From positions 76,063-140,062 of the forward strand of contig CACWHC010000014.1 of the NCBI GenBank assembly GCA_902760645.1: a DNA stretch of 64,000 bases, written 5' to 3'. Below the pieces are notes generated by a model, which was not told the origin of the DNA, did not search any database, and saw nothing but the letters and a program-made list of their open reading frames with translations. The stretch comes from an uncultured bacterium (GTDB lineage Bacteria > Cyanobacteriota > Vampirovibrionia > Gastranaerophilales > Gastranaerophilaceae). This document shows positions 1-64,000 of this stretch, one piece after another. The stretch's first letter is position 1. Every line of letters begins with the position of its first letter. The position numbers and the translations under genes are program-made.

Positions 1-51
1 ATTTCGGGCGGGGTGACAAGCCTTTTTTGATAAAAATAATAAAATAAGACA

Positions 52-1638
52 TTACTTCTTAGCTGATTTGTCGGCGAGTTCGCTGTCTACTCGCAAGAAT
101 ACAGGTTTGATTTCTTCTTTTGTTATTAATTTGCCCGGTTTGATTTCGTCTGTTGTAATTTCATCAAGTTTCTTCGTTATGTCGTATGAAAGCTGTTTTG
201 CCATTTCTGTTGCAATGTTCGGACAATAAGGATAAATCAGAGATGATATTACACACATTACTTCTAATACTGTCGTCAAAACCTGACCGCATTCCGTCAT
301 CTTTTCTTCTTTTGCAAGTGTCCAAGGTGCATTATCCGTTACATATTTGTTTGCAGCATCAACAATCGAAATAATTTCCTGTGCAGCTTCCGCTATCTCA
401 AAGTGGTTAAAATGATTTTCTACAACTTTAATTTTGCCGATACTTTCCTTTATCAGACTCAAAGAACCCTCAACTAATTCAGGGTTTTTCGTTACGAAAA
501 ATTCGTCCTTAACTTCACCGTCAAAGTATTTAACAAGCATTGACAATGTTCTGTTCAAAAGATTACCCATTGAATTTGCCAAATGAGCGTTAACTTTTTC
601 CTTGAAATCTTCGTCCGAATAATTTCCGTCACGTCCGCAAGGTGCTGATGTCGCCATATAATATCTGAACGCATCAGGATATTCAAGTTCAAAGTTTTCC
701 AAAACAGATGTCGGTGAAACAACATTACCCAAAGATTTTGACATCTTTGTTTCATCAATCGTAATCCAGCCGTGTGCAAAAATATGTTTTGGCAGCGGTA
801 ATTCCAATGCCATTAAAATTCCTATCCAATATATACTGTGGAATTTTAAAATATCTTTACCGATTACATGAACATCAACAGGCCACAAGCTCTTAAACTG
901 CTCGCTTGAGCCGTCCGGGTCATATCCGATTGCCGTAATATAGTTTGACAAAGCATCAATCCAAACATAAATTGACTGATTCGGATCATCTAAAATATCT
1001 ATACCCCAGCCAACATTTTCTTTAGAACGTGATACCGAAATATCCTGTATGTCTTCTAACTGGTTCAAAACCTCATTTGCTCTGAAGCTCGGAACAATAA
1101 AATCAGGATTTTCTTTTATGTGCTTAATAATGGCATCTTTGTATGCAGAAAGTTTAAAGAAATAATTTTCTTCTCTTACAATATCGGGTTTCTTTTGGTG
1201 ATCGGGACAAAGTCCGTCCTCGGTTAAATCTTTCGGGTTCAAAAAGCATTCACATCCCGAACAATACCAACCTTCATATTCGTGCTTATAAATTGCACCT
1301 TTATCTTTGAGTTTTTGGAAGATTTTTTGGACAATTTTTTCATGGTCTTCGTCTGTGGTACGGATAAATCTGTTATATTTTATATCCAGGGCTTTCCAGG
1401 CATCTTTGAATTTTTGAGCATTTTCATCACACAACTGTTTTGGTGTAATACCTTTTGATGCAGCGGTTTTTTGAATTTTTATACCGTGTTCATCAGTTCC
1501 GGTAAGGAAAAACATATTATCTGTGCGTTGCGAATAATGTCTTGCAATAATATCGGTCAAAATCTTTTCATAAGCATGTCCGATATGCGGTGCTCCGTTA
1601 ACGTAATCTATTGCCGTTGTAATATAAAATTTGTCCAT
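52..1638 (-). CDS. metG: Methionyl-tRNA synthetase
   Basis: Class I aminoacyl-tRNA synthetase that charges tRNA-Met in the cytoplasm. The HIGH-type motif (PHIGH, about residues 17-21) and the KMSKS loop (about residue 297) are both present. A CSGC...CPDH pair near residues 127-146 is the zinc knuckle of the bacterial enzyme. At about 528 residues it lacks the C-terminal tRNA-binding domain found in longer versions. I chose ATG 1638 because GAGGAATGAGAAG lies just upstream of it; the ATG at 1656 has no Shine-Dalgarno. It is read leftwards, and a palindrome plus T-tract sits in its leader. Confident. Confidence 0.97.
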   Translation of the reverse strand: MDKFYITTAIDYVNGAPHIGHAYEKILTDIIARHYSQRTDNMFFLTGTDEHGIKIQKTAASKGITPKQLCDENAQKFKDAWKALDIKYNRFIRTTDEDHEKIVQKIFQKLKDKGAIYKHEYEGWYCSGCECFLNPKDLTEDGLCPDHQKKPDIVREENYFFKLSAYKDAIIKHIKENPDFIVPSFRANEVLNQLEDIQDISVSRSKENVGWGIDILDDPNQSIYVWIDALSNYITAIGYDPDGSSEQFKSLWPVDVHVIGKDILKFHSIYWIGILMALELPLPKHIFAHGWITIDETKMSKSLGNVVSPTSVLENFELEYPDAFRYYMATSAPCGRDGNYSDEDFKEKVNAHLANSMGNLLNRTLSMLVKYFDGEVKDEFFVTKNPELVEGSLSLIKESIGKIKVVENHFNHFEIAEAAQEIISIVDAANKYVTDNAPWTLAKEEKMTECGQVLTTVLEVMCVISSLIYPYCPNIATEMAKQLSYDITKKLDEITTDEIKPGKLITKEEIKPVFLRVDSELADKSAKK

Positions 1639-1681
1639 AATCTTCTCATTCCTCATCCATAATATATAAAAATACTAACAT

Positions 1682-1708
1682 AAAAAAAGCAGGCAGGCTA
1701 GCCTGCCT
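1682..1708 (-). terminator. Palindrome plus T-run upstream of metG
   Basis: An 18-bp perfect palindrome (1691-1708) is followed on the minus strand by GC and seven T, as in a Rho-independent terminator. It lies about 45 bp before metG on the metG-sense strand, with no minus-strand gene upstream. It may be an attenuator in the metG leader. I see no T-box specifier or antiterminator sequence, so the role is open. Confidence 0.5.
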
Positions 1709-1763
1709 TTAAAGATGCTTCGCTCGTAGGACGCAATGATTTGTCGTGATACAAATAAAGGGG

Positions 1764-1815
1764 TTGCGATTATCTGAAAATATGTTATAATGATTATCTG
1801 AAAATATGTTATAAT
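1764..1815 (+). promoter_or_regulatory. Duplicated extended -10 promoter unit before prepilin gene 1
   Basis: A 24-bp unit occurs twice in exact tandem (1768-1791 and 1792-1815). Each copy ends in TGTTATAAT, an extended -10 box. The first copy has a fair -35 (TTGCGA at 1764-1769) 16 bp upstream. The prepilin ATG is at 1851, so either copy could drive it. Copy-number change of this unit would alter promoter strength. Confidence 0.65.
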
Positions 1816-1850
1816 GATAATGTAGATAGAAAACAGCGGAGGATATTGCT

Positions 1851-2940
1851 ATGACAGTATTTCAACCTAGGGGGGGGGGGCAAAACCTCTCGCAGTAAGG
1901 GTTTACAGGCATTCACATTAGCAGAAGGTGCTACGCACGTAGCTCAGTCTGCAAAGCCTCGTCGTGCCGCGTTTACTTTGGCTGAGGTTTTGATAACATT
2001 GGGTATTATCGGAGTTGTCGCGGCGATAACGTTACCTGCATTGATAGAAAATGTTACGGAGAGAAAAAACTCCGAACGTCATGCAAATATAGTGTATAAA
2101 GTTACTCAGGCAATGGATATAATGAAAGCACACGGTGAACTCAGCGGAACATACCCGACAACCGAAGCCTTTGTTGATGAACTGCAAAAGTATTTAAAAA
2201 TTTCAAAACGCTGTGACAGCAACCACATAGCCGACTGTTGGCCGACAGACAAAGTAACAGACGGTGAGGGGAATGAGTTTGAAGTAAGCAAAGCCAAAAC
2301 AGGTAAAAACTTATCTCTGAATACGAATACAAACAATGTAGGTTTAATCTTGGCAGACGGTGCATCAATAATACTGAATTACAACCCTGACGGCGGTAAA
2401 ATAGATGATACTGACCCGTTAGTAGCAGTAAAAAAATCACTACCTGTCGGCGGAGGAAGAAGTAAGGAGTTTGTTTATACATCAAATTCAACGGCATCAA
2501 TAGATTTTGTGACAGATGTAAACGGCTCGGCTCACCCTAACGCAGAAACCTCAAATAACCAATTCCACGATATAAGAAACCTGACTGCCGCAAGATTTAC
2601 AAAAGGTTGTGCCGGCACAGAACTTTCAGGTATAGGCTGTGTAGTAAATGTAGGAACAAGCTATGACCCTGTAAGTGAAGCACCATATACAAGCAACAAC
2701 AATTATTGGGCAGGAGCAAAGAAGAAGTGTGAAAGTTTAGGCATGACTTTACCTGATAAAGAAACGTTAGTAAACATAGCCAACAAAAGAGCAAGCAACC
2801 CTAACCTCCCACAGACAGGCTGGTTCTGGTCTTCCTCAGAGCTCTATACAATCACCGCATGGGGCGTTAGTTTCGATAGTGGGATCGAGTACGGCTACGG
2901 CAAGTACAATCAACTCGGGGTTCTTTGTGTAGGTAATTAG
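1851..2940 (+). CDS. Type IV prepilin-like protein with C-terminal lectin-like domain (G-tract, frame OFF)
   Basis: Likely a surface or secreted pseudopilin-like adhesin. GGAGG lies 8 bp before ATG 1851. Eight codons later comes the 11-G run, and the present frame is off by one; with 10 G the product would be 362 residues. It would carry a basic leader, then AFTLAE twice: a first copy followed by GATHVA and about 20 residues, then the full AFTLAEVLITLGIIGVVAA N-methylation/transmembrane segment. From about residue 270 the protein resembles the DUF1566/C-type-lectin-like fold (LPDKETLVNIA, then GWFWSSSE and AWGVSF). Without the ATG the only in-frame starts lie after the processing site. The last ~32 codons have unusual C-ending codons and look like a DGR variable region. 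An avd-like gene follows. Confidence 0.8.
1870..1880 (+). repeat. 11-G homopolymer tract inside the prepilin leader
   Basis: Eleven G in a row lie 19 bp after the ATG at 1851 in an AT-rich genome. The ATG frame joins the prepilin frame only if the run is 10 G. With 11 G the frame meets TAA soon after the run, and with 12 G it meets TAG about 40 bp later. This is a classic slipped-strand contingency tract, though a homopolymer sequencing error could also explain the frame. Confidence 0.85.
2818..2937 (+). other. Putative DGR variable region (VR)
   Basis: This is the 3' end of prepilin gene 1, from the GWFWSSSE motif to the last codon. Of the 32 codons at 2842-2937, 12 end in C (for example ATC, TAC, GGC, CTC), unlike the AT-ending codons of the rest of the gene. 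That is what results when AAC codons in a template are mutated at A. The frame WSSSE...AW..SF.SG matches the C-type-lectin fold used as a scaffold by known DGR targets. No template repeat was found in the window, so this is inference from codon pattern, fold and the adjacent avd. Confidence 0.6.
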
Positions 2941-2942
2941 GG

Positions 2943-3015
2943 TACTACAAACGTAGTAATGGTCGACGAATTACCTATTAATCAATTCCCCCGACGCTTC
3001 CAGAGCGTCGGGGGG
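2943..3015 (+). repeat. Two hairpins directly after the putative VR
   Basis: A 6-bp hairpin (TACTAC/GTAGTA, 4-nt loop, 2943-2958) begins 3 bp after the stop codon. It is followed by a GC-rich 11-bp perfect hairpin (2988-2998 with 3004-3014, 5-nt loop). Neither has a T-run, so a plain terminator is unlikely. DGR targets commonly have a hairpin or cruciform just after the VR that aids retrohoming. The same structures could instead stabilise the mRNA. Confidence 0.6.
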
Positions 3016-3043
3016 CGGCGAATGCCAAAAGAGAGAGAAAATT

Positions 3044-3415
3044 ATGGCACAATATGACACTTTACCAATATACAAGGCGACGTATGATTTTTTGTTAAGA
3101 GTTATGCATGCGATTTCGCATTTTCCTCGTGAATATAAGTATTCACTTGGAGAGCGTATTCAAAACGAAAGTATTGAACTTGTAATTATGATTTATAAGG
3201 TAAATGTTACGAAATCTAAAGTAGAATACCTTAAAAAAATGGAAGAGCAAATTCAATTAATATATTTGTTATTGAGAATTTCGCATGATATGAAACTTAT
3301 GCCTACAGAAAAATTTGCGGGAATTGTAGAAATGGTAGACGGTGTCGCAACACAAGCGAAAGGATGGTTAAGAGCAAACGAGAAAATGCGAGAGCCTGTT
3401 AATGCTATGGCTTAA
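3044..3415 (+). CDS. avd: Avd-like four-helix bundle protein (DGR accessory variability determinant)
   Basis: A 123-residue all-helical protein. It has the family pattern YKATYDFLLRV...FPREYKYSLGERIQNE...IMIYKVN...EQIQLIYLLLRISHDMKLM. This fits the Avd/S23-like four-helix bundle proteins that bind the DGR reverse transcriptase and template RNA; bAvd has about the same length. GAGAGAGAAA precedes the ATG. It lies 103 bp after the prepilin gene with the putative VR, the order VR-avd seen in DGRs. Here no template repeat or reverse transcriptase follows: the next gene is rpoD on the other strand. Stand-alone four-helix proteins of this family also exist, so function rests on context. Confidence 0.8.
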   Translation: MAQYDTLPIYKATYDFLLRVMHAISHFPREYKYSLGERIQNESIELVIMIYKVNVTKSKVEYLKKMEEQIQLIYLLLRISHDMKLMPTEKFAGIVEMVDGVATQAKGWLRANEKMREPVNAMA

Positions 3416-3631
3416 CAGGGAGTGTGTTTTTTCATTACGTGGAAGTCGGTATTCCCTTGAGGAAAACCAAAGTTGAGATAATATCTATGTTGTGATAAAT
3501 CGAAGTTGTTATATTTGTTATATAAATGTTTGCGTAGCAACGCCAACCTGCCATGACGACTTGCTTCCCTTCGAAATCAAAGATTTTTATCACAATGCAA
3601 AGGGTGGACAAAAACACCACCGAAAAACGCA

Positions 3632-3665
3632 TAAAAAAACCGGTTTTTAAAACCGGCTTTTTTTA
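3632..3665. terminator. Bidirectional terminator between avd and rpoD
   Basis: An A-run, a CCGG-containing stem (ccggtttt/aaaaccgg) and a T-run form a symmetric Rho-independent terminator usable from both strands. The 216 bp between avd and this site hold only weak open frames on the minus strand. I looked there for a template repeat matching 2818-2937 and saw none. Confidence 0.85.
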
Positions 3666-3668
3666 GAA

Positions 3669-4766
3669 TTATGATTCAACGTATTCTCTAAGACGTTTAC
3701 TTCTGTTCGGGTGACGAAGTTTTCTTAAAGCTTTAGCCTCAATTTGTCTGATACGTTCACGGGTAACACCGAACAACTGACCTACTTCTTCAAGTGTTCT
3801 CTGGCGGCCGTCATCCATACCGAAACGTAATCTCAATACGTCACGTTCCCTTGGAGATAAAGTACAAAGAACTTCTGCAAGGTCTTCTCTTAAAAGTTCC
3901 GATGCTACCGTCTTAATCGGAGCGTCAGCTTCTTTATCTTCAATAAAATCACCTAATCTTGAATCTTCTTCTTTACCGATTGGAGTTTCAAGTGATAAAG
4001 GTTCTTGTGCAATCTTAATTATTTCACGAAGTTTTGGAATAGAAACATTCATTTCAATTGCCAATTCATCTTCGGTCGGTTTTCTTGAAAGTTCCTGAGC
4101 TAATCTTCTCGTAACTTTCTTCAATTTATTAATAGTTTCAACCATGTGAACCGGAATACGAATAGTTCTTGCCTGATCGGCAATTGCTCTTGTAATTGCC
4201 TGTCTAATCCACCAAGTTGCATAAGTTGAGAATTTGAAACCTCTTTCGTGGTCGAATTTTTCTGCTGCACGGATTAAACCTAAATTACCTTCCTGAATTA
4301 AGTCTAAGAACAACATTCCGCGACCTACATATTTTTTGGCAATACTTACAACCAAACGTAAATTCGCCTGAACTAATTTTCTTTTTGCTATAGCACCCGG
4401 TGTACCGCCTTCAAGAATTTTTCTTGCAAGTTCTATTTCTTCATTTGCAGAAAGAAGTTTAATTCTTCCGATTTCTCTCAGGTAAAGTCTGACAGGGTCA
4501 TCTACAGCTACACCTTTTGGAACTTCAATATCATTAGTTTCTTCATCATGACTACCCATCATATAGATATCATCGATATTCATTTTTTGTTCCATTTTTT
4601 CGGTAACAATATCTTCAATGTTATCGGTGCTTATGTCCATATTCATATAATTAACGTCATTTGCGTCAATATCAAGATTTTCGTCCTCGCTTAATTCGTT
4701 TAAGTTAAGATTCTCATCATCCAAAACACTTACTACTGAGGAGTTAGGTTGTCTTTTTTTAGTCAT
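3669..4766 (-). CDS. rpoD: RNA polymerase primary sigma factor (sigma-70/SigA)
   Basis: Housekeeping sigma factor that directs RNA polymerase to -35/-10 promoters. Of 365 residues, the first ~80 are acidic and variable. Then come region 1.2 ([12 protein letters not shown]), regions 2.3-2.4 with [13 protein letters not shown] and RTIRIPVH near 185-205, region 3, and region 4.2 with [28 protein letters not shown] at the C-terminus. Its ATG lies inside the 3' end of dnaG (8-bp overlap), so the two are translationally coupled as dnaG-rpoD, part of the classic macromolecular-synthesis operon. It ends at a strong bidirectional terminator. Confidence 0.97.
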
Positions 4767-6666
4767 TCATTTTCTCCGATTTTATTCTGTTATTAATTTT
4801 ATCTCTTAATTGCATTTGAATTTTAAGGGCTTCAGTATCATCTTCATCTGCATTTTTGTATAAGTTTCGCATCTTCTCTTTTTCATCTTCCCACCTGCAT
4901 CGTTGAATTCTTCTGATATTTTCTTCAATCACACTTTGGAAATCTTCAGGCGAAAGATTTGTAAACGTTTCAGCTATATTTATCAAATCCGTCAAAACCT
5001 GCTGTATTTCAGGATTTTCAATATATGCTGTGTACAATTGTTCAATTAATTCCTTTACATTATTTACGGTATATATTAATTTGTCAATTGTAGATTTTAC
5101 ATTTATTAACGTTTCATTTGAAAAGTACGAATTATCAATCATTTCATTTATTTGGGCAAATGAGAAATGACTGTCGGGTACAAAAAAAACACTCAATAAA
5201 TTTTTTTGCGTTTTTTCTAAAATTGATACATTTTTTGTTACAATTTGTTTAGCTTCATTATCTTCTATTTGCTGAGAACTGTTGAAGCGAGCTATTTTCC
5301 GAACCTCCGCTTCCAATGATTTTTCATTAATACCAATAGCATCCGCAACCATTTTTACATATTCGGAACGTATTATTTCATTATTGATTTCCAATAGTAC
5401 GGGAATAATGTTTTTTACATATTGTGCTTTTTCCTGCGGAGTTTTATATTCTTTTTTATGTTTTAAGAAGCTGTTTATCTGAAAATCAATAAGTAACGGT
5501 GCATTAGAAACAATTTGTCTAAAGGTTTCAGCACCTACGGTTCTTATAAATTCGTCCGGATCTTTTCCTTCAGGTGGTGAAATTACTCTGATTTCGCAGG
5601 AATATTTGTCATCTGACGTAGAAATATAGCTTTCATCAAATTGTTTGATATTTCCTAATCCTGAAAATGCTTCTCTGATAATTGTTGCACCTCTGTCCGT
5701 AGCTTTTTGTCCTGCTGAATCAGTATCAAAAGACAAATAAATTCTTCTTGATTTTGTATAGCGTGATAAAAGTTTAATATGGTCTGAAGTTAATGCTGTT
5801 CCGCAAACTCCGACAACATTTTCAACTCCGTGTGCCTGAGCTGAAATTACATCAAAATAACCTTCCATCAGAATTACGCCGTCTTCAGCTTTTATGGCAT
5901 CTTTTGCCGTATACAAACCGTACAACAATCTGCTTTTATTATAAATCAGAGAATCTGCCGAATTTAAGTACTTAGGACTCTGTTCCGGGGATAATGCTCT
6001 GGCTCCAAAAGCTACAAATTCTCCGTTTTCATTTTGTATAGGAATAATAATACGGCCTCTGAAGCGGTCAATATATCCTTTTTTCTCTTTGGTTTTTAAT
6101 ATAAGACCTGCTTTTTCAAGAACTTCATTCGAAAAATCCTTTTTTAAAACGTCATACAAGGTAGTAAAATTTTTAGGAGCAAGCCCAAGCATGAATTTGT
6201 CAATAATTTCTCTTGAAATAGAACGGTCTGTAAGATAATCCGTTGCTTCTTTAATTTCCTGAGATTTATGATTTACAAGTAAATCGTGGTAGAATATTGC
6301 AGCCTTTTCACAAGCCAGCATCATTTGTTCTTTTAAATCTTTTATTCCGGCATCTTTTTTGAATGTAACCGGCATGTCTATGCCGTATTTTTGTGCAAGG
6401 TCTTTTATTACATCCATAAATTCCATATTTTTGGTTTTCATAATAAAAGACAGTGCATCACCACCTTCTCCGCAGCCAAAGCATTTATAAATACCTAATT
6501 GCGGATTTACGGAAAATGACGGTGTTTTTTCTTTGTGAAAAGGACATAAACCCCAGTAATGATTTCCGTTTTTCTTTAATATAACCTGTTCGGATACTAC
6601 TTCAACAATATCAAGCCGGGATTTTATTTCAGATACTACTTCTTCCAGTGTCTTAACCATATTCAC
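4759..6666 (-). CDS. dnaG: DNA primase
   Basis: Synthesises RNA primers at the replication fork. It has an N-terminal zinc-binding domain (CPFH near residue 42, CFGC near 63), the catalytic core with RGRIIIPI and ARAL, a TOPRIM domain (EGYFDVI, then [11 protein letters not shown]), and a variable C-terminal helicase-interaction domain. At 635 residues the length is typical. A second ATG two codons downstream (6660) is an equally good start, as the Shine-Dalgarno is weak. It is divergently transcribed from the 6837 gene and overlaps rpoD downstream. Confidence 0.96.
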
Positions 6667-6836
6667 ATTCTATCATTAATAAAATTTATTATCAAAATTT
6701 TTAACTAAATATTTTGATTGATTTTTTGTGTATTCTTAAAATTTTGTAATATTTTTAAAGTTAATATAATTATTTTCCGTTACTGTTTTTCGTATACTAT
6801 ACATTTAAATAAAGTTTAAACATGTAAGAGCAAAAT

Positions 6837-9425
6837 ATGGTTTTTGAAATTAACAACAAACAAAACATTTCACAAGTAGCACAAACTGCTTCCTCCGGTG
6901 GGGTAACAAGCAGTAGTGCAAATAATACCCCAAAAACTATTTTTGATTCAAAAACGAATACTGCCCAATCATCTAATGGTACTCAGACGGTACCGGATAG
7001 TAATGAGATTAAAAATGGTACAAAAGATTTTGATGAACTTGTTGATAAACTAAAAATTCCGGAAACTGATACAAAATTAGACCCAAGTAAAATTAAATCA
7101 ATACATACTGATGAAAATAATAATATTGTAGTCAAATATACATCCGATGACGGTTCGGAAGTACAGTATACATTTTCTCAAAAACCTGATTCTGCCGTGA
7201 AAACGGAATCGGGTCAAAAACCGAGTGCAGAATATAAACCTATTGAAAAACGCACTACAAAAGAAGGTATTGAAGAAATTACAAAATATAATGATGACAA
7301 TTCAAAAGTCGTTACAAAAGGTGCTCGTTCAACGACTTTTGACAGTAATAACAGAATTACAAATGTAAAAACCGATAAGAGTTTCGGAATTTCTACGGAA
7401 ACATCGTACGAGTATTCGGGCAACTCAAATGTTCCGACAAAACAAATTATCACGGGTGTTAATGGTCAAAAAACAGAAATAACTCAGAATATTAAAAATC
7501 CAAACGAAAAGAAAGATGAAAAACCTGTACCAGACACGAATATACAAAATGATAACAATAAAAAAGATAGTGCAGAACAACATTTATATCCTAAACCAAA
7601 CGAAAATTTCCAACAGACAGCAGAAAGACTTGGTTTAAAAGAAGGTACTAAAGAATATGAAGCTTTTAAAAAAGCTAATCCTGATGCCTTAGCCGAAAAT
7701 CAGTTTCCACAAGGGCAAAAAATTAATATTCCGGATGAATTAAAGGATAAAATTAAAGTTGACGACGGCAAAACAGAACAAAGTAAGCCGAATGAAAGTA
7801 CAGATTCATCTGAAAAATCAGATTCTAAGGATGCAAACAAGCCTGCAGAGCATTCTGAAAAGGTGGTATCTGATAAAACGGTATCAGAAAAACCTGAACA
7901 GCCATCTGAGAAAGAACATACTGTTTCACAAAAACCATCTCAGACAGAAGCTTCTCAGTCTGCTGTTACTTCTGATGCAGCCACAGAAAAACCTGCACAG
8001 ACAAAATCTTCTCAAGTTCCACAACAGGCAAATCAGTCTGAAGCAGAGCATACCCAGACAGAAGTTTCCCAACCTGTTTTATTTTCCGAACCAAAAACCG
8101 AACCTGCACAATTACAAAAATCTCAGACTGCACCACAATTAAGTTCATTTGCTCAGGAGCCTGCAATTTCTGAAATACCTCAGCCTGCACCTGCTTCTGC
8201 AGAAGATAAACCTGTTTTAAAACCTGAAGGTCAGGATAATATACAAAATGTTTTACCGCAGGGTAATGAACCTGTTAAACAGCCTGAATACAATAGTGAA
8301 GTATCTCCGAATTTCAATGCAAATGATAGTGAAGTAGATTTTGCAGGTAATTCAGGACAGGAAAGTGTATCTGAAAAGACTAATAATCAAACATTGAATA
8401 GTACTCATAGTTTACCGGATTCTGTAATCAAAAAACCTGCGGATGCGGTAGAAAATAAATCCGAACAGGAACAAACCCCTGATATTGCAAATATTGCAGC
8501 TGCAAATCAGCCTGTTAAAACAGAAAATGACGTGCAACAGGAAATTCAGACTAATCCGTTAGCAAATAATAATAATCCTCAGCCTGCAACTCAGATTTTA
8601 AATAGCGATTCATCACCGGTTTCAGATTTTAAAGCAAAAGTAAGTACCAACTTTGCAGATAGTCCTGTATCTCCTGATAAAACAGCAGTTCAAAGCGGTC
8701 AGGCTGCTCAGGTGCATGTAAGTCAACGTACAAATAACACAACTCCGCAAAGTCAAACCTCCAGAAGTGATACTACAAGAAAATTATCAAAACCATCTTC
8801 ACAATCTGTAGATGCTGACAATAGTTTTATTGACGATATTGAAGGTCTGAATCCGAATTCAGCAGTTCCAAGAGTTGAAAGTGTTGCCGAAGTTCGTTCA
8901 GGATATGTCGGACAAAAAGCAGACAACAAATCTTCCGTTAAAACCGAATCGGATACAGCATCTGTTCAAAAGAGTTCTTCTTTAAATGTAAAACCTGATA
9001 CAATACAAGCAGCATCTGTTACAGAAAATAATGTTTCTGCAAGGAAAATTGAACAACAACCTTTGTCTGATAAATCCGAAAATATTCAAAATAACGATAC
9101 AAAAAAAGAAGAAAAAATAATTCAGCATAAAAAAGCAGAAAGTGAAGCTGTACAACAATTTGAAAATTTAGTTACTGAAGATATACAAAACAAAACGGTT
9201 ACACAATCAAAATCAGCATTAACTCAAAACCAAATGAGTTCTAAGATAACAGTAAATATTGCTCAGTCTACTAAAGGTGTTGTTGGTTCGGTTCAAACAG
9301 TAAATCCTCCGAATAACAGCAGTAACACCGGTTCTGATAGTGGTTCAGGGAGCGGTAACGGCTCAAATCATGGTTCAAAAAATACAACATCAGAGCAAAA
9401 AAATTCTGAAGCGGAAGATGTATAA
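6837..9425 (+). CDS. Large low-complexity Ser/Gln/Pro/Lys-rich protein with LysM-like segment
   Basis: An 862-residue protein I cannot assign to a named family. The N-terminus has no clear signal peptide. Residues ~60-200 look folded (repeated K(Y/S)-type beta strands such as VVKYTSDDGSEVQYTF). Residues ~248-300 read like a LysM-type motif (YPKPNENFQQTAERLGL...NPDAL...FPQGQKINIP), which would bind peptidoglycan-type glycans. The remaining ~550 residues are disordered, with many EKP, SQ and QPA repeats, ending in a Gly/Ser/Asn-rich tail. The composition suggests a long spacer or stalk. A moderate Shine-Dalgarno (AAGAG) precedes ATG 6837. Its function is unknown. Confidence 0.75.
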   Translation: MVFEINNKQNISQVAQTASSGGVTSSSANNTPKTIFDSKTNTAQSSNGTQTVPDSNEIKNGTKDFDELVDKLKIPETDTKLDPSKIKSIHTDENNNIVVKYTSDDGSEVQYTFSQKPDSAVKTESGQKPSAEYKPIEKRTTKEGIEEITKYNDDNSKVVTKGARSTTFDSNNRITNVKTDKSFGISTETSYEYSGNSNVPTKQIITGVNGQKTEITQNIKNPNEKKDEKPVPDTNIQNDNNKKDSAEQHLYPKPNENFQQTAERLGLKEGTKEYEAFKKANPDALAENQFPQGQKINIPDELKDKIKVDDGKTEQSKPNESTDSSEKSDSKDANKPAEHSEKVVSDKTVSEKPEQPSEKEHTVSQKPSQTEASQSAVTSDAATEKPAQTKSSQVPQQANQSEAEHTQTEVSQPVLFSEPKTEPAQLQKSQTAPQLSSFAQEPAISEIPQPAPASAEDKPVLKPEGQDNIQNVLPQGNEPVKQPEYNSEVSPNFNANDSEVDFAGNSGQESVSEKTNNQTLNSTHSLPDSVIKKPADAVENKSEQEQTPDIANIAAANQPVKTENDVQQEIQTNPLANNNNPQPATQILNSDSSPVSDFKAKVSTNFADSPVSPDKTAVQSGQAAQVHVSQRTNNTTPQSQTSRSDTTRKLSKPSSQSVDADNSFIDDIEGLNPNSAVPRVESVAEVRSGYVGQKADNKSSVKTESDTASVQKSSSLNVKPDTIQAASVTENNVSARKIEQQPLSDKSENIQNNDTKKEEKIIQHKKAESEAVQQFENLVTEDIQNKTVTQSKSALTQNQMSSKITVNIAQSTKGVVGSVQTVNPPNNSSNTGSDSGSGSGNGSNHGSKNTTSEQKNSEAEDV

Positions 9426-9434
9426 TAAGTAACT

Positions 9435-9932
9435 TTAAATATCGTATTTTTTATGCAGTTTTTCAATCTTTGCTTCACGCGAATCAAAAGCATTTATTAT
9501 AACTTCAGGATTTTTACTTGCAAGTTCTTTTTCGTAATCGTCTAAATATTTAACAATTACAGCAGTTCTTTCTATTTGTGTCGGAGCATTTTTAATATCT
9601 TCACAAACTTTTTGTACTTCTGAAGGTTTGTTATATTTAAGTTTTTTGGAAATTAATGCTGCACCCTGTCTAAACTTCATAATAAGACAGGTTCCTGCAT
9701 TTGAAAACGTCAAAGGCGGATAAAATTTATCACCATTTATGTGGCTTATATAAAAACTATTCCCGATATCAAGGTTATAATATTTAGTATCCGCAAGAAA
9801 TTCTCCAACACTGTCAAGTTTATTTAGTACTTTATCAGGCAATGTTGATATATATTTGTGTGAATCACTCTTAAACCTCAATGCAGTAAAGGTTTGAGTA
9901 TTATTGTATGACTGAATATTGTTAATTTTCAT
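9435..9932 (-). CDS. Hypothetical protein with short N-terminal TFTALRF motif
   Basis: About 165 residues, soluble, family not recognised. I prefer ATG 9932 (MKINNIQSYNN), which has CAGG 7 bp upstream, over the longer frame from 9983. The first ~20 residues are Asn/Gln/Ser-rich and end in TFTALRF. That layout resembles the AFKGEQ leader of the gene at 21043 and may be a lineage-specific N-terminal tag. The body is mixed alpha/beta with a helical, charged C-terminus. It ends 9 bp from the end of the 6837 gene (convergent). Confidence 0.65.
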   Translation of the reverse strand: MKINNIQSYNNTQTFTALRFKSDSHKYISTLPDKVLNKLDSVGEFLADTKYYNLDIGNSFYISHINGDKFYPPLTFSNAGTCLIMKFRQGAALISKKLKYNKPSEVQKVCEDIKNAPTQIERTAVIVKYLDDYEKELASKNPEVIINAFDSREAKIEKLHKKYDI

Positions 9933-10059
9933 AGTGAGCCTGTACTTTACTGGAAGTATACAATATAAAATTATTTGTTGCAAATGTTTATCAATGATTA
10001 TTTAATTTAACACTTGATATAAGATAAAATTATCTTTGAGATTGAGATTTTATTTTTAA

Positions 10060-10989
10060 TTATTTAATATGAATTTTATTTATAAATTTTCTTAATTTGG
10101 GAATTAGAATCGGAGCATAATTTTTATTGATTCCTGTAATTGGTTTTGTGTTTAAAACAGTTGTTTTAGGAGTTTGAGCGTACAATTCTAATATTACTAT
10201 TTCAGGAGGATTTAAAAATCTCATTTCGCTCGTTGTTGCAACTCCGCCACTTACATATAAATGTTTATTATTTTCTACGATATACCCTTTACGGTATCTT
10301 TGACCGTATTTAGACGGAACAGCAAAAGAACCGATTATCGGAAATACAGTTTCTCCACCATGAGTATGTCCACTTAATGTCAAAGACACAAATTCCGGCA
10401 TATCTGCAAAAGAATCCGGATTATGTGCAAGCACGATTGTAGGAGTATTTTTATATTTTGTACCAATTACCTTTGCAGGAATACTTTTGTAGTGCCACAA
10501 GTCTTTAAACCCAACAATTCTTACGGGAATTTTTTGAGGATATATAAACAAATCCTGATGCTCAAGTAACGGGATTTCTGCCATTTTATATATTTGTGGA
10601 ATTACGTTTGGTGGGTCATAGTCATGATTGCCCATGATTGCAACTGTTCCGAATTTTCCTTTGAATTTTTTTAATACATTTGCAACATCTTCTTTTTTAC
10701 AGTCTTTATATGTTATGGACTTTGCATCTAAATCACCTGCCAGTACCACTAAATCCGGTTGCGACTTATTAACTTTATTTGCTATTTTTTCAAGTTTTTG
10801 TATATTTACAAATTTTGTTCCAAGATGTATATCTGCTACAACAGCAATTTTAAAGCCATCAATATTTTTATCCCAATTTGGAACATATATTTTTTGTTTT
10901 TTTACAATCAGTAGATTGGGTTCCATAACAAATATATCAAGTCCGATAACCAGACAAAATATTAATAGAAATAGCATAAATTTTTTCAT
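10060..10989 (-). CDS. Membrane-anchored metallophosphoesterase (YaeI/YkuE-like)
   Basis: Calcineurin-like dinuclear metal hydrolase. One N-terminal membrane helix (residues ~3-20) is followed by the family motifs: DIHLG (~53), GDLD (~85), GNHDYD (~120), then AHNPD and SGHTHGGE (~207). This arrangement matches the YaeI/YkuE group, which acts on phosphoesters at the membrane (UDP-diacylglucosamine hydrolysis in some members). 309 residues is normal. The substrate cannot be read from sequence. A second metallophosphoesterase of another subgroup is at 35585. Confidence 0.88.
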   Translation of the reverse strand: MKKFMLFLLIFCLVIGLDIFVMEPNLLIVKKQKIYVPNWDKNIDGFKIAVVADIHLGTKFVNIQKLEKIANKVNKSQPDLVVLAGDLDAKSITYKDCKKEDVANVLKKFKGKFGTVAIMGNHDYDPPNVIPQIYKMAEIPLLEHQDLFIYPQKIPVRIVGFKDLWHYKSIPAKVIGTKYKNTPTIVLAHNPDSFADMPEFVSLTLSGHTHGGETVFPIIGSFAVPSKYGQRYRKGYIVENNKHLYVSGGVATTSEMRFLNPPEIVILELYAQTPKTTVLNTKPITGINKNYAPILIPKLRKFINKIHIK

Positions 10990-11310
10990 AGAATTATATT
11001 ATATCAAATACAATGTTTTTAGAATTATAAATACAAAGGACAAGAGGAAAGTTTAGGTTCTGGTTGTAATTTAATATACAAAACAAGATGTAATTAACTT
11101 ATACGCTCTATTTCGACAATGTCATTTTCAGACATATTTTACACTTAAAAATTAATGATTATGGGACAATTTTGACAGCTATTAAAAACTTAATAAATCT
11201 ATCTAAAACTATTATCCTCTGTATCTGAGTGGGGAAATAGTGGGGAAAAAGTCATTTTTTGCAATAAAAAAGACTTTCATAAAATGTCTGAAAGCCTTGT
11301 TATATTTATC
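10990..11310. other. Gene-free stretch left of the tRNA-Ile remnants
   Basis: No convincing coding frame. Near 11263-11298 a GACTTTCA/TGAAAG hairpin is followed on the minus strand by a T-run. It looks like the old terminator of a tRNA-Ile gene whose 3' end is now the fragment at 11311. The rest is AT-rich with nothing recognisable. Confidence 0.5.
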
Positions 11311-11457
11311 TGGGCCGCAGTGGACTCGTCTTGGATTTGCTCCACGCTCGGAAAGTTTCACCTTTGTGCCTTTTCGGCACAGTCGGCTCAATTTCCTCGC
11401 TATCCGGATTTCGTTCGTTATACTCACTTCATCCGTCCGCAAATCCGCCGAACCACC
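11311..11457 (-). other. tRNA-Ile 3' end whose T-loop is split by a ~120-bp palindrome-ended insert
   Basis: On the minus strand, 11457-11449 reads GGTGGTTCG and 11328-11311 reads CGAGTCCACTGCGGCCCA: the two sides of the tRNA-Ile T-arm and its 3' acceptor. Between them lies a ~120-bp, GC-richer insert whose ends are an inverted repeat (GGATTTGC at 11333-11340, GCAAATCC at 11439-11446). The remaining tRNA is absent. This is a tRNA remnant invaded by a small non-coding element. Short open frames through it are not credible genes. Confidence 0.65.
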
Positions 11458-11484
11458 ATTTGAGTGTTTCTCGCCCTACTACAT

Positions 11485-11524
11485 ATATGACAAAGGATAG
11501 GTAAAAACCTATCCTTTGTCATAT
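11485..11524. repeat. 18-bp perfect hairpin abutting the displaced tRNA-Ile 3' half
   Basis: Two 18-nt arms (11485-11502 and 11507-11524) match perfectly around an AAAA loop. It sits at the 3' end of the tRNA fragment at 11524 on the minus strand, where the intact tRNA-Ile has its terminator. It could act in termination or processing, though no T-run follows. Confidence 0.6.
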
Positions 11525-11565
11525 GGGCCGCAGTAGACTCGAACCACCGACCTCACCCTTATCAG
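11524..11565 (-). other. Displaced tRNA-Ile 3' half, att-like repeat (left end of island)
   Basis: These 42 bp match positions 13610-13651 of the intact tRNA-Ile with one mismatch, running from the anticodon loop to the discriminator base. Such a 3'-half duplication is the usual scar of an element integrated by a tyrosine recombinase into a tRNA. The 2.0 kb between the copies holds a fic gene and an integrase fragment. Confidence 0.8.
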
Positions 11566-11720
11566 TGGAAACTCTTGCATTGATTGAGTTTCAACTATAT
11601 TGATATATCTTAAATTCCCGCCTATTTTTTAAAATCAGTCAATGCCCATAAAACTCAAAAAATATCAACACCACTCCACAAATATTACACAAAAATTTTA
11701 CCTATATAAAAATGTAAATA

Positions 11721-12827
11721 CTAATCACCGTCTATTAATGTAATCAATTCTTCAAAAGCATACAAGTTGCTCCTGTTACCGCTTGCTTCTCTAATTAACT
11801 TTATAACAGAACTTTCAGCTAATTTTTGTAATATTGAATTTGCGGTATTCTTATTCATAATTTGAGCGTCTTTTGCAAATGTTGTTGTAGTAAATATTGG
11901 TTTAGCAAAAATTGCGTCAAGAATATTTGCTGTATATTGTGATTTTGTTGTTTCTTGAACAATATGCTTCATTTTATCCGAAAGTTTCAATATCTCATTT
12001 ATTTTTAAAGTATTATTCTGTGATTGTTCAATAATCGCTTGTAAAAAGAATGTTATCCAATCTTGCCAATTATTATCTTGAGTGATATTTCTGAGGTGAA
12101 AATAGTATTCTTCCCTATGTGCTTCAAAATATTCACTAAGATAAAATATCGGTTCAGACAAATAATTTTTTGAATATAAAAACAAAGGTATCATCATTCT
12201 GCCTAATCTGCCGTTACCGTCTAAAAACGGGTGTATTATTTCAAACTGTGCATGCATAATGCCAAGTTGAATAAGAATATCGTCATAGTCAGAATTAACA
12301 AATTTTTCCCATTCATCAAGATAATCCATTATTTCGTTAGGTGCAGGCGGAACAAAAGAAGCCGTTTCAATAGTTGAATTTTTAGGACCAATCCAATTTT
12401 GTACTCGTCTAAATTCACCTCTTGCTTTATTTTCGCCTCTTACTCCGTCTAACAATACAGAATGAATATCTCTTATCATATTCAAATGTATAAAAGGACG
12501 TTCTCTTAGCAATTTTACAGCATAAGACATAGCATTTTTATAATTTATAATTTCTTGAATATCTTGTGTTTTGTAACCGTCAAAATTTTCTCCTGCTTCG
12601 TGTTTTAACACTTCTGTTAATGTAGCCTGCGTACCCTCTATACGAGATGACATTGTTGATTCTTTTGAAGTCATTGGAGCTAATAAAATGTTAGGATTTA
12701 CCAAATGACTTAATGCTCCGTTATAATTTGATAATGCAGAATTTGACTTTCCTATATAAGGAATTAATTTAACTAAATCTAATTCAATTTCGCTAATCTT
12801 TTTAGGTTTTGACGGTGTATGTGCCAT
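11721..12827 (-). CDS. Fic family protein (class II, self-inhibited AMP transferase)
   Basis: 368 residues. The Fic core motif HPFLDGNGRLGR (~residues 195-207) carries the catalytic His and the nucleotide-binding loop. An N-terminal inhibitory helix of the (S/T)xxxE(G/N) type is visible as SSRIEG (~59-64), marking a class II enzyme that blocks its own ATP site. The C-terminal ~80 residues look like a winged helix (NKNTANSILQKLAESSVIKLI). Fic proteins usually AMPylate target proteins; the target is unknown. It lies inside the tRNA-Ile island. Four palindromic operators precede it, so its own C-terminal DNA-binding domain may autoregulate it. Confidence 0.92.
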   Translation of the reverse strand: MAHTPSKPKKISEIELDLVKLIPYIGKSNSALSNYNGALSHLVNPNILLAPMTSKESTMSSRIEGTQATLTEVLKHEAGENFDGYKTQDIQEIINYKNAMSYAVKLLRERPFIHLNMIRDIHSVLLDGVRGENKARGEFRRVQNWIGPKNSTIETASFVPPAPNEIMDYLDEWEKFVNSDYDDILIQLGIMHAQFEIIHPFLDGNGRLGRMMIPLFLYSKNYLSEPIFYLSEYFEAHREEYYFHLRNITQDNNWQDWITFFLQAIIEQSQNNTLKINEILKLSDKMKHIVQETTKSQYTANILDAIFAKPIFTTTTFAKDAQIMNKNTANSILQKLAESSVIKLIREASGNRSNLYAFEELITLIDGD

Positions 12828-12864
12828 GATAATCTCCTTTTCTATAGTGTATCATAAATATTAT

Positions 12865-12984
12865 TTGTGCACAATATTTCATAAAAAATTGTTCATAAAT
12901 CAATTTGTGCACAATTAAGACATGACAAATTTATTTGTGCACAAAAAATGGTAAAAATTTGCGAACAAATTATTTTGTGCACAA
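12865..12984. promoter_or_regulatory. Four phased TTGTGCACAA palindromic operators upstream of fic
   Basis: The 10-bp palindrome TTGTGCACAA occurs at 12865, 12905, 12935 and 12975. Spacings are 40, 30 and 40 bp, all whole helical turns, so the sites lie on one face of the DNA. The first is 38 bp from the fic ATG. This looks like cooperative repressor binding, probably controlling fic. The rest of 12828-13125 holds no gene. Confidence 0.8.
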
Positions 12985-13125
12985 TGTTTAATACACAAAT
13001 TTATATACTCTATCAATCTTCCATATCAGGCAGAAGTTCATACAGTTCATTATAAAAATCTTTGCTATCTATGTTATTAGTTACGACTTTTTGTAACTGC
13101 TTTTCCGCAGAATAAATCACTATTT

Positions 13126-13458
13126 ATGAGTAAAGTGTTGCGTGAAGTGCTTGAAAAGAAGTATAAGACGGAGTTTGAGAATGAATATGTCTTTACAAAC
13201 CCTGAAACAGGTACAAAGTACAATGACATCAAAAAGGCTTTTAAAACGGTGTGTAAAATAGCACAGGTTGAAGATTTCCGTTTTCATGATTTGCGTCATA
13301 CAAGTGCAACCAGAATGGTTCAAGCATGTGTACCTATAAATGTTGTACAGAAAATACTTAACCACGCAAGCGTAACAACCACTATGAGATACTCTCACAC
13401 CATGAGAGAACAGGAACAAAATGCCGTTGAATTATTGTCGTCTTACAGCGTAGCTTGA
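13126..13458 (+). pseudogene. Tyrosine integrase, C-terminal remnant
   Basis: 110 residues matching only the C-terminal catalytic half of phage/ICE integrases. It keeps HDLRHTSATR (His and second catalytic Arg), NHASVTTTMRYSH (late His and the Tyr nucleophile) and a C-terminal tail. The N-terminal SAM-like domain and the first catalytic Arg are gone. The ATG has no good Shine-Dalgarno. It lies 150 bp from the intact tRNA-Ile, the usual place of an island integrase, so it is most likely the dead integrase of this island. Confidence 0.85.
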
Positions 13459-13565
13459 TGAATATTGATTTATTTTTATTCATTTTTATGTGTTTTTACT
13501 GATTTTAAGAACTATGCCATTACACAAATATTACACAAAACCTATTCAACCCCGTTTAAGCATTA

Positions 13566-13593
13566 AAAAAGCAAGGTCTAAAAGCCTTGCTAT
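13566..13593 (-). terminator. Terminator of tRNA-Ile
   Basis: GCAAGG and CCTTGC form a stem around an 8-nt loop, followed on the minus strand by six T. It lies 17 bp after the tRNA 3' end. Confidence 0.8.
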
Positions 13594-13609
13594 TATTGAG
13601 TTTTAAATC

Positions 13610-13683
<74 letters not shown>

Positions 13684-13743
13684 ATATCAAATGCTTATTT
13701 ATATTAGCATAAATATATTAAATTTTCACCTGGAGCATTTGAG

Positions 13744-13824
13744 ACCCTTATCAGGCCTCTCGAAAAACAATTCACCGGATTGTTTTTCTCGGCAGAGTGC
13801 TCTAACCACCTGAGCTAGCAGCCC
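13744..13824 (-). pseudogene. Broken tRNA-Ile copy carrying a palindromic insert
   Basis: 13824-13798 (minus) is an exact tRNA-Ile 5' half from the acceptor through the D-arm, and 13755-13744 gives CCTGATAAGGGT of the anticodon arm. Between them lies a 42-bp insert that folds as a hairpin (GAAAAACAAT/ATTGTTTTTC, 7-nt loop, with further pairing outside). The T-arm and 3' acceptor are missing, so this cannot be an intron-bearing functional tRNA. Confidence 0.75.
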
Positions 13825-13984
13825 ATATATCGTGCATTAAATGCTATTCACATTCAGCATGAACAAATCTACTATAAACATTTTTGAAAATCAAGTCTTT
13901 TATTTTTGTTGATTGTTACGATTTATTTAATTACAAATAATTACAACACATAATTTTCCATGCAAAACAAATTTATAATATAAA

Positions 13985-14008
13985 AATCGCCTGATTATTC
14001 AGGCGATT
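13985..14008 (-). terminator. Terminator for the small genes at 14072-14531
   Basis: A 10-bp perfect stem (AATCGCCTGA/TCAGGCGATT) with a 4-nt loop, followed on the minus strand by TTTTATA. The stretch 13825-14071 contains no gene. Confidence 0.75.
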
Positions 14009-14071
14009 AACATAAACTATTTAGTTTTTTACTATCCCAAATCTCGGTAGCCGTATCTTAACAAAGGGGGG

Positions 14072-14302
14072 TTACGTTATTGAAAAACCGTGTTCTTTAT
14101 ACTGTCTTAATTTGCTTAAATACCAGCTTTTTGCTTGCAAATTTTCAATATTTTCCTTGATTTCTGCCAATTCATCAAGTAATATATTTAATTCTTTTCT
14201 TACCGGAACCGCATTATCCGGAATTTCTGTCTTTGCATTTTCGGTTACTTCTGTCCAGTCGGGTACAAAGCAGCCGTTTGCAAATAATTCTTTCATATCC
14301 AT
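14072..14302 (-). CDS. Small hypothetical protein
   Basis: A 76-residue acidic protein (from ATG 14302, chosen because GAGG lies about 10 bp upstream; a TTG at 14308 is too close to it). The C-terminal half is helical and probably coiled (RKELNILLDELAEIKENIENLQ). No family recognised. It is cotranscribed with the next small gene (19-bp gap to 14322) and ends before a clear terminator. Confidence 0.6.
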   Translation of the reverse strand: MDMKELFANGCFVPDWTEVTENAKTEIPDNAVPVRKELNILLDELAEIKENIENLQAKSWYLSKLRQYKEHGFSIT

Positions 14303-14321
14303 AATCAACAGCCTCTTTGTT

Positions 14322-14531
14322 TTAGTCCTTTTGAGTAATAAATGAATGGAATAAATCTACTAAATCAAATTTTCCGTATTTAAACGGTACAAGCTTTTCA
14401 TCATATTCACTGTCGGTAATTTCCTGTAAATCACACATCTGTTTATAACTGAGTGAATTGAAATCAAAACTCGTCATTTCTGCGTAATCTACCATCATCT
14501 CATCCGTATCAAGAATTTTTTTATTTTTCAT
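14322..14531 (-). CDS. Small hypothetical protein
   Basis: 69 residues, acidic, with Asp/Glu-rich N-terminus (DTDEMMVDYAEM) and aromatic C-terminus. AGAGGAG lies 8 bp before the ATG, a strong ribosome site, which supports a real gene. First gene of a two-gene minus-strand unit. No family recognised. Confidence 0.65.
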   Translation of the reverse strand: MKNKKILDTDEMMVDYAEMTSFDFNSLSYKQMCDLQEITDSEYDEKLVPFKYGKFDLVDLFHSFITQKD

Positions 14532-14675
14532 AACACACTCCTCTGAAATATCCTAAGTACAATTTGTCTATCGGTTATATGTTTTAAAATCTTTAGTATT
14601 TGTGTGTTATTTGTTACATATTTTTACATAATTAATTTCTCTTTTAATATTTTTTTTAAATTTGTAATATAAATT

Positions 14676-14698
14676 AATAGCCAACAGGCTATTTTTTA
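14676..14698 (+). terminator. Terminator-like hairpin in the 335-bp gap before the LuxR-type gene
   Basis: AATAGCC/GGCTATT around AACA followed by six T is a good plus-strand terminator. No plus-strand gene lies upstream, so it either ends an unseen short RNA or acts as a leader element for the gene at 14867. The rest of 14532-14866 is AT-rich with nothing else recognised. Confidence 0.55.
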
Positions 14699-14866
14699 TT
14701 GCGGTGTTTTTCATAATTAAATAAGTCGATATTTATTGTATATCAAGGTTTTTCAGAATGCAAAATTTCAAAATATGTTAATTTGGAAGTATCATTAACT
14801 ATTCTGGCTGTGATTAATTTTCTGAATATTAAATATATAATAAAGATATGGATGTGGGGAGAGAAA

Positions 14867-15127
14867 ATGAATTACAGTAAATTTTTACAACATAACAATT
14901 TAGAATATAGTGCATTAGTTGATTACAGTAAAGTAAGATTGTCAATTCGTGAAAGAAAAGTTTTAAAACTTGCTGCTCTCGGATTAGATAATCCCGATAT
15001 AGGTAAGATATTATACATTAGTCCGCATACTGTAAAAGCACATTTAAAAAAGACATTCAGAAAACTTGACGTATCAAATCGTACGGAGGCTGTCTATGTT
15101 GCTGTTAAAAATCATATCATTGAGTAG
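14867..15127 (+). CDS. Single-domain LuxR/GerE-type DNA-binding protein
   Basis: An 86-residue protein made almost only of a LuxR-type helix-turn-helix (LSIRERKVLKLAALGLDNPDIGKIL...SPHTVKAHLKKTFRKLDVSNRTEA). It has no receiver or ligand domain, so it resembles GerE-like stand-alone regulators. The start is ATG 14867, preceded by GGGGAGAGAAA; the frame upstream to 14783 has no ribosome site. A GTTAACA...TGTTAAC inverted repeat lies just after the stop (15127-15151) and may be an operator. Confidence 0.85.
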   Translation: MNYSKFLQHNNLEYSALVDYSKVRLSIRERKVLKLAALGLDNPDIGKILYISPHTVKAHLKKTFRKLDVSNRTEAVYVAVKNHIIE

Positions 15128-15159
15128 TTAACATCTGTTTTTGTGTTAACATTTACTCT

Positions 15160-15510
15160 ATGGAAAATATGAGTTTAAAAAATTATGCATATATAGGTGA
15201 TGCTGTTTGGGAGCTTAAAATTCGTTCCAAAACAATTACTCAGACTAATAATGCCCGTAATCTGCATAAGCTTACTACAGAAAAAGTAAAAGCTTCATAT
15301 CAGACAGAATGTTTACATGCTTTAGAAGAATTTTTGACCGATGAAGAAAAAGAAATTTCCAGAAGAGGACGTAATCTTCCTATTCCAATCGGCAGACGTC
15401 AAATTCAGACAGAATATCGTCAGGCAACCGCTTTTGAAGCATTAATCGGGTGGTGGTATTTACATGACCAAAACAGATTGGAAGAAGTGTATAAAATACT
15501 TGAATTATAA
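15160..15510 (+). CDS. mrnC: Mini-ribonuclease III
   Basis: An RNase III catalytic domain without the dsRNA-binding domain, as in MrnC, which trims 23S rRNA ends. Visible motifs: YIGDAVWELKIR at the N-terminus (metal-binding Asp) and YRQATAFEALIGWWYL near the C-terminus (metal-binding Glu), with RGRN between. 116 residues is slightly short for the family. An ATG three codons in (15169) is an alternative start; neither has a strong Shine-Dalgarno. Confidence 0.9.
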   Translation: MENMSLKNYAYIGDAVWELKIRSKTITQTNNARNLHKLTTEKVKASYQTECLHALEEFLTDEEKEISRRGRNLPIPIGRRQIQTEYRQATAFEALIGWWYLHDQNRLEEVYKILEL

Positions 15511-15788
15511 AAATCGAATCAAAAAACTGTTATTTTGCACCTGAAAATCGATTAAATATTGTTAAAAATACACTCAAAATCCAAAAATTTACAATTCTGA
15601 AAACGCTTGATATGAGATTGTTTCGGCATTTATCAGACTTGCAAAAAATCAACACGGGGTTGAAATTTTAAATTTTTGTACTATCATAATTATATAATTT
15701 TTATTCTTGAGAGCCGAAACTTGACACAATACAAAGAGATAGCGGATAGCTTTTAGGGATTTACAATTTACAACCAGAGGATTACATT

Positions 15789-16496
15789 TTGAAAAAACTA
15801 TTACTTTTCACTATCATGTTAGTGACATTGTGCTTTGTGCCTGCTCAGGCTGCCGATATTAATACGGTAAAAGCAATGATTGCGAAACAGGCTATTGAAA
15901 TGGGAGTAGAACCGGCAATGGCTTTGAGTATTGCAAGAACAGAGTCCGGTTTCAATCATAATGCTCGCTCAAGACATGGTGCAGTAGGAGTATTTCAATT
16001 AATGCCTTCCACGGCGAAGAGAATGGGGCTTAATCCATACTCATTGAGTGATAACATCAAGGGTGGAATTATGTATTACAAATCCATGTACAAGATGTTT
16101 GGCTCTGTTGAGTTGGCGTTAGCTGCATACAATGCGGGACCTGGTAATGTTAAACGTTACAACAAAACTGTTCCGCCGTTTGCAGAAACAAAGAATTTTG
16201 TCAGTAAAATTATGAAGGATTATAATCATTTAAAAGCTAATCCTGATAACGTCATCAAAGCAGCAAAGGCTGCTTCTGCCCAAAAAACTGCAGCACAGAA
16301 AACTGCTGCACAAAAGGTTGCAGCTGTAAACAAGTCGGCTGTGGCGCAACATGCCGTTACAACTGCAAAAGCCGTACAGGCAAAAGTTCAACCTGCTCCT
16401 GAATTAGTTCAGGTAAAAGAGGTTGCAGCCAAAGTGGAAGTTGTTGATGAAACTCCGGCAGAGTTAGAAGTCGAAGTAAAAGCACTTGCTATTTAG
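15789..16496 (+). CDS. Secreted lytic transglycosylase (SLT domain)
   Basis: Cleaves peptidoglycan glycan strands in the periplasm. A TTG start with AGAGGA 8 bp upstream gives a signal peptide (KKLLLFTIMLVTLCFVPAQA). The SLT fold follows: ARTESGFN with the catalytic Glu, GAVGVFQLMPSTAKRMG and [12 protein letters not shown]. The C-terminal ~85 residues are Ala/Lys-rich repeats (QKTAAQKTAAQK) and an acidic tail, probably a flexible linker or wall tether. The 278 bp upstream hold no recognised riboswitch. Convergent with a second SLT gene. Confidence 0.92.
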   Translation: MKKLLLFTIMLVTLCFVPAQAADINTVKAMIAKQAIEMGVEPAMALSIARTESGFNHNARSRHGAVGVFQLMPSTAKRMGLNPYSLSDNIKGGIMYYKSMYKMFGSVELALAAYNAGPGNVKRYNKTVPPFAETKNFVSKIMKDYNHLKANPDNVIKAAKAASAQKTAAQKTAAQKVAAVNKSAVAQHAVTTAKAVQAKVQPAPELVQVKEVAAKVEVVDETPAELEVEVKALAI

Positions 16497-16521
16497 TACT
16501 TCTGACACTTAACAAAAAATT

Positions 16522-16555
16522 AAAAGACTCCGATTTCATAAACCGGAGTCTTTTT
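16522..16555. terminator. Bidirectional terminator between the two SLT genes
   Basis: AAAAGACTCCG pairs with CGGAGTCTTTT around an 11-nt loop, with A- and T-runs on both sides. Confidence 0.9.
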
Positions 16556-16560
16556 GTATT

Positions 16561-17313
16561 TTACAAATAATTGGCAAGAATATTTTTAACGTAATTTTGA
16601 GTTTCTTTATATGGCGGAACTCCCGAATATTTGTCGACTGCATTTGGTCCTGCATTGTATGCCGCAAGTGCAAGAATTATATTGCCGTTATATTTATTCA
16701 GCATTGATTTCAGGTACTTAACTCCGCCCTCAACGTTTTGGACAGGATTATACGGATCCCTGACACCTAATCCTTTTGCAGTCTGAGGCATTAATTGCAT
16801 TAATCCTATAGCACCTGCTTTTGATTTTGCATTCGGATTAAAACCGGATTCCTGCTTAATAAGAGCTTTTACAAGATTGCTGTCAACACCGTGTTTTTCT
16901 GAAATTTGTTCAACCATATTTAAAATTTGAGATTTTGATGACTGAACGGAATTTCCCTGCATAATTGCGGCAGCCTGAGTTATTGCATTATCTGTTGAAA
17001 GACCTCTTATGGTATTTTGAATATTGGATACGGAATTTGTATCCATAATTTTTGCATTTACGTTCATTGAGGCATTGTTGTTCAACAGCATATTTCCAAA
17101 CGCTGCCGGTTGTGAAGTTTGCAAAATACTTTCAAAACCACTGACAGGTCTGTCGGCAGGGTAAATTGTATCAATAGGATTTTTAACCTGCTGAATGGGG
17201 GATTGCAGCTTATTATGAATGCTTTTGACCTGATTGGTCATTGAAGCATATCGCTGCATAGCTTCCGTCTTTCCGCCGGAATTTAAAAGATGTTGTATCA
17301 TTTCTGAAAACAT
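16561..17313 (-). CDS. Lytic transglycosylase (SLT domain) without signal peptide
   Basis: 250 residues. The N-terminal ~130 residues are Gln/Asn-rich and not a classical signal sequence. The C-terminal SLT domain has [31 protein letters not shown] and ALAAYNAGP. Enzymes of this layout often belong to secretion or pilus machineries that locally open the wall. No such machinery is adjacent here. It converges with the 15789 gene, with which it shares the SLT core but not the ends. Confidence 0.88.
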
Positions 17314-17489
17314 ATCTCTACTCTACCCTTATCTGATTACCGTAATTATAGAACTAACGACCTCTTTTGTTATCATATAAATTAATGATTTTTATCAGAA
17401 AGTCAATCTTGAATTAGTTTAATTTGTAGTAATTTTTATTTACTGAAAAATATTTCCGTGTTATAAATTTATCTAAAAGGAATGGTGGT

Positions 17490-18227
17490 ATGATAGAAAA
17501 CGGTTATGTAAAAGATATAGACGTAAAATATTCTGAGATGGATTTTGATAAGAGTTTAAAACCGTATTCTCTGCTGAATTATTTTCAGGATGTTGCAAGT
17601 GAAAATGCTGAAGAATGGGGTTTTGGATATTCTTACATTACACCCAAAAACTTAATGTGGTTTTTAATCAAATACAGAATTGAGTTTGACGAATATCCTG
17701 TAGGACTGTATAATCTCAGGTTAAAAACCGCACCGAGAGGATATAACAGATTATTTGCGTATCGTGATTTTGAACTTTATTCGGGCGATAAATTGCTTGG
17801 TCGTGCAGCAAGCACATGGTCACTTGTAGATTTTACGAATATGTCTATTTCACCTGTCGATAAATCAATAGATAATCCGTATATGACTAAATTTCAGCCA
17901 AAAGAAGATGATTTATCTTATGAAAAAATCCCTGCGATAAATAATGTTTCTGTTGAAAAAGAATTTGAAGTCCGTTATAACGATTTGGATGTTAACAGGC
18001 ATGCAAATAACGGTAATTACATAGTATGGGCATTTGAACCTTTGGATTATGAGTTTAAAGCTAACCATAAACCCAAAACCATTGATATGGTTTTTAAAAA
18101 AGAAGCAAAATATGGTGAAAAATTAATTACTCAGATTGAGTTTCTTGATGATTTAACTACGGTTCATAACCTTAAAAACGCTTCTACAGGTGAAGATTTG
18201 TGTGTTCTTAAATGCAGATGGAACTAA
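17490..18227 (+). CDS. Acyl-ACP thioesterase
   Basis: Releases free fatty acids from acyl-ACP. It has the double hot-dog fold of about 245 residues with N-terminal (KYSEMDFDKSLKPYSLLNYFQDVASENAE) and C-terminal (RYNDLDVNRHANNGNYIVWA) hot-dog helices. The second carries the conserved Asp/Asn-His region of bacterial FatA-like enzymes. AAAGGAATGGTGGT precedes the ATG. It is followed after 3 bp by the YkgJ-type gene, so the two form an operon. Confidence 0.9.
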   Translation: MIENGYVKDIDVKYSEMDFDKSLKPYSLLNYFQDVASENAEEWGFGYSYITPKNLMWFLIKYRIEFDEYPVGLYNLRLKTAPRGYNRLFAYRDFELYSGDKLLGRAASTWSLVDFTNMSISPVDKSIDNPYMTKFQPKEDDLSYEKIPAINNVSVEKEFEVRYNDLDVNRHANNGNYIVWAFEPLDYEFKANHKPKTIDMVFKKEAKYGEKLITQIEFLDDLTTVHNLKNASTGEDLCVLKCRWN

Positions 18228-18230
18228 TAT

Positions 18231-18770
18231 ATGTTAAAGCGTTATGCAAGTTTTCTTGAAGAATTTGATAAAAGATTAAAGGAGTATTTTTCTGCCCATA
18301 AAGAATTTTTATGCTGCAAAAAGGGTTGTACAGAGTGCTGCGAAATCGGAGAATATCCGTTTTCCAGACTTGAGGCGGAATATATAATGAGCGGTTATAT
18401 AAAATTACTTCCGAATGTTCAATTAAAGATTAAGCAAAACATTGAAAATATTTTGAAAACGTATAAATATTCCGAAAATTACCAATGTCCGTTTTTAATT
18501 AATAAAGAATGTGCCTTATATGATTACAGAGGGATTGTATGCAGAACCTTCGGATTAGCTTATGTTGTTAACGGGATAGTTAAATTGCCTGAGTGCGTTA
18601 ATTCCGGATTAAATTACAGTAAAGTGTATAATAAAAATAAAAAAGAAGTTATTTTGGAAAACCCTGTTAAAGAAAATTTAATGACGGATAAAGTTTTGAG
18701 AAGTAAATTAGCGGAAGAATATCAGCTTGAATGCGGTGAAATTCGCCCCCTTATTAAGTGGTTTATGTAA
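18231..18770 (+). CDS. YkgJ-family cysteine-cluster protein
   Basis: Small protein with the CxxxxCxxCC signature (CCKKGCTECC near residues 28-37) and later CPFL, CALY and CRTFG cysteines. These define the YkgJ family of putative zinc or Fe-S proteins of unknown role. 179 residues. Starts 3 bp after the thioesterase stop. Confidence 0.88.
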   Translation: MLKRYASFLEEFDKRLKEYFSAHKEFLCCKKGCTECCEIGEYPFSRLEAEYIMSGYIKLLPNVQLKIKQNIENILKTYKYSENYQCPFLINKECALYDYRGIVCRTFGLAYVVNGIVKLPECVNSGLNYSKVYNKNKKEVILENPVKENLMTDKVLRSKLAEEYQLECGEIRPLIKWFM

Positions 18771-18904
18771 AATTATCAGAGTTTTTATAGTTATAAGCAA
18801 GAAAAAATTACCGATTTTTACTATTTTATCATAGACCTCGGGGGGATTATTTCATTGTATAAAACAAGTAAAATCTTTTTATAGAGATTTTTTGGAGTAT
18901 TAAT

Positions 18905-19210
18905 ATGTTTACTGAAAATACATGGTACAGCTGCAAATACAGTCGTATGGAAATAAAAAATGTTAATAAAGAAATAGTTAACTGGCTGGAGGATATTATT
19001 GAAGAAAATAACAGCCGTATTGAAAAAAAAGAATGGAAAAGTAAATATAACAGTTATGTTGTGTATGATTACGAGCCGTTTTGTACGGATGGTTTTGAAA
19101 TCAATATAACAATAAGTTCGTATGACGAAGCATATTTACACTTTATAAAATATTTGTATGACGAAAAAGTCAGTACAATTGATTATCTGAATGCATGTAT
19201 TGCAAGATAA
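18905..19210 (+). CDS. Hypothetical protein
   Basis: 101 residues, acidic, no membrane segment, no family recognised. Pattern: an aromatic N-terminus (NTWYSCKYSRMEI), a charged helix (VNWLEDIIEENNSRIEKKEWKS), then beta strands. TTTGGAG lies 9 bp before the ATG. Confidence 0.65.
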   Translation: MFTENTWYSCKYSRMEIKNVNKEIVNWLEDIIEENNSRIEKKEWKSKYNSYVVYDYEPFCTDGFEINITISSYDEAYLHFIKYLYDEKVSTIDYLNACIAR

Positions 19211-19282
19211 AAATTATAATTACCTAAAAAATAATACATTCATATTATTAAAACAAAGCAGGAAAGTTGTATAATAAAACCC

Positions 19283-20149
19283 ATGAGTGTACAAATTCTT
19301 GCGGAATATATAGAATATCTTGACGTAGAAAAGGGACTTTCCCAAAATACTATGGATGCTTATCGCCGTGATTTAAGCGAGTTTTGGGATTTTTGCAATT
19401 CTGTCGGGGTAGAAGATTTAGAAAATGTTTCAAGAGGGAATATATCCTCATATATTCTGAAACTTCATGATGAAAAGTATTCCCCAACAAGTATCATGCG
19501 AAAAATAGCGTCATTGAGAGGATTTTTTAAGTGGTTATGTACAAATGAGTACATCAAAGTTAATCCTACAATAACAATAGAGCAGCCGAAATTGCCGAAA
19601 AGATTACCGAAAGTTGTTTCCGTAAGAGAGATTGAGGATATGCTAAAATCAGGTTTGACCGTAACACAAAGTGTTATAATAGAATTGCTTTACGGTTGCG
19701 GTTTACGGGTTTCAGAGCTTGTTAATCTGAAAGTATCGGATATAAATATCAAATCAAAATATCTGCAATGCTTTGGTAAAGGCTCAAAAGAGAGGATTGT
19801 TCCTCTTGGAAGCAAGGCTGTTGCGGCTTTGAATAAATATTTACCGCAAAGAGATTTTGTAGTAAAAAAATATAATATAACGGATAGTCGTCTTCTTGTA
19901 ACAGATGACGGCAGAGAAATGAACAGACAGGATATATACAGTTTTGTACACGAACTGGGAAAAGGTATCCATAAGGGAATTTCGCCACATACTCTGCGTC
20001 ACAGTTTTGCAACACATTTAATAGAAAACGGGGCTGACCTGAGAGTGGTACAGGAATTACTCGGACACAGCGATGTTTCTACAACGCAATTATACACTCA
20101 TATCAGTAAAAAAAGGTTGAAGGAAGTTTATTTTGCAATAAACAGGTAA
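19283..20149 (+). CDS. xerD: XerC/XerD-type tyrosine recombinase
   Basis: Site-specific recombinase that resolves chromosome dimers at dif. 288 residues. The N-terminal SAM-like domain has LSQNTMDAYRRDL. The catalytic domain shows YGCGLRVSELVNL (first Arg), HTLRHSFATH (His, Arg), LLGHSDVSTTQLYTH (His and Tyr nucleophile). Full length and intact, unlike the integrase remnant at 13126. XerC versus XerD cannot be decided from this gene alone. The BioD-like gene follows after 6 bp. Confidence 0.9.
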   Translation: MSVQILAEYIEYLDVEKGLSQNTMDAYRRDLSEFWDFCNSVGVEDLENVSRGNISSYILKLHDEKYSPTSIMRKIASLRGFFKWLCTNEYIKVNPTITIEQPKLPKRLPKVVSVREIEDMLKSGLTVTQSVIIELLYGCGLRVSELVNLKVSDINIKSKYLQCFGKGSKERIVPLGSKAVAALNKYLPQRDFVVKKYNITDSRLLVTDDGREMNRQDIYSFVHELGKGIHKGISPHTLRHSFATHLIENGADLRVVQELLGHSDVSTTQLYTHISKKRLKEVYFAINR

Positions 20150-20155
20150 AGGTCG

Positions 20156-20878
20156 ATGCTGGAAATTTATTTAACAGGAATAAAACATGAATCGGGTACC
20201 ACATTTATAATGGGTGGTATAGCTGCCGCAATGCAGGGTTTAGGTTATTCTACGGCTGTTTATATTCCGGCACAGACAGGTGCAAAATATAAAGACGGTT
20301 TTATTCAAGCGCCGGATGTTTTATTTACCAAATTTATGGATAAAAATGTAACGACATATTGTTCATATCTTTATAAGAGTAAAACATTATCTCCGAGAGT
20401 TTTTGCATCAGAGCGGCTTTACATGGACAAAAATGTGATTTTTCAGGATTATATGAACGTGGTAAACAGTCATGAATGCGTTATTGTTGCAGGACAATCA
20501 GATATGGCAACATTATTTGAAACTAATTTTAACGAAGAAGAATTACTGAGAACCATAGCCAGTCCGATAGTGCTTGTAGCGTCTATGAGAAATTCTACAC
20601 CTGATGAAATGCTGGATTATTTACAGCTGATGAAAAGAAAACAAATGAATATCAGGGGTATAATCATAAACGACTGTCCTATGGACGAATTAAAAACCAC
20701 AGGCAGAGATTTACAAAAAATGCTTGAGAATAATACGCAAATTCCTGTGCTTGGTATAATTCCGCATATTGAATCTCTGAAAGGATTACGTCCTGAAGAC
20801 TGGATAGAATATATTATATGCCGTACGGATTTAGAAGCCATATTTGATGTAAGAATTTCCAAATTAAGTGCGGAATAA
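20156..20878 (+). CDS. BioD-like ATPase-fold protein with altered P-loop
   Basis: 240 residues with the overall pattern of dethiobiotin-synthetase/AAA_26 proteins: an N-terminal strand-loop (LTGIKHESGTTF), then VIVAGQSD, IVLVASMRNS, IRGIIINDCP and PVLGIIPH. The usual P-loop GxxxGKT is replaced by HESGTTF without the Lys, so nucleotide use is doubtful. It is coupled to xerD, not to biotin genes, so a biotin role is unlikely. AAAGG precedes the ATG. Confidence 0.7.
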   Translation: MLEIYLTGIKHESGTTFIMGGIAAAMQGLGYSTAVYIPAQTGAKYKDGFIQAPDVLFTKFMDKNVTTYCSYLYKSKTLSPRVFASERLYMDKNVIFQDYMNVVNSHECVIVAGQSDMATLFETNFNEEELLRTIASPIVLVASMRNSTPDEMLDYLQLMKRKQMNIRGIIINDCPMDELKTTGRDLQKMLENNTQIPVLGIIPHIESLKGLRPEDWIEYIICRTDLEAIFDVRISKLSAE

Positions 20879-21042
20879 AAGATTAGAATCTGAGGAAATT
20901 GAATATTTTCATTTAACCAGTCTTACCAAACTATTAATAAATTCAAATTGTAAATTTTTATGTAATTATTTTTTTCAAACAACAATTATTTTATCGTGAG
21001 TGTTTTAATATATTCAAGTAGAACAAATGTAGGTGAAATTTT

Positions 21043-21699
21043 ATGGTAGATGCAGTTAGCAGTGTAAATAGTTTGAATTCAAAAAGATGTGAAAGACCAA
21101 AAGTAGCATTTAAAGGTGAGCAAGCTCCAATAGATATGGAACAAAAACCCGATACTTTTGAAAAAGAAAACGAAGTAGCAGAGGTAACAGAAGAAAAACG
21201 AGGTATGTCAACCGGTAAAAAAGTTGCAATCGGTGTTGGCTCATTGTTGGCTCTCGTCGCTGCAGGTTTCGGAATTAAAAAAGGCTTAGACATAAAAGCT
21301 GCCAATAAAGCTCTAAAAGAGGCTGCCGAAGCCCTAGGGATTACCGATGTAAAATTATATAAAAATCTGAAATCTGTGTTTGAGAAAATGTCAGTATTTG
21401 AAAGAGAAAATTTAGAGTATCCTGATATAACCAGAAAAGTTGCAGAATTAGCAAAGCAAGGTAAAGTTGCAGATGGTGACAAATTGCTTATTATGGATCA
21501 TAATAGTGTTGAAGAAATGCTTGCAAAGACCTTTAAAACTCAAACAAATATCCCTGAGAATACTATTGCAATTGCAATAGAAAGCGCTGAAGGTAAAGAA
21601 ATTAAATATAGTGAGTTGATTTTTCATAACGGTTTGTATGATGGATTGGTTGACCTTTTACCAAAAGACAAGATTTACACAGTACCAATAAAAATATAA
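21043..21699 (+). CDS. Hypothetical single-membrane-span protein with AFKGEQ leader
   Basis: 218 residues. The N-terminal ~30 residues (Ser/Asn/Lys-rich, ending VAFKGEQ) resemble the leader of the 9435 gene. An acidic stretch and one membrane helix (GKKVAIGVGSLLALVAAGFGIKKG, ~64-85) follow, then a soluble helical domain. No family recognised. AGGTG precedes the ATG. The last codons lie in a 36-bp direct repeat, so the C-terminus may have been rebuilt by recombination. Confidence 0.65.
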   Translation: MVDAVSSVNSLNSKRCERPKVAFKGEQAPIDMEQKPDTFEKENEVAEVTEEKRGMSTGKKVAIGVGSLLALVAAGFGIKKGLDIKAANKALKEAAEALGITDVKLYKNLKSVFEKMSVFERENLEYPDITRKVAELAKQGKVADGDKLLIMDHNSVEEMLAKTFKTQTNIPENTIAIAIESAEGKEIKYSELIFHNGLYDGLVDLLPKDKIYTVPIKI

Positions 21700-22035
21700 T
21701 TAATATATTTATTTTGTACAGCTTGTAGCTTGTAGGTTGTGGTAAATCTATGATTTACCACAACCTACCTACTGAGTACTGACTAACATTATTAACAAAT
21801 AAAAAATTACTGAAATTATTTCTATTATAGCACATATAGTATTATTAATTACTGGTTTCCATATATACTTTTTAGCTAAAATATGAAATATTTTCATTAC
21901 AATTAGCGGTATTGATAATACGATAATATATATAAAATAACCTAAAAAAATTTGAATATTACTTAATTGTATGCTATGCTTTCCAAAATTTACACAAAAC
22001 AATAAAAATATAATTAATATATTTATTTTGTACAG
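21686..22035. repeat. 36-bp exact direct repeats flanking a 17-bp perfect palindrome
   Basis: The same 36 bp occur at 21686-21721 and 22000-22035. The bases just before each copy are also similar (TTTACACA). Between them, 21732-21748 and 21752-21768 are perfect 17-nt inverted arms with a TAT loop. The unit encloses most of the 99-residue membrane gene. It looks like a small transposed or duplicated segment. Confidence 0.75.
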
Positions 22036-22068
22036 TACATAGTAAATTGAATCATCATATTCTTTCAT
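21769..22068 (-). CDS. Small multi-span membrane protein
   Basis: 99 residues with about three membrane helices (ILIIFLLFCV, IFLGYFIYIIVLSIPLIV, AIIEIISVIFYLLIML). No family recognised. The first residues overlap the second 36-bp repeat. It lies downstream, on the same strand, of the MuF-like module, where an immunity-type protein might be expected, but there is no direct proof. Weak ribosome site. Confidence 0.5.
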   Translation of the reverse strand: MKEYDDSIYYVLYKINILIIFLLFCVNFGKHSIQLSNIQIFLGYFIYIIVLSIPLIVMKIFHILAKKYIWKPVINNTICAIIEIISVIFYLLIMLVSTQ

Positions 22069-22134
22069 AATATTATTCCATTTTGTAATATTTTAAAATT
22101 TTTTTGTTTTCATAATTTTGTTATATAAAAAAGT

Positions 22135-22611
22135 TTAAGATGCATCTTCAAATCTTGAATTTATCCATGGCTTTATTAAAAAGGCAATATAGCTACAAAA
22201 AACTCCTCCTAAACTGAATATATAGAAGATTAGTATAGAAGAAATATTTGATATGATACTATCCGGGGTGATACTATCTTCTAAAAAATACATATATAAG
22301 GAATAAAAGATTATTAATAATATAAAATCAAAGAAAAAGAATAAATTAAGCCATAATATCCTGTGTTTCAAGTTACTTTTTAGTTCATTTAAAAATTTAT
22401 ATATAAAAGATTGTTTCTTGCTATTATTATATAAGTACTCCATTATTATAATTTTTAAAATAGAAATTAAAATACAATATAACAAAGTGCCATATCCAAA
22501 TATAAAAAATCCATTATCATCAGGCAAAAAATAAAAAGGTAAAACAAATATTATCCAAATAATATTTGAAGAAAGGATAACGTTTAATATTATAAATAAA
22601 ATCTTTTGCAT
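22135..22611 (-). CDS. Multi-span membrane protein, possible immunity protein
   Basis: 158 residues, four hydrophobic spans, no family recognised. It directly follows the 385-residue MuF-like protein on the same strand, separated by a short hairpin (22628-22652). Position and membrane nature are those expected of an immunity protein to a membrane-active toxin; this is inference only. Confidence 0.6.
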   Translation of the reverse strand: MQKILFIILNVILSSNIIWIIFVLPFYFLPDDNGFFIFGYGTLLYCILISILKIIIMEYLYNNSKKQSFIYKFLNELKSNLKHRILWLNLFFFFDFILLIIFYSLYMYFLEDSITPDSIISNISSILIFYIFSLGGVFCSYIAFLIKPWINSRFEDAS

Positions 22612-22660
22612 ACTTCTATATTAAAATAAAGGCTTGTTTATTACAAGCCTTTATGAATTA

Positions 22661-23818
22661 TTAATAATTTATCCATTTATCATATGGTATTTTGATTTCT
22701 GTTATTGTATAAAAGGTTTCTAGTTTCCCTTTTTCTTGTAAATCCCTAGCTGTTTGTACAAGTATACTTTTTTCATTTGGATTAAAATCATATGTATCTA
22801 GTATTTTTAAACATAAATTATCCTCTTCATCTATATGTATATTCATTAAATCAACAAAATGAAGTGCATGGTATAAATTCCCAGATTTAAACTCTATTGT
22901 CGTATCTTCAACCTGATGATTTTTTATCAATTCATTTTTCATTTCAGATATTTTATTTTGAAAGTTTGATGATTTTTGAATATTTCTTGCAATGCTACTT
23001 TTATTATTAAAAACAACTCCTTTTGCATTTTCTTTACCCAGTTGTTTTATTACTTTATCATAAATTTTATTCTCTAAATCTTTATCTTTCAATTCCGATA
23101 TATAAAAACAAAATTTACCATTTTTTTGAATGTATGGATCATTTTCTAGTATACCGGTTATAGACATATCCCATAACGCAGCCGCATCTTTTTCAAATAT
23201 ACCGACCAACCATATTCCATAGGTTAATCCATGTAATTTTATTCCTGTATAAAGATTATTTAACTTTTCTTTTAATTCATTTATTCTAAATTCCAGAGTA
23301 CTTATTTCTTTAATCGTACCGATAGGTTTAAAATTATCTTTATATTTATTTATAGAAATTTTAGTCTTAATAACTTCTTGTTTATTATTTCTTAATTCTT
23401 GCTTAACTTCTTTAATTTTTTCAACCTCAAGCGGCTTTAAAAGTTCAGGATTTATTGTATATTCATATTTTTCAATAGTATCCAATTCATTATCTATAAT
23501 TTCAATGCTTCTATTACATTCAGCCTCAAGACATTTTAAATCACCTTTCAATTTTTCAAACTCTAATTCAAGATTTTTTTGTTCCTGAATTTTATCTCTG
23601 TGATATTGAATTGGGTCAGTTGAGGGGTTCTTTTTTCTTTCAATCCAACATTTACAGTTTGGATGCGGTTTATCAGGTATAGTATTTGCATCATCAAAAG
23701 TTTTGCCGTCCATTGCTTGACATTTTTCACAAGCACCGGGTTCCGAGTGCCACTCAAAATAATAATCATTTAAATTTACATTTCCGTACAATGTTTTTGT
23801 ATTTTCTTTGTTTGTCAT
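22661..23818 (-). CDS. MuF-like Cys/His-motif protein (copy 1), putative effector
   Basis: 385 residues. The N-terminal ~60 residues carry WHSEPGACEKCQAMDGKTF...KPHPNCKCWIE, the C-terminal zinc/knuckle motif of phage MuF/SPP1-gp7 head proteins. A long charged coiled coil (~70-190) follows, then a C-terminal domain (DAAALWDMSI...) shared along its length with the protein at 25275. MuF motifs occur in phages and in MuF polymorphic toxins, but no other phage structural gene is nearby. It starts on the last base of the companion gene 23818-24153. Function unknown; toxin-like effector is my best guess. Confidence 0.7.
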   Translation of the reverse strand: MTNKENTKTLYGNVNLNDYYFEWHSEPGACEKCQAMDGKTFDDANTIPDKPHPNCKCWIERKKNPSTDPIQYHRDKIQEQKNLELEFEKLKGDLKCLEAECNRSIEIIDNELDTIEKYEYTINPELLKPLEVEKIKEVKQELRNNKQEVIKTKISINKYKDNFKPIGTIKEISTLEFRINELKEKLNNLYTGIKLHGLTYGIWLVGIFEKDAAALWDMSITGILENDPYIQKNGKFCFYISELKDKDLENKIYDKVIKQLGKENAKGVVFNNKSSIARNIQKSSNFQNKISEMKNELIKNHQVEDTTIEFKSGNLYHALHFVDLMNIHIDEEDNLCLKILDTYDFNPNEKSILVQTARDLQEKGKLETFYTITEIKIPYDKWINY

Positions 23819-24153
23819 TAGATTTCTCCTTCCGTTAAGTTATTTGTTATTTCTTCCACAAATTCATTTGTATCAATTTTGGTATCGTCCTTTGTTTCCC
23901 ATACCGCATTATTAGATGCTCCCGTTTTGATATACTCTTTAATCACCTCTAACGGATAATATTCAAGTGCGGATTTTAACATATCGAAAGTTTTACCCCC
24001 GAAGTCGGCATCTTCTTCAAGCCGAACTTGTTCTTCAAGTACGGTTTCTTTTTTGTAACCTGTTAACAAATTCAATCCGCATTGGAAATCTTTTATTGCC
24101 TGTTCTTTACCGACTGCTAAAATATGTTCCCGTATAAATTTCAGAATGCCCAT
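23818..24153 (-). CDS. Companion protein with peptidoglycan-binding-like repeat (copy 1)
   Basis: About 111 residues from ATG 24153. The core REHILAVGKEQAIKDFQCGLN...DADFGGKTFDML is nearly identical to the protein at 26426. It resembles the D-G-x-x-G-x-x-T pattern of peptidoglycan-binding domains of GH108-type muramidases. It lacks the ~55 N-terminal residues of the paralogue, so it is probably 5'-truncated. No clear ribosome site. Overlaps the MuF-like gene by one base. Confidence 0.65.
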   Translation of the reverse strand: MGILKFIREHILAVGKEQAIKDFQCGLNLLTGYKKETVLEEQVRLEEDADFGGKTFDMLKSALEYYPLEVIKEYIKTGASNNAVWETKDDTKIDTNEFVEEITNNLTEGEI

Positions 24154-24212
24154 ATTTGACGTACGCAAAGTTTATTATATTTTGTGATAACATAAATCAA
24201 TAGGAGAATTAT

Positions 24213-24869
24213 ATGGATAAAAAAATTGATGTTACATTTGATTTTACAACGGATACACCAAATTATTGGGAATGTTTTTATGCCGGAGAAAATAGACCGG
24301 ACCCCGATGCAAAGAGTCCTACAATGAGACAATATCAGCAAATGATTTATAGTAAAATTTTGCCAAATGGAGAATTTCTAGAGCTTAAACAAAGTAATAA
24401 TGCTAAACAGTATTTATATTGGAAAGATTTTTGTTTCGGGAGTGATTCGATAATTAATATGTACATCCATCACAAAACTCTTCAAACACTAATCAATGAT
24501 GTTAACAGAGAAATTCCTGACTTTGATAAATTTTATGAAGAATACTTGAGAAAAAGTTATACAATTGGTGGTGAAATAATTTTCCCTAAATATCCAAAGT
24601 CTATAAATGTTGAAAGAGGACGATATAACGGCAAAATTAAAGATAGGTTCGACTTAACTTTAGAATGTATAAGGCTTTATTATAATAATAAACAAAGTCC
24701 ACTTTATGATACTTTGAAAGCAAATCACAAATTCTTTGAATTATTTCTTGATTTCAAAGGTTATGTAGATTTCTTTTATTTAAATGATTTAGTTTCAGAT
24801 GATTATAAATCTATTAATTTCTACTTAGACTTTGACAATTTTAACAGGACAAATGGATTTCTTAAATAA
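24213..24869 (+). CDS. DUF6994-like protein of unknown function
   Basis: 218 residues. It matches the pattern I know from DUF6994 (VTFDFTTDTPNYWE, DPDAKSPTMRQYQQMIYSKILPNGEF, FGSDSI). TAGGAGAATT precedes the ATG. The stop comes in FNRTNGFLK. A shifted frame continues after it with NKRNSRIDR, which resembles a charged family C-terminus, so a small 3' frameshift is possible. Role unknown. Confidence 0.65.
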   Translation: MDKKIDVTFDFTTDTPNYWECFYAGENRPDPDAKSPTMRQYQQMIYSKILPNGEFLELKQSNNAKQYLYWKDFCFGSDSIINMYIHHKTLQTLINDVNREIPDFDKFYEEYLRKSYTIGGEIIFPKYPKSINVERGRYNGKIKDRFDLTLECIRLYYNNKQSPLYDTLKANHKFFELFLDFKGYVDFFYLNDLVSDDYKSINFYLDFDNFNRTNGFLK

Positions 24870-24968
24870 ACGTAATAGTCGGATAGATAGAACGTTTAAC
24901 AAATAATGAAAAAAGAGAGATTCTGAAATTTATAGATAAATATGATAAAAATATTATGAGGAATGATT

Positions 24969-25274
24969 TTGAAATACAAAAACACAAGAAAAACTAAAGA
25001 ATACTACAATATTTGGTTAATAATTTCTATTGCAATAATTTTTATTCAAATAATAGTATCTTATTTTAATTACAAAATTATTGATTTATTCTCGGTATTA
25101 TCTTTATTTGTTTTTGTTATTCCGGTATGGATATGTAATTTTCTATGTAAAATATTAATTAAAAATTTTGATACAGCCCAAAATATAAATGCCATAATAA
25201 ATGGCATTTATATCTTAGTTGTTCAGATAATATTAATAAGTCTATTTGTTATATTATTTTCACCCCCATACTGA
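24969..25274 (+). CDS. Small membrane protein
   Basis: About 101 residues with three membrane helices (WLIISIAIIFIQIIVSY, LFSVLSLFVFVIPVWI, IYILVVQIILISLFVIL). GAGGA sits 6-7 bp before a TTG at 24969; the ATG at 24963 is too close to that ribosome site, so TTG is the likelier start. It ends 1 bp from the end of the second MuF-like gene (convergent). No family recognised. Confidence 0.55.
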   Translation: MKYKNTRKTKEYYNIWLIISIAIIFIQIIVSYFNYKIIDLFSVLSLFVFVIPVWICNFLCKILIKNFDTAQNINAIINGIYILVVQIILISLFVILFSPPY

Positions 25275-26426
25275 TTATTTATTATGCTTTTTAAGGTGTT
25301 CTCGAGCATATTTTGCATTGGGCAATGGAATACTGACATTTACTATTATATAATAATTTTCTAACAAACAGGCTTCCTGTATTTTTCTTGGAATTTTTAC
25401 TAATTTTTCTCCATAATTATAATCTACGGTATCAAAAATTGTCATATGTAAAATGTCATTAGAGTCTAAGTAGATATTTTTAATATATGCATAATTTAAT
25501 GCTAAATAATTATTTGTCCCTCTTTTTATATCAAATTTTAAAGAAGTATCTTCTAATCTATTATTTTTTACTATCTTGAAAATATTATTGTTTATAAAAT
25601 TTTTAATTATAGCTGATTTCATTATACTTTTAGCTAAAGTACTATCATCTTTTAATATAATACCCCTAGATTCATTTTGCTTATATTGTTCTTTTACTTT
25701 TGTTCTTACAAAGGTTTCCAAATCTTTATTGTATAAATCCGAAATTTTATTTACAAGGTATCCATTTTCTGAAATATATTCTAATCCATCTGTAAATTTA
25801 CTGGTTGCTAATTTCCAAATAGCAGCCGCATCTGGTCCAAAATCTTTATTATTTTCCACAAGCCCATTAAGCCATAATTGTCCAAATCTAGCTTTAACTA
25901 TGGCTAATTCGTTATTTAAATTAGTAACGTTTGTACGAAAATGTATTAATTCTATAGATTTTTGTTGAAATAGTTCTTCATCACTAAATCTGCCAAGTTC
26001 AGGTAATCTGTCAATATATCTGTTTACTTCAATTTCTAACGCTTGGATATCACTTAATAATTTCTCTTTTTTTTCTATTATTTCAGAGTAGCCAACGATA
26101 TCTAATTCTTCGTGAATCTTTTTCCTTATCACGCTTAAATCGCCGAGAATTTCTTTTGCGTCAATTTCAAGGTTGAACTTTTCATCTCGATAGCCGTATA
26201 ATTTTGCAACCGCTCCCTCGACTATGCTAATTTCCTCAACACGACACTTGCAATTTGGGTGCGGACGTTTCGGCAAATCTTTTAACTCAAAAACTTTTCC
26301 GTTTAATGATTTGCATTTTTCACATGTGTTTTTTCCGCTCTCACTTATCCAACGGTATTTTTTCTTTATCGCATAATCAACTTGACCTGTAATTTCGTGA
26401 GTATTATCAATATTTCTTGGCTCCAT
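25275..26426 (-). CDS. MuF-like Cys/His-motif protein (copy 2), putative effector
   Basis: 383 residues, paralogue of the 22661 gene. It has the N-terminal WISESGKNTCEKCKSLNGKVF...RPHPNCKCRVEE motif, a coiled coil and the same C-terminal domain (PDAAAIWKLA..., TSLKF, IFDTVDYN). The N-terminal motif is the most conserved part and the rest has diverged. Coupled by one base to its companion at 26426. Substrate or target unknown. Confidence 0.7.
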   Translation of the reverse strand: MEPRNIDNTHEITGQVDYAIKKKYRWISESGKNTCEKCKSLNGKVFELKDLPKRPHPNCKCRVEEISIVEGAVAKLYGYRDEKFNLEIDAKEILGDLSVIRKKIHEELDIVGYSEIIEKKEKLLSDIQALEIEVNRYIDRLPELGRFSDEELFQQKSIELIHFRTNVTNLNNELAIVKARFGQLWLNGLVENNKDFGPDAAAIWKLATSKFTDGLEYISENGYLVNKISDLYNKDLETFVRTKVKEQYKQNESRGIILKDDSTLAKSIMKSAIIKNFINNNIFKIVKNNRLEDTSLKFDIKRGTNNYLALNYAYIKNIYLDSNDILHMTIFDTVDYNYGEKLVKIPRKIQEACLLENYYIIVNVSIPLPNAKYAREHLKKHNK

Positions 26427-26923
26427 TATATTTCCTCCTTATTTAAATTTTCTTCTACATTTTCTATTAAGGTTTCGGGTTCTTCGTCAATGGAATATTC
26501 GTAATCTATTCCGACATTACTTTTTGCACCTCGTATAATTGCTTCCTTTACAACTTCTAAAGGATAATGCTGTAAAACTTCATAAAATGCAGCGAATGTT
26601 TTTTCGCCGTAGTCGCCGTCTTCTTTTAACAGGGCTACAATATCTTTATGCAAAAAATTCAATCCGCATTGAAAATCTTTTATAGCCTGTTCTTTCCCAA
26701 CCGCTAAAATATGTTCCCGTAAAAATTCGGCAAGTTCATCAAAAATAATTCTTTGATTCAGCGGTTCTTCCAATTCCGGATTAACCTTGCATAATTTTTT
26801 CATCTGCAAGTACATAATCTCTTGCTTGAGTTTGTCACTAAATAATTTTTCGGGACTTTTGTCCAAATCTTTTTTGTTCGGAAAGATAATATCTTCCGTC
26901 AATTCTGCATCAAATTTTTCCAT
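26426..26923 (-). CDS. Companion protein with peptidoglycan-binding-like repeat (copy 2)
   Basis: 165 residues, acidic ends, core LREHILAVGKEQAIKDFQCGLNFL...EDGDYGEKTFAAFYE as in copy 1. The DGDYGEKT pattern is that of peptidoglycan-binding modules; the catalytic part of a muramidase is absent. GAGG precedes the ATG. It starts the second module. Confidence 0.7.
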   Translation of the reverse strand: MEKFDAELTEDIIFPNKKDLDKSPEKLFSDKLKQEIMYLQMKKLCKVNPELEEPLNQRIIFDELAEFLREHILAVGKEQAIKDFQCGLNFLHKDIVALLKEDGDYGEKTFAAFYEVLQHYPLEVVKEAIIRGAKSNVGIDYEYSIDEEPETLIENVEENLNKEEI

Positions 26924-27009
26924 TCTAACCTCCTCATTTGGTTTAAAAATTGTGTAAAATCTGTAAAACTACAATACTCCATTATGACAGGTTAAATATA
27001 AAAATAAAA

Positions 27010-27115
27010 GTCGCTAAAATGCGTGAGCCGGTGTTCACGGTGTCGGCTTTGCTTTGGCAAAGACGAGCAGGTGAACACTACGATAGCGACGTAAGAGTTT
27101 TTGAAAAAAACTTAC
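27010..27115. repeat. Nested inverted repeats forming an 81-bp cruciform/structured RNA candidate
   Basis: In the 344-bp gap 26924-27267, three nested inverted repeats share one centre: GTCGCTA 27010-27016 with TAGCGAC 27084-27090, GTGTTCAC 27031-27038 with GTGAACAC 27071-27078, and CTTTGC 27047-27052 with GCAAAG 27057-27062. A further GTAAG/CTTAC hairpin spans 27091-27115. The segment is more GC-rich than its surroundings. It could be a miniature mobile element or a structured RNA. A weak frame running through it is not a convincing gene. Confidence 0.65.
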
Positions 27116-27267
27116 ACCAAACGGGTATATTTCATTGCCAAAAACCTTATCATTACTGTATTTACAGGATTAAAAATAAAATTTTTATCAAAATGCAATT
27201 TGTTCAGTAATATAAAATTTTTATGATATTATTTTATAGAAAGTTTTGATATTGAAACGGGGTTTTT

Positions 27268-28173
27268 ATGAGTACGATTAATGTAGGTATAGCTTGTGAT
27301 GACAACTATTCACAGTATGCAGGGGTCGTTATTGCATCAATTTTGGATAATGCGGATAAGGACAGCAGCTTATGTATTTATGTTCTTGATGGCGGAATTT
27401 CTCAGGAAAATAAAGACAAAATTAATTCTTTAAAATCAATCAAAGATTGTGAAATAAATTTTGTTCAAATTAATGAGGATATGTTTGAAGAATATAAAAA
27501 AATCAAAACTCACGCATATATTTCTGTTGCGACATTCTACAGACTGAAACTTGCAACATTGTTGCCTGAAGTTGACAGGATAATATATTTTGACTGCGAT
27601 ATGGTCGTTAATAAGGATTTAACCGAATTATTTAATATTGATTTTGGCGAAAATATTGCAGCAGGCGTTAAGGATTTGAATTTCAGAATGCTCAGAAAAA
27701 ATCCTTCTTACACAAATGCAGGCATGTTGGTTATGGATTTAAAGAAAATAAGAGAACAAAATATTGAAGATGAATTTTTGGAATATACAAAATCTCATAT
27801 TGATACAATAAAAATGGGCGATCAGGAAATTATAAACGAAGTTCTGAAAGGTAAAATAAAACTTTTGCCCGATAAATGGAATGTTCAGACAAGTAATTTT
27901 ACCAACCGTTCAATTTATACTAACGACCCGTGGATTATCCATTATGTAGGCAAGCAAAAACCGTGGAAATTCGGAAACTGGAATTACCACACCGAATATT
28001 ATTATAAGTATTTAAGGCTTACACCGTGGAAATTTGAGGAAAATGAAGAAAAAGAATTTCTGAAAAAAAGCAGACAGTCAGCACTTGTCGGGTATGTAAA
28101 ATACAGACCGCTGTTTATACTCAGACCCCGTTTTTACAAGGCTCTTTGGGAAACGTATATTTTAAGAAATTAA
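27268..28173 (+). CDS. Glycosyltransferase family 8 protein
   Basis: Retaining glycosyltransferase of the LgtC/GspA type using a UDP- or similar sugar. 301 residues. Visible: IACDDNYSQYAGVVIASIL at the N-terminus, YVLDGGIS, RIIYFDCDMVV (metal-binding DxD), NAGMLVMD, GDQEIINEVL, then IIHYVGKQKPW (His-Tyr-Gly-like end). It is clearly paralogous to domain 3 of the 58736 fusion. Stand-alone gene, probably lipopolysaccharide or surface glycan synthesis. Confidence 0.92.
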   Translation: MSTINVGIACDDNYSQYAGVVIASILDNADKDSSLCIYVLDGGISQENKDKINSLKSIKDCEINFVQINEDMFEEYKKIKTHAYISVATFYRLKLATLLPEVDRIIYFDCDMVVNKDLTELFNIDFGENIAAGVKDLNFRMLRKNPSYTNAGMLVMDLKKIREQNIEDEFLEYTKSHIDTIKMGDQEIINEVLKGKIKLLPDKWNVQTSNFTNRSIYTNDPWIIHYVGKQKPWKFGNWNYHTEYYYKYLRLTPWKFEENEEKEFLKKSRQSALVGYVKYRPLFILRPRFYKALWETYILRN

Positions 28174-28352
28174 GAAAATTATTTGCAATATTATATCAAT
28201 ATAAGCAAAAATAATAATAATATTTTCATTAAACACAGGATGTTTATATGGTTTATAATGCGTAGAATACTAATAGGGTAAGCCCTATGGCATACTTCCG
28301 CCCGGCTCACAAACTTCAAATTTGGATTAAGTCGGGAAAGGAGGTGATGCCT
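28174..28352 (+). other. Leader of the tiny hydrophobic peptide gene
   Basis: Non-coding. ATAGGG/CCCTAT forms a hairpin near 28274-28292. Just before the peptide start lies an unusually strong ribosome site (AAAGGAGG at 28337-28344). Nothing else recognised. Confidence 0.4.
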
Positions 28353-28424
28353 ATGAAAATTAGTATTACAGAAAAAGCACTATTGCTAATTCTACTAATA
28401 ACAATAATGCTTGAACTGTTCTAA
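28353..28424 (+). CDS. Tiny single-helix hydrophobic peptide (23 residues)
   Basis: An ATG with GGAGG 8 bp upstream begins MKISITEK followed by a hydrophobic stretch rich in Leu and Ile and ending LELF. It is followed by a strong terminator, so it looks like a one-gene transcript. Small single-span peptides with such strong ribosome sites are typical of type I toxin or holin-like peptides. No antitoxin RNA has been shown; antisense transcription would decide. Confidence 0.6.
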   Translation: MKISITEKALLLILLITIMLELF

Positions 28425-28428
28425 TTAG

Positions 28429-28472
28429 TAGGGCTTTTAAAGAGCGGACGGCAATCCGCTCGCCCTATTTTT
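28429..28472 (+). terminator. Terminator after the tiny peptide gene
   Basis: TAGGGC...GCCCTA encloses AGCGGA/TCCGCT with a 6-nt loop, followed by TTTTT. The stretch 28473-28560 holds nothing else. Confidence 0.8.
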
Positions 28473-28560
28473 ATTATAACTTATTTTTCCTCGTTTTCAA
28501 GTGTTTAATTGCATAATTTTTACAAATATGTTTATATATATAACGTAAAGGAGATAAATT

Positions 28561-29664
28561 ATGGAAACTATTTGGGATAAATATGCAAAGGTTCTTGTTG
28601 ACTATTCTACGGAGGTTAAAAAAGGTGATTTAGTTCAAATCAGAGCAACAAGTATTTATGCAAAAGATTTGGTAAAAGCCGTATATAAAAGAGTTCTTGA
28701 ACTTGGCGGACATCCGATTTTGCGTACTTCGTTTGAAGATTTTTCGGATATTTTTCTTAAATACGCTTCTGATGAACAGTTAGATTATGTTGATGATATT
28801 GTAAAACTTGAGTATGACAGGGTTGATAAATTTATCTCAATCGGTGCACCGATGAATACCAAAAATCTTGCAAAAGCAGATATTAAAAAACTTGCAAGAC
28901 GTGGTAAAGCAACAAAATTTTTGTCTGAAAAACTTATGAACAGAACCGCAGAGGGTAATGCAAGCTGGGTTGTGGCAGATGTTCCGACTCATGCGTTAGC
29001 ACAAGAGGCAAAAATGTCTTTTGATGAATATACGGAATTTTTGTTTAAGTCTTGTTACTTGGATTTGGATGACCCTGTTGCAAAACTGAAAGAGTTGGAT
29101 GAAAAACAAACCAAATGGGCAAATTACTTAAACGGCGTGAAGAAAATTCATATAACAGGCGACAGAACAGATATTACATTTAACGTTGAGGGCAGAAAAT
29201 GGATTAGCTGTTCAGGGAAAAATAATTATCCTGACGGCGAAGTGTTTACTTCCCCTGTAGAGGACGGAATTAACGGTGAGATATATTTTGATTTTCCTCA
29301 AATATACAGAGGGAATGAAGCACACGGGGTACACCTATGGATAGAAAACGGCAAAGTTGTGACTGCAAAAGCCGATAAGGGCGAAGATTATCTGAATGCA
29401 ATGTTTGATATGGACGAGGGTTCAAGAGGTATCGGCGAAATTGCAATCGGTACGAACAACGAGATTCAGGATATAACGGGTAATATTCTGTTTGATGAAA
29501 AAATAGGCGGTGCAATTCATATGGCAGTTGGTGCGTCATACCCCGAAACAGGCGGCAAGAACGTATCAGGCTTGCACTGGGATTTAATCAAAAATATGAA
29601 AGACGGTGGCAAAATTTATGCTGACGATAAGCTGATTTACGAAAACGGAAAATTTTTGATATAA
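28561..29664 (+). CDS. M29-family aminopeptidase (AmpS/AmpT-like)
   Basis: Metal-dependent exopeptidase. 367 residues with the family layout: KYAKVLVDYSTEVKKGDLVQI at the start, then TDITFNVEGRKW, GEVFTSPVEDGINGEIYFD, EIAIGTNNEIQ, HMAVGASYPETGGKN and HWDLI. The metal-ligand Glu, His and Asp regions are all present. AAAGGAGATAAATT precedes the ATG. It ends at its own terminator. Confidence 0.92.
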   Translation: METIWDKYAKVLVDYSTEVKKGDLVQIRATSIYAKDLVKAVYKRVLELGGHPILRTSFEDFSDIFLKYASDEQLDYVDDIVKLEYDRVDKFISIGAPMNTKNLAKADIKKLARRGKATKFLSEKLMNRTAEGNASWVVADVPTHALAQEAKMSFDEYTEFLFKSCYLDLDDPVAKLKELDEKQTKWANYLNGVKKIHITGDRTDITFNVEGRKWISCSGKNNYPDGEVFTSPVEDGINGEIYFDFPQIYRGNEAHGVHLWIENGKVVTAKADKGEDYLNAMFDMDEGSRGIGEIAIGTNNEIQDITGNILFDEKIGGAIHMAVGASYPETGGKNVSGLHWDLIKNMKDGGKIYADDKLIYENGKFLI

Positions 29665-29684
29665 CATTTAAAAACAATTATCAG

Positions 29685-29712
29685 GGTCGGATATATTTAT
29701 CCGACCTTTTTT
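29685..29712 (+). terminator. Terminator of the M29 peptidase gene
   Basis: GGTCGGATA pairs with TATCCGACC, followed by six T. Confidence 0.88.
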
Positions 29713-29800
29713 GTGTTGTAAAAAATAGAAATTCGGGTAATTGTTATAACAATTATAAAAAATTATAATATTTTTCGGAATATAAATATAAGGAGAAAGA

Positions 29801-30106
29801 ATGGATTGGGTATGGACATGGGGCGGTGAATGTTTCGGCTATATAGACGGTGAGGACTTGTGGACACACGATGGGCATCACGTTGGGAAAGTTGATGGCG
29901 ACGAAATATATGGTGCGGACGGATTATATCTGGGCGAAATCAGAAACGAACACCGCTTGATAACAAATCAAAGTAAAAAACATTGGCGTAGATTTTCGTT
30001 CACCCCGTATGCGGATAGAGTAGCCTATGTTCCAATGGTAGATTATGTGGGGTATGTAATGTACGTCGGATTTGAGGACTTCCCCTCACCGAAAAGTTTT
30101 AGATAG
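29801..30106 (+). CDS. Small beta-rich hypothetical protein
   Basis: 101 residues. The first ~55 residues consist of repeated short strands of the type G(y/k)(i/v)DG(e/d)(d/e)(l/i)(w/y)..DG (CFGYIDGEDLWTHDG, VGKVDGDEIYGADGLYLGEI). This resembles small '4-fold beta flower' proteins of unknown function; I am not certain of the name. AAGGAGAAAG precedes the ATG. Tyr/Val-rich C-terminus. Confidence 0.65.
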   Translation: MDWVWTWGGECFGYIDGEDLWTHDGHHVGKVDGDEIYGADGLYLGEIRNEHRLITNQSKKHWRRFSFTPYADRVAYVPMVDYVGYVMYVGFEDFPSPKSFR

Positions 30107-30137
30107 AAATCATTATTTATTAAAAATAAAATTTAAA

Positions 30138-30159
30138 GACATAGCTATTTTGCTATGTC
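30138..30159 (-). terminator. Terminator between the convergent genes at 29801 and 30165
   Basis: GACATAGC/GCTATGTC with a 6-nt loop. A T-rich tail follows on the minus strand, so it mainly serves the DUF4917 gene. Confidence 0.65.
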
Positions 30160-30164
30160 CATAG

Positions 30165-31133
30165 TCATATACTTTCAGCATTATAAAAATAGACTTGTAA
30201 TGATTTGGTAAGTATTCTGTAATTAAATATTTTTTTAGCATTATTGATTACATTTTCATCATTTTGATATACGCTAATATAAATTTTATTGATATTTCTA
30301 TTTTTATTTAATGCGTTGAAGATATGGGTATCATTATCGTTAAAAGAAACTCCGTAAATAACAAGTATTCCTGAAATATTGGATAACTGATTATAACAAA
30401 AACGCAAGTATGGATTATTTTTTATTTTATCTAATTTGTCTAGATAATTACCTTCAACAATACTAAGCGGAATATCTCCAAATTTAATATAATTATCTAT
30501 TCTTTCTTGCAACGAATGTTTTCTTGTAGCCTTAACCTTGAATGTATTATTGTTATTATCAGCAAATAAAAAATTAGCTCCATGCAGGTAAAAAATATTT
30601 TGATTATCCCACCTATTTGTCCATATATTATCGTAAGGTGAATTATAAGAAAAGCCATCATTATAAGAGTCATTAATATCCATAATTGCCCAATATAACA
30701 AATGGTCATAATTAAGTGTAAATATATTATTAAATCTTGATATGAAATATATTACCCAATTCCATGTAGTATTGTTCAAATTATGTTTTTTAGGGTGGCT
30801 ATTTGATATTCCTATTTTTAAATCTAATTTTACAGCTTCTATATTATCGCCTATGTAATATCTTGCTTCTGGGACATCACAACATTGTTCATAAATATGA
30901 CCTTCATATTCCAATTGCTCAATTACTGACTCGTAATTAATATTGTATGGGGAAAAATAAGATTTTATATACGGACTTAATTGAGAATTTTCAAATATTT
31001 TTTCGTAACTAAATTGTTTCCAACATCTACAACTAAATCCATTACCTAATAACAAATTTTTCTGCATAAATTGGTTTTGTGAACTGTCCCATAAATCATC
31101 AAAATCATGAATAATTGTGTTTTTATTTTTCAT
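30165..31133 (-). CDS. DUF4917 (SIR2-fold-like) protein
   Basis: 322 residues from ATG 31133, chosen because AAAAGGAGAAG lies 5 bp upstream. Family pattern: LLLGNGFSCRCWKQFSYEKIF at the N-terminus (nucleotide-binding-like Gly-Asn-Gly), HPKKHNL, IFTLNYDHLLYW, DGFSYN, FYLHGANFLF, and IYGVSFNDNDTHIF. DUF4917 proteins are predicted to share the SIR2-type fold, some members of which deplete NAD in phage defence. An actual defence role here is inference. Part of a minus-strand accessory group with a membrane protein and an XRE regulator. Confidence 0.8.
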   Translation of the reverse strand: MKNKNTIIHDFDDLWDSSQNQFMQKNLLLGNGFSCRCWKQFSYEKIFENSQLSPYIKSYFSPYNINYESVIEQLEYEGHIYEQCCDVPEARYYIGDNIEAVKLDLKIGISNSHPKKHNLNNTTWNWVIYFISRFNNIFTLNYDHLLYWAIMDINDSYNDGFSYNSPYDNIWTNRWDNQNIFYLHGANFLFADNNNNTFKVKATRKHSLQERIDNYIKFGDIPLSIVEGNYLDKLDKIKNNPYLRFCYNQLSNISGILVIYGVSFNDNDTHIFNALNKNRNINKIYISVYQNDENVINNAKKIFNYRILTKSLQVYFYNAESI

Positions 31134-31170
31134 AAAAACTTCTCCTTTTATTTTTACCCGATACAACAAA

Positions 31171-31202
31171 TGCAGACTACTTTCGGGTAGAAATAGTCTG
31201 CA
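31171..31202 (-). terminator. Hairpin between the 31246 and DUF4917 genes
   Basis: TGCAGACTA pairs with TAGTCTGCA around a 14-nt loop. It lies after the 31246 gene on its sense strand; the T-run is short. Confidence 0.5.
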
Positions 31203-31245
31203 TATTAAAATAACTACGATTACAAAATATAGATATAAATATATT

Positions 31246-31797
31246 CTATATTTTATTTAAAATATAGCTAATAAAATTTTTATTTATTTTTACTTTAAAA
31301 CAGGTTCCATCTAATGCTATAATTTTAAATTTTATAAATCTTAATAATGTTTTATTATACTTTTTTTCAATTAACATATTTTTTAATTGTTTGATAAATT
31401 CTTCACTTTCGCATAAATTAATAGTTAAAGATTTATGAGGCAAAATCTCATATCCATTATTTAGAACTTTTAAATCCAATGGTTGCTGTAACCAAGAACT
31501 TTTACTAAATTTAAATTCCCAAATAAAGCTAAAATATGATAAATATACTGGAATATGACCATTGTTGCAAATTTGAAGTGTAATATATTCTTTTTTTGAT
31601 TTTGAATATGTATTATTCATATTTGGTAAATATAAATCTGAAATAAAAATAGAAGATTTTAGTTTTGGTTTCAATGACAGTTGTGAATAATATATAGAGC
31701 AGAATACTGCTCCAACTGTACCTATTGCAACTAATAGATTTAATATATTTTGATAGTTAGACAATAGCATATCTATATCTTTTATGATATCTAACAT
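31246..31797 (-). CDS. Hypothetical membrane-anchored protein
   Basis: 183 residues with one N-terminal helix (ILNLLVAIGTVGAVFCSIYYS, ~18-38) and a soluble beta-rich domain facing one side. No family recognised. AGAGGG lies 6-10 bp before the ATG. It sits between the XRE and DUF4917 genes on the same strand. Confidence 0.6.
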   Translation of the reverse strand: MLDIIKDIDMLLSNYQNILNLLVAIGTVGAVFCSIYYSQLSLKPKLKSSIFISDLYLPNMNNTYSKSKKEYITLQICNNGHIPVYLSYFSFIWEFKFSKSSWLQQPLDLKVLNNGYEILPHKSLTINLCESEEFIKQLKNMLIEKKYNKTLLRFIKFKIIALDGTCFKVKINKNFISYILNKI

Positions 31798-31904
31798 ATT
31801 TATCCCTCTTCACTATAATTGTATCCGTTTAAAGTGTTTTTCTAAAGTCAAATTTTAAATATATTTACAAAATTTTACAATAATACATATTTTTATAAAA
31901 ACAA

Positions 31905-32129
31905 CTATAGTTTTTCAACAGGGATTAATGTATCTACTGAAACAGATAATGCTTTGGCGAGGCTTGCAATAACGACTAATGAAGGGCTATATTTTTCTTT
32001 TTCCAAACGTGCTAGGTATTCAGGAGTAATATTTGCCATTTCTGCCAATTTCTCCTGAGTGATATTTTTTCTTGCCCGTTCAACTCTTAAATTTTCCGCA
32101 AACAATTTTATAATTTTATCTCTATTCAT
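31905..32129 (-). CDS. XRE-family helix-turn-helix regulator
   Basis: 74 residues that are almost all one HTH (LRVERARKNITQEKLAEMANITPEYLARLEKEKYSPSL...LAKALSVSVDTLIP). Probably a DNA-binding repressor. It is divergent from the 32239 gene, with about 109 bp of shared promoter region, and may control both sides. Confidence 0.88.
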   Translation of the reverse strand: MNRDKIIKLFAENLRVERARKNITQEKLAEMANITPEYLARLEKEKYSPSLVVIASLAKALSVSVDTLIPVEKL

Positions 32130-32238
32130 ACAAATAGTGTAACTTATTTGACAAAAATATCTAATGATTTATACTTAAATATATTGATTTATAAATCAGT
32201 AATAATGAAATTTACGTCGGTTTTTACAAGAGGATTGC

Positions 32239-33045
32239 ATGGTAAGAAAAAGAATTATAATGTTAGGTTTGGTGTTAGGTCTGGCTATAAACCAAATTAT
32301 GCTTTATCAAACAAGAACAGTAGCCGCAGAAGAATATAATGTACCACAATTTTTGATACAAGATATGCAAAAAAATATGGGTGTTAGTAACAGAACAATT
32401 AATAATTATAGCGGTCAAAATACTCAACCGCAAAAACCGATAATAAATGTTGATAAAAGTGTATATCAGCAACCAACGCAAACCCAAAATAATAATTATT
32501 ACATGTATGAACAAGTAAACAGTTATAACCCAAACCGACCGGAGTGGAAAGATTTTGCACCTTATGGTTGGGATAACGTTACTCTAGATCCAAAAGAGGG
32601 AACATATTGGAATACTGAAAAAATACAACAGGCTACGGCTAGACATTATTGGTATGATAGACGGCAAGATTTTGAAAGAGATTTGGCACAGTGTGATAGA
32701 TTACAAAATGAATATAGGAATGCTTGCTATGAAAAGCTTAAAATTCGGCAAGCAAATATAAATGAGCAAAAAAAGCAAAAGGAACAAGAAGAATTTGTAA
32801 TGGAGATTCAACGACGTCAGCAGCGAGCAATGGCAGCACAACAATTACAAGCGTCCATACAAGCTGCTGCGGCTGCAGCTGACGCTCAAAGACAATATGA
32901 ATTGCAAAAAACAGAAATGACTCTCAAATATATGCCTCGTGCTCCTGAAATACATATGCAGCAACCAACAACTTATAGAGTCTACGATTCATATGGTTTT
33001 CCTCAAGGGTATATAAAACAAAATAGTGGAGGATGGCAATATTAA
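32239..33045 (+). CDS. Secreted Gln-rich hypothetical protein
   Basis: 268 residues with a signal peptide (KRIIMLGLVLGLAINQIML...TVAA). The mature part is Asn/Gln/Tyr-rich, then a segment with two Cys in a helical stretch (ERDLAQCDRLQNEYRNACYEKL), then a Gln/Ala coiled coil and a Tyr/Gly tail. No family recognised. Begins a plus-strand run of secreted proteins. Confidence 0.65.
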   Translation: MVRKRIIMLGLVLGLAINQIMLYQTRTVAAEEYNVPQFLIQDMQKNMGVSNRTINNYSGQNTQPQKPIINVDKSVYQQPTQTQNNNYYMYEQVNSYNPNRPEWKDFAPYGWDNVTLDPKEGTYWNTEKIQQATARHYWYDRRQDFERDLAQCDRLQNEYRNACYEKLKIRQANINEQKKQKEQEEFVMEIQRRQQRAMAAQQLQASIQAAAAAADAQRQYELQKTEMTLKYMPRAPEIHMQQPTTYRVYDSYGFPQGYIKQNSGGWQY

Positions 33046-33073
33046 TGTATAAAACAAAAAGTCAGAGGAAATC

Positions 33074-33517
33074 ATGGGAAAAATTTTAATAATATTAATC
33101 TTAATAATTACGAGTACAACTGTAGTACTCGCTTCTGATTGGTTTGGTTTTGACGGTTTGTTATTTGATAAAGATAGTATCAGTAAATATGAAAATTATC
33201 CATATAGTAATCAAGATATTTATTCAATTTGGGTTCAGTATGATTATGAAAACATGAAACAAGGTAGAAATATTATATCAAAGTGGAAACAGTTGTATCC
33301 AACCTTAAAAACATCGAAATTTCAATATTTAGTTAATTGTGATAATAAAACAATAACATTAAAACATATTGTTCATTATAATTCAGAACTGAATTCTTTG
33401 GATTCCAAATATTATGATGACATGGCATTACATTGGGAAAGTATAATACCAGATTCACAAGGTGATATGTGGTACATGGTAGTTTGCAAAGTATATAAAC
33501 AAAGCTTAACAAATTAA
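33074..33517 (+). CDS. Secreted protein, surface-adhesin-E-like
   Basis: 147 residues with a signal peptide (KILIILILIITSTTVVLA). The mature protein has the layout of the Adhesin_E family: DIYSIWVQYDYEN, then YLVNCDNKTITLKHIVHYN and a C-terminal IIPDSQGDMWYMVVCKVY with two Cys likely bonded. Similarity is by pattern only. 28 bp after the previous gene. Confidence 0.6.
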   Translation: MGKILIILILIITSTTVVLASDWFGFDGLLFDKDSISKYENYPYSNQDIYSIWVQYDYENMKQGRNIISKWKQLYPTLKTSKFQYLVNCDNKTITLKHIVHYNSELNSLDSKYYDDMALHWESIIPDSQGDMWYMVVCKVYKQSLTN

Positions 33518-33534
33518 TAATATCGGAGAAAAGC

Positions 33535-33807
33535 TTGGAAGATAAAATTTACAAAATAATGAATTTATGTATGGAATTTAATTTGGCAAATATTGAAAAT
33601 AATGTTATGGCAATGCCAAATTATGAAAATGGAAAACAAATTATTGTTTTATTTGTCAAAAAGGGTAGTGAACATTTTGCCACTGAATTTAGGTTAATGT
33701 ATTTGGAAACTTTTAATTATTCACTTCAAATATTTGAAACATCATCTTGGAATACAAAATCCGGATTTTGCACTATGATGAAATTTAAAGAAAATGATTT
33801 AGATTAA
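33535..33807 (+). CDS. Small hypothetical protein
   Basis: 90 residues, TTG start with CGGAGAAAAGC upstream and 17 bp after the previous stop. No signal peptide. Beta-rich middle (IIVLFVKKGSEHFATEF). Same operon as the two secreted proteins before it. No family recognised. Confidence 0.55.
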   Translation: MEDKIYKIMNLCMEFNLANIENNVMAMPNYENGKQIIVLFVKKGSEHFATEFRLMYLETFNYSLQIFETSSWNTKSGFCTMMKFKENDLD

Positions 33808-33883
33808 CATTTATTTTTACAATTGTTACAAATTACAGTATTTGGTGGAAAAAAATTTTTTGTTTATATTTTATGATAAATGT

Positions 33884-34558
33884 ATGGCAGGTAGTGAAAA
33901 GAAAAATATATTTGCAACTATGAAAGGTGCTGAAAATAACTGGTTTTTGACACCGCAGCAGTCGATTGCTATTTCTTCCGGAAATTCCTCTAACCCTGCA
34001 CCTGCCCCAAGAGCCGGAAGGCTTAATGATTTGGATTCCAAAATTTTGGAAGAAAAAGCTTACCTCAAAGTCGAAGATGAACCCCTTAAACTTGAATACA
34101 AAATTGAAGAAAAAGAAAAGGCTTTGAAAGAAATTAACGACAAAATTAAGTTTGCCGAAAGTGTCGATAATCAGCAGGAATTGTTTACCCTGCGTGTTAA
34201 AAAACAACGGCTTGATTTGGAATTGAGAGATTTGTACAAGGAATATTCCCATCAGGATTTGCCGTCAAGGATTTCCGGCGGAGTTAACAGTGTCCGCCAA
34301 AGAAAGATGCCGATTATTAATGCGGTTAAAAGATTTATTAAACGTCAGGTGCTTGCACGTGTTTCAAGAAAATTTAATTCACTTATGAAGCTGAGTGATT
34401 CTCTGGAAAAACTTGACAGCATAAACCGTAATGTTGATGAATTGCTGAAGATGAAAACTCCTTACGGCGAAACGGCAGAAAATTACAGAAAATTGACCGA
34501 ATATCTTGCAAAAGCAGGTCAAATCCGCTCCGAAATTAACAAATCTATTAAAAAATAA
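33884..34558 (+). CDS. Coiled-coil hypothetical protein
   Basis: About 224 residues from ATG 33884 (an earlier ATG frame starts at 33842; neither has a strong ribosome site). Long charged helices (ILEEKAYLKVEDEPLKLEYKIEEKEKALKEI and KKQRLDLELRDLYKEY) followed by a basic helical C-terminus (VKRFIKRQVLARVSRKFN). Cytoplasmic; may bind nucleic acid or membrane. No family recognised. Confidence 0.6.
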   Translation: MAGSEKKNIFATMKGAENNWFLTPQQSIAISSGNSSNPAPAPRAGRLNDLDSKILEEKAYLKVEDEPLKLEYKIEEKEKALKEINDKIKFAESVDNQQELFTLRVKKQRLDLELRDLYKEYSHQDLPSRISGGVNSVRQRKMPIINAVKRFIKRQVLARVSRKFNSLMKLSDSLEKLDSINRNVDELLKMKTPYGETAENYRKLTEYLAKAGQIRSEINKSIKK

Positions 34559-34632
34559 CACGATAAAATTTATACTGTAAAATAACAGTAAAAATTTAGC
34601 TTTGTTACCCTATTTTATGTTATAATACCGTT

Positions 34633-35622
34633 ATGAAAAAATTTGTTTTATTATGTTCAATAATTTTGTCTGTCGGGTTTTTGCCTGCTTATTCCGTCGA
34701 TAGCGAAATGATAGAAGATTATATGGATATTGTTTCTAATGATTGTATATTAGGGGATTATGCAGATGCGGTTAAGTATTTGGATAAAGTTATGCAGCTT
34801 GACCCTCAGAATAAAGAGTTTAAAGAGTTAAAAGATTTGTTATATCAGTTGGGGACTCAAAACCAAAAATCTTTTATAACAGGTTATAATGCCGATTTAG
34901 ACAGAGCTATGGCATACAAACGGCTTGGGGACAGCTTAAATCAGGGGACTGTTTTAAAAGAGGCTGCTAAAAAAGGAAATTTCTGGGTATATAATGCTTT
35001 AGGTGATTATTTCAGAGATAATAAAGAGTATAAATCCGCAGTAGAAGCTTACTTTACGGCTTATCAGCTTGAACCGTCTTTCACGCAGGCTTTATTGTCA
35101 ATAGCTGCTTGTTATCTTGAATTGGGTGAATATGAACTTGTAAACGAACCTGTAAGAAGATTTTTGTATTTTAATCAGCAGAGTGATTTGGCGTATGCCC
35201 TCAGAGCAAAAGCATATCTTGCTTTGCACCAGTTGAATGACGCAGAAACCGAAATCGTAACCGCTTTGGCTTTAAAGGATGATATAGAATATCAATTCAT
35301 TCATGGGATGATATTATACAGAAAAGGAAATTACAATAAAGCTATTCAGGTGTTAAATAAGGTTGCGGAAGAAGTTCAAACGGCAGAAGTCTTTAAATAC
35401 TTGGGTCTAAGCTATTTAGGTAAAAAAGAATATTCAAATGCCATGTTAAATTTGGATAAAGCAATCATTCTATCTGATGATGATAAAGAATTAAAACAGA
35501 AGTATAATGAAACAAGAGAACTAATAAAAAATATTAATACCGAAAAGTTGCAAAACGAAGAGAGAACGGAAGTAAAGAATATTTATGAAAGCGAACCGAA
35601 AACGGAAGAACCTGAAAGTTAG
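34633..35622 (+). CDS. Secreted TPR-repeat protein
   Basis: 329 residues with a signal peptide (KKFVLLCSIILSVGFLPAYS) and about six tetratricopeptide repeats (for example YADAVKYLDKVMQLDPQN, YKSAVEAYFTAYQLEPS, YNKAIQVLNKVAEE, YSNAMLNLDKAIILS). Probably a periplasmic protein-protein scaffold. Its 3' end overlaps the next gene by 38 bp. A second TPR gene is at 37556. Confidence 0.85.
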   Translation: MKKFVLLCSIILSVGFLPAYSVDSEMIEDYMDIVSNDCILGDYADAVKYLDKVMQLDPQNKEFKELKDLLYQLGTQNQKSFITGYNADLDRAMAYKRLGDSLNQGTVLKEAAKKGNFWVYNALGDYFRDNKEYKSAVEAYFTAYQLEPSFTQALLSIAACYLELGEYELVNEPVRRFLYFNQQSDLAYALRAKAYLALHQLNDAETEIVTALALKDDIEYQFIHGMILYRKGNYNKAIQVLNKVAEEVQTAEVFKYLGLSYLGKKEYSNAMLNLDKAIILSDDDKELKQKYNETRELIKNINTEKLQNEERTEVKNIYESEPKTEEPES

Positions 35623-36583
35623 AAAAAAAGAATCTATGTTATCGCATGCCATAAGCGGGATGTTTACGATTATTTTGGCAGGACTTCTTGTATGGGGTTA
35701 TGAATGTTGTAGTGCAAGTGATTTAAAGTTTGCACAAGTTTCTGATGTACATTTTTCAACAAGAAATGTTAATACCACATTTAAATTAACTGCGGAATCT
35801 CCAAGAATTTTAGATGATGTAATAAATCAGATTAATGAAACTCCGGATATTGATTTTGTTATGTTTACGGGTGATTTGATAGATAAATCTTATGAAAAAG
35901 AGTTGACAGCGGTTTTACCGCATGTTGAAAAATTAAAATATCCGTGGTATTTCGTGTTCGGAAATCATGACCCGTGTGTCGGCGGTTATTTGACAAAAAA
36001 ATTATATATTGATATTTTGAGAAACCATAACAAAAACTTTACTGCAACAAAACCGTATTACTCTTTTGTTCCACAAAAAGGCTATAAGGTAATAGGTTTG
36101 GATTCCATAATTGATACAAGAATTACATCTAACGGTCAGATTGATGCGGAGCAGTTAAAATGGCTGGATGAGGAATTAAAAAATTCAAAGAAAGATATTG
36201 TGCTGATATTTCTTCATGTTCCTATTTTAGAGCCGTTTCCGAGTGAAAATCACAGACTCTTAAATGCAGGCGAGGTACAGTCTGTAATTGAGAAATATGA
36301 TAACCCGATAGCGGTTTTTCAGGGGCATTATCATGCCAACAAAATTACCCAGCGTGATAATGTTTTGTATGTTAGTTCTCCGTCACTTGTATCATATCCT
36401 AATGCTTTTCGTATAATAAGTATTAAAAATGAGAAAAAGAGAGTAATTTTTGATATTCAGCAAAGAGATACAAGACTGGAAAATGTCAAAACTCTTGCAA
36501 AAATGATGGTTTTTTCATCTAAATTGTATACAGGTGATGCAAAAGATCAAAACGGTGTTTATGAAATTAAAAAAAAGAGATAA
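35585..36583 (+). CDS. Membrane-anchored metallophosphoesterase
   Basis: 332 residues. Basic N-terminus, one membrane helix (ISGMFTIILAGLLVWGY), then calcineurin-type motifs: VSDVHFS, FTGDLID, FGNHDP, LHVPILE and FQGHYHANK. Active site faces outside the membrane. An ATG at 35636 would avoid the overlap with the TPR gene and still keep the helix, so the start is uncertain. Probably coexpressed with the hydrolase at 36596. Substrate unknown. Confidence 0.85.
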   Translation: MKANRKRKNLKVRKKESMLSHAISGMFTIILAGLLVWGYECCSASDLKFAQVSDVHFSTRNVNTTFKLTAESPRILDDVINQINETPDIDFVMFTGDLIDKSYEKELTAVLPHVEKLKYPWYFVFGNHDPCVGGYLTKKLYIDILRNHNKNFTATKPYYSFVPQKGYKVIGLDSIIDTRITSNGQIDAEQLKWLDEELKNSKKDIVLIFLHVPILEPFPSENHRLLNAGEVQSVIEKYDNPIAVFQGHYHANKITQRDNVLYVSSPSLVSYPNAFRIISIKNEKKRVIFDIQQRDTRLENVKTLAKMMVFSSKLYTGDAKDQNGVYEIKKKR

Positions 36584-36595
36584 TGAGGTTTTAAG

Positions 36596-37528
36596 ATGAG
36601 CGAATTTAAAATTAAATTCAGAGGAGTCAGAGGAAGTTATCCTGTTGTAAACAGAGATTTTATGGAGTACGGCGGAAATACTTCGTGCGTAGAAGTTCAT
36701 GTTGGCGGACATCTTATAATTCTTGATGCCGGAACAGGCATGATAAATCTTGGCGATGAATTGATGGAAGAATATATTATGTCAGGTTCGGGAAATAATG
36801 ACAGAAAACCTGTTAAAGCTGTCGTATTATTATCCCATATTCATCACGATCATATTCAGGGATTTACGTTCTTCAGACCTTTGCATGTTCGTTCAACTGT
36901 TGTTGACGTTTACGGAAACGTTAATTATAACGAAAATTTATCAGATGAGCTGGCAACATTATTGTTCGGAAAATCTTTTCCGTTAGATTTGGGCGATATT
37001 GCAGGTAACTTAAATATTCACGATATAAACGAAACTGATGCTATAATTTTGAAAAGAGGACAGGAGCCTGTTATTAAAAGAATAGAAACAGAAAAAGATT
37101 TGGAAGAAAATAAAGATAATGTTGTGATTACAAGTTATCGTTCGTATGCTCACCCTCAGGAAGGAGTTTTGATATTCAAGATTGCATATAAAGGCAAAAC
37201 TCTTGTATATGCTACCGATAAGGAAAGCTATTCGGGCGGGGACAGAAAACTTGCCAATTTTGCTCAGGATTGCGATTTAATTATTCATGACAGTCAATAT
37301 ACAACAGAAGATTATATGGATTCATTTGTGCCGAAACAGGGTTACGGACATTCAACATTTGATATGGCCATTGAATGCAGAAAACAATTGAATGCAAAAC
37401 GTATGGTATTTTACCACTATGACCCTTCTTATGATGATGCAAAGCTTAACCGTATAAAAGAAGAATATAAAAATAAGGATGTTAATTCCATATTTTCTTA
37501 TGAAGGGTTGGAAATTAATCTTTTATAA
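36596..37528 (+). CDS. MBL-fold metallohydrolase
   Basis: 310 residues. GVRGSYPV...YGGNTSCVEV...ILDAGTGM is the N-terminal signature of the cyclic-nucleotide-phosphodiesterase-like metallo-beta-lactamase group. The metal motif is SHIHHDHIQG. Later come VYATDKES and a His-containing VFYHYDP. No signal peptide, so cytoplasmic. Starts 12 bp after the phosphoesterase gene. Confidence 0.88.
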   Translation: MSEFKIKFRGVRGSYPVVNRDFMEYGGNTSCVEVHVGGHLIILDAGTGMINLGDELMEEYIMSGSGNNDRKPVKAVVLLSHIHHDHIQGFTFFRPLHVRSTVVDVYGNVNYNENLSDELATLLFGKSFPLDLGDIAGNLNIHDINETDAIILKRGQEPVIKRIETEKDLEENKDNVVITSYRSYAHPQEGVLIFKIAYKGKTLVYATDKESYSGGDRKLANFAQDCDLIIHDSQYTTEDYMDSFVPKQGYGHSTFDMAIECRKQLNAKRMVFYHYDPSYDDAKLNRIKEEYKNKDVNSIFSYEGLEINLL

Positions 37529-37555
37529 TTATATAAATAACAGGCAGGTTATTAT

Positions 37556-38119
37556 ATGAAAAAATTGTGTATAACATCATTAATAGTTTTGTCATTCTTG
37601 TCATCGGGTTATAAAATGACGGAATCTTATGTTATTGATTCGGAGCAAAATGCATATATTCATAACAATAAAGGTCTTATATATTTAAAAGAAAAATCTT
37701 ATTATCCTGCAATACAGGAATTTAAAATTGCAATTAGCTTATCTCCAAATACGCAGGCAAGTTCCGTGTTTTATAATAATCTTGGAGAATGCTACATGGA
37801 ACTTGGGCATCCTGAAATGGCACAAGATTGTTTTGAAAGAGCTTTACAACAATTTACATTAAATTTTAAATATTATCAGAATTTAGCTAAATGTTATTAT
37901 GATTTAGGTTATGCAGAAGAACAAATACAACATTCATATAATGACAAAAACCCCTTGGGAATGGTATTAAGAGGGCTTTTGTATGAAATGTCCGGTGATA
38001 AAGTTAGAGCAATTACTACTCTGGATGAGTTTACTTCAATTGAACCGGATTTGACTATAACTGAAGCTGTAAAACAACATATAAAAGAACTTGTAAAGCA
38101 AACTTACGAGGATGAATAG
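37556..38119 (+). CDS. Exported TPR-repeat protein
   Basis: 187 residues with a signal sequence (KKLCITSLIVLSFLSSGY) and three to four TPR units (AYIHNNKGLIYLKEKSYYPAIQEFKIAISLS..., FYNNLGECYMELG, YYQNLAKCYYDLG). Starts 27 bp after the MBL gene, probably the same transcript. A TGTTAAC-type half site lies just after the stop, similar to the one at 15127-15151. Confidence 0.8.
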   Translation: MKKLCITSLIVLSFLSSGYKMTESYVIDSEQNAYIHNNKGLIYLKEKSYYPAIQEFKIAISLSPNTQASSVFYNNLGECYMELGHPEMAQDCFERALQQFTLNFKYYQNLAKCYYDLGYAEEQIQHSYNDKNPLGMVLRGLLYEMSGDKVRAITTLDEFTSIEPDLTITEAVKQHIKELVKQTYEDE

Positions 38120-38228
38120 CGTGTATTTTATTGTGTTAACATTTCTTAACAGATTAGCAATAAATAATTTTGAAAATCTTTAAAATAAATGTATAATAAT
38201 ATTTAAGACAAGGAGATAATTGTATAAA

Positions 38229-38546
38229 ATGAAAAAAATTGCTTTAATATTAGGAATGTTATTAATTGCCCAATCTGCATTTGCAGGCGGAACAGTTTTG
38301 TTTTATAACGGTGGCGGATATACAGACGATTTGCAGTACGCTCAACAAACAGATCCGAATTCAACGTTGTATACAGCAGATGGTGTTTCCGGTGCAGTTG
38401 ACAATGCTGCAGGCAAGACTACTACAAAAAGAAAATTCCGTTTCGGTCGTCAGAGTTACAATGACCCTAACGTATATTGGAATTTTGGCAGAATTAACTT
38501 CGGTAACGGATTTACTTCTGTAGGTGGCGGCGATAAAAAATACTAA
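38229..38546 (+). CDS. Small secreted Gly/Asn-rich protein
   Basis: 105 residues from ATG 38229 (a TTG at 38220, closer to AAGGAG, is also possible). Signal peptide KKIALILGMLLIAQSAFAG, then a mature ~85 residues rich in Gly, Asn, Thr and Tyr. Probably a surface or periplasmic protein. No family recognised. 11 bp before the lpd-like gene. Confidence 0.7.
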   Translation: MKKIALILGMLLIAQSAFAGGTVLFYNGGGYTDDLQYAQQTDPNSTLYTADGVSGAVDNAAGKTTTKRKFRFGRQSYNDPNVYWNFGRINFGNGFTSVGGGDKKY

Positions 38547-38557
38547 TCAGGAATAAT

Positions 38558-39805
38558 ATGAATTTTAAATATGATTTAGGCATTGTTGGCAGTGGTCCTG
38601 CGGGATACACTGCCGCATTGCATGGCAGAAGAAAAGGGCTTAGCGTAGTTTTGTTTGAAAAAGCGGAAGTTGGCGGTGTATGTCTTAACAGAGGATGTAT
38701 TCCGACAAAGACTGTTTTGCATTCCGTTGAATTACTTGAAGAAGTTAAATCGGGCGAAGAATTGGGAATCTATGCACCTGATGTGAAGGCAGATTTTTCT
38801 AAAATCATTGAAAGGAAAAATCAGGTTGTTGCTAAACTTCGTAAAGGATTAGAGCTTAGTCTTAAAAACAGCGGTACCGTAATCATAAATTCAGAAGCAG
38901 CCTTAAAGGATAAAAATACAATTGAGGCAGGCGGAGAAGTATATTCCTGCGGTAAAATTATTGTTGCAACGGGTTCTGAACCGAGAACCTTTAGCGGTAT
39001 GGAAATTGATAACATAAATGTTTTAAATTCTGATGGTGTATTGAATTTAACAGAGCTGCCTAAAAGCATTGCTATAATTGGTTCAGGTGCAATAGGGATA
39101 GAATGGGCAAGAATTTTTGCGGGTTTGGGAGTTGATGTTACGGTTATTGAACTTGCGGAAAACCTTTTGCCTATTGCTGATACTGAAGTTTCAAAAAGAA
39201 TTGAGCGAATTTTTAAGGCTAAAAAAATTAAAGTATGTAAATCCGTTAAAGTAGACAGAATTGATAGTGAAGATGTTTGCAGAATTTTGTTGAATAACGG
39301 TAAAACACTTGAAGCAGAAAAAGTACTTGTGGCCGTCGGAAGAACTGTTCCCGATAAAACCAAAATAGACGGTGTTGATTATATCGGAGATGTTTGCGGT
39401 GAAATACAGCTTGCTCATTATGCATCAAAACAGGCTATAGAACTTATTGACGGTATAAAATTTGATAAAACGCTTGTTCCATCGGTAATATACGGTAATC
39501 CTGAAATTGCCTGGGCAGGAAAAAGAGAACAGGATTTAGATGAGGGCAGTTACCAAAAATCTACGATGTTAATTTCGGCTCTTGGAAAATCGCATTGTGA
39601 CAATTCAACAGATGGATTTATAAAGATACTTTCAAAAGACGGAAAAATAATCGGGGTGCATATTGTATCAAAAGAGGCATCAGCTTTGATACAGGAAGTA
39701 TTAATAGCAATGCAGAATAATATTTCTGTAGATAAACTAAAAGAAGTTTGTTTTGCACATCCTACATATTCGGAAGGGATTTTTGAAACTTTATTTGGGC
39801 TGTAA
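38558..39805 (+). CDS. lpdA: Dihydrolipoamide dehydrogenase-like flavoprotein (shortened)
   Basis: FAD/NAD disulfide oxidoreductase. FAD site GIVGSGPAGYTAALHGRRKG, redox pair GGVCLNRGCIPTKT, NAD site IAIIGSGAIGIEWARIF, and the C-terminal AHPTYSEG with the catalytic His-Glu pair. 415 residues is about 45 short of the family. The part between VAVGRTVPD and IGDVCGEIQLAHYAS has lost most of the segment usually holding the second FAD motif lead-in. It may still be active; no dehydrogenase-complex subunits are adjacent. Confidence 0.85.
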   Translation: MNFKYDLGIVGSGPAGYTAALHGRRKGLSVVLFEKAEVGGVCLNRGCIPTKTVLHSVELLEEVKSGEELGIYAPDVKADFSKIIERKNQVVAKLRKGLELSLKNSGTVIINSEAALKDKNTIEAGGEVYSCGKIIVATGSEPRTFSGMEIDNINVLNSDGVLNLTELPKSIAIIGSGAIGIEWARIFAGLGVDVTVIELAENLLPIADTEVSKRIERIFKAKKIKVCKSVKVDRIDSEDVCRILLNNGKTLEAEKVLVAVGRTVPDKTKIDGVDYIGDVCGEIQLAHYASKQAIELIDGIKFDKTLVPSVIYGNPEIAWAGKREQDLDEGSYQKSTMLISALGKSHCDNSTDGFIKILSKDGKIIGVHIVSKEASALIQEVLIAMQNNISVDKLKEVCFAHPTYSEGIFETLFGL

Positions 39806-39890
39806 AATTTTTTATATATTTGATAATTAATTGAAAAATGTTACAAGCTTGTCTTTTTTAAGAAACAATTGTATAATTCCCATAAGGATT

Positions 39891-40955
39891 ATGAAGAGGG
39901 GTATATTTTTAGCATTAATAATGTTTTTGACAGCCGGTGCAAGTTTTTCATCGGAAGTCAGTAATGTGCAAACGGCTCCTGTTCTTAAAAGTGACAGTAT
40001 TTATCAGTTACGTCCGAAATATGTAATTGAACAAACTGAACCTGTAGAAAAACCAACAGTTCAATTGCCTGAAAATGCACCGGATGCTGAGATTAAAAAC
40101 TCAGAAGAAAATGTGCAGCCAAAAGAGGAAGAGCAGATTAAAAAAGCTGTTGAGGAAAATGTTGTGAAACCTGTTGCTTCCGAGGCAAAAGCAGAACAAA
40201 AAGCAGAACAAAAAGTTGAAATTATACAAATTCCTGTAACACGAGAGGTATCTGAACAGCAAACTCAATTAAAGACTGAACAATCGGAAGATACTGCGGA
40301 AAAAGATGTTTCTTCTGAAAATAAAAATACCGAAGAAAGTATTAAAAAAGAAATTCCTGTTCCGGAAACAAAGGTGGAAGAAAAGGTTGAAAATGTTTTG
40401 CCTTTAAAAGAGATTCCGGCGGTACAGCCGCAGGAGGAACAGAAAATATTGCCTGTAATTCCGGCAGAAGTTCAGCAGGAAGAAAAATCAGCTGAACCGG
40501 ATGCTGATATAAAGGATGAACAAGTACAAAATCAGAATACTGATACCAAAGAACAGAAAAAACAAACTGAGATTCAAACCGAAGATAAAAAACCATCTCA
40601 TGCTAATGAATTACAAACAGCAGAGCCGGAGGAAAAATTTAGCGAATCGGAAGAATATTTACCCGTTTATAATACAGAGGAAATTGTTCCGGATTTAAAA
40701 AATGTAGATATGCCAAAACTGAAAATAAATCCCGTAAAAATTGTTCCGCTGAAAGTAGATTCAACAGGAAAAGTTGATTCAAGAATAAAACTTTTGAATT
40801 ATAAATCTTATGATGAAACCGATAAATATATAAAGAAAAATTTGACTTATACAAATAACGCAAGTGGTAATACAAAATCCAAATTACCTTTAAATATAAA
40901 ACCGTTGAATAATAACGTTAATTTAAGTATGGTAAATACAGCTAAACGATATTAA
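39891..40955 (+). CDS. Secreted Glu/Lys/Gln-rich repetitive protein
   Basis: About 354 residues from ATG 39891, which gives a signal peptide (KRGIFLALIMFLTAGASFS). The mature part is disordered, full of EQK/VEEK/QPEE-type low-complexity segments, with a more ordered basic C-terminus (KLKINPVKIVPLKVD...). Similar in style to the 6837 protein. Function unknown. Confidence 0.65.
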   Translation: MKRGIFLALIMFLTAGASFSSEVSNVQTAPVLKSDSIYQLRPKYVIEQTEPVEKPTVQLPENAPDAEIKNSEENVQPKEEEQIKKAVEENVVKPVASEAKAEQKAEQKVEIIQIPVTREVSEQQTQLKTEQSEDTAEKDVSSENKNTEESIKKEIPVPETKVEEKVENVLPLKEIPAVQPQEEQKILPVIPAEVQQEEKSAEPDADIKDEQVQNQNTDTKEQKKQTEIQTEDKKPSHANELQTAEPEEKFSESEEYLPVYNTEEIVPDLKNVDMPKLKINPVKIVPLKVDSTGKVDSRIKLLNYKSYDETDKYIKKNLTYTNNASGNTKSKLPLNIKPLNNNVNLSMVNTAKRY

Positions 40956-41041
40956 TATAGGTGAATGTTTATTAATAAAGTGATTTTTATTTTAATCTGT
41001 TTGGCTGTTGAAATTTATAATTTCAGGAGTAATATATTGGT

Positions 41042-41449
41042 ATGAAAAGTTTTATTATAAAAATAACGGCAATATGTTTTTTGTTGACAAGTACAGCTTT
41101 TGCATGGGGGTGGAACGACATAAAAAAGGCTTATGCGGAAAGTGAAGCTCCCGTACTTGCAGGTGTTAGTGCACAACACATATTGGTAAAGAATGCTGCT
41201 GACGCTGTTGCAATTAAAAAAGAATTAGATAATGGCGGCGATTTTGAATATTATGCCAGAAAATATTCAATTTGTCCTTCAGGTAGAAATGGAGGATATT
41301 TAGGATATTTTGAACACGGTCAAATGATTCCTGAGTTTGAAAAAAAAGCCTTTTCTATGGAAGTTGGTGAGATTTCAAATCCGATAAGAACGAATTACGG
41401 CTGGCACATAATACGAGTTGTTGATAAAAAATATGTAGAAAAATATTAG
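41042..41449 (+). CDS. Secreted parvulin-type peptidyl-prolyl isomerase
   Basis: 135 residues. A signal peptide (IIKITAICFLLTSTAFA) is followed by a single rotamase domain: AQHILVKNAADAVAIKKELDNGGDFEYYARKYS, then GGYLGYFEHGQMIPEFEKKAFSMEVGEISNPIRTNYGWHIIRV. Likely a periplasmic folding helper. Converges with rsmD, 5 bp between stops. Confidence 0.92.
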   Translation: MKSFIIKITAICFLLTSTAFAWGWNDIKKAYAESEAPVLAGVSAQHILVKNAADAVAIKKELDNGGDFEYYARKYSICPSGRNGGYLGYFEHGQMIPEFEKKAFSMEVGEISNPIRTNYGWHIIRVVDKKYVEKY

Positions 41450-41454
41450 TTGTA

Positions 41455-41997
41455 TCATAAATCGCTGTTTGATATGTTTTTTAAAAAGGTAATAAATTTA
41501 TCGCCGTATTTTTTCTGTCTGATTACTGTGTAATTGCCGAAATCAACGTCAGTTACATGTTCTAAAATAACTATATTCCCGGCAATATTTTTTATTGACT
41601 CGAGTGCTTGTTCGTAAATCCCTGCATAATACGGCGGGTCAATATATATAACATCAAATTTTTCAACAAATTTTTTAACTGTTTTTAAACTATCTCCCTG
41701 AATAAGTTTTAATTCAAAGTCATAATTCAGATATTTTTTGTAATTATTTTTTATCACCTGAATAATTTTCGGATGTTTTTCTATCCCGACAGCTTTTTTA
41801 AAACCTCTTGAAACAGCTTCAAGAGCCATAATACCCGACCCTGAGAACATATCAAGAAAACTTTTGTCATCAAAATCAATAATTGACTGCAGAGTATTAA
41901 ACACGCTCATTCGTACCTTGGATAGTGTCGGACGTGTTATATTTTCATCAGGTGCGGTTATTTTTTGTCCTTTAAATTTCCCTGCTGTTATATTCAT
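41455..41997 (-). CDS. rsmD: 16S rRNA m2G966 methyltransferase
   Basis: SAM-dependent enzyme acting on the small subunit. ATG 41997 is preceded by AGGTAAT and gives MNITAGKFKGQKI, the usual start of RsmD. Motifs: FLDMFSGSGIMALEAVSRG (SAM), IYIDPPYYAGIYE (DPPY catalytic motif). 180 residues, normal. Divergent from fixC. Confidence 0.94.
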   Translation of the reverse strand: MNITAGKFKGQKITAPDENITRPTLSKVRMSVFNTLQSIIDFDDKSFLDMFSGSGIMALEAVSRGFKKAVGIEKHPKIIQVIKNNYKKYLNYDFELKLIQGDSLKTVKKFVEKFDVIYIDPPYYAGIYEQALESIKNIAGNIVILEHVTDVDFGNYTVIRQKKYGDKFITFLKNISNSDL

Positions 41998-42052
41998 ATT
42001 ACCTATTTTACAATGAACAAAAAATATAGTATAATCAAAAGCGAGGGGTTTT

Positions 42053-43360
42053 ATGAACAATAATGGGAATAAAACAAACGTAATAATTGTAGGCGGAGGT
42101 CCGGCAGGTTTGTCGGCAGCAATTACTGTTGCCCGTGCAGGATTTGAAGCTATTGTTATTGAAAGAGGAAGTTTTTGCGGCAGTAAAAATGTTTTTGGCG
42201 GTGCAATTTACACGGAATCAGTAAAAGAACTTTTCCCTGAATTTGAACAGTCTGCTCCTTTGGAAAGAAAAAATATTGAACATAAATTCGCAATTCTCGG
42301 AGAAAATGACAGTACGATTGTTTCTTACAGAAATACTCCGGAAACACCTGTCAGTTACAGTGTTATAAGAGGCAAGTTTGACCGTTGGATGGCGGAAGAA
42401 GCCAAAAAAGAAGGGGTAATAGTTGCTGAAGAAACTGTCGTAAGAGAACTTATACAGGAACAAGGAAAAGTTATCGGTGTAAAGACCGAGTTGGAAGACT
42501 ATTATGCAGATATTGTAATCCTTGCGGACGGTGTAAATTCACTTCTTGCAAAACAAATTGGTCTGAGAAAAGATATTGAGCCAAAAGATGTAGCCGTGTC
42601 TGTAAAAGAAGTTATAAAAATTGATAAACAAAAAATTAATGACAGATTTTTAATTAATGATGATGAAGGCTGTATTTACACTTTATTCGGAGGTTCAATG
42701 CTCGGTAAACTCGGGTTGGGATTTGTTTATACAAACAAAGACAGCATAAGTATAGGGTTAGGAATTACTCTTGACGAGTTGAGCAACACGGGCATTAAGC
42801 CATACGAGCTTTTAGAAGATATAAAAGGTCATCCGTCAATTGCACCGTTGATTAAGGATGGGGAAATCGTTGAATATTCGGCACATCTTATTCCGGAGGG
42901 CGGATATAAGAAGATGCCTAAATTATCCTCTGACGGTGTTATGGTTGTCGGTGATGCCGCTATGCTCGTAAATAATATGCACTGGGAAGGGACAAACCTT
43001 GCATTAAAAAGCGGAATTTTAGCGGGTGAAACTGCAATTCTTGCATTAAAAGAAAAAGATTTTTCAAAAAAATCTTTGAAACGTTATGATAAAAAATTAA
43101 AACAATCATTCGTTATTAAGGATTTGTACACATACAGAAACCTTATGGATGTTATGCACAACAAGAGAAAAGTATTTATGGATATTTATTTTAAGAAAAT
43201 AAATGCTTTCTTTGAGATGTTTACATCTGTGAATGGTATTCCGAAACGTAAATTATATTGGCAATTTATTTGTGATTTTATAAAATCCAGAGGAATTTGC
43301 GGTTTGACCTCTGATGTTTGGGCAGTAGTAAAACTTGTGTGGAGTGTATTAATAAAATGA
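42053..43360 (+). CDS. fixC: FixC-type flavoprotein (ETF-quinone oxidoreductase-like)
   Basis: Moves electrons from an electron-transfer flavoprotein to quinone. 435 residues. FAD motif VIIVGGGPAGLSAAITVARAG, then GGAIY, ADGVNSLLAKQIGL, VVGDAAMLVNNMHWEGTNLA near the C-terminal third. It overlaps fixX by ATGA, the normal fixCX order. The fixAB partners are not in the window. Confidence 0.92.
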   Translation: MNNNGNKTNVIIVGGGPAGLSAAITVARAGFEAIVIERGSFCGSKNVFGGAIYTESVKELFPEFEQSAPLERKNIEHKFAILGENDSTIVSYRNTPETPVSYSVIRGKFDRWMAEEAKKEGVIVAEETVVRELIQEQGKVIGVKTELEDYYADIVILADGVNSLLAKQIGLRKDIEPKDVAVSVKEVIKIDKQKINDRFLINDDEGCIYTLFGGSMLGKLGLGFVYTNKDSISIGLGITLDELSNTGIKPYELLEDIKGHPSIAPLIKDGEIVEYSAHLIPEGGYKKMPKLSSDGVMVVGDAAMLVNNMHWEGTNLALKSGILAGETAILALKEKDFSKKSLKRYDKKLKQSFVIKDLYTYRNLMDVMHNKRKVFMDIYFKKINAFFEMFTSVNGIPKRKLYWQFICDFIKSRGICGLTSDVWAVVKLVWSVLIK

Positions 43361-43632
43361 ATTTAGACAAAAATTTGGCAACATTAAAATATACACCTGA
43401 TACAAAATCTCATCTTCAACCTTGTAGTGAAGATTGCAGGGTTTGTAAAAACAGACCTTGCATAAATGCTTGTCCGGCAGGGGTTTATGAGTGGCTTGAA
43501 GATAAACAAAAATTACTTGTAAAATACGAAAATTGCCTTGAATGCGGTGCTTGTAGAATAATTTGTGAAAAAAAATCACTTAAATGGGAATATCCAAAAG
43601 GTACAAAAGGCGTAGTATTTAAAAAAGGATAA
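43357..43632 (+). CDS. fixX: FixX-type ferredoxin
   Basis: 91 residues. The ATG overlaps the fixC stop (ATGA), so it is translationally coupled. Cys ligands C(S)EDCRVCKNRPC.NACP and CLECGACRIICEKKSL fit the FixX fold, with one 4Fe-4S site likely. Partners fixC at the membrane. Confidence 0.9.
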   Translation: MNLDKNLATLKYTPDTKSHLQPCSEDCRVCKNRPCINACPAGVYEWLEDKQKLLVKYENCLECGACRIICEKKSLKWEYPKGTKGVVFKKG

Positions 43633-43665
43633 ATTTATTTTATAAAACCATAAAGGAGAATAGGT

Positions 43666-44034
43666 ATGAAAGAACAGTACACAAACCAACACAGAAGATG
43701 GTATGACAAAGACCCTGTATTATCACAGGCAATTTCTACACTTGAACACAGTGATGATGAAACTCAGATTAAAGTCGCATTAAATCTTATCAAAATTATT
43801 ATCGAACACAATATTGAAGATGAGCAGTTTGAGGCAGTGGAAGATATTATTAATGCGGTAGGTTCAGGCTTAGATGACAACAGAAAAGGCCGTTGGTATG
43901 ATATTGATTCGACCGTCAGAACTGCTATGAATATGCTTCAGAATTGTCCGGAGGCAACCCAAAGAATTATTGCAAAAGAAATGGCGAAAATGGTTGTCGA
44001 CAAAATTAATGATGACGGCGAGGAAGAAGAATAA
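43666..44034 (+). CDS. Duplicated RWYD-motif hypothetical protein
   Basis: 122 residues built of two similar halves: RRWYDKDPVLSQAISTL and GRWYDIDSTVRTAMNML each begin an all-helical segment. Acidic C-terminus. No family recognised. AAAGGAGAATAGGT precedes the ATG, and it follows fixX after 33 bp. Confidence 0.7.
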   Translation: MKEQYTNQHRRWYDKDPVLSQAISTLEHSDDETQIKVALNLIKIIIEHNIEDEQFEAVEDIINAVGSGLDDNRKGRWYDIDSTVRTAMNMLQNCPEATQRIIAKEMAKMVVDKINDDGEEEE

Positions 44035-44056
44035 GTAAACATAAGCTGTATTACAT

Positions 44057-44084
44057 AAAACACCGCTGTTTAGTGCGGTGTTTT
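44057..44084. terminator. Terminator between the RWYD gene and prepilin gene 2
   Basis: AAAACACCGC pairs with GCGGTGTTTT around an 8-nt loop. Confidence 0.85.
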
Positions 44085-44134
44085 ATTGTGCGAAAGATTT
44101 TTAAATCAAATAAAATTATTGACTGTACAATGAC

Positions 44135-44162
44135 TTGAAAAAATTGAAAAATAGTTTATAAT
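44135..44162 (+). promoter_or_regulatory. Sigma-70-type promoter of prepilin gene 2
   Basis: TTGAAA (44135-44140) and TATAAT (44157-44162) are 16 bp apart, 36 bp before the ATG. Only one promoter unit is present here, unlike prepilin gene 1. Confidence 0.65.
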
Positions 44163-44197
44163 GGTAATAAAATTAGAAAATATCGGAGGACGTTATC

Positions 44198-45003
44198 ATG
44201 ATTGAATTTTTGTTGGGGGGGGGGTAAAATCCTCTCATAGCAAGGGTTTTCGTGCATTTACATTAGCAGAAGTATTGATTACATTAGGTATAATCGGTGT
44301 TGTTGCGGCGATGACGTTGCCTGCTTTAATTCAGAATTATCAGAAAGGTGTTGCATTAAATCGTTTAAAACAAACCTATGCACAAGTTCAAACAGCTATA
44401 GATACGGTTGCAGCCAGAGATTTTGACGGACTTCCTTTACATCAGTGGAGTTGCGATAGTCAGACAAAATTTAGCGGGGTAAGATCTTGGGGGGATAGAG
44501 CAGGTGACTCTTGTCTTTATCTTGCGATACAAGAGATTGCCGTAAAAATGTATCCTCAACCTGACAGTATAGAACATGCAATGTGCTATGAAGAAGGTAG
44601 AGAGTATAGACCTTATACCGGACTTGGAGGAGGTACTTCTGAATTTAGCAATGGAAAGAAACTTTCTACAGCAGGTATATCAGCATTACTTCCTAATGGT
44701 GCTTGTGTTCGCTGGCATTGGGCTGCACATGCGGGTGATGCAAGAAGTACTATAGTATTTGATATTGATGGACCTTATTCCGGATATAATCAGTATGGAA
44801 AGGATGTTTTTAGATATTTTTACTCTACACCTAATACAGGAATAGGCAGAGGTGCAAATGGCAGACTTCTTCAAGCACTTAATCAAGGAGCACAGAGATC
44901 ATACATAAAAAATTATTGCAAAAAAAATCAAGATTGGGCAACTTCATGCGAAGCTCTAATATTAAATGACGGTTGGCAGATGAAGTCTGATTATCCGTGG
45001 TAA
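44198..45003 (+). CDS. Type IV prepilin-like protein 2 (G-tract, frame OFF)
   Basis: Same leader plan as prepilin gene 1: GGAGG 8 bp before the ATG, then a G-run. With the present 10 G the frame hits TAA immediately after the run; with 11 G it opens into a 268-residue protein. The leader KGFRAFTLAEVLITLGIIGVVAAMTLPALIQN is a typical prepilin N-terminus with one uninterrupted processing site. The C-terminal ~200 residues (SCDSQ..., SLVFDIDGPYSGYNQ-like, EALILNDGWQM) are unlike prepilin 1 and show no DGR-like codon pattern. Confidence 0.8.
44215..44224 (+). repeat. 10-G homopolymer tract in the prepilin 2 leader
   Basis: Ten G lie 14 bp after the ATG at 44198. 11 G joins the ATG to the prepilin frame; 10 G gives an immediate stop. 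Together with the 11-G run at 1870, this is the second such tract at the same position of a homologous leader. Confidence 0.85.
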
Positions 45004-45019
45004 TATTTTTATTATTATG

Positions 45020-45056
45020 AAAAGCAGTAAACATATATAGTTTACTGCTTTTTGTT
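45020..45056. terminator. Terminator after prepilin gene 2
   Basis: AAAAGCAGTAAAC pairs with GTTTACTGCTTTT, followed by a T-rich tail on both strands. Confidence 0.9.
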
Positions 45057-45063
45057 TTATAAT

Positions 45064-45540
45064 TTATTTATTTGCATATTTTAAAAACAGCTGGACTTTT
45101 GTTTGCATGAGTTCTTCTGTAATTTTCCATTCTCCATCAGACTGTTTGGTGATAATCATATAGCTTTTAAGTTTATATTTTTCACCTGATGGTTGACGAA
45201 GTGCAGAAATTTTGTACCCGTCTGAAACTTTTTCTGCTTTAATATTTGAGTAAGTATTTTTATATCGTCTGAATCTTGCGGTCATTTGTCCCATGCGGAG
45301 CTGCTTAATATATGTTTCGGTATCTGTTTCCACATCAACTAATTCTCCGTCAGGCTTGATAACCTGTCGTATTATTCTGGCATTTGGTGAATACATATCA
45401 AGCAAGGATTTGTCGTAGGTATTTGCAGCGTTGACATAATTTCTGAAGAATTTAAGTGCCTCTGCCGTATTGTCTGCAAAAGCGGTGTTTCCGCATAATA
45501 TGAGTGCGGAAAATATAAAAAGACAAATATTTTTTATCAT
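45064..45540 (-). CDS. Exported NTF2/SnoaL-fold-like protein
   Basis: 158 residues from ATG 45540, which has GGGAGGT 6 bp upstream. Signal peptide IKNICLFIFSALILCGNTAFA, then a helix plus twisted beta sheet (ALKFFRNYVNAANTYDKSLLDMYSPNARII...) as in NTF2-like proteins. Ligand unknown. Its ribosome site is buried in a 14-bp hairpin. Confidence 0.7.
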   Translation of the reverse strand: MIKNICLFIFSALILCGNTAFADNTAEALKFFRNYVNAANTYDKSLLDMYSPNARIIRQVIKPDGELVDVETDTETYIKQLRMGQMTARFRRYKNTYSNIKAEKVSDGYKISALRQPSGEKYKLKSYMIITKQSDGEWKITEELMQTKVQLFLKYANK

Positions 45541-45587
45541 AAAATAACCTCCCGTAAGTTTCATTGTTTACTGCGGGAGGTTATTTT
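45541..45587 (-). promoter_or_regulatory. 14-bp hairpin sequestering the ribosome site of the 45064 gene
   Basis: Arms 45541-45554 and 45574-45587 are perfectly complementary (19-nt loop). On the minus strand one arm is the Shine-Dalgarno CGGGAGGTTATTTT next to the ATG. The hairpin also lies just after uvrD, so it could double as its terminator. A thermometer-like or protein-regulated switch is possible. Confidence 0.7.
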
Positions 45588-45609
45588 TCATTATACTAAA
45601 GTAGAATTA

Positions 45610-48105
45610 TCAGAATTTTTTTAGTCTTGCGTAAGAAGCATCCATTGCTTTTTTACCCTGTTTGCCAAAATCAATGGTATACATTGTGCTTTCTCCGACA
45701 GGTATAACCTCTAATATATGTCCGATGCCGAGTTTATCGTGGAAAACTCTGTCACCTGCTTTAAATACGTCTGTTACAATATCAGAACCCTCTATTTTGC
45801 GTTCTCTTTCTTCCGCTTCCTGTGCTTTTTGAAAATCGTTTTTCCGTTTTTCTTCCAGCATTCTTTTAATAGCATTATCTTTGAAAAATTCTTTTACTTT
45901 TTCTTCATCTTTTTGCTTATTTTCCTTTGATTTAACAAGAATAGTACGGGCAGGAGTACGTCTTACGACAGATGTTGTTGTATTTTTCTTTTGCGGTGCT
46001 ATAAAGTTTTTACCAAATCCTGATGACGGTTTAACATATCCGTAACTGTCCGATTGTGCTGATGAATATGAAGAATAATCGGATTTTTCAGATTTTGCTC
46101 TTGTTACGGCATCTCTGAAGGTTGAAGAACTGCCTGTACTGTTTTCAGAACCAAGTCTGTTTAAAAGTTTCGGCGGTATTTCTTCAATAAACCGTGACGG
46201 GTTGTAGTATTTATATTCACCCCACATTTGACGGCGTTTTGCAGAGGTAAGGAATAATTTTTCTTCTGCACGGGTTACGCCTACATACATTAATCTGCGT
46301 TCTTCTTCAAGTTCAGACGGTACGTTGAATGTTCTCTGATGCGGGAAAACACCCTCATCCATTCCTGCCAGAAATACAGTCGGAAATTCAAGACCTTTTG
46401 CGGCGTGTAATGTCATAAGTGTAACATTATTTGCTATTGTATCCATGTTATCAATATCTGAAATTAATGATATTTGTGTTAAGAAATCTCCCAGAACATT
46501 ATCATCATTTTCAGGTACAAATTCCTCTGCTACGTTTACAAATTCCTGCAAGTTTTCTATATCAGCTTCGCTTTCAGGGGTGTTTTGAAGCTGTAATTCA
46601 TTCAGATAACCGCTTTTTTCAATGACGAGTGTTACGAATTCCCTTAAATTATAAGAATTAATTGCATCGCGGAATTTTTCAATAAGTGATACAAAATCTT
46701 TTAATTTGGTTTTTGTTTTTGCAGGGATTTCATCATCTTCATCAATTCTCTGTGCTGCTTCAAAAAGGCTTATATCATTCATATCCGCAAATAATTGCAG
46801 CCTTTTTACGGTTGTTTCACCTATTGCACGTTTAGGTACATTAACTATGCGTCTGAAACTTTGCGAATCATCAGGGTTGTAAATTAATTTCAGGTAGGCA
46901 ATAATATCTTTTATTTCTTTACGGTCATAGAATTTCAAACCGCCGTAAATTCTGTATGGAATACCGGAAGCCATACAAGCTTCTTCTATTGCACGGGACT
47001 GAGAATTTGTACGATATAAAATTGCGTACTGATTATAATTTCCACCGCTTTCCTGCTTAATTTTGTCTATAATAAAGTTTGCTTCGTCAGATTCATCCTG
47101 TGCTTCATAATAGTCGATAAGTTCACCCTCTCCTTTATTTGAGTACAAAACTTTTTCTACACGCTCCGTATTGTTCTCAATAATGGCATTTGCAACATCA
47201 AGAATATTTGATGTTGAACGGTAATTCTGTTCAAGTTTGATTAATTTTGTGTTTTTAAAATCTCTCTGAAAATTTAAAATTATTGTGTAATCTGCACCAC
47301 GCCAGCTGTATATTGACTGGTCAACATCACCTACAACACAAAGGGAACGTTTTGGAGGAATATCTTTTTGCAGATTTGTATAGAGCATATTAACAAGTTT
47401 GTACTGTGCAAGGTTTGTATCCTGATACTCATCAACAAGTATATGTTCAAATCTTTCATAATAGTATTCTCTTACTTCCGGATTTTGCTCAAGCAATTTT
47501 ACCGTAAGCATAAGCATATCATCAAAATCTATTGCGTTGTTATTATTAAGTGTATTTTCGTATTCTTCAAAAATCTGTGCAATTTTTTGTGATTTGAAAT
47601 CTCTTGCAAATGTTGCATAGGTATATGCATCCTGCATTTTGTTTTTAGCGTTTGATATTACCGCTTTTACAAGTTTTGGCTGATATATTTTGTCATCAAT
47701 ATTTAATTTTTTAATAGCCTGTTTAATTACGGCAGTTGTGTCGTTATCATCGTATATGGTGAAGTTTTTATCAAGTTTTTTACCTGACTGAAAAGTATAT
47801 TTATCAACATTTTCTCTTAAAATTCTTCCGCAAATGCTGTGAAAAGTTCCTATCCACATGTATTTAATAATATTTTCACCGACAATATTACCGATACGGA
47901 CTTTCATTTCTTTAGCGGCTTTGTTGGTAAAAGTTACTGCAAGTATGCTTTTGGGCTTGATTCCGTTTTGAATTAAATATGCTATGCGCGAAGTTAAAAC
48001 TTTAGTTTTGCCGCTGCCGGCACCTGCTAAAATAAGCAGCGGTCCTTTAGTTGTTTGAACAGCCTCTTTCTGTTCATTATTAAGATTTTCCAGTAGATTT
48101 TCCAT
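45610..48105 (-). CDS. pcrA: UvrD/PcrA/Rep superfamily DNA helicase
   Basis: ATP-dependent 3'-5' helicase for repair and replication restart. 831 residues from ATG 48105. Walker A LAGAGSGKTKVLTSR, DEYQDTN (Walker B), VVGDVDQSIYSWRGAD, LEQNYRS, VTLMTLHAAKGLEFPTVFL, YVGVTRAEEKLFLT. The C-terminal ~60 residues (FKAGDRVFHDKLGIGHILEV) form the Tudor-like domain of PcrA. Full length. Confidence 0.95.
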   Translation of the reverse strand: MENLLENLNNEQKEAVQTTKGPLLILAGAGSGKTKVLTSRIAYLIQNGIKPKSILAVTFTNKAAKEMKVRIGNIVGENIIKYMWIGTFHSICGRILRENVDKYTFQSGKKLDKNFTIYDDNDTTAVIKQAIKKLNIDDKIYQPKLVKAVISNAKNKMQDAYTYATFARDFKSQKIAQIFEEYENTLNNNNAIDFDDMLMLTVKLLEQNPEVREYYYERFEHILVDEYQDTNLAQYKLVNMLYTNLQKDIPPKRSLCVVGDVDQSIYSWRGADYTIILNFQRDFKNTKLIKLEQNYRSTSNILDVANAIIENNTERVEKVLYSNKGEGELIDYYEAQDESDEANFIIDKIKQESGGNYNQYAILYRTNSQSRAIEEACMASGIPYRIYGGLKFYDRKEIKDIIAYLKLIYNPDDSQSFRRIVNVPKRAIGETTVKRLQLFADMNDISLFEAAQRIDEDDEIPAKTKTKLKDFVSLIEKFRDAINSYNLREFVTLVIEKSGYLNELQLQNTPESEADIENLQEFVNVAEEFVPENDDNVLGDFLTQISLISDIDNMDTIANNVTLMTLHAAKGLEFPTVFLAGMDEGVFPHQRTFNVPSELEEERRLMYVGVTRAEEKLFLTSAKRRQMWGEYKYYNPSRFIEEIPPKLLNRLGSENSTGSSSTFRDAVTRAKSEKSDYSSYSSAQSDSYGYVKPSSGFGKNFIAPQKKNTTTSVVRRTPARTILVKSKENKQKDEEKVKEFFKDNAIKRMLEEKRKNDFQKAQEAEERERKIEGSDIVTDVFKAGDRVFHDKLGIGHILEVIPVGESTMYTIDFGKQGKKAMDASYARLKKF

Positions 48106-48188
48106 ATACCCTATTCCCAAAATTGAAATTTTATGTTATAATCAGCATAATTAAAAAACACAATTATTGCAATGAGAAAGTAGGAAAA

Positions 48189-48785
48189 ATGGTAGAAGAA
48201 AAAATTAACATCATATTAAACGGTGAAGAAAACGGACAGGAAGAACAACCGTCAATTATGGTTCCTATTGATGATATGGATGTTGTCAAAGATAATTCTC
48301 CACATACGGTCGATGAATTGGCACAGGAATTGGCTACAATCAGACAATCTGCAAAGAAAGTTGCAATAATAGGCAGTCGTAATCTTCCGATTACGCATCA
48401 GCAAATGATAGAAACGCTTGCGACTGCACTTGTTATGCAGGGTAATACAATTATTACATCAGGCGGTTCTTCGGGTACGAATGCTGCTGCAATTCGTGGT
48501 GCTATGAAAGCTAATCCCGAAAAATTGAGAGTAATTTTACCTCAAACAATTGGTCAGCAGCCGAGTGATGTTCAGGATCAGCTTATAGGTGTTCCGAATA
48601 TCGTAGAACATTCTGACAGAGCTATGATGACTTTAGCTGATGCTTCAAGAGTTTGTAACAGAGAAATTATTGATGAATGCAATCAATTAATTTGTTTCTT
48701 ATCTCATACAAGTAAAACTCTTCATAATGCGGTTCAGTACGCAGAAGAAGGTCATAAAGTTATTACGGTATTCTATTTAGATTGA
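48189..48785 (+). CDS. DprA/SMF-like Rossmann-fold protein
   Basis: 198 residues from ATG 48189 (GTAGGAAAA upstream). KKVAIIGSRNLPITHQQM, then NTIITSGGSSGTNAAAIRGAM is the pattern of the DNA-processing DprA/SMF fold. It lacks the flanking SAM and winged-helix domains of DprA, so a role in transformation cannot be assumed; related cyanobacterial proteins are annotated as DNA-recombination mediators. Coupled to the small membrane gene at 48782. Confidence 0.75.
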   Translation: MVEEKINIILNGEENGQEEQPSIMVPIDDMDVVKDNSPHTVDELAQELATIRQSAKKVAIIGSRNLPITHQQMIETLATALVMQGNTIITSGGSSGTNAAAIRGAMKANPEKLRVILPQTIGQQPSDVQDQLIGVPNIVEHSDRAMMTLADASRVCNREIIDECNQLICFLSHTSKTLHNAVQYAEEGHKVITVFYLD

Positions 48786-48988
48786 TGAATTTTATGAAGA
48801 AACGAATAATTAAAACAATACTTTATAGTATAGTCGGTGTTATTGCAGGTGTAATAGGGCTTTCCCTGTCAGATACTTATACAGCTTATCTTCCGGTTAG
48901 TATTGCTTCAAGAATTGAGGTATTGCCATTTATAGGCTTTTTAGCAGGTCCTGTATATTATGTATTTGCAGGCAAACTGGATGAATAA
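48782..48988 (+). CDS. Small membrane protein
   Basis: 68 residues with two membrane helices (ILYSIVGVIAGVIGLSL and FIGFLAGPVYYVFAG). It overlaps the preceding stop by 4 bp. No family recognised. Confidence 0.6.
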   Translation: MMNFMKKRIIKTILYSIVGVIAGVIGLSLSDTYTAYLPVSIASRIEVLPFIGFLAGPVYYVFAGKLDE

Positions 48989-49067
48989 TTCATACTCTGT
49001 ATTTAATTCTTTAAATTGCAGATTATAGTTGTTTATTGTAATATTAGGCTTACATAAGGAAAATATT

Positions 49068-50237
49068 ATGAGTGACAATTTAAAAAAACTTACCGGTAAA
49101 AATAAAAATGACTATGAACAGGTCGCAAAATCTCTTGTAGATAATTGTGATGTGGAATTATTCAAAGAACTTGTTGAACAGGACGGATTTTTGTTTGATT
49201 TTATAAAGCAAAATGTTGCACAGAGAATTTATGATGCCTGTAATGAAAAAAACTATCGTAATTTATTATCATTCCTTAAATATTATTCGCCGTCCTATGA
49301 TGAGGCAATTGTTTCTGTGCTTGCAAAATATGCTGATGAAGATTTAACTGATGAAATGCTTGAAATTTTTGAAAACGGTGATGAAAATGAAAAATGCTAT
49401 TGTGCGAAATTTTTTTCATATATTCAGGATTCGTTGGCTTTAGATTTATTAAGAGAAAATTCTTATACGGAAAATGAAAGCCTGAATGCTAATTGTGCTG
49501 CTACTTTAGGTATTTTGAACGACAAATTATCTTACGATATCGCTTTGGAAAAATTAGACAGTAAAGATGAATTTGAAAAGCTTAATGCGGTTAAATTCCT
49601 TGTTATGTATGGTAATACCAATGCTTTAGATAAAATTATTGATACAATGAAAAATTCAACAATGTCGGAAAATATTGCAGGATACATTCCGTATTTGATA
49701 AATATTCAGGAATTGCTCCAAACAAATTATACAGGCGGTTTACTTGTCGTAAACAACATAGTGAATGGTTTGGGTGAAATTTTGGGGCTGTATGAGGTCA
49801 TAAATTTTGAGTTATATAATATTTTTGAAGCTATGATTTCAAATCCGCAAACAGGCGGTTCTGCTGCAGTATTGTTGAATGCGGAGGACAAATTCAATAC
49901 GCTGACTGAAAATGATGAATATATGTTTGACGAGGATAAAAATACTCAGGCAGAAATAAAAGATATTAAAAAACTCTTAAACAGAATTGATAAAAAGCAA
50001 TTAAAAGCATTGATAAAAGACGAATTAAGAGAAAACAGTCCGTTTGTTTATACTGCTCTTGATTATTCCGATAATATTGAAGCTATAAAAGAGCTTTTGC
50101 GTTGCGATAATCAGACAATAATTTTAAAGACAGCGGAAGTGCTGAAGAAGCTGGGTGCTTTAAACGATATGGAAAGAACAGTTGCATTGTTAAAGATTAC
50201 GGATGAAAATATTAAATCCATACTTCGTGCTTTATAG
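49068..50237 (+). CDS. HEAT-repeat-like helical protein
   Basis: 389 residues from ATG 49068 (AAGGAAAATATT upstream). Repeated two-helix units (for example EDLTDEMLEIFENGDENEKCYCAKFFSY, DSLALDLLRENSYTENESLNANCAATLGIL) indicate a solenoid used for protein binding. No catalytic motif. No family name beyond HEAT-like. Confidence 0.7.
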   Translation: MSDNLKKLTGKNKNDYEQVAKSLVDNCDVELFKELVEQDGFLFDFIKQNVAQRIYDACNEKNYRNLLSFLKYYSPSYDEAIVSVLAKYADEDLTDEMLEIFENGDENEKCYCAKFFSYIQDSLALDLLRENSYTENESLNANCAATLGILNDKLSYDIALEKLDSKDEFEKLNAVKFLVMYGNTNALDKIIDTMKNSTMSENIAGYIPYLINIQELLQTNYTGGLLVVNNIVNGLGEILGLYEVINFELYNIFEAMISNPQTGGSAAVLLNAEDKFNTLTENDEYMFDEDKNTQAEIKDIKKLLNRIDKKQLKALIKDELRENSPFVYTALDYSDNIEAIKELLRCDNQTIILKTAEVLKKLGALNDMERTVALLKITDENIKSILRAL

Positions 50238-50310
50238 TTAGTAGAAATTGCTAATAAAAAATAGCCGAAAGTGCTAATGGAATAAAAAGGAATTAACAGT
50301 ATTATAATAA

Positions 50311-50458
50311 TGTGAAAACCGAGGCTCCGATGCCGCAAGTTCCCTATATATCAGGGAGGGAATGACAACATCATTCGTATATATGCGGCGGAGCCTGACA
50401 TAATCGGAGGAATGGTTCCGATTATGAGGAAACCCCGAATATCGGGGTTTCCTTTTTT
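50311..50458 (+). ncRNA. Structured small RNA candidate with Rho-independent terminator
   Basis: In the 299-bp gap before 50537, a -10 box TATAAT (50303-50308) precedes about 148 nt of strong structure. A basal stem GGCTCC 50323-50328/GGAGCC 50390-50395 plus GCCGC 50332-50336/GCGGC 50385-50389 encloses two hairpins (TCCCT/AGGGA and GAATGA/TCATTC). Then comes a 9-bp hairpin (50400-50408/50417-50425) with GG-AATGGT loop, and a terminator (11-bp stem, 50428-50452, six T). I could match it to no known RNA; several exposed GGA motifs are visible. Short start codons inside are probably incidental. Confidence 0.65.
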
Positions 50459-50536
50459 GTGTAATATAATTGTCCCTGAACTCTTTTCATGCTAATATCT
50501 TTTTGTAAAAGATTTTTTTAAGGAGTAAGAATAAGA

Positions 50537-51109
50537 ATGGTTATGAATTTTGATAACGGTGTACCGTTTGATCCGGGATTTGTGCAGCATATTTCTGCAA
50601 TAATTCCTAATATACAGTACGTTTATACTGAATTAGGGAAATATAAAAATTTCGGTCAGAAAAAAAATCAATTTAAAATGATATTGCCTAAATTGGATGA
50701 ATTGATTAATAATTATATAGGGTTTTATGCAGGTTGTATTTTGTGGGCACAGATAATTAAAGATATGGATAAACCCGTTACAAATAATTTCTGTGTAGGC
50801 GGAGAATATAATGAAGATGAAACTTTGCAGGAAGTTCGTTTTTTAAAGGAATTTCTTGTTATGTTTCCTAAAGATGTAAAATATTATGCAGGTAAAGATT
50901 ATGTTTTATATCAGGATACATTTAAAATTCTTGATTTGTACGAGGAATTTCTGAAAGATAATGAAGGGTTTATAAAGGTCGAAAAAACTTCTGATTTAAA
51001 AATTCCGGCTGATTGTAAACCGCTTGGGGATAAACAAAAAGTTCTTGAAAAAATTGAAGAAGTGGTTGCAACGGGTAAGTTATCCGAACTGAGAGATTAT
51101 ATAAAGTGA
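50537..51109 (+). CDS. Hypothetical protein
   Basis: 190 residues, mainly helical (LPKLDELINNYIGFYAGCILWAQIIKDM, EEFLKDNEGFIKVEK). AAGGAGT lies upstream. No family recognised. Its stop overlaps the GTG start of the nagZ-like gene, so they are coupled. Confidence 0.65.
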   Translation: MVMNFDNGVPFDPGFVQHISAIIPNIQYVYTELGKYKNFGQKKNQFKMILPKLDELINNYIGFYAGCILWAQIIKDMDKPVTNNFCVGGEYNEDETLQEVRFLKEFLVMFPKDVKYYAGKDYVLYQDTFKILDLYEEFLKDNEGFIKVEKTSDLKIPADCKPLGDKQKVLEKIEEVVATGKLSELRDYIK

Positions 51110-52077
51110 TTGATTTAAAGACAAAACTATATCAAATGTTTATACTTGGCACCGATGGCGGCGGATATGCTGATGCTCTTAAAAACGGTTTAGGGGGTGT
51201 AATATTTTTTACATACGATATTAAAACTCCTGACCAATTCAGAGGACTCATTTCAGGTATAAAATCCGAAGCAAAAATTCCTCCGTTTCTTGCAATAGAT
51301 CAGGAGGGCGGCAGAGTTGAAAGAACAGAAAATATCCATAACGGTAAAAAATATTTATCAGCAAAACAGGCTTTTGACAAAGGTTTTGAATATTTAAAAA
51401 ATCAAACAGCAGAAATTGCAAAAGAGTTGGTTTCTTATGGGATAAATTTGAATTTTGCACCCTGCATTGATGTAAATACTAATCCTACGAACCCGATAAT
51501 AGGGGTAAGAGCTTTTTCCGATAAGACTGATGAAGTTATTATGGCTGAAAAAATAGTATCTTCAACGTATCGTGAAAATGGTATAATTCCTTGTGTCAAA
51601 CACTTCCCGGGTCATGGGGACGCAAATGCGGACAGCCATTTAACTCTGCCCAAAATTGATTTGGATTTTAATGAGCTTGAAGAATATCATATTAAACCTT
51701 TTAAGTACGCCATAAAAAATCATGTTGATATGATTATGATTGCACATTTACATGTTCCGCATTTTGAAAAAGATATTATTCCGACATCATTAAGCAAAAA
51801 TGCCGTTGATTATTTGAGAAATAATTTGGGGTTTAACGGTGTAATAATTTCTGATGATATGATAATGAAAGGTGTTGCCGAATTTGGTATGCTTGAAGCC
51901 TGCGAAAGAGGTATTCGGGCAGGGCTGAATATGTTTATATACAGAAATTCAAATGAGCAAACTGTTAATATAATTGAAACACTTGCACAAAAAGCGGAAA
52001 ATGATGTAGAATTAAAAAGTAATATTGAAAAATCCTACGAGCTTATAATGAAATTAAAGCAGGAGAGGAAGATATAA
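51106..52077 (+). CDS. nagZ: Glycoside hydrolase family 3 (NagZ-like beta-N-acetylhexosaminidase)
   Basis: Cytoplasmic enzyme of peptidoglycan recycling, removing N-acetylglucosamine. GTG start coupled to the previous gene. 323 residues. AIDQEGGRVER, FAPCIDVNTNP, VKHFPGHGDANADSH (His-Asp dyad loop), MIAHLHVPHFE and GVIISDDMIMKGV (catalytic Asp nucleophile region) are all present. Confidence 0.9.
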   Translation: MIDLKTKLYQMFILGTDGGGYADALKNGLGGVIFFTYDIKTPDQFRGLISGIKSEAKIPPFLAIDQEGGRVERTENIHNGKKYLSAKQAFDKGFEYLKNQTAEIAKELVSYGINLNFAPCIDVNTNPTNPIIGVRAFSDKTDEVIMAEKIVSSTYRENGIIPCVKHFPGHGDANADSHLTLPKIDLDFNELEEYHIKPFKYAIKNHVDMIMIAHLHVPHFEKDIIPTSLSKNAVDYLRNNLGFNGVIISDDMIMKGVAEFGMLEACERGIRAGLNMFIYRNSNEQTVNIIETLAQKAENDVELKSNIEKSYELIMKLKQERKI

Positions 52078-52535
52078 TGGGTGCAACAACAATGGCTAAG
52101 ACAGTTTTAAAAATCGAAAGACTTGCTCATAACAAGTTTATACCTGAATATAAAACAGAAGGTGCTGCCGGCATGGATTTATGTGCTGCCATTGATGAAC
52201 CTGTTACATTAAAATCTTTAGAAAGAGCTTTGATTCCTACAGGAATAAAAATTGAACTTGAACACGGATATGAAGCTCAGATAAGACCTCGCTCGGGATT
52301 GTCAATAAAACATGGTATTACGCTTATTAATTGTGTAGGTACGATTGACGAAGATTACAGAGGTGAAGTTTGTGTACCTGTAGTAAATCTCTCAGGTGAA
52401 ACTTATACGATACAGCCTGATGAAAGAATTGCACAAATGGTTATTGCAAAAGTTGAACAGGCAGATATAGAAGTAGTAACCCGATTAACGGAAACTGCCA
52501 GAGGTGAGGGCGGTTTCGGTTCAACCGGAAAATAA
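52077..52535 (+). CDS. dut: dUTP pyrophosphatase
   Basis: Hydrolyses dUTP. ATG overlaps the nagZ stop (TAATG). 152 residues with all five motifs: AGMDLCAA (1), RPRSGLSIKHGI (2), GTIDEDYRGEV (3), ERIAQMVI (4), RGEGGFGSTGK (5). An inner ATG at 52092 is an alternative start. Confidence 0.95.
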   Translation: MGATTMAKTVLKIERLAHNKFIPEYKTEGAAGMDLCAAIDEPVTLKSLERALIPTGIKIELEHGYEAQIRPRSGLSIKHGITLINCVGTIDEDYRGEVCVPVVNLSGETYTIQPDERIAQMVIAKVEQADIEVVTRLTETARGEGGFGSTGK

Positions 52536-52552
52536 ATGCAAGGGGAAATAAA

Positions 52553-52888
52553 ATGTTAGAAGTTAGAAAAAGATCAACACCGCATTATCCAAAAAGCTTT
52601 GTAAGAGCAATTTTATTGTGCTGGTTTTTGGGTATATTTGGTATACACAGATTTTATACCGGTTATAAACGTTTAGGAGTATTGCAGTTATTAACTCTTG
52701 GCGGTTTTGGTATTTGGTGGCTGATTGATTTAATATCTATTTGTATGAATAACTACAAAGATAAATATGGTATTGAACTTGAAGATTATAATATGTATCT
52801 TGCATATTTTATTTTGTCAGGCACGGTTATTATTCTTTTAACAGTAGCATTTTTATCGTTACCTTTGTATCTTGATAAATTAATGTAG
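52553..52888 (+). CDS. TM2-domain membrane protein
   Basis: 111 residues. ILLCWFLGIFGIHRFYTGYKRLGVLQLL...GIWWLIDLI is the TM2 signature (two helices with DRF/HRFYTG-type loop), followed by a further C-terminal helix. Role unknown; usually attached to stress or trafficking functions. Confidence 0.88.
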   Translation: MLEVRKRSTPHYPKSFVRAILLCWFLGIFGIHRFYTGYKRLGVLQLLTLGGFGIWWLIDLISICMNNYKDKYGIELEDYNMYLAYFILSGTVIILLTVAFLSLPLYLDKLM

Positions 52889-52930
52889 TTAAAGTATTTA
52901 ATATAAATTTATTTATGCTAAAATTCTCTT

Positions 52931-54208
52931 ATGGAAAATAAGAAGATAAAAATCGGATTAATTGGTCTTGGAACTGTAGGTTCCGGAGTTTACAAGACTC
53001 TGAGAGATTCGGATTACATTGAGATAATAAAAATTGCAGTTAAAAATATAAACAAGCCTCGTGATATAGAGGGTTTGGACAGGTCTGTTTTAACTGATAA
53101 TCCTTATGATGTTGTAAATTCGGATGCAGATATTGTTGTAGAGCTTATAGGCGGTGTTGAACCGGCTTTTGATTTAATCAAAAAAGCAATAGAAAACGGC
53201 AAGCACATTGTAACAGCAAATAAAGAACTTCTTGCAAAGTGCGGTGAGGAGCTTTTTAACTTTGCGGAAGAACATAATAAAGTTGTTTTATATGAAGCTG
53301 CTATAGCAGGCGGTATTCCTATTATTATGCCTATAAAAACAATTCTTGCAGGTAACAGAATTAATCATATAGAAGCCATTTTAAACGGTACTACAAATTA
53401 TATTCTGACTAAAATGGACATGGATGGAGCATCTTATGAAGATGTTTTAAAAGAAGCTCAGGAATTAGGTTATGCGGAAACTAATCCTACAGGGGATGTT
53501 GAGGGCTTTGATGCTGCGTATAAAATAACTACTTTGGCAACTCTTGCATTCAGGAAAAGAATTAAAATTGAAAATGTGTATAGGGAAGGCATAACAAAAG
53601 TTCGTGCCGAAGATATGAAAAATGCGAACGAATTAGGATATAAAATTAAACTGATTGCATCAGCGGATTTAAAAGATGACGGCAGAGCAGATGTCAGGGT
53701 TCATCCGATGTTGGTATCAAAGGATTCCACATTGTCACATATAAATTATGTAAAAAATGCGGTCAGCTTAAAAGGGCATCCTGTCGGTCATATAACGCTT
53801 TCAGGACCGGGTGCCGGAGAATTCCCGACAGCAAGTTCGGTAGTCGGGGATATTCTTGCAATATCAGCAGAACTTGGCAAAACAGATTATCTTCTTCCTA
53901 TGATGAGATGTAATCATAATGAAACTGCCAATATGATTGATATTAATGATACGGAAAATAAATATTATATGTCTTTGAATGCAACCAATAAAATGGGTGT
54001 AATCGGTACTATCGGTAAGATTTGCGAAGATAATAATATTAGTGTTGCCTGTATTCTTCAGAGAGGATTGAAAGAAAACAATACTGCAGATATTATAGTA
54101 ATTACCGAAATATGTAAAGAAAGCAATATTCAGCAGGCGATTTCTCAGTTTGAGCAGAGCGAATTTATAAATAAGGTTAACAGCCTTATCAGAGTACAAG
54201 ACCAATAG
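52931..54208 (+). CDS. hom: Homoserine dehydrogenase with C-terminal ACT domain
   Basis: Reduces aspartate semialdehyde to homoserine for Thr/Met synthesis. 425 residues. NAD(P) site IGLIGLGTVGSGVYKTL, VTANKELLAKCG, ILNGTTNYILTKMD, GYAETNPTGDVEGFDAAYK, and a C-terminal ACT (regulatory) domain (MGVIGTIGKICEDNNISVACILQ). Stand-alone gene. Probably feedback-controlled by threonine, as the ACT domain suggests. Confidence 0.95.
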   Translation: MENKKIKIGLIGLGTVGSGVYKTLRDSDYIEIIKIAVKNINKPRDIEGLDRSVLTDNPYDVVNSDADIVVELIGGVEPAFDLIKKAIENGKHIVTANKELLAKCGEELFNFAEEHNKVVLYEAAIAGGIPIIMPIKTILAGNRINHIEAILNGTTNYILTKMDMDGASYEDVLKEAQELGYAETNPTGDVEGFDAAYKITTLATLAFRKRIKIENVYREGITKVRAEDMKNANELGYKIKLIASADLKDDGRADVRVHPMLVSKDSTLSHINYVKNAVSLKGHPVGHITLSGPGAGEFPTASSVVGDILAISAELGKTDYLLPMMRCNHNETANMIDINDTENKYYMSLNATNKMGVIGTIGKICEDNNISVACILQRGLKENNTADIIVITEICKESNIQQAISQFEQSEFINKVNSLIRVQDQ

Positions 54209-54220
54209 ATATTTTTTATT

Positions 54221-55228
54221 TTATGTTAGACTGTATGAAATTTCCTGTCTGACAGGTAAGTATGATTGCGGATAGTTATAATCTTCTTTAAAACCGATAT
54301 TACGGTACATACTTAAAGCTTTGAAATTATTTGTTTCTGTTGTTGTATTAACCTCGGTAATCGGTTTTTCACCTTTATCGGTCATTTCAATAAGTTTTCT
54401 TACTGATTTCTGGAGTAAATGTTTTGCAAGTCCTTTACCCTGATGTTCTTTTTTCATTCCAAAAAGCGGGATATTTGCAATACTGCTGCCTGTCAGATTC
54501 ATCAGACAAATACCCGCAGGTTCATCTTCGTATAACAACACACTTGATGCCTGCGGAAGAAATTCAGCATAAACATCCTCGGTAACTTTAGTTAATATAT
54601 CTCTGACACCGCTGTCTGTTTTAAATCTCGGATCAAAAAGGGCATCTGCACTGTTATCAAAAGCTTCTCTTATTATATCAACTGCATACCCGTAATATTC
54701 ATCATTCCATTCCGTAAGGCTGTATCCTTCAGGTAATTCCGGAATGTCTTGCATCTCAAGTATATCTCTTGAACTTGTATTAAACATCATAAATCTCAGC
54801 ACAACAATTCCGATAAACTTAAATCCGAATTGTGCTACTTCATTAATAAGATTTTTTTGATTACCAAGCATTGGGTAACATACAACTTTTTCAATGCGTT
54901 CTTGTTTTGTCTGACGCATAAATTCTTTTATCAGATATTTGCTTCTTTCAGAAACGTTTTCCATTTTGTAGGAATGTATAATATTTAATTCAATAGCTTC
55001 TGAAATTGATGTTGTGTAAATCAAAAAAGCTGTCGGAATACTATCTTCAAATAAGACAATACATTTTATCAGGTCTTTTTCAACAGCATTTAGAAATTCT
55101 TTGTATTCAATCGGCGGTAATTCAAATTTATATTCTTCAACCGCAAGTTCTTTGAAATCATTATAAATAGCTTCAAATCCTGTATAATCATCTCTTGTTA
55201 TTAATCTTGCTTCAAAAACTGTTTTCAT
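54221..55228 (-). CDS. GNAT-family N-acetyltransferase, two-domain
   Basis: 335 residues. The N-terminal half is a degenerate GNAT-like domain. The C-terminal half carries the acetyl-CoA motif (MKKEHQGKGLAKHLLQKSVRKL) and NNFKALSMYRNIGF. Substrate unknown. Minus-strand neighbour of ribBA but separated by 42 bp; coexpression is possible. Confidence 0.85.
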   Translation of the reverse strand: MKTVFEARLITRDDYTGFEAIYNDFKELAVEEYKFELPPIEYKEFLNAVEKDLIKCIVLFEDSIPTAFLIYTTSISEAIELNIIHSYKMENVSERSKYLIKEFMRQTKQERIEKVVCYPMLGNQKNLINEVAQFGFKFIGIVVLRFMMFNTSSRDILEMQDIPELPEGYSLTEWNDEYYGYAVDIIREAFDNSADALFDPRFKTDSGVRDILTKVTEDVYAEFLPQASSVLLYEDEPAGICLMNLTGSSIANIPLFGMKKEHQGKGLAKHLLQKSVRKLIEMTDKGEKPITEVNTTTETNNFKALSMYRNIGFKEDYNYPQSYLPVRQEISYSLT

Positions 55229-55270
55229 TAGCTTTCCTTTAATGAATTGTGTCCTGATAATTGTACCACA

Positions 55271-56479
55271 CTATAATGTATGGTGCATCTTATTTTTCTT
55301 AGTGTCCAAATAATATTTGTTATATTCGGTCACTTCTGACTCAACTTTTATTATATCATTAATCTGTAATCCGTAACCATTCAATCCGATGATTTTTTTC
55401 GGGTTGTTTGTAATCAGGTTAAATTTATCATAGCCTAGATCTCTTATGATTTGGGCACCTATTCCGTAATCTCTTAAATCAGGTTTGAATCCGAGAGAGA
55501 TATTTGCTTCAATAGTATCTTGTCCTTGCTCTTGCAATTTATATGCTTTTATTTTGTTAACTATACCAATACCGCGGCCTTCGTGTCCTCTCATATATAC
55601 AACAGCACCTTTACCGTATTCTTCAATCATCCTCAATGCTCCGTGCAATTGTGAATTGCAGTCACATTTAAGGCTGTGGAAAATATCTCCTGTCAGGCAT
55701 TCGCTGTGAACTCTTACCATAGGGATTTTGTCACTGCCATCATCTTTGACAAGTGCTACATGTTCTTCTCCGGTTAATTTGTTCACATAACCGTATATTT
55801 TAAAATGGCCGTATTTTGTAGGTAAGTCGGCTTCTGCTTCACGGGAAACAAGTTTTTCCAATCTTAACCTGTATGCAATCAGTTCTGCTACAGAAATAAA
55901 TTTTATCCCGTGTTCATCCGCAAATTTTCTCAAATAATCTCTTCTTGCCATATGACCGTCTTTTGTCATAATCTCACACATTGCACCTGCTTCAATATGT
56001 CCGCATAATCTTGCTAAATCAACTACTGCTTCTGTGTGTCCCGTTCTTTGCAGGACTCCGCCTTTTCTTGCTACGCATGGAAATAAATGTCCCGGACGTC
56101 TTAAATCAGACGGGATAGCATCCGGTGCCAGTGCTACTTCAATGGTTTTTGCTCTGTCGTATGCTGATATGCCGGTTGTAACGCCATATTTTTCATCCGC
56201 ATCAATACTTACCGTGAAAGCAGTTTTCATTGATTCGCTGTTTTGTTCAACCATTTGCGGTAAGTCCAGTTTTTCAGCGATTTCGTTTGAGATTGCAAGG
56301 CATACAAGTCCGCCGGCTTCTCTTGCCATAAAATTTATAATATCCGGAGTTACTTTTTGTCCTGAGCAAATAATGTCACCTTCGTTTTCACGGTCTTCGT
56401 CATCTGCAACAATAAGCATTTTACCGTTCTTATAATCTTCAATTGCTTTTTCTATGTTATCAAATTTAAATTCATCCAT
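55271..56479 (-). CDS. ribBA: Bifunctional DHBP synthase / GTP cyclohydrolase II
   Basis: Riboflavin pathway. N-terminal ~200 residues are 3,4-dihydroxy-2-butanone-4-phosphate synthase (VADDEDRENEGD, RTGHTEAVVDLARL). The C-terminal half is GTP cyclohydrolase II (VRVHSECLTGDIFHSLKCDCNSQLHGALRMI zinc Cys, MRGHEGRGIGIVNKI). 402 residues, intact. 1 bp after ribE, so ribE-ribBA is an operon. Confidence 0.96.
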   Translation of the reverse strand: MDEFKFDNIEKAIEDYKNGKMLIVADDEDRENEGDIICSGQKVTPDIINFMAREAGGLVCLAISNEIAEKLDLPQMVEQNSESMKTAFTVSIDADEKYGVTTGISAYDRAKTIEVALAPDAIPSDLRRPGHLFPCVARKGGVLQRTGHTEAVVDLARLCGHIEAGAMCEIMTKDGHMARRDYLRKFADEHGIKFISVAELIAYRLRLEKLVSREAEADLPTKYGHFKIYGYVNKLTGEEHVALVKDDGSDKIPMVRVHSECLTGDIFHSLKCDCNSQLHGALRMIEEYGKGAVVYMRGHEGRGIGIVNKIKAYKLQEQGQDTIEANISLGFKPDLRDYGIGAQIIRDLGYDKFNLITNNPKKIIGLNGYGLQINDIIKVESEVTEYNKYYLDTKKNKMHHTL

Positions 56480-56480
56480 A

Positions 56481-57122
56481 TTACATAAACCCGTTTTCTA
56501 TTAAAAAGTTTTCATTTATAGTATCTGTATTATTATTTCTTGATAAAAGTTTTTCAATATACCTGCCTAATATATCTGTTTCAATATTCACAGTATCGTT
56601 CAGTTTAAGATTTGATAGTGTTGTATTCAGGTATGTATGCGGAATAACGGCAACATTAAAGATGCAGCAGTTGACATCTGCAACAGTTAAGCTGCACCCG
56701 TTAATTGCTATTGAACCTTTTTTAACAATATATTTTGTGTACTCGGTTTTGATTTCAAAGCTTAAATTATAAAAATCAGATAATTTTTCTATTTTCATTA
56801 ATTTTGCGGTGCAATCAATATGCCCCTGAACAATGTGTCCGCCCATACGGCTTGAAGGAGTTAATGCTCTTTCAAGATTAACTTTATAGCCTGATTTCAT
56901 CTCGGAAAAATTGGTTACTTTTAATGTTTCATAGCTGACATCTGCGGTGAAGTAATCTTTGCCATATGAAGTAACAGTCTGGCAGCAGCCGTTAATTGAG
57001 ATACTGTCCCCGATTTTAATGTCATTCAGAACAGTATTACATTTGATTTTTATTTTGGCACCGTTTGAAAGTCTTGAAAATTCTTCAATACTGCCAATTT
57101 CTTCAATAATCCCTGTGAACAT
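56481..57122 (-). CDS. ribE: Riboflavin synthase alpha subunit
   Basis: Dismutates lumazine to riboflavin. 213 residues as two lumazine-binding barrels: MFTGIIEEIGSI...NGCCQTV and GGHIVQGHIDCTAKL...NGCSLTVADV. No FMN riboswitch is visible upstream, since only 45 bp separate it from the TPR-glycosyltransferase gene. Coupled to ribBA. Confidence 0.94.
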   Translation of the reverse strand: MFTGIIEEIGSIEEFSRLSNGAKIKIKCNTVLNDIKIGDSISINGCCQTVTSYGKDYFTADVSYETLKVTNFSEMKSGYKVNLERALTPSSRMGGHIVQGHIDCTAKLMKIEKLSDFYNLSFEIKTEYTKYIVKKGSIAINGCSLTVADVNCCIFNVAVIPHTYLNTTLSNLKLNDTVNIETDILGRYIEKLLSRNNNTDTINENFLIENGFM

Positions 57123-57167
57123 ACAAACATTATATCATGAAAATAGTAAAGTCTAAAATCGGTATAT

Positions 57168-58634
57168 TTACAGAATATCTCTAATTACCCTGTCCATTAC
57201 GGAATTCCAGCTTTCATTTTTATCTGCGATATAAAGTTTTACGCTGTTATACCAGTCACAGTATGTTAAATCCGTATGCCATCTCCAATTGTAGTTATAT
57301 GGTAAAAGTATGACACAAGGTTTTCCCATTGCACCTGCAAGATGTGCTAACGAAGTATCATTACATATAATCAAATCCAAATTTTCTACTGCGGCTGCAG
57401 TGTATGAAAAATCTTTGAAACTTTTACTTAAATCAGTAATATCGTATTTTGAAGAAAGTTTTTCAAATTCTTCCGCACCCTCAAAGGTTTGTGCAGAATA
57501 TACTTTTGTATTTGGCAGATTGAATAATCCGGAAAATGCGTCAACATTTATTACCCGTGAAGTTTCATAATATGTATTTCCCTGCCATTTAATTCCTATT
57601 TTAAAATCGTCATTATTAAAATAAGTCTTTTTGTATTTTTCCACTTTATCGGGATTTGCTTTCAGGTATTTATTCCTTGAAACAAACATTCCGTCAGTAC
57701 CAAGATTTAATACATAAGGTACGCTTAAAAACGGAATATGCACATCAAAATTTAAATCTTTTTCTTCGTAAAAATAATCCATAACCTCAACATCAGGGAA
57801 ATTTTCTCTAAAGAGTTCACACAGTTGAATTTGAGGCTTTATAATAAGTTTTTTGCATCGTTGTTTAAGAAGCGGAATATACCTTGCAAACATCAGCATA
57901 TCTCCAAAACCGGCTTCGTAGTATGTGTAAAGAATTTTATCAGAAATATCTTCACCTGCCCAAATCGGTTTATTCGGGATAAGATTAGGATAGGTAACAG
58001 CCTCGGTGTTTATTGCTGTTTCACGGCATAATCGTACTTCAAAATATTTTAATCCGTTATCATAATCTTTCATTCTGAAATAGTTGAGTGCAAGGAAATA
58101 TTTTGATTCTCTGTCATTTGGGTTAATCTCAATACACTTTAAATAGTATTTTTTTGCTTTTTCAGGATTTCTGAAAAGAGTATATAAATTTGCAAGGTTA
58201 AAATATGTATCACGGGAATCAGGTTTGAGTTCGGCTGCTTTTAAGTAATATTCTTCCGATTTTTCAAAGTTTAAAAGATTTTTGTAAGCAAGTCCTATTC
58301 CAAAAGCCAGTTCAAATTCAAGTCCGAATTCTTTTTCTTCTTCAAGTCTTGTTTCAAGTTCTTTTGTATAATTTTTTTGCTGAAAATATATATGAGCAAG
58401 AGTTTCATAAAAATAACGAACTTTTTTAACAGCTATTGCACGGGTTACAAATTCTTCTGCTTTAGCATAATTTTTCTGCTGTAATTCTCCCATTCCTATT
58501 AAATTTAAAACTTCACAATCGTCAGGATTTTCACTCAATATTTTTTGATAGAGGTTCTGAGCTTCCTGAATATTACCGGAAGCATGCAGTTTAAATGCTT
58601 TATCAAAATATTCTTTTCTTAAAGTTTCGTTCAT
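57168..58634 (-). CDS. TPR protein with C-terminal glycosyltransferase-like domain
   Basis: 488 residues. The N-terminal ~190 residues are TPR repeats (ASGNIQEAQNLYQKILSENPDD, NFEKSEEYYLKAAELKPDS, PEKAKKYYLKCIEINPND). The C-terminal half has the fold pattern of GT-B enzymes near heptosyltransferases (YYEAGFGDMLMFARYIPLL, IGIKWQGN, LDLIICNDTSLAHLAGAMGKPCVILLP). TPR-plus-GT proteins commonly modify surface proteins or glycans. Transcribed towards ribE. Confidence 0.8.
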   Translation of the reverse strand: MNETLRKEYFDKAFKLHASGNIQEAQNLYQKILSENPDDCEVLNLIGMGELQQKNYAKAEEFVTRAIAVKKVRYFYETLAHIYFQQKNYTKELETRLEEEKEFGLEFELAFGIGLAYKNLLNFEKSEEYYLKAAELKPDSRDTYFNLANLYTLFRNPEKAKKYYLKCIEINPNDRESKYFLALNYFRMKDYDNGLKYFEVRLCRETAINTEAVTYPNLIPNKPIWAGEDISDKILYTYYEAGFGDMLMFARYIPLLKQRCKKLIIKPQIQLCELFRENFPDVEVMDYFYEEKDLNFDVHIPFLSVPYVLNLGTDGMFVSRNKYLKANPDKVEKYKKTYFNNDDFKIGIKWQGNTYYETSRVINVDAFSGLFNLPNTKVYSAQTFEGAEEFEKLSSKYDITDLSKSFKDFSYTAAAVENLDLIICNDTSLAHLAGAMGKPCVILLPYNYNWRWHTDLTYCDWYNSVKLYIADKNESWNSVMDRVIRDIL

Positions 58635-58735
58635 GAGTGGATTATATCATATTTTGAAGATATAGTGCAATAAGGTTTACCCTAAAACTTATTTATGGTA
58701 TTATAATCCTCAGAGTTTTTATTATCGGAGAGAAT

Positions 58736-61480
58736 ATGGCTAAAATATCGGTAATTATTCCTGTTTATAATGATAGTGTATATATTCAACGCTGTTTGGA
58801 TAAACTCATAAATCAAACTTTTTCTGATTTGGAAATAATTGTTGTTGATGACGGTTCTACCGATAACACACCACAAGTATTGGAGGATTATGCTAATAAA
58901 GATAACCGTATAAAAGTCATAACTCAGGCTAATGCTAAACTGGGTGCTGCAAGAAATACCGGCATGGATGTTGCTACAGGTGATTATATTTCATTTATAG
59001 ATAGTGATGACTGGGTTGATGAAAATTATTTTGAAGCTATGTATAAAGCATCTTGTGATACCGGTGTGGATATGTCAGTTTCTTCAGCTGTCCGGATAAA
59101 GCCTAACGGAAGATTCAGATATTATTTAAGTTATGATTCAGTCCAAGTATATGATAATACCGATGATATTATAAAAACCTTGCGAATACCTGATTTGTGG
59201 GAAGTTTGGGGGAAATTATATAAAAGAGAGCTTTTGCAGGATATCAGATTTGAAGAAGGAATCTTTTATGAGGATTCCCGTTTTACAATAAAGCTTTTGA
59301 GCAGAATTAAAAATATTGCTGCTGTACCTGATGTAAAATATTATTATTTTTCAAATGCCAATTCAATAATGAGATCAAAACATTCAATTGCTAAGAATAT
59401 GGATAAGATTTCTGCAATGATTGATGTTCTTAATTTTGTGAAAGAACATAATCTTAATACCAAAGAAATTACAATATACAAAGCAAGGCATTTATTTCAT
59501 ACAGTTAAATATTATGACAACAGAAGAGAATTTTATTTGTTCGGGATAAAAGTATTTACAAAATATCAGGATTTTGACAGTATATTAACTTTTGTCATAT
59601 TTAATACGGCTTGCTTTGGTGACGTTATATTGTGTAATTCACTTTGTCAGAATATAAAAATGGCATATCCGAATTCGCGTGTGGTTTTTGTTGTGGATAA
59701 GCCTTTTTATGAAGTCGCGAAGTGCCAAAAAGATGTCGATGAGGTTATTATTTATGATAAAAAAGGTATCCATAAAGGTTTTAGAGGTATCAGAAAATTT
59801 ATAAAAGAATTTCCTTATAAAAAACCTCTTGCATCATTTAATACATACGGTAATGCCAGAAACACAGTTATTGCAAAAGGCATTGGCTCAAAGTATGTTG
59901 TCATTGGTAAAAGAGTAAAAGGTAAAAATATCACAATGCAGGAGGCTCATACTAATCTTTTTAAACCTTTTACAAACAAGAAATTAAGGAATTTCCCTGT
60001 TAAATGTTATGCACAAGAAAATATACCCGAACATTTAGCTGAACTTATGCCAAAAGAGCATAAGTATATTGCATTATGTCTGATTACCAGGAATTCTCCG
60101 AAAGATATGCCGTTTTTAACTGCAATAGAATTAATAAACAAAATAAATTCTGCAGGTTATAAACCGGTTCTTGTCGGGACCGGAGATAAAACCGTTAAAT
60201 TTGCCGAAGAGTTAGAGAATACAGGCTGCCACTTTATAAACCTGGTTAATAAAACAACAATTCCCGAATTAGGCAGTGTATTAAAAAATTGCAAGGCATT
60301 AATCAGCTGTGATACCGGAACTATGCACTACGGATATGCACTTGGTGTGCCGACAACAGCAGTATTTTATGAAACAATTACGTTGAAACAGTGGACTCCG
60401 AATCCAAATTTATACAATACTGTCCTTATTAAATCTAATCAAACAGCAGAAAATATTTTTGACAAAACTGAAAAATTAATGAACGGAACTTTGGTTCAGG
60501 ACAGAAAAAATATTACAATATGCTTTGGATGTGATAACAATTATGTTCAGCATATGGGTGCAACTATGTCTTCTATTTTGCAAAGTAAAAACGAAGATGA
60601 ATTTATAAAATTTTATGTGCTTGATGGCGGGATTTCAGTACCAAATAAAGAAAAATTATCTTATTTTGAAAAGAAATACTTATGCAGCATTACTTATGTA
60701 AAACCGAATATGGAAGAATTAAAAAATTGCTGTACGTTTAAAGGTGATTATATATCACTTGCTACATATTACAGATTATTAATTCCGGAGATTATTCCAA
60801 ACGAAGACAGAATACTTTATTTGGATTGCGATATTATCGTCAGAAAATCTTTATCTGACTTATATAATAGAGATTTCGGCAATAATATGGTTTTGGGTGT
60901 TGTAGACTGTTCGTTAAAAGAGCATTCTGCAAGACTGGGAGTTTCAAAGTATATTAATGCCGGTGTTCTTCTCCTTAATTGTAAAAAAATGAGAGAGGAA
61001 AAGTCGGTTCAGACAATAATAGACTGGATTGAAAACAATCAGGATAAAATTGAATGCCATGATCAGGACGTTATCAATGCAGTATTTGACGGCAGGATAG
61101 AATATGTTGAGGATATTTATAATGCTCAGGTTAAAAAACTGCATGATACTATTTTCAGCGGAATAAAAGATCCTGCGATTTTGCATTTCATTTCACCTAA
61201 AAAGCCTTGGATACACTGGAAGCCGCTCAATTCAACTTATTGGGCGAGAGAATATTTTAAGGCATTGGAGGATACTCCTTGGGATGATTTTGTAACAGAA
61301 TACAAGAGGAAAGCTTTATGGATGCTGCCTCTGAGATTCTTTTATCCGTACGGCATTGCCCGAAAGGTTGTACGTTGGGTATTTTCTTTGACAAATACAC
61401 CTGACAGAAAGTATAAGTTGCTGACTATTCTGGGTATTACATTTAAATTTAAGAAACACAGGGTAATAAATGAACAATAA
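58736..61480 (+). CDS. Three-domain glycosyltransferase fusion (GT2-GT9-GT8)
   Basis: 914 residues joining three enzymes. ~1-220 is GT2: MAKISVIIPVYNDSVYIQRCL, VVDDGSTDNTPQVLE, GDYISFIDSDDWVDEN (DxD). ~281-580 is GT9/heptosyltransferase-like: FNTACFGDVILCNSLCQNI, ALISCDTGTMHYGYALGVPTTAVF. ~591-860 is GT8: ITICFGCDNNYVQHMGATMSSIL, FYVLDGGIS, RILYLDCDIIV, NAGVLLLN, CHDQDVINAVF, ILHFISPKKPW. Domain 3 is paralogous to the 27268 protein. Probably one multistep enzyme for a surface glycan. Coupled to the DUF4422 gene by an 11-bp overlap. Confidence 0.92.
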   Translation: MAKISVIIPVYNDSVYIQRCLDKLINQTFSDLEIIVVDDGSTDNTPQVLEDYANKDNRIKVITQANAKLGAARNTGMDVATGDYISFIDSDDWVDENYFEAMYKASCDTGVDMSVSSAVRIKPNGRFRYYLSYDSVQVYDNTDDIIKTLRIPDLWEVWGKLYKRELLQDIRFEEGIFYEDSRFTIKLLSRIKNIAAVPDVKYYYFSNANSIMRSKHSIAKNMDKISAMIDVLNFVKEHNLNTKEITIYKARHLFHTVKYYDNRREFYLFGIKVFTKYQDFDSILTFVIFNTACFGDVILCNSLCQNIKMAYPNSRVVFVVDKPFYEVAKCQKDVDEVIIYDKKGIHKGFRGIRKFIKEFPYKKPLASFNTYGNARNTVIAKGIGSKYVVIGKRVKGKNITMQEAHTNLFKPFTNKKLRNFPVKCYAQENIPEHLAELMPKEHKYIALCLITRNSPKDMPFLTAIELINKINSAGYKPVLVGTGDKTVKFAEELENTGCHFINLVNKTTIPELGSVLKNCKALISCDTGTMHYGYALGVPTTAVFYETITLKQWTPNPNLYNTVLIKSNQTAENIFDKTEKLMNGTLVQDRKNITICFGCDNNYVQHMGATMSSILQSKNEDEFIKFYVLDGGISVPNKEKLSYFEKKYLCSITYVKPNMEELKNCCTFKGDYISLATYYRLLIPEIIPNEDRILYLDCDIIVRKSLSDLYNRDFGNNMVLGVVDCSLKEHSARLGVSKYINAGVLLLNCKKMREEKSVQTIIDWIENNQDKIECHDQDVINAVFDGRIEYVEDIYNAQVKKLHDTIFSGIKDPAILHFISPKKPWIHWKPLNSTYWAREYFKALEDTPWDDFVTEYKRKALWMLPLRFFYPYGIARKVVRWVFSLTNTPDRKYKLLTILGITFKFKKHRVINEQ

Positions 61481-62336
61481 AGTAAAAATTCTTGTTGCAT
61501 ATCATAAAAAAGATAAATTATTTAAAAACGATGTATTATTTCCTATCCATTTGGGAAGAGAAATTGCTGTTGAGAAAACAAAAGATGGTAATCTTTCAGA
61601 AAAAGATTACAATTGGCTTTTGAACAGTATGGCGGGGGATAATACGGGTGATAATATATCGGACAAGAATCGTTTTCTTAATGAAATGACGGGAATTTAC
61701 TGGGCATGGAAAAATTATGAAAAACTCGGAAACCCTGATTATATAGGATTAAATCATTACCGCAGATTTTTTAAGATAAATTATTCTAATTTAGATAAAT
61801 ATTTTCAAAACTATGATTTTATAAAATTGTCATCACCGTCCTTTAAAATGGGTATCAGAGCTGAATGGGCAAATTGTGCAAAGTTAAATAATCTGAATCC
61901 CGGAGATTTTGATAAATTTTGTGAGATATACGGTCAGATTTATCCGCAGGATATTAAAGAATTTAATTCTTATATAAGCAAAGAAAATCATGGTGGTTTA
62001 ATGAATTTATTTATCATGAAAAAAGAAGATTTTTTCAGGTACTGTGAATGGATTTTTCCTTTACTTTTTGAGATAGAAAAAACATTTAACAAATCAAACA
62101 GAACAATAGGAATGATTGCGGAAAGATTAACTTCTTATTATCTTCAAAAACTTGAAAATGAAGGGAAGAAGGCTTTATATACCAGACTAGCGGATGAACC
62201 TCCCGAAATGACGTTACGATTTTTTATCTCTAAAATATTTGACATTAGAACAAAAGAACAATCAAACGGTACAAAGCATGTAAAACTTACTTTATTAGGT
62301 ATTGTTCTTAACATTAAAATTAAAGATAAATCATAA
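61470..62336 (+). CDS. DUF4422 glycosyltransferase
   Basis: 288 residues. VKILVAYHKKDKLF, then NEMTGIYWAWKNYEKLGNPDYIGLNHYRRFF is the DUF4422 signature of capsule and LPS glycosyltransferases. It starts 11 bp inside the end of the GT fusion, so it is part of the same glycan operon. Converges with tadA (6-bp overlap). Confidence 0.9.
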   Translation: MNNKVKILVAYHKKDKLFKNDVLFPIHLGREIAVEKTKDGNLSEKDYNWLLNSMAGDNTGDNISDKNRFLNEMTGIYWAWKNYEKLGNPDYIGLNHYRRFFKINYSNLDKYFQNYDFIKLSSPSFKMGIRAEWANCAKLNNLNPGDFDKFCEIYGQIYPQDIKEFNSYISKENHGGLMNLFIMKKEDFFRYCEWIFPLLFEIEKTFNKSNRTIGMIAERLTSYYLQKLENEGKKALYTRLADEPPEMTLRFFISKIFDIRTKEQSNGTKHVKLTLLGIVLNIKIKDKS

Positions 62337-62756
62337 TTTACGAATATTTAAAAAATAATTTTTTAAAAGTTTATCGCATTCTTCTTCCATTATGCCGCCG
62401 TAAACTTTTAAATCACAATTTGTCAGTTTTCTTAAATCCGTCTTGGAACTTAATGCACCGTAGTTCGTATCATAACTTCCAAAATATACGGATTTTATTC
62501 TTGACTGAATAATTGCCCAGGCACACATAGGGCAGGGTTCAAGCGTTACATATAATTCGCATCCGTCTAACCGCCAGTTATTTAATACTTTTTCTGCTTC
62601 TCTTATTGCAATAATTTCCGCATGTCCTGTTACATCAGAAGTTTTTTCTTTATTATTACAGGCACTGCTGATAATTTTTCCGTCTTTAGTAATTACAGCA
62701 CCGACCGGAATATCTGCACCTGAATTTAGAGCCTCCTTTATCGCAAGCTCCATCAT
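62331..62756 (-). CDS. tadA: tRNA adenosine(34) deaminase
   Basis: Makes inosine at the wobble base of tRNA-Arg. 141 residues. Zinc site HAEIIAI (His, catalytic Glu) and PCPMCAWAI (two Cys). MMELAIKEALNSGADIPVGAVI is the usual N-terminus, slightly short at the front. Overlaps the kinase gene by four bases (ATGATG), so they are coupled. Confidence 0.93.
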   Translation of the reverse strand: MMELAIKEALNSGADIPVGAVITKDGKIISSACNNKEKTSDVTGHAEIIAIREAEKVLNNWRLDGCELYVTLEPCPMCAWAIIQSRIKSVYFGSYDTNYGALSSKTDLRKLTNCDLKVYGGIMEEECDKLLKNYFLNIRKL

Positions 62757-64000
62757 GATAATAATTCCTCATCCTGTACAAGTTTCAGTATAACTTCTAC
62801 GCAAAATCCGCATTTTTCATCAGAAGAAAGAGTAATTTCTCCATTCATTGCATCAACCAGACCTTTTACAATAAATAAGCCTAAGCCCGTACCTCTTGTT
62901 GTCCGTGTTGTATTGTTATCAAGTCTTATAAATTTTTCAAAAAGAGTATTCAGTTTCTTTTTAGGAATGACATCGCATTGATTTTTAACGTAAATCTTAG
63001 CGACATTGTCCTCTGCAACTGCATTAACCGTAATCTTTGTTTCAGGATACGCATATTTTACGGCATTTTCGATAAGATTTACAAACACTTGCTCAAGACG
63101 ATTTTTATCTCCAATGACATTTGGGAAACTTTCTTCAATATTAATTTCAATTTCTTTATTGTCCTTATTTTTTACAAGAAACTTTGCAGTTTCCATAACT
63201 TCGGGAAGCCAAACCGATTCAACATTTGTTTTTAACTTCATTCCTTCAATATCCGGTATGGTTAACAAGTCTTCAATAAGCCTTTTCAATCTTTCGGATT
63301 GGTCTTTTATTACTCTTAAAGATTTTTGTTTTGTTTCTTCATCAATATTAATATCCTGCCTCATAAGTCTTGAGGTATAACCCTGAATACTTGTGAGCGG
63401 AGTTCTTAATTCGTGACTTACGGTATCAATTAGATTTGAGCGGAATTCGTTTAATTGTTTAAGTTCAATATTGTTCCTTTTTAATTGCAGGTATGATTTA
63501 TGAATTTCGCTTGCCATTCTGTTAAATTCAAAAGCAAGAAATATAATTTCATGAGGCGTGAAAGCCGTTGTAAATAAACGAATTTGTCTTTCGTAATTAC
63601 CTTTTGAAATTGCAATTATACCTTTGAATAACTGCCTGATATTAATATACAGATAATAGGTATACAATCCAACAATAAATATAACAATTAATGTCGCAAA
63701 AATAATTGACCATATAATTTTAGCTCTGTTTTTGTTAATAAGTTTATCCGTAAGTTTTTCGGTTGTATTTACAATTATGGTAATGGGCGGATTAAGTTTT
63801 TTTAAATATACAAGCGGCTGATTTTTTACATCCCCGAATATAACGGGTTCTTCAACTTTTAACTCTTTCGGCATTAAGGCAAGTGTATCTTTAAATACAG
63901 TATCGGTATAATTATGTCCGGTTATTAATGCTCCGTCATTTGTCATTATGTAAATTTGACGTAAATCGTCCTTTAAAGAGTGAAATACTTCATCCCTTAA
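62753..64000 (-). CDS. Sensor histidine kinase, 5' end outside the window
   Basis: Open to the right window edge (the frame has no stop up to 64000). Visible: the end of an extracellular sensor domain, one membrane helix (IIWSIIFATLIVIFIVGLYTYYLYI), HAMP (QLFKGIIAISKGNYERQIR...HEIIFLAFEFNRMASEI), HisKA (SHELRTPLTSIQGYTSRL, phospho-acceptor His) and HATPase_c (NRLEQVFVNLIENAVKYAYPE, TTRGTGLGLFIVKGLV). Coupled to tadA. The partner response regulator is not in the window. Confidence 0.95.
   Translation of the reverse strand, partial: LRDEVFHSLKDDLRQIYIMTNDGALITGHNYTDTVFKDTLALMPKELKVEEPVIFGDVKNQPLVYLKKLNPPITIIVNTTEKLTDKLINKNRAKIIWSIIFATLIVIFIVGLYTYYLYINIRQLFKGIIAISKGNYERQIRLFTTAFTPHEIIFLAFEFNRMASEIHKSYLQLKRNNIELKQLNEFRSNLIDTVSHELRTPLTSIQGYTSRLMRQDINIDEETKQKSLRVIKDQSERLKRLIEDLLTIPDIEGMKLKTNVESVWLPEVMETAKFLVKNKDNKEIEINIEESFPNVIGDKNRLEQVFVNLIENAVKYAYPETKITVNAVAEDNVAKIYVKNQCDVIPKKKLNTLFEKFIRLDNNTTRTTRGTGLGLFIVKGLVDAMNGEITLSSDEKCGFCVEVILKLVQDEELLS

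Follow-up and report, generated by a model that had tools for sequence, protein, structure and literature searches.

In cassettes of the Bordetella BPP-1 type, the parts of a diversity-generating retroelement (DGR) follow one another in the order target, Avd, template repeat (TR) and reverse transcriptase (RT), and in Treponema denticola several DGR targets are dispersed. For cyanobacterial DGRs, remote variable proteins dispersed in the genome have been reported, together with a paralogue that has remnant homology between TR and variable region (VR) and no RT nearby (PMC7517822). A DGR survey describes several VRs per TR (PMC6642488), the hairpins of phage DGRs are described as having GC-rich stems of 7-10 bp and GRNA loops (PMC3240598), and DGRs of Bacteroides are reported to diversify pilus tip proteins (Macadangdang 2024, cited in PMC12632263). 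In the open-licence literature, no paper was found that joins 'diversity-generating retroelement' with Melainabacteria, Gastranaerophilales or prepilin.

The locus considered here lies in the window, i.e., the whole stretch of 64,000 nucleotides that was analysed, which belongs to an assembly of 1.96 Mb in 29 contigs (99.76% complete; G000, hereafter the source genome) from a bacterium that is likely a gut relative of cyanobacteria.

The window locus

In the window, a prepilin target gene (1861-2940) is followed by avd (3044-3415) and then by rpoD. The features are as follows.

1801..1850, + strand: leader, common to other poly-G prepilin copies of the source genome
1851..1880, + strand: candidate ATG at 1851 and G11 tract at 1870-1880 (from the sequence and a tract-length script)
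1861..2940, + strand: prepilin target gene, open frame (start of the listed ORF, TTG at 1978; 320 aa)
2596..2937, + strand: C-terminal domain, residues 207-320 of the 320 aa product, predicted to fold as a C-type lectin
2820..2933, + strand: VR (alignment of 114 bases with the TR at locus L076)
2943..2958, + strand: small hairpin, 9 bases past the VR (6 bp stem, 4-base loop)
2988..3014, + strand: GC-rich hairpin between target and avd (11 bp stem, 5-base loop)
3044..3415, + strand: avd, intact, 123 aa (PF22296, phrog_3206)
3416..3496, + strand: leader; in complete cassettes, the TR comes after it (blastn to L076 and L077)
3669..4766, - strand: rpoD, the next gene (ORF list); the gap between avd and rpoD lacks the TR and RT of a complete cassette

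A blastn search with 1657-1850 gave matches at the C9, C26, C4a and C16 loci of the source genome, the best being 98% over 56 bases, and the target product matches N_methyl (PF07963) with 25.1 bits. Within 1850-2000, at the prepilin start, there is a second, tandem signal-like segment, FTLAEGATHVAQSAKPRRAAFTLAE, which is present too in the C4b and C9 copies of the source genome and in database relatives. In a predicted model, the C-terminal domain adopts a C-type-lectin fold around the VR, with the Lcl and Bd2740 domains as best matches. The avd product scores over the cut-off of PF22296, reaches 86 bits with phrog_3206 and stays below the cut-off of NF033474. A second prepilin frame of the window (44215-45003) has a G10 tract at its start and no visible C-type-lectin tip; part of it matches a prepilin gene that is sited between rpoD and metG in G012, a sister species.

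A complete cassette and its remote targets in RUG14125

Avd relatives in named genomes were found at 54 loci, several of them in Candidatus Gastranaerophilales. The avd nearest to that of the window, with 89% identity, belongs to RUG14125 (G310), a genome of the same family and another genus, where locus L076 represents the same contig as G310:C10. This cassette has the order VR (86-205), avd (370-741), TR (873-990) and RT frame (989-2149), and mismatches between its VR and TR occur at 21 of 41 adenines and at none of the 78 other positions. A wider search for VR-TR pairs covered 40 loci, with some cassettes counted twice (e.g., L079 and L130). Clear pairs, in which the best pair has at most one non-A mismatch, were obtained for L076, L077, L080, L084, L130, L145 and L150; the pairs at L079 and L132 lack the adenine pattern, and the remaining loci of the 40 gave no pair.

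When compared with nine genomes, the TR of L076 matched 12 places in RUG14125, namely the TR itself and 11 VRs, distributed over 11 contigs; a further two matches, in G084, were weaker. Relative to the TR, each of the ten remote VRs has changes at 15-23 of 40 adenines and at 1-8 of 77 other positions (each p <= 2e-5); in this tabulation, the row for L247 is the TR and not the cassette VR, which is counted in the VR-TR comparison of L076. All ten remote VRs lie in open frames, and a prepilin motif is present in the displayed start of eight. Judged by this substitution pattern, one template in RUG14125 served dispersed prepilins in trans; for the source genome, from which the TR is absent, we infer the same.

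The RUG14125 cassette is like the window in its prepilin VR, its avd and its leader, and the adenines of its TR match the columns that vary among the copies of the source genome. It is unlike the window in that a TR and an RT are present and 11 VRs are matched by one TR; moreover, the RUG14125 loci fetched have no poly-G tract of eight or more. RUG14125 also has a second avd-RT locus (G310:C48; L081, L133), with an avd 65% identical to that of the window.

Adenine-biased variation among prepilins of the source genome

Queried with a VR, the source genome yielded five further prepilin copies (C9, C26, C16 and two on C4) and three short matches. Of the two C4 copies, C4b, whose diverged tip does not belong to the VR type, was excluded, which leaves five copies with the window. 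A 33-base, 82% match to the VR end on C13 (L007) lies in no VR-type gene and was rejected. With the L076 TR, from another genus of the same family, as the reference for A and non-A columns, variation among the five copies affects 34 of 40 A columns vs. 15 of 74 others (Fisher, 1.4e-11). Taken singly, the copies show 15-22 non-A differences from this TR over 74 columns, with p values from 0.027 to 2.5e-5, the weakest being those of C9 (0.027) and the window (0.0026).

Comparison of the copies with one another gives a sharper picture. For the window and C26 VRs, the differing columns number 24 of 40 A and 0 of 74 others, for the window and C4a 24 and 2, and for C26 and C4a 23 and 2, respectively, whereas pairs involving C9 or C16 have 7-12 non-A differences from the other copies. 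In this pairwise list, the ungapped non-A counts of the G012 copies L051 and L058 are inflated by a small insertion, and L064 and L069 of G012 as well as C4b are left out. Identity of the gene bodies is 84% for window-C26, 86% for window-C4a and 91% for C26-C4a. Thus, between the window and C26, none of the 74 non-A letters of the VR has changed vs. approx. 16% of the body (p 8e-6, with a body count of 126/794 derived from the 84.1% identity rather than counted directly). Of the variable VR columns in the window, C26 and C4a copies, 28 of 31 are at first or second codon positions. Since the non-A letters of the window and C26 are more alike than their gene bodies, the pattern argues for overwriting from one template and not for selection or conversion alone. 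It is likely, as far as these alignments indicate, that the VRs of the window and of at least two prepilin genes on other contigs were rewritten in trans from one shared template.

A template was also predicted from the VRs of the source genome by writing A at every varying column. It matches the L076 TR with 86% identity over 118 of 121 bases, where the window VR itself has 71%. It also matches other DGR templates (79-83% over approx. 85 bases) because DGR templates are AAC-rich; the near full-length match is to L076 only. The argument for a DGR does not depend on this match. Judged by changes that are concentrated at template adenines, the VR at 2820-2933 is of the DGR type. The proposal of the earlier note that the prepilin carries a DGR-type variable region followed by an Avd gene is therefore borne out, both by the adenine-biased differences among the five copies and by the complete homologous cassette in RUG14125.

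Tips, hairpins and poly-G tracts

A comparison of 82 proteins gave 29 pairs whose bodies share at least 95.5% identity; the tips of these pairs are 44-62% identical in 25 and identical in four, the four including one gene of the source genome vs. itself and the outside protein P0020 vs. C16. Tips vary widely among near-identical bodies in the group, and P0020, the sole outside match to a copy of the source genome, has the C16 VR unchanged and one body difference. With regard to the number of VR-domain matches per genome, 29 were found in G022 (many at contig ends), 14 in G046 and 12 in G014, which are possibly large target sets; G014 and G022 are fragmented genomes and gave no RT-profile match. 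In G012, the copy L043 (C3) has the same neighbour genes as L002 (C9) of the source genome and a body nearer to C16, as if paralogues exchange sequence.

Within the source genome, a hairpin after the VR was seen for the window copy only, with a stem of 6 bp at +9; stems of 5 bp or more are absent from the other four copies, and random stretches reach a 6 bp stem in 6% of cases. The four G012 copies tested have post-VR stems of 3-5 bp. In RUG14125, seven of the nine VRs tested, several of which share flanking sequence and are not independent, have a stem of at least 5 bp at +8 or +9, vs. 15% of random stretches; this set of nine excludes L245 and L252 of G310, which were not caught by the search expression. 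The window hairpin conforms only in part to the rule for phage DGR hairpins. The stretch 2935-3045, which holds the GC-rich hairpin, gave a z score of -5.3 as a DNA fold. In a separate hairpin comparison, the line given for the RUG14125 cassette refers to the TR instead of the VR.

A G10 or G11 tract stands right after the ATG in five copies of the source genome, and all five are out of frame as assembled. In the window, ATG 1851 joins the prepilin frame with G10 or G13, and the frame is closed with the G11 present. Some database relatives of the target are in frame through the poly-G tract. The tracts, and the relatives in frame, would be consistent with phase variation, and the pilin may be phase-variable, as the earlier note suggested; none of the five assembled copies is in the open state.

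Search for a template repeat and reverse transcriptase

In the 1.96 Mb assembly, an RVT_1 search gave no match, a profile of 10 DGR RTs gave none at E <= 10, and neither VR-based nor TR-pattern searches found a TR. A second avd over the family cut-off and a second copy of the post-avd leader (3416-3496) were also not found in this genome, the other matches of the leader having E values of 0.07 or worse. As controls, RVT_1 had matches in 18 of 38 genomes of the relatives set, the RT profile in 50 of 288 family genomes at E <= 1e-20 (with E below 1e-100 in 40 genomes, a level reached within the own genus by G001 only), and the TR pattern recovered the TR of G310. It should be noted that because the assembly consists of 29 contigs and approx. 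160 bases separate the C4a copy from a contig end, a cassette may have been missed.

Some of the RVT_1 matches in genomes of the same genus other than G001 were inspected and rejected. Those looked at in G002, G003, G006 and G007 are other kinds of locus, several of which adjoin a gene that we take to be DnaB-like, and the match in G012 (L027) has no avd or TR alongside. Within the same genus, G001:C29 (L072, L024) holds an avd-RT pair in which the RT starts right at the avd end; this pair has neither an intervening TR nor an upstream target gene. A phage origin was likewise rejected: there was no IMG/VR relative of the target or Avd and no DNA match in the phage collection, and viral RTs are at most 53% identical among the best 80 matches listed. 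A 19-base template pattern had no match in IMG/VR.

Since neither RT nor TR was recovered, the window locus is classed as the receiver half of a DGR and not as a complete DGR. The absence of both, with rpoD as the next gene, had been noticed before and extends from the gap in the window to the whole assembly. The earlier note would have read such an absence from the genome as evidence against a DGR; yet the adenine pattern marks the VR as of the DGR type. As for its two options, a diversifier acting in trans or a relic, action in trans is upheld as history by the common template and the dispersed genes, and not as present activity.

Homology of the window to complete cassettes (blastn) ends at 3478 vs. 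L076 and at 3496 vs. L077, approx. 65 bp short of their TRs. The corresponding site of G012, flanked by rpoD and metG, carries a different prepilin gene, and no avd over the cut-off was found in that genome. The dN/dS of avd is 0.05 vs. L076 and 0.08 vs. L077, with synonymous sites near saturation; these low values indicate that avd has been under selection for most of its history, which is compatible with a writer (TR and RT) that is still in use as well as with one recently lost.

Origin of the receiver half

On balance, and with a confidence only slightly better than even, we favour the reading that the locus is a receiver half, i.e., a prepilin with a VR in a predicted C-type-lectin domain together with an intact avd, which was rewritten in trans from a shared template by an RT that has probably been lost recently. 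An Avd-dependent RT would have written the VRs of the window and of at least two other prepilin genes from one template, after the gene bodies had diverged, and the writer would then have disappeared, either by deletion in place or because the locus is a truncated copy. The prepilin products may be displayed on pili and bind changing ligands.

Nearly as likely is a writer that still exists outside the assembly, with TR and RT located on DNA that escaped assembly or binning, on a plasmid or in another subpopulation, and acting in trans on the five VRs. Such a writer would fit the purifying selection on avd and the fact that the window, C26 and C4a VRs share nearly all non-A letters, so that rewriting seems later than body divergence; in addition, four of the 12 TR/VR places in RUG14125 lie approx. 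300 bases or less from a contig end (contig size checked for C10 only), and such repeats therefore break assemblies. However, TR, RT, a second avd over the cut-off and a second leader are all missing from a 99.76% complete assembly, the 99% complete genome of G012 contains five VR-type copies and likewise gave no RT-profile match at E <= 1e-20, and P0020 keeps the C16 VR unchanged with one body difference. A further, more tentative proposal, which we consider rather unlikely and which differs from the preferred reading only in the origin of the half-cassette, is that target, avd and leader, but not TR and RT, were brought into a prepilin slot between metG and rpoD by recombination via 5' ends that the prepilin genes have in common. 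The other prepilin at this place in G012, whose genome has no avd over the cut-off, would agree with such a move, as would the leader and poly-G regions common to the copies of the source genome and the G012 copy at the C9 place, which is closer to C16 (86%) than to C9 (73%); the donor cassette, however, was not found in the assembly. Very improbable is an origin of the differing tips in positive selection or gene conversion between prepilins, with no retroelement involved. Conversion between paralogues does occur, and the C4b tip has diverged without being of the VR kind, but neither process would be expected to target the template-adenine columns (34/40 vs. 15/74) or to spare all 74 other columns when approx. 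16% of the body differs between the window and C26.

Beyond the preferred reading of recent loss, one might speculate, with considerable doubt, about a split retroelement, in which the chromosome keeps only the receivers, namely poly-G-switched prepilins together with one Avd, and a TR and RT on another replicon or in part of the population edit them in trans. If so, surface variation would be gained, frozen and passed on apart from its generator.

Comparison with known systems

DGR surveys start from the RT and would miss target sets of this kind, such as five copies in a genome in which no RT was found or the ten remote targets of one RUG14125 template. The present data make it testable whether pilin repertoires in relatives of Gastranaerophilales were diversified and then frozen by loss of the writer, and the in-trans system of RUG14125, with one TR and 11 VRs, lets one ask what marks a remote target. 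The features that set the source genome apart are N-methylated prepilin targets, poly-G tracts, an Avd retained next to the target and the failure to find a writer although the assembly is near-complete.

Like the Bordetella BPP-1 type, the window has a target, Avd and a candidate hairpin after the VR, whereas TR and RT are missing and the stem, of 6 bp, is not GC-rich and the loop not GRNA, as compared with the phage hairpins that PMC3240598 describes. Cyanobacterial DGRs, as far as PMC7517822 describes them, share with the source genome dispersed targets and a paralogue without a nearby RT; however, their targets are mostly described as cytosolic with other N-terminal domains, whereas here they are prepilins, avd stands beside the target, and the RT was not found in the whole assembly. 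TvpA of Treponema denticola is likewise a chromosomal C-type-lectin variable protein of a bacterium, but its fold is given as FGE-type (PMC5006420), whereas the window domain best matches Lcl and Bd2740. The Bacteroides system resembles the window in that a pilus protein is diversified by a DGR in gut bacteria, although the account in PMC12632263 concerns type V pili built of lipoprotein pilins, in contrast to the prepilins with an N-methylation motif found here. Dispersed DGR targets were already known; what the present locus adds is targets that are poly-G prepilins and an Avd kept without an RT.
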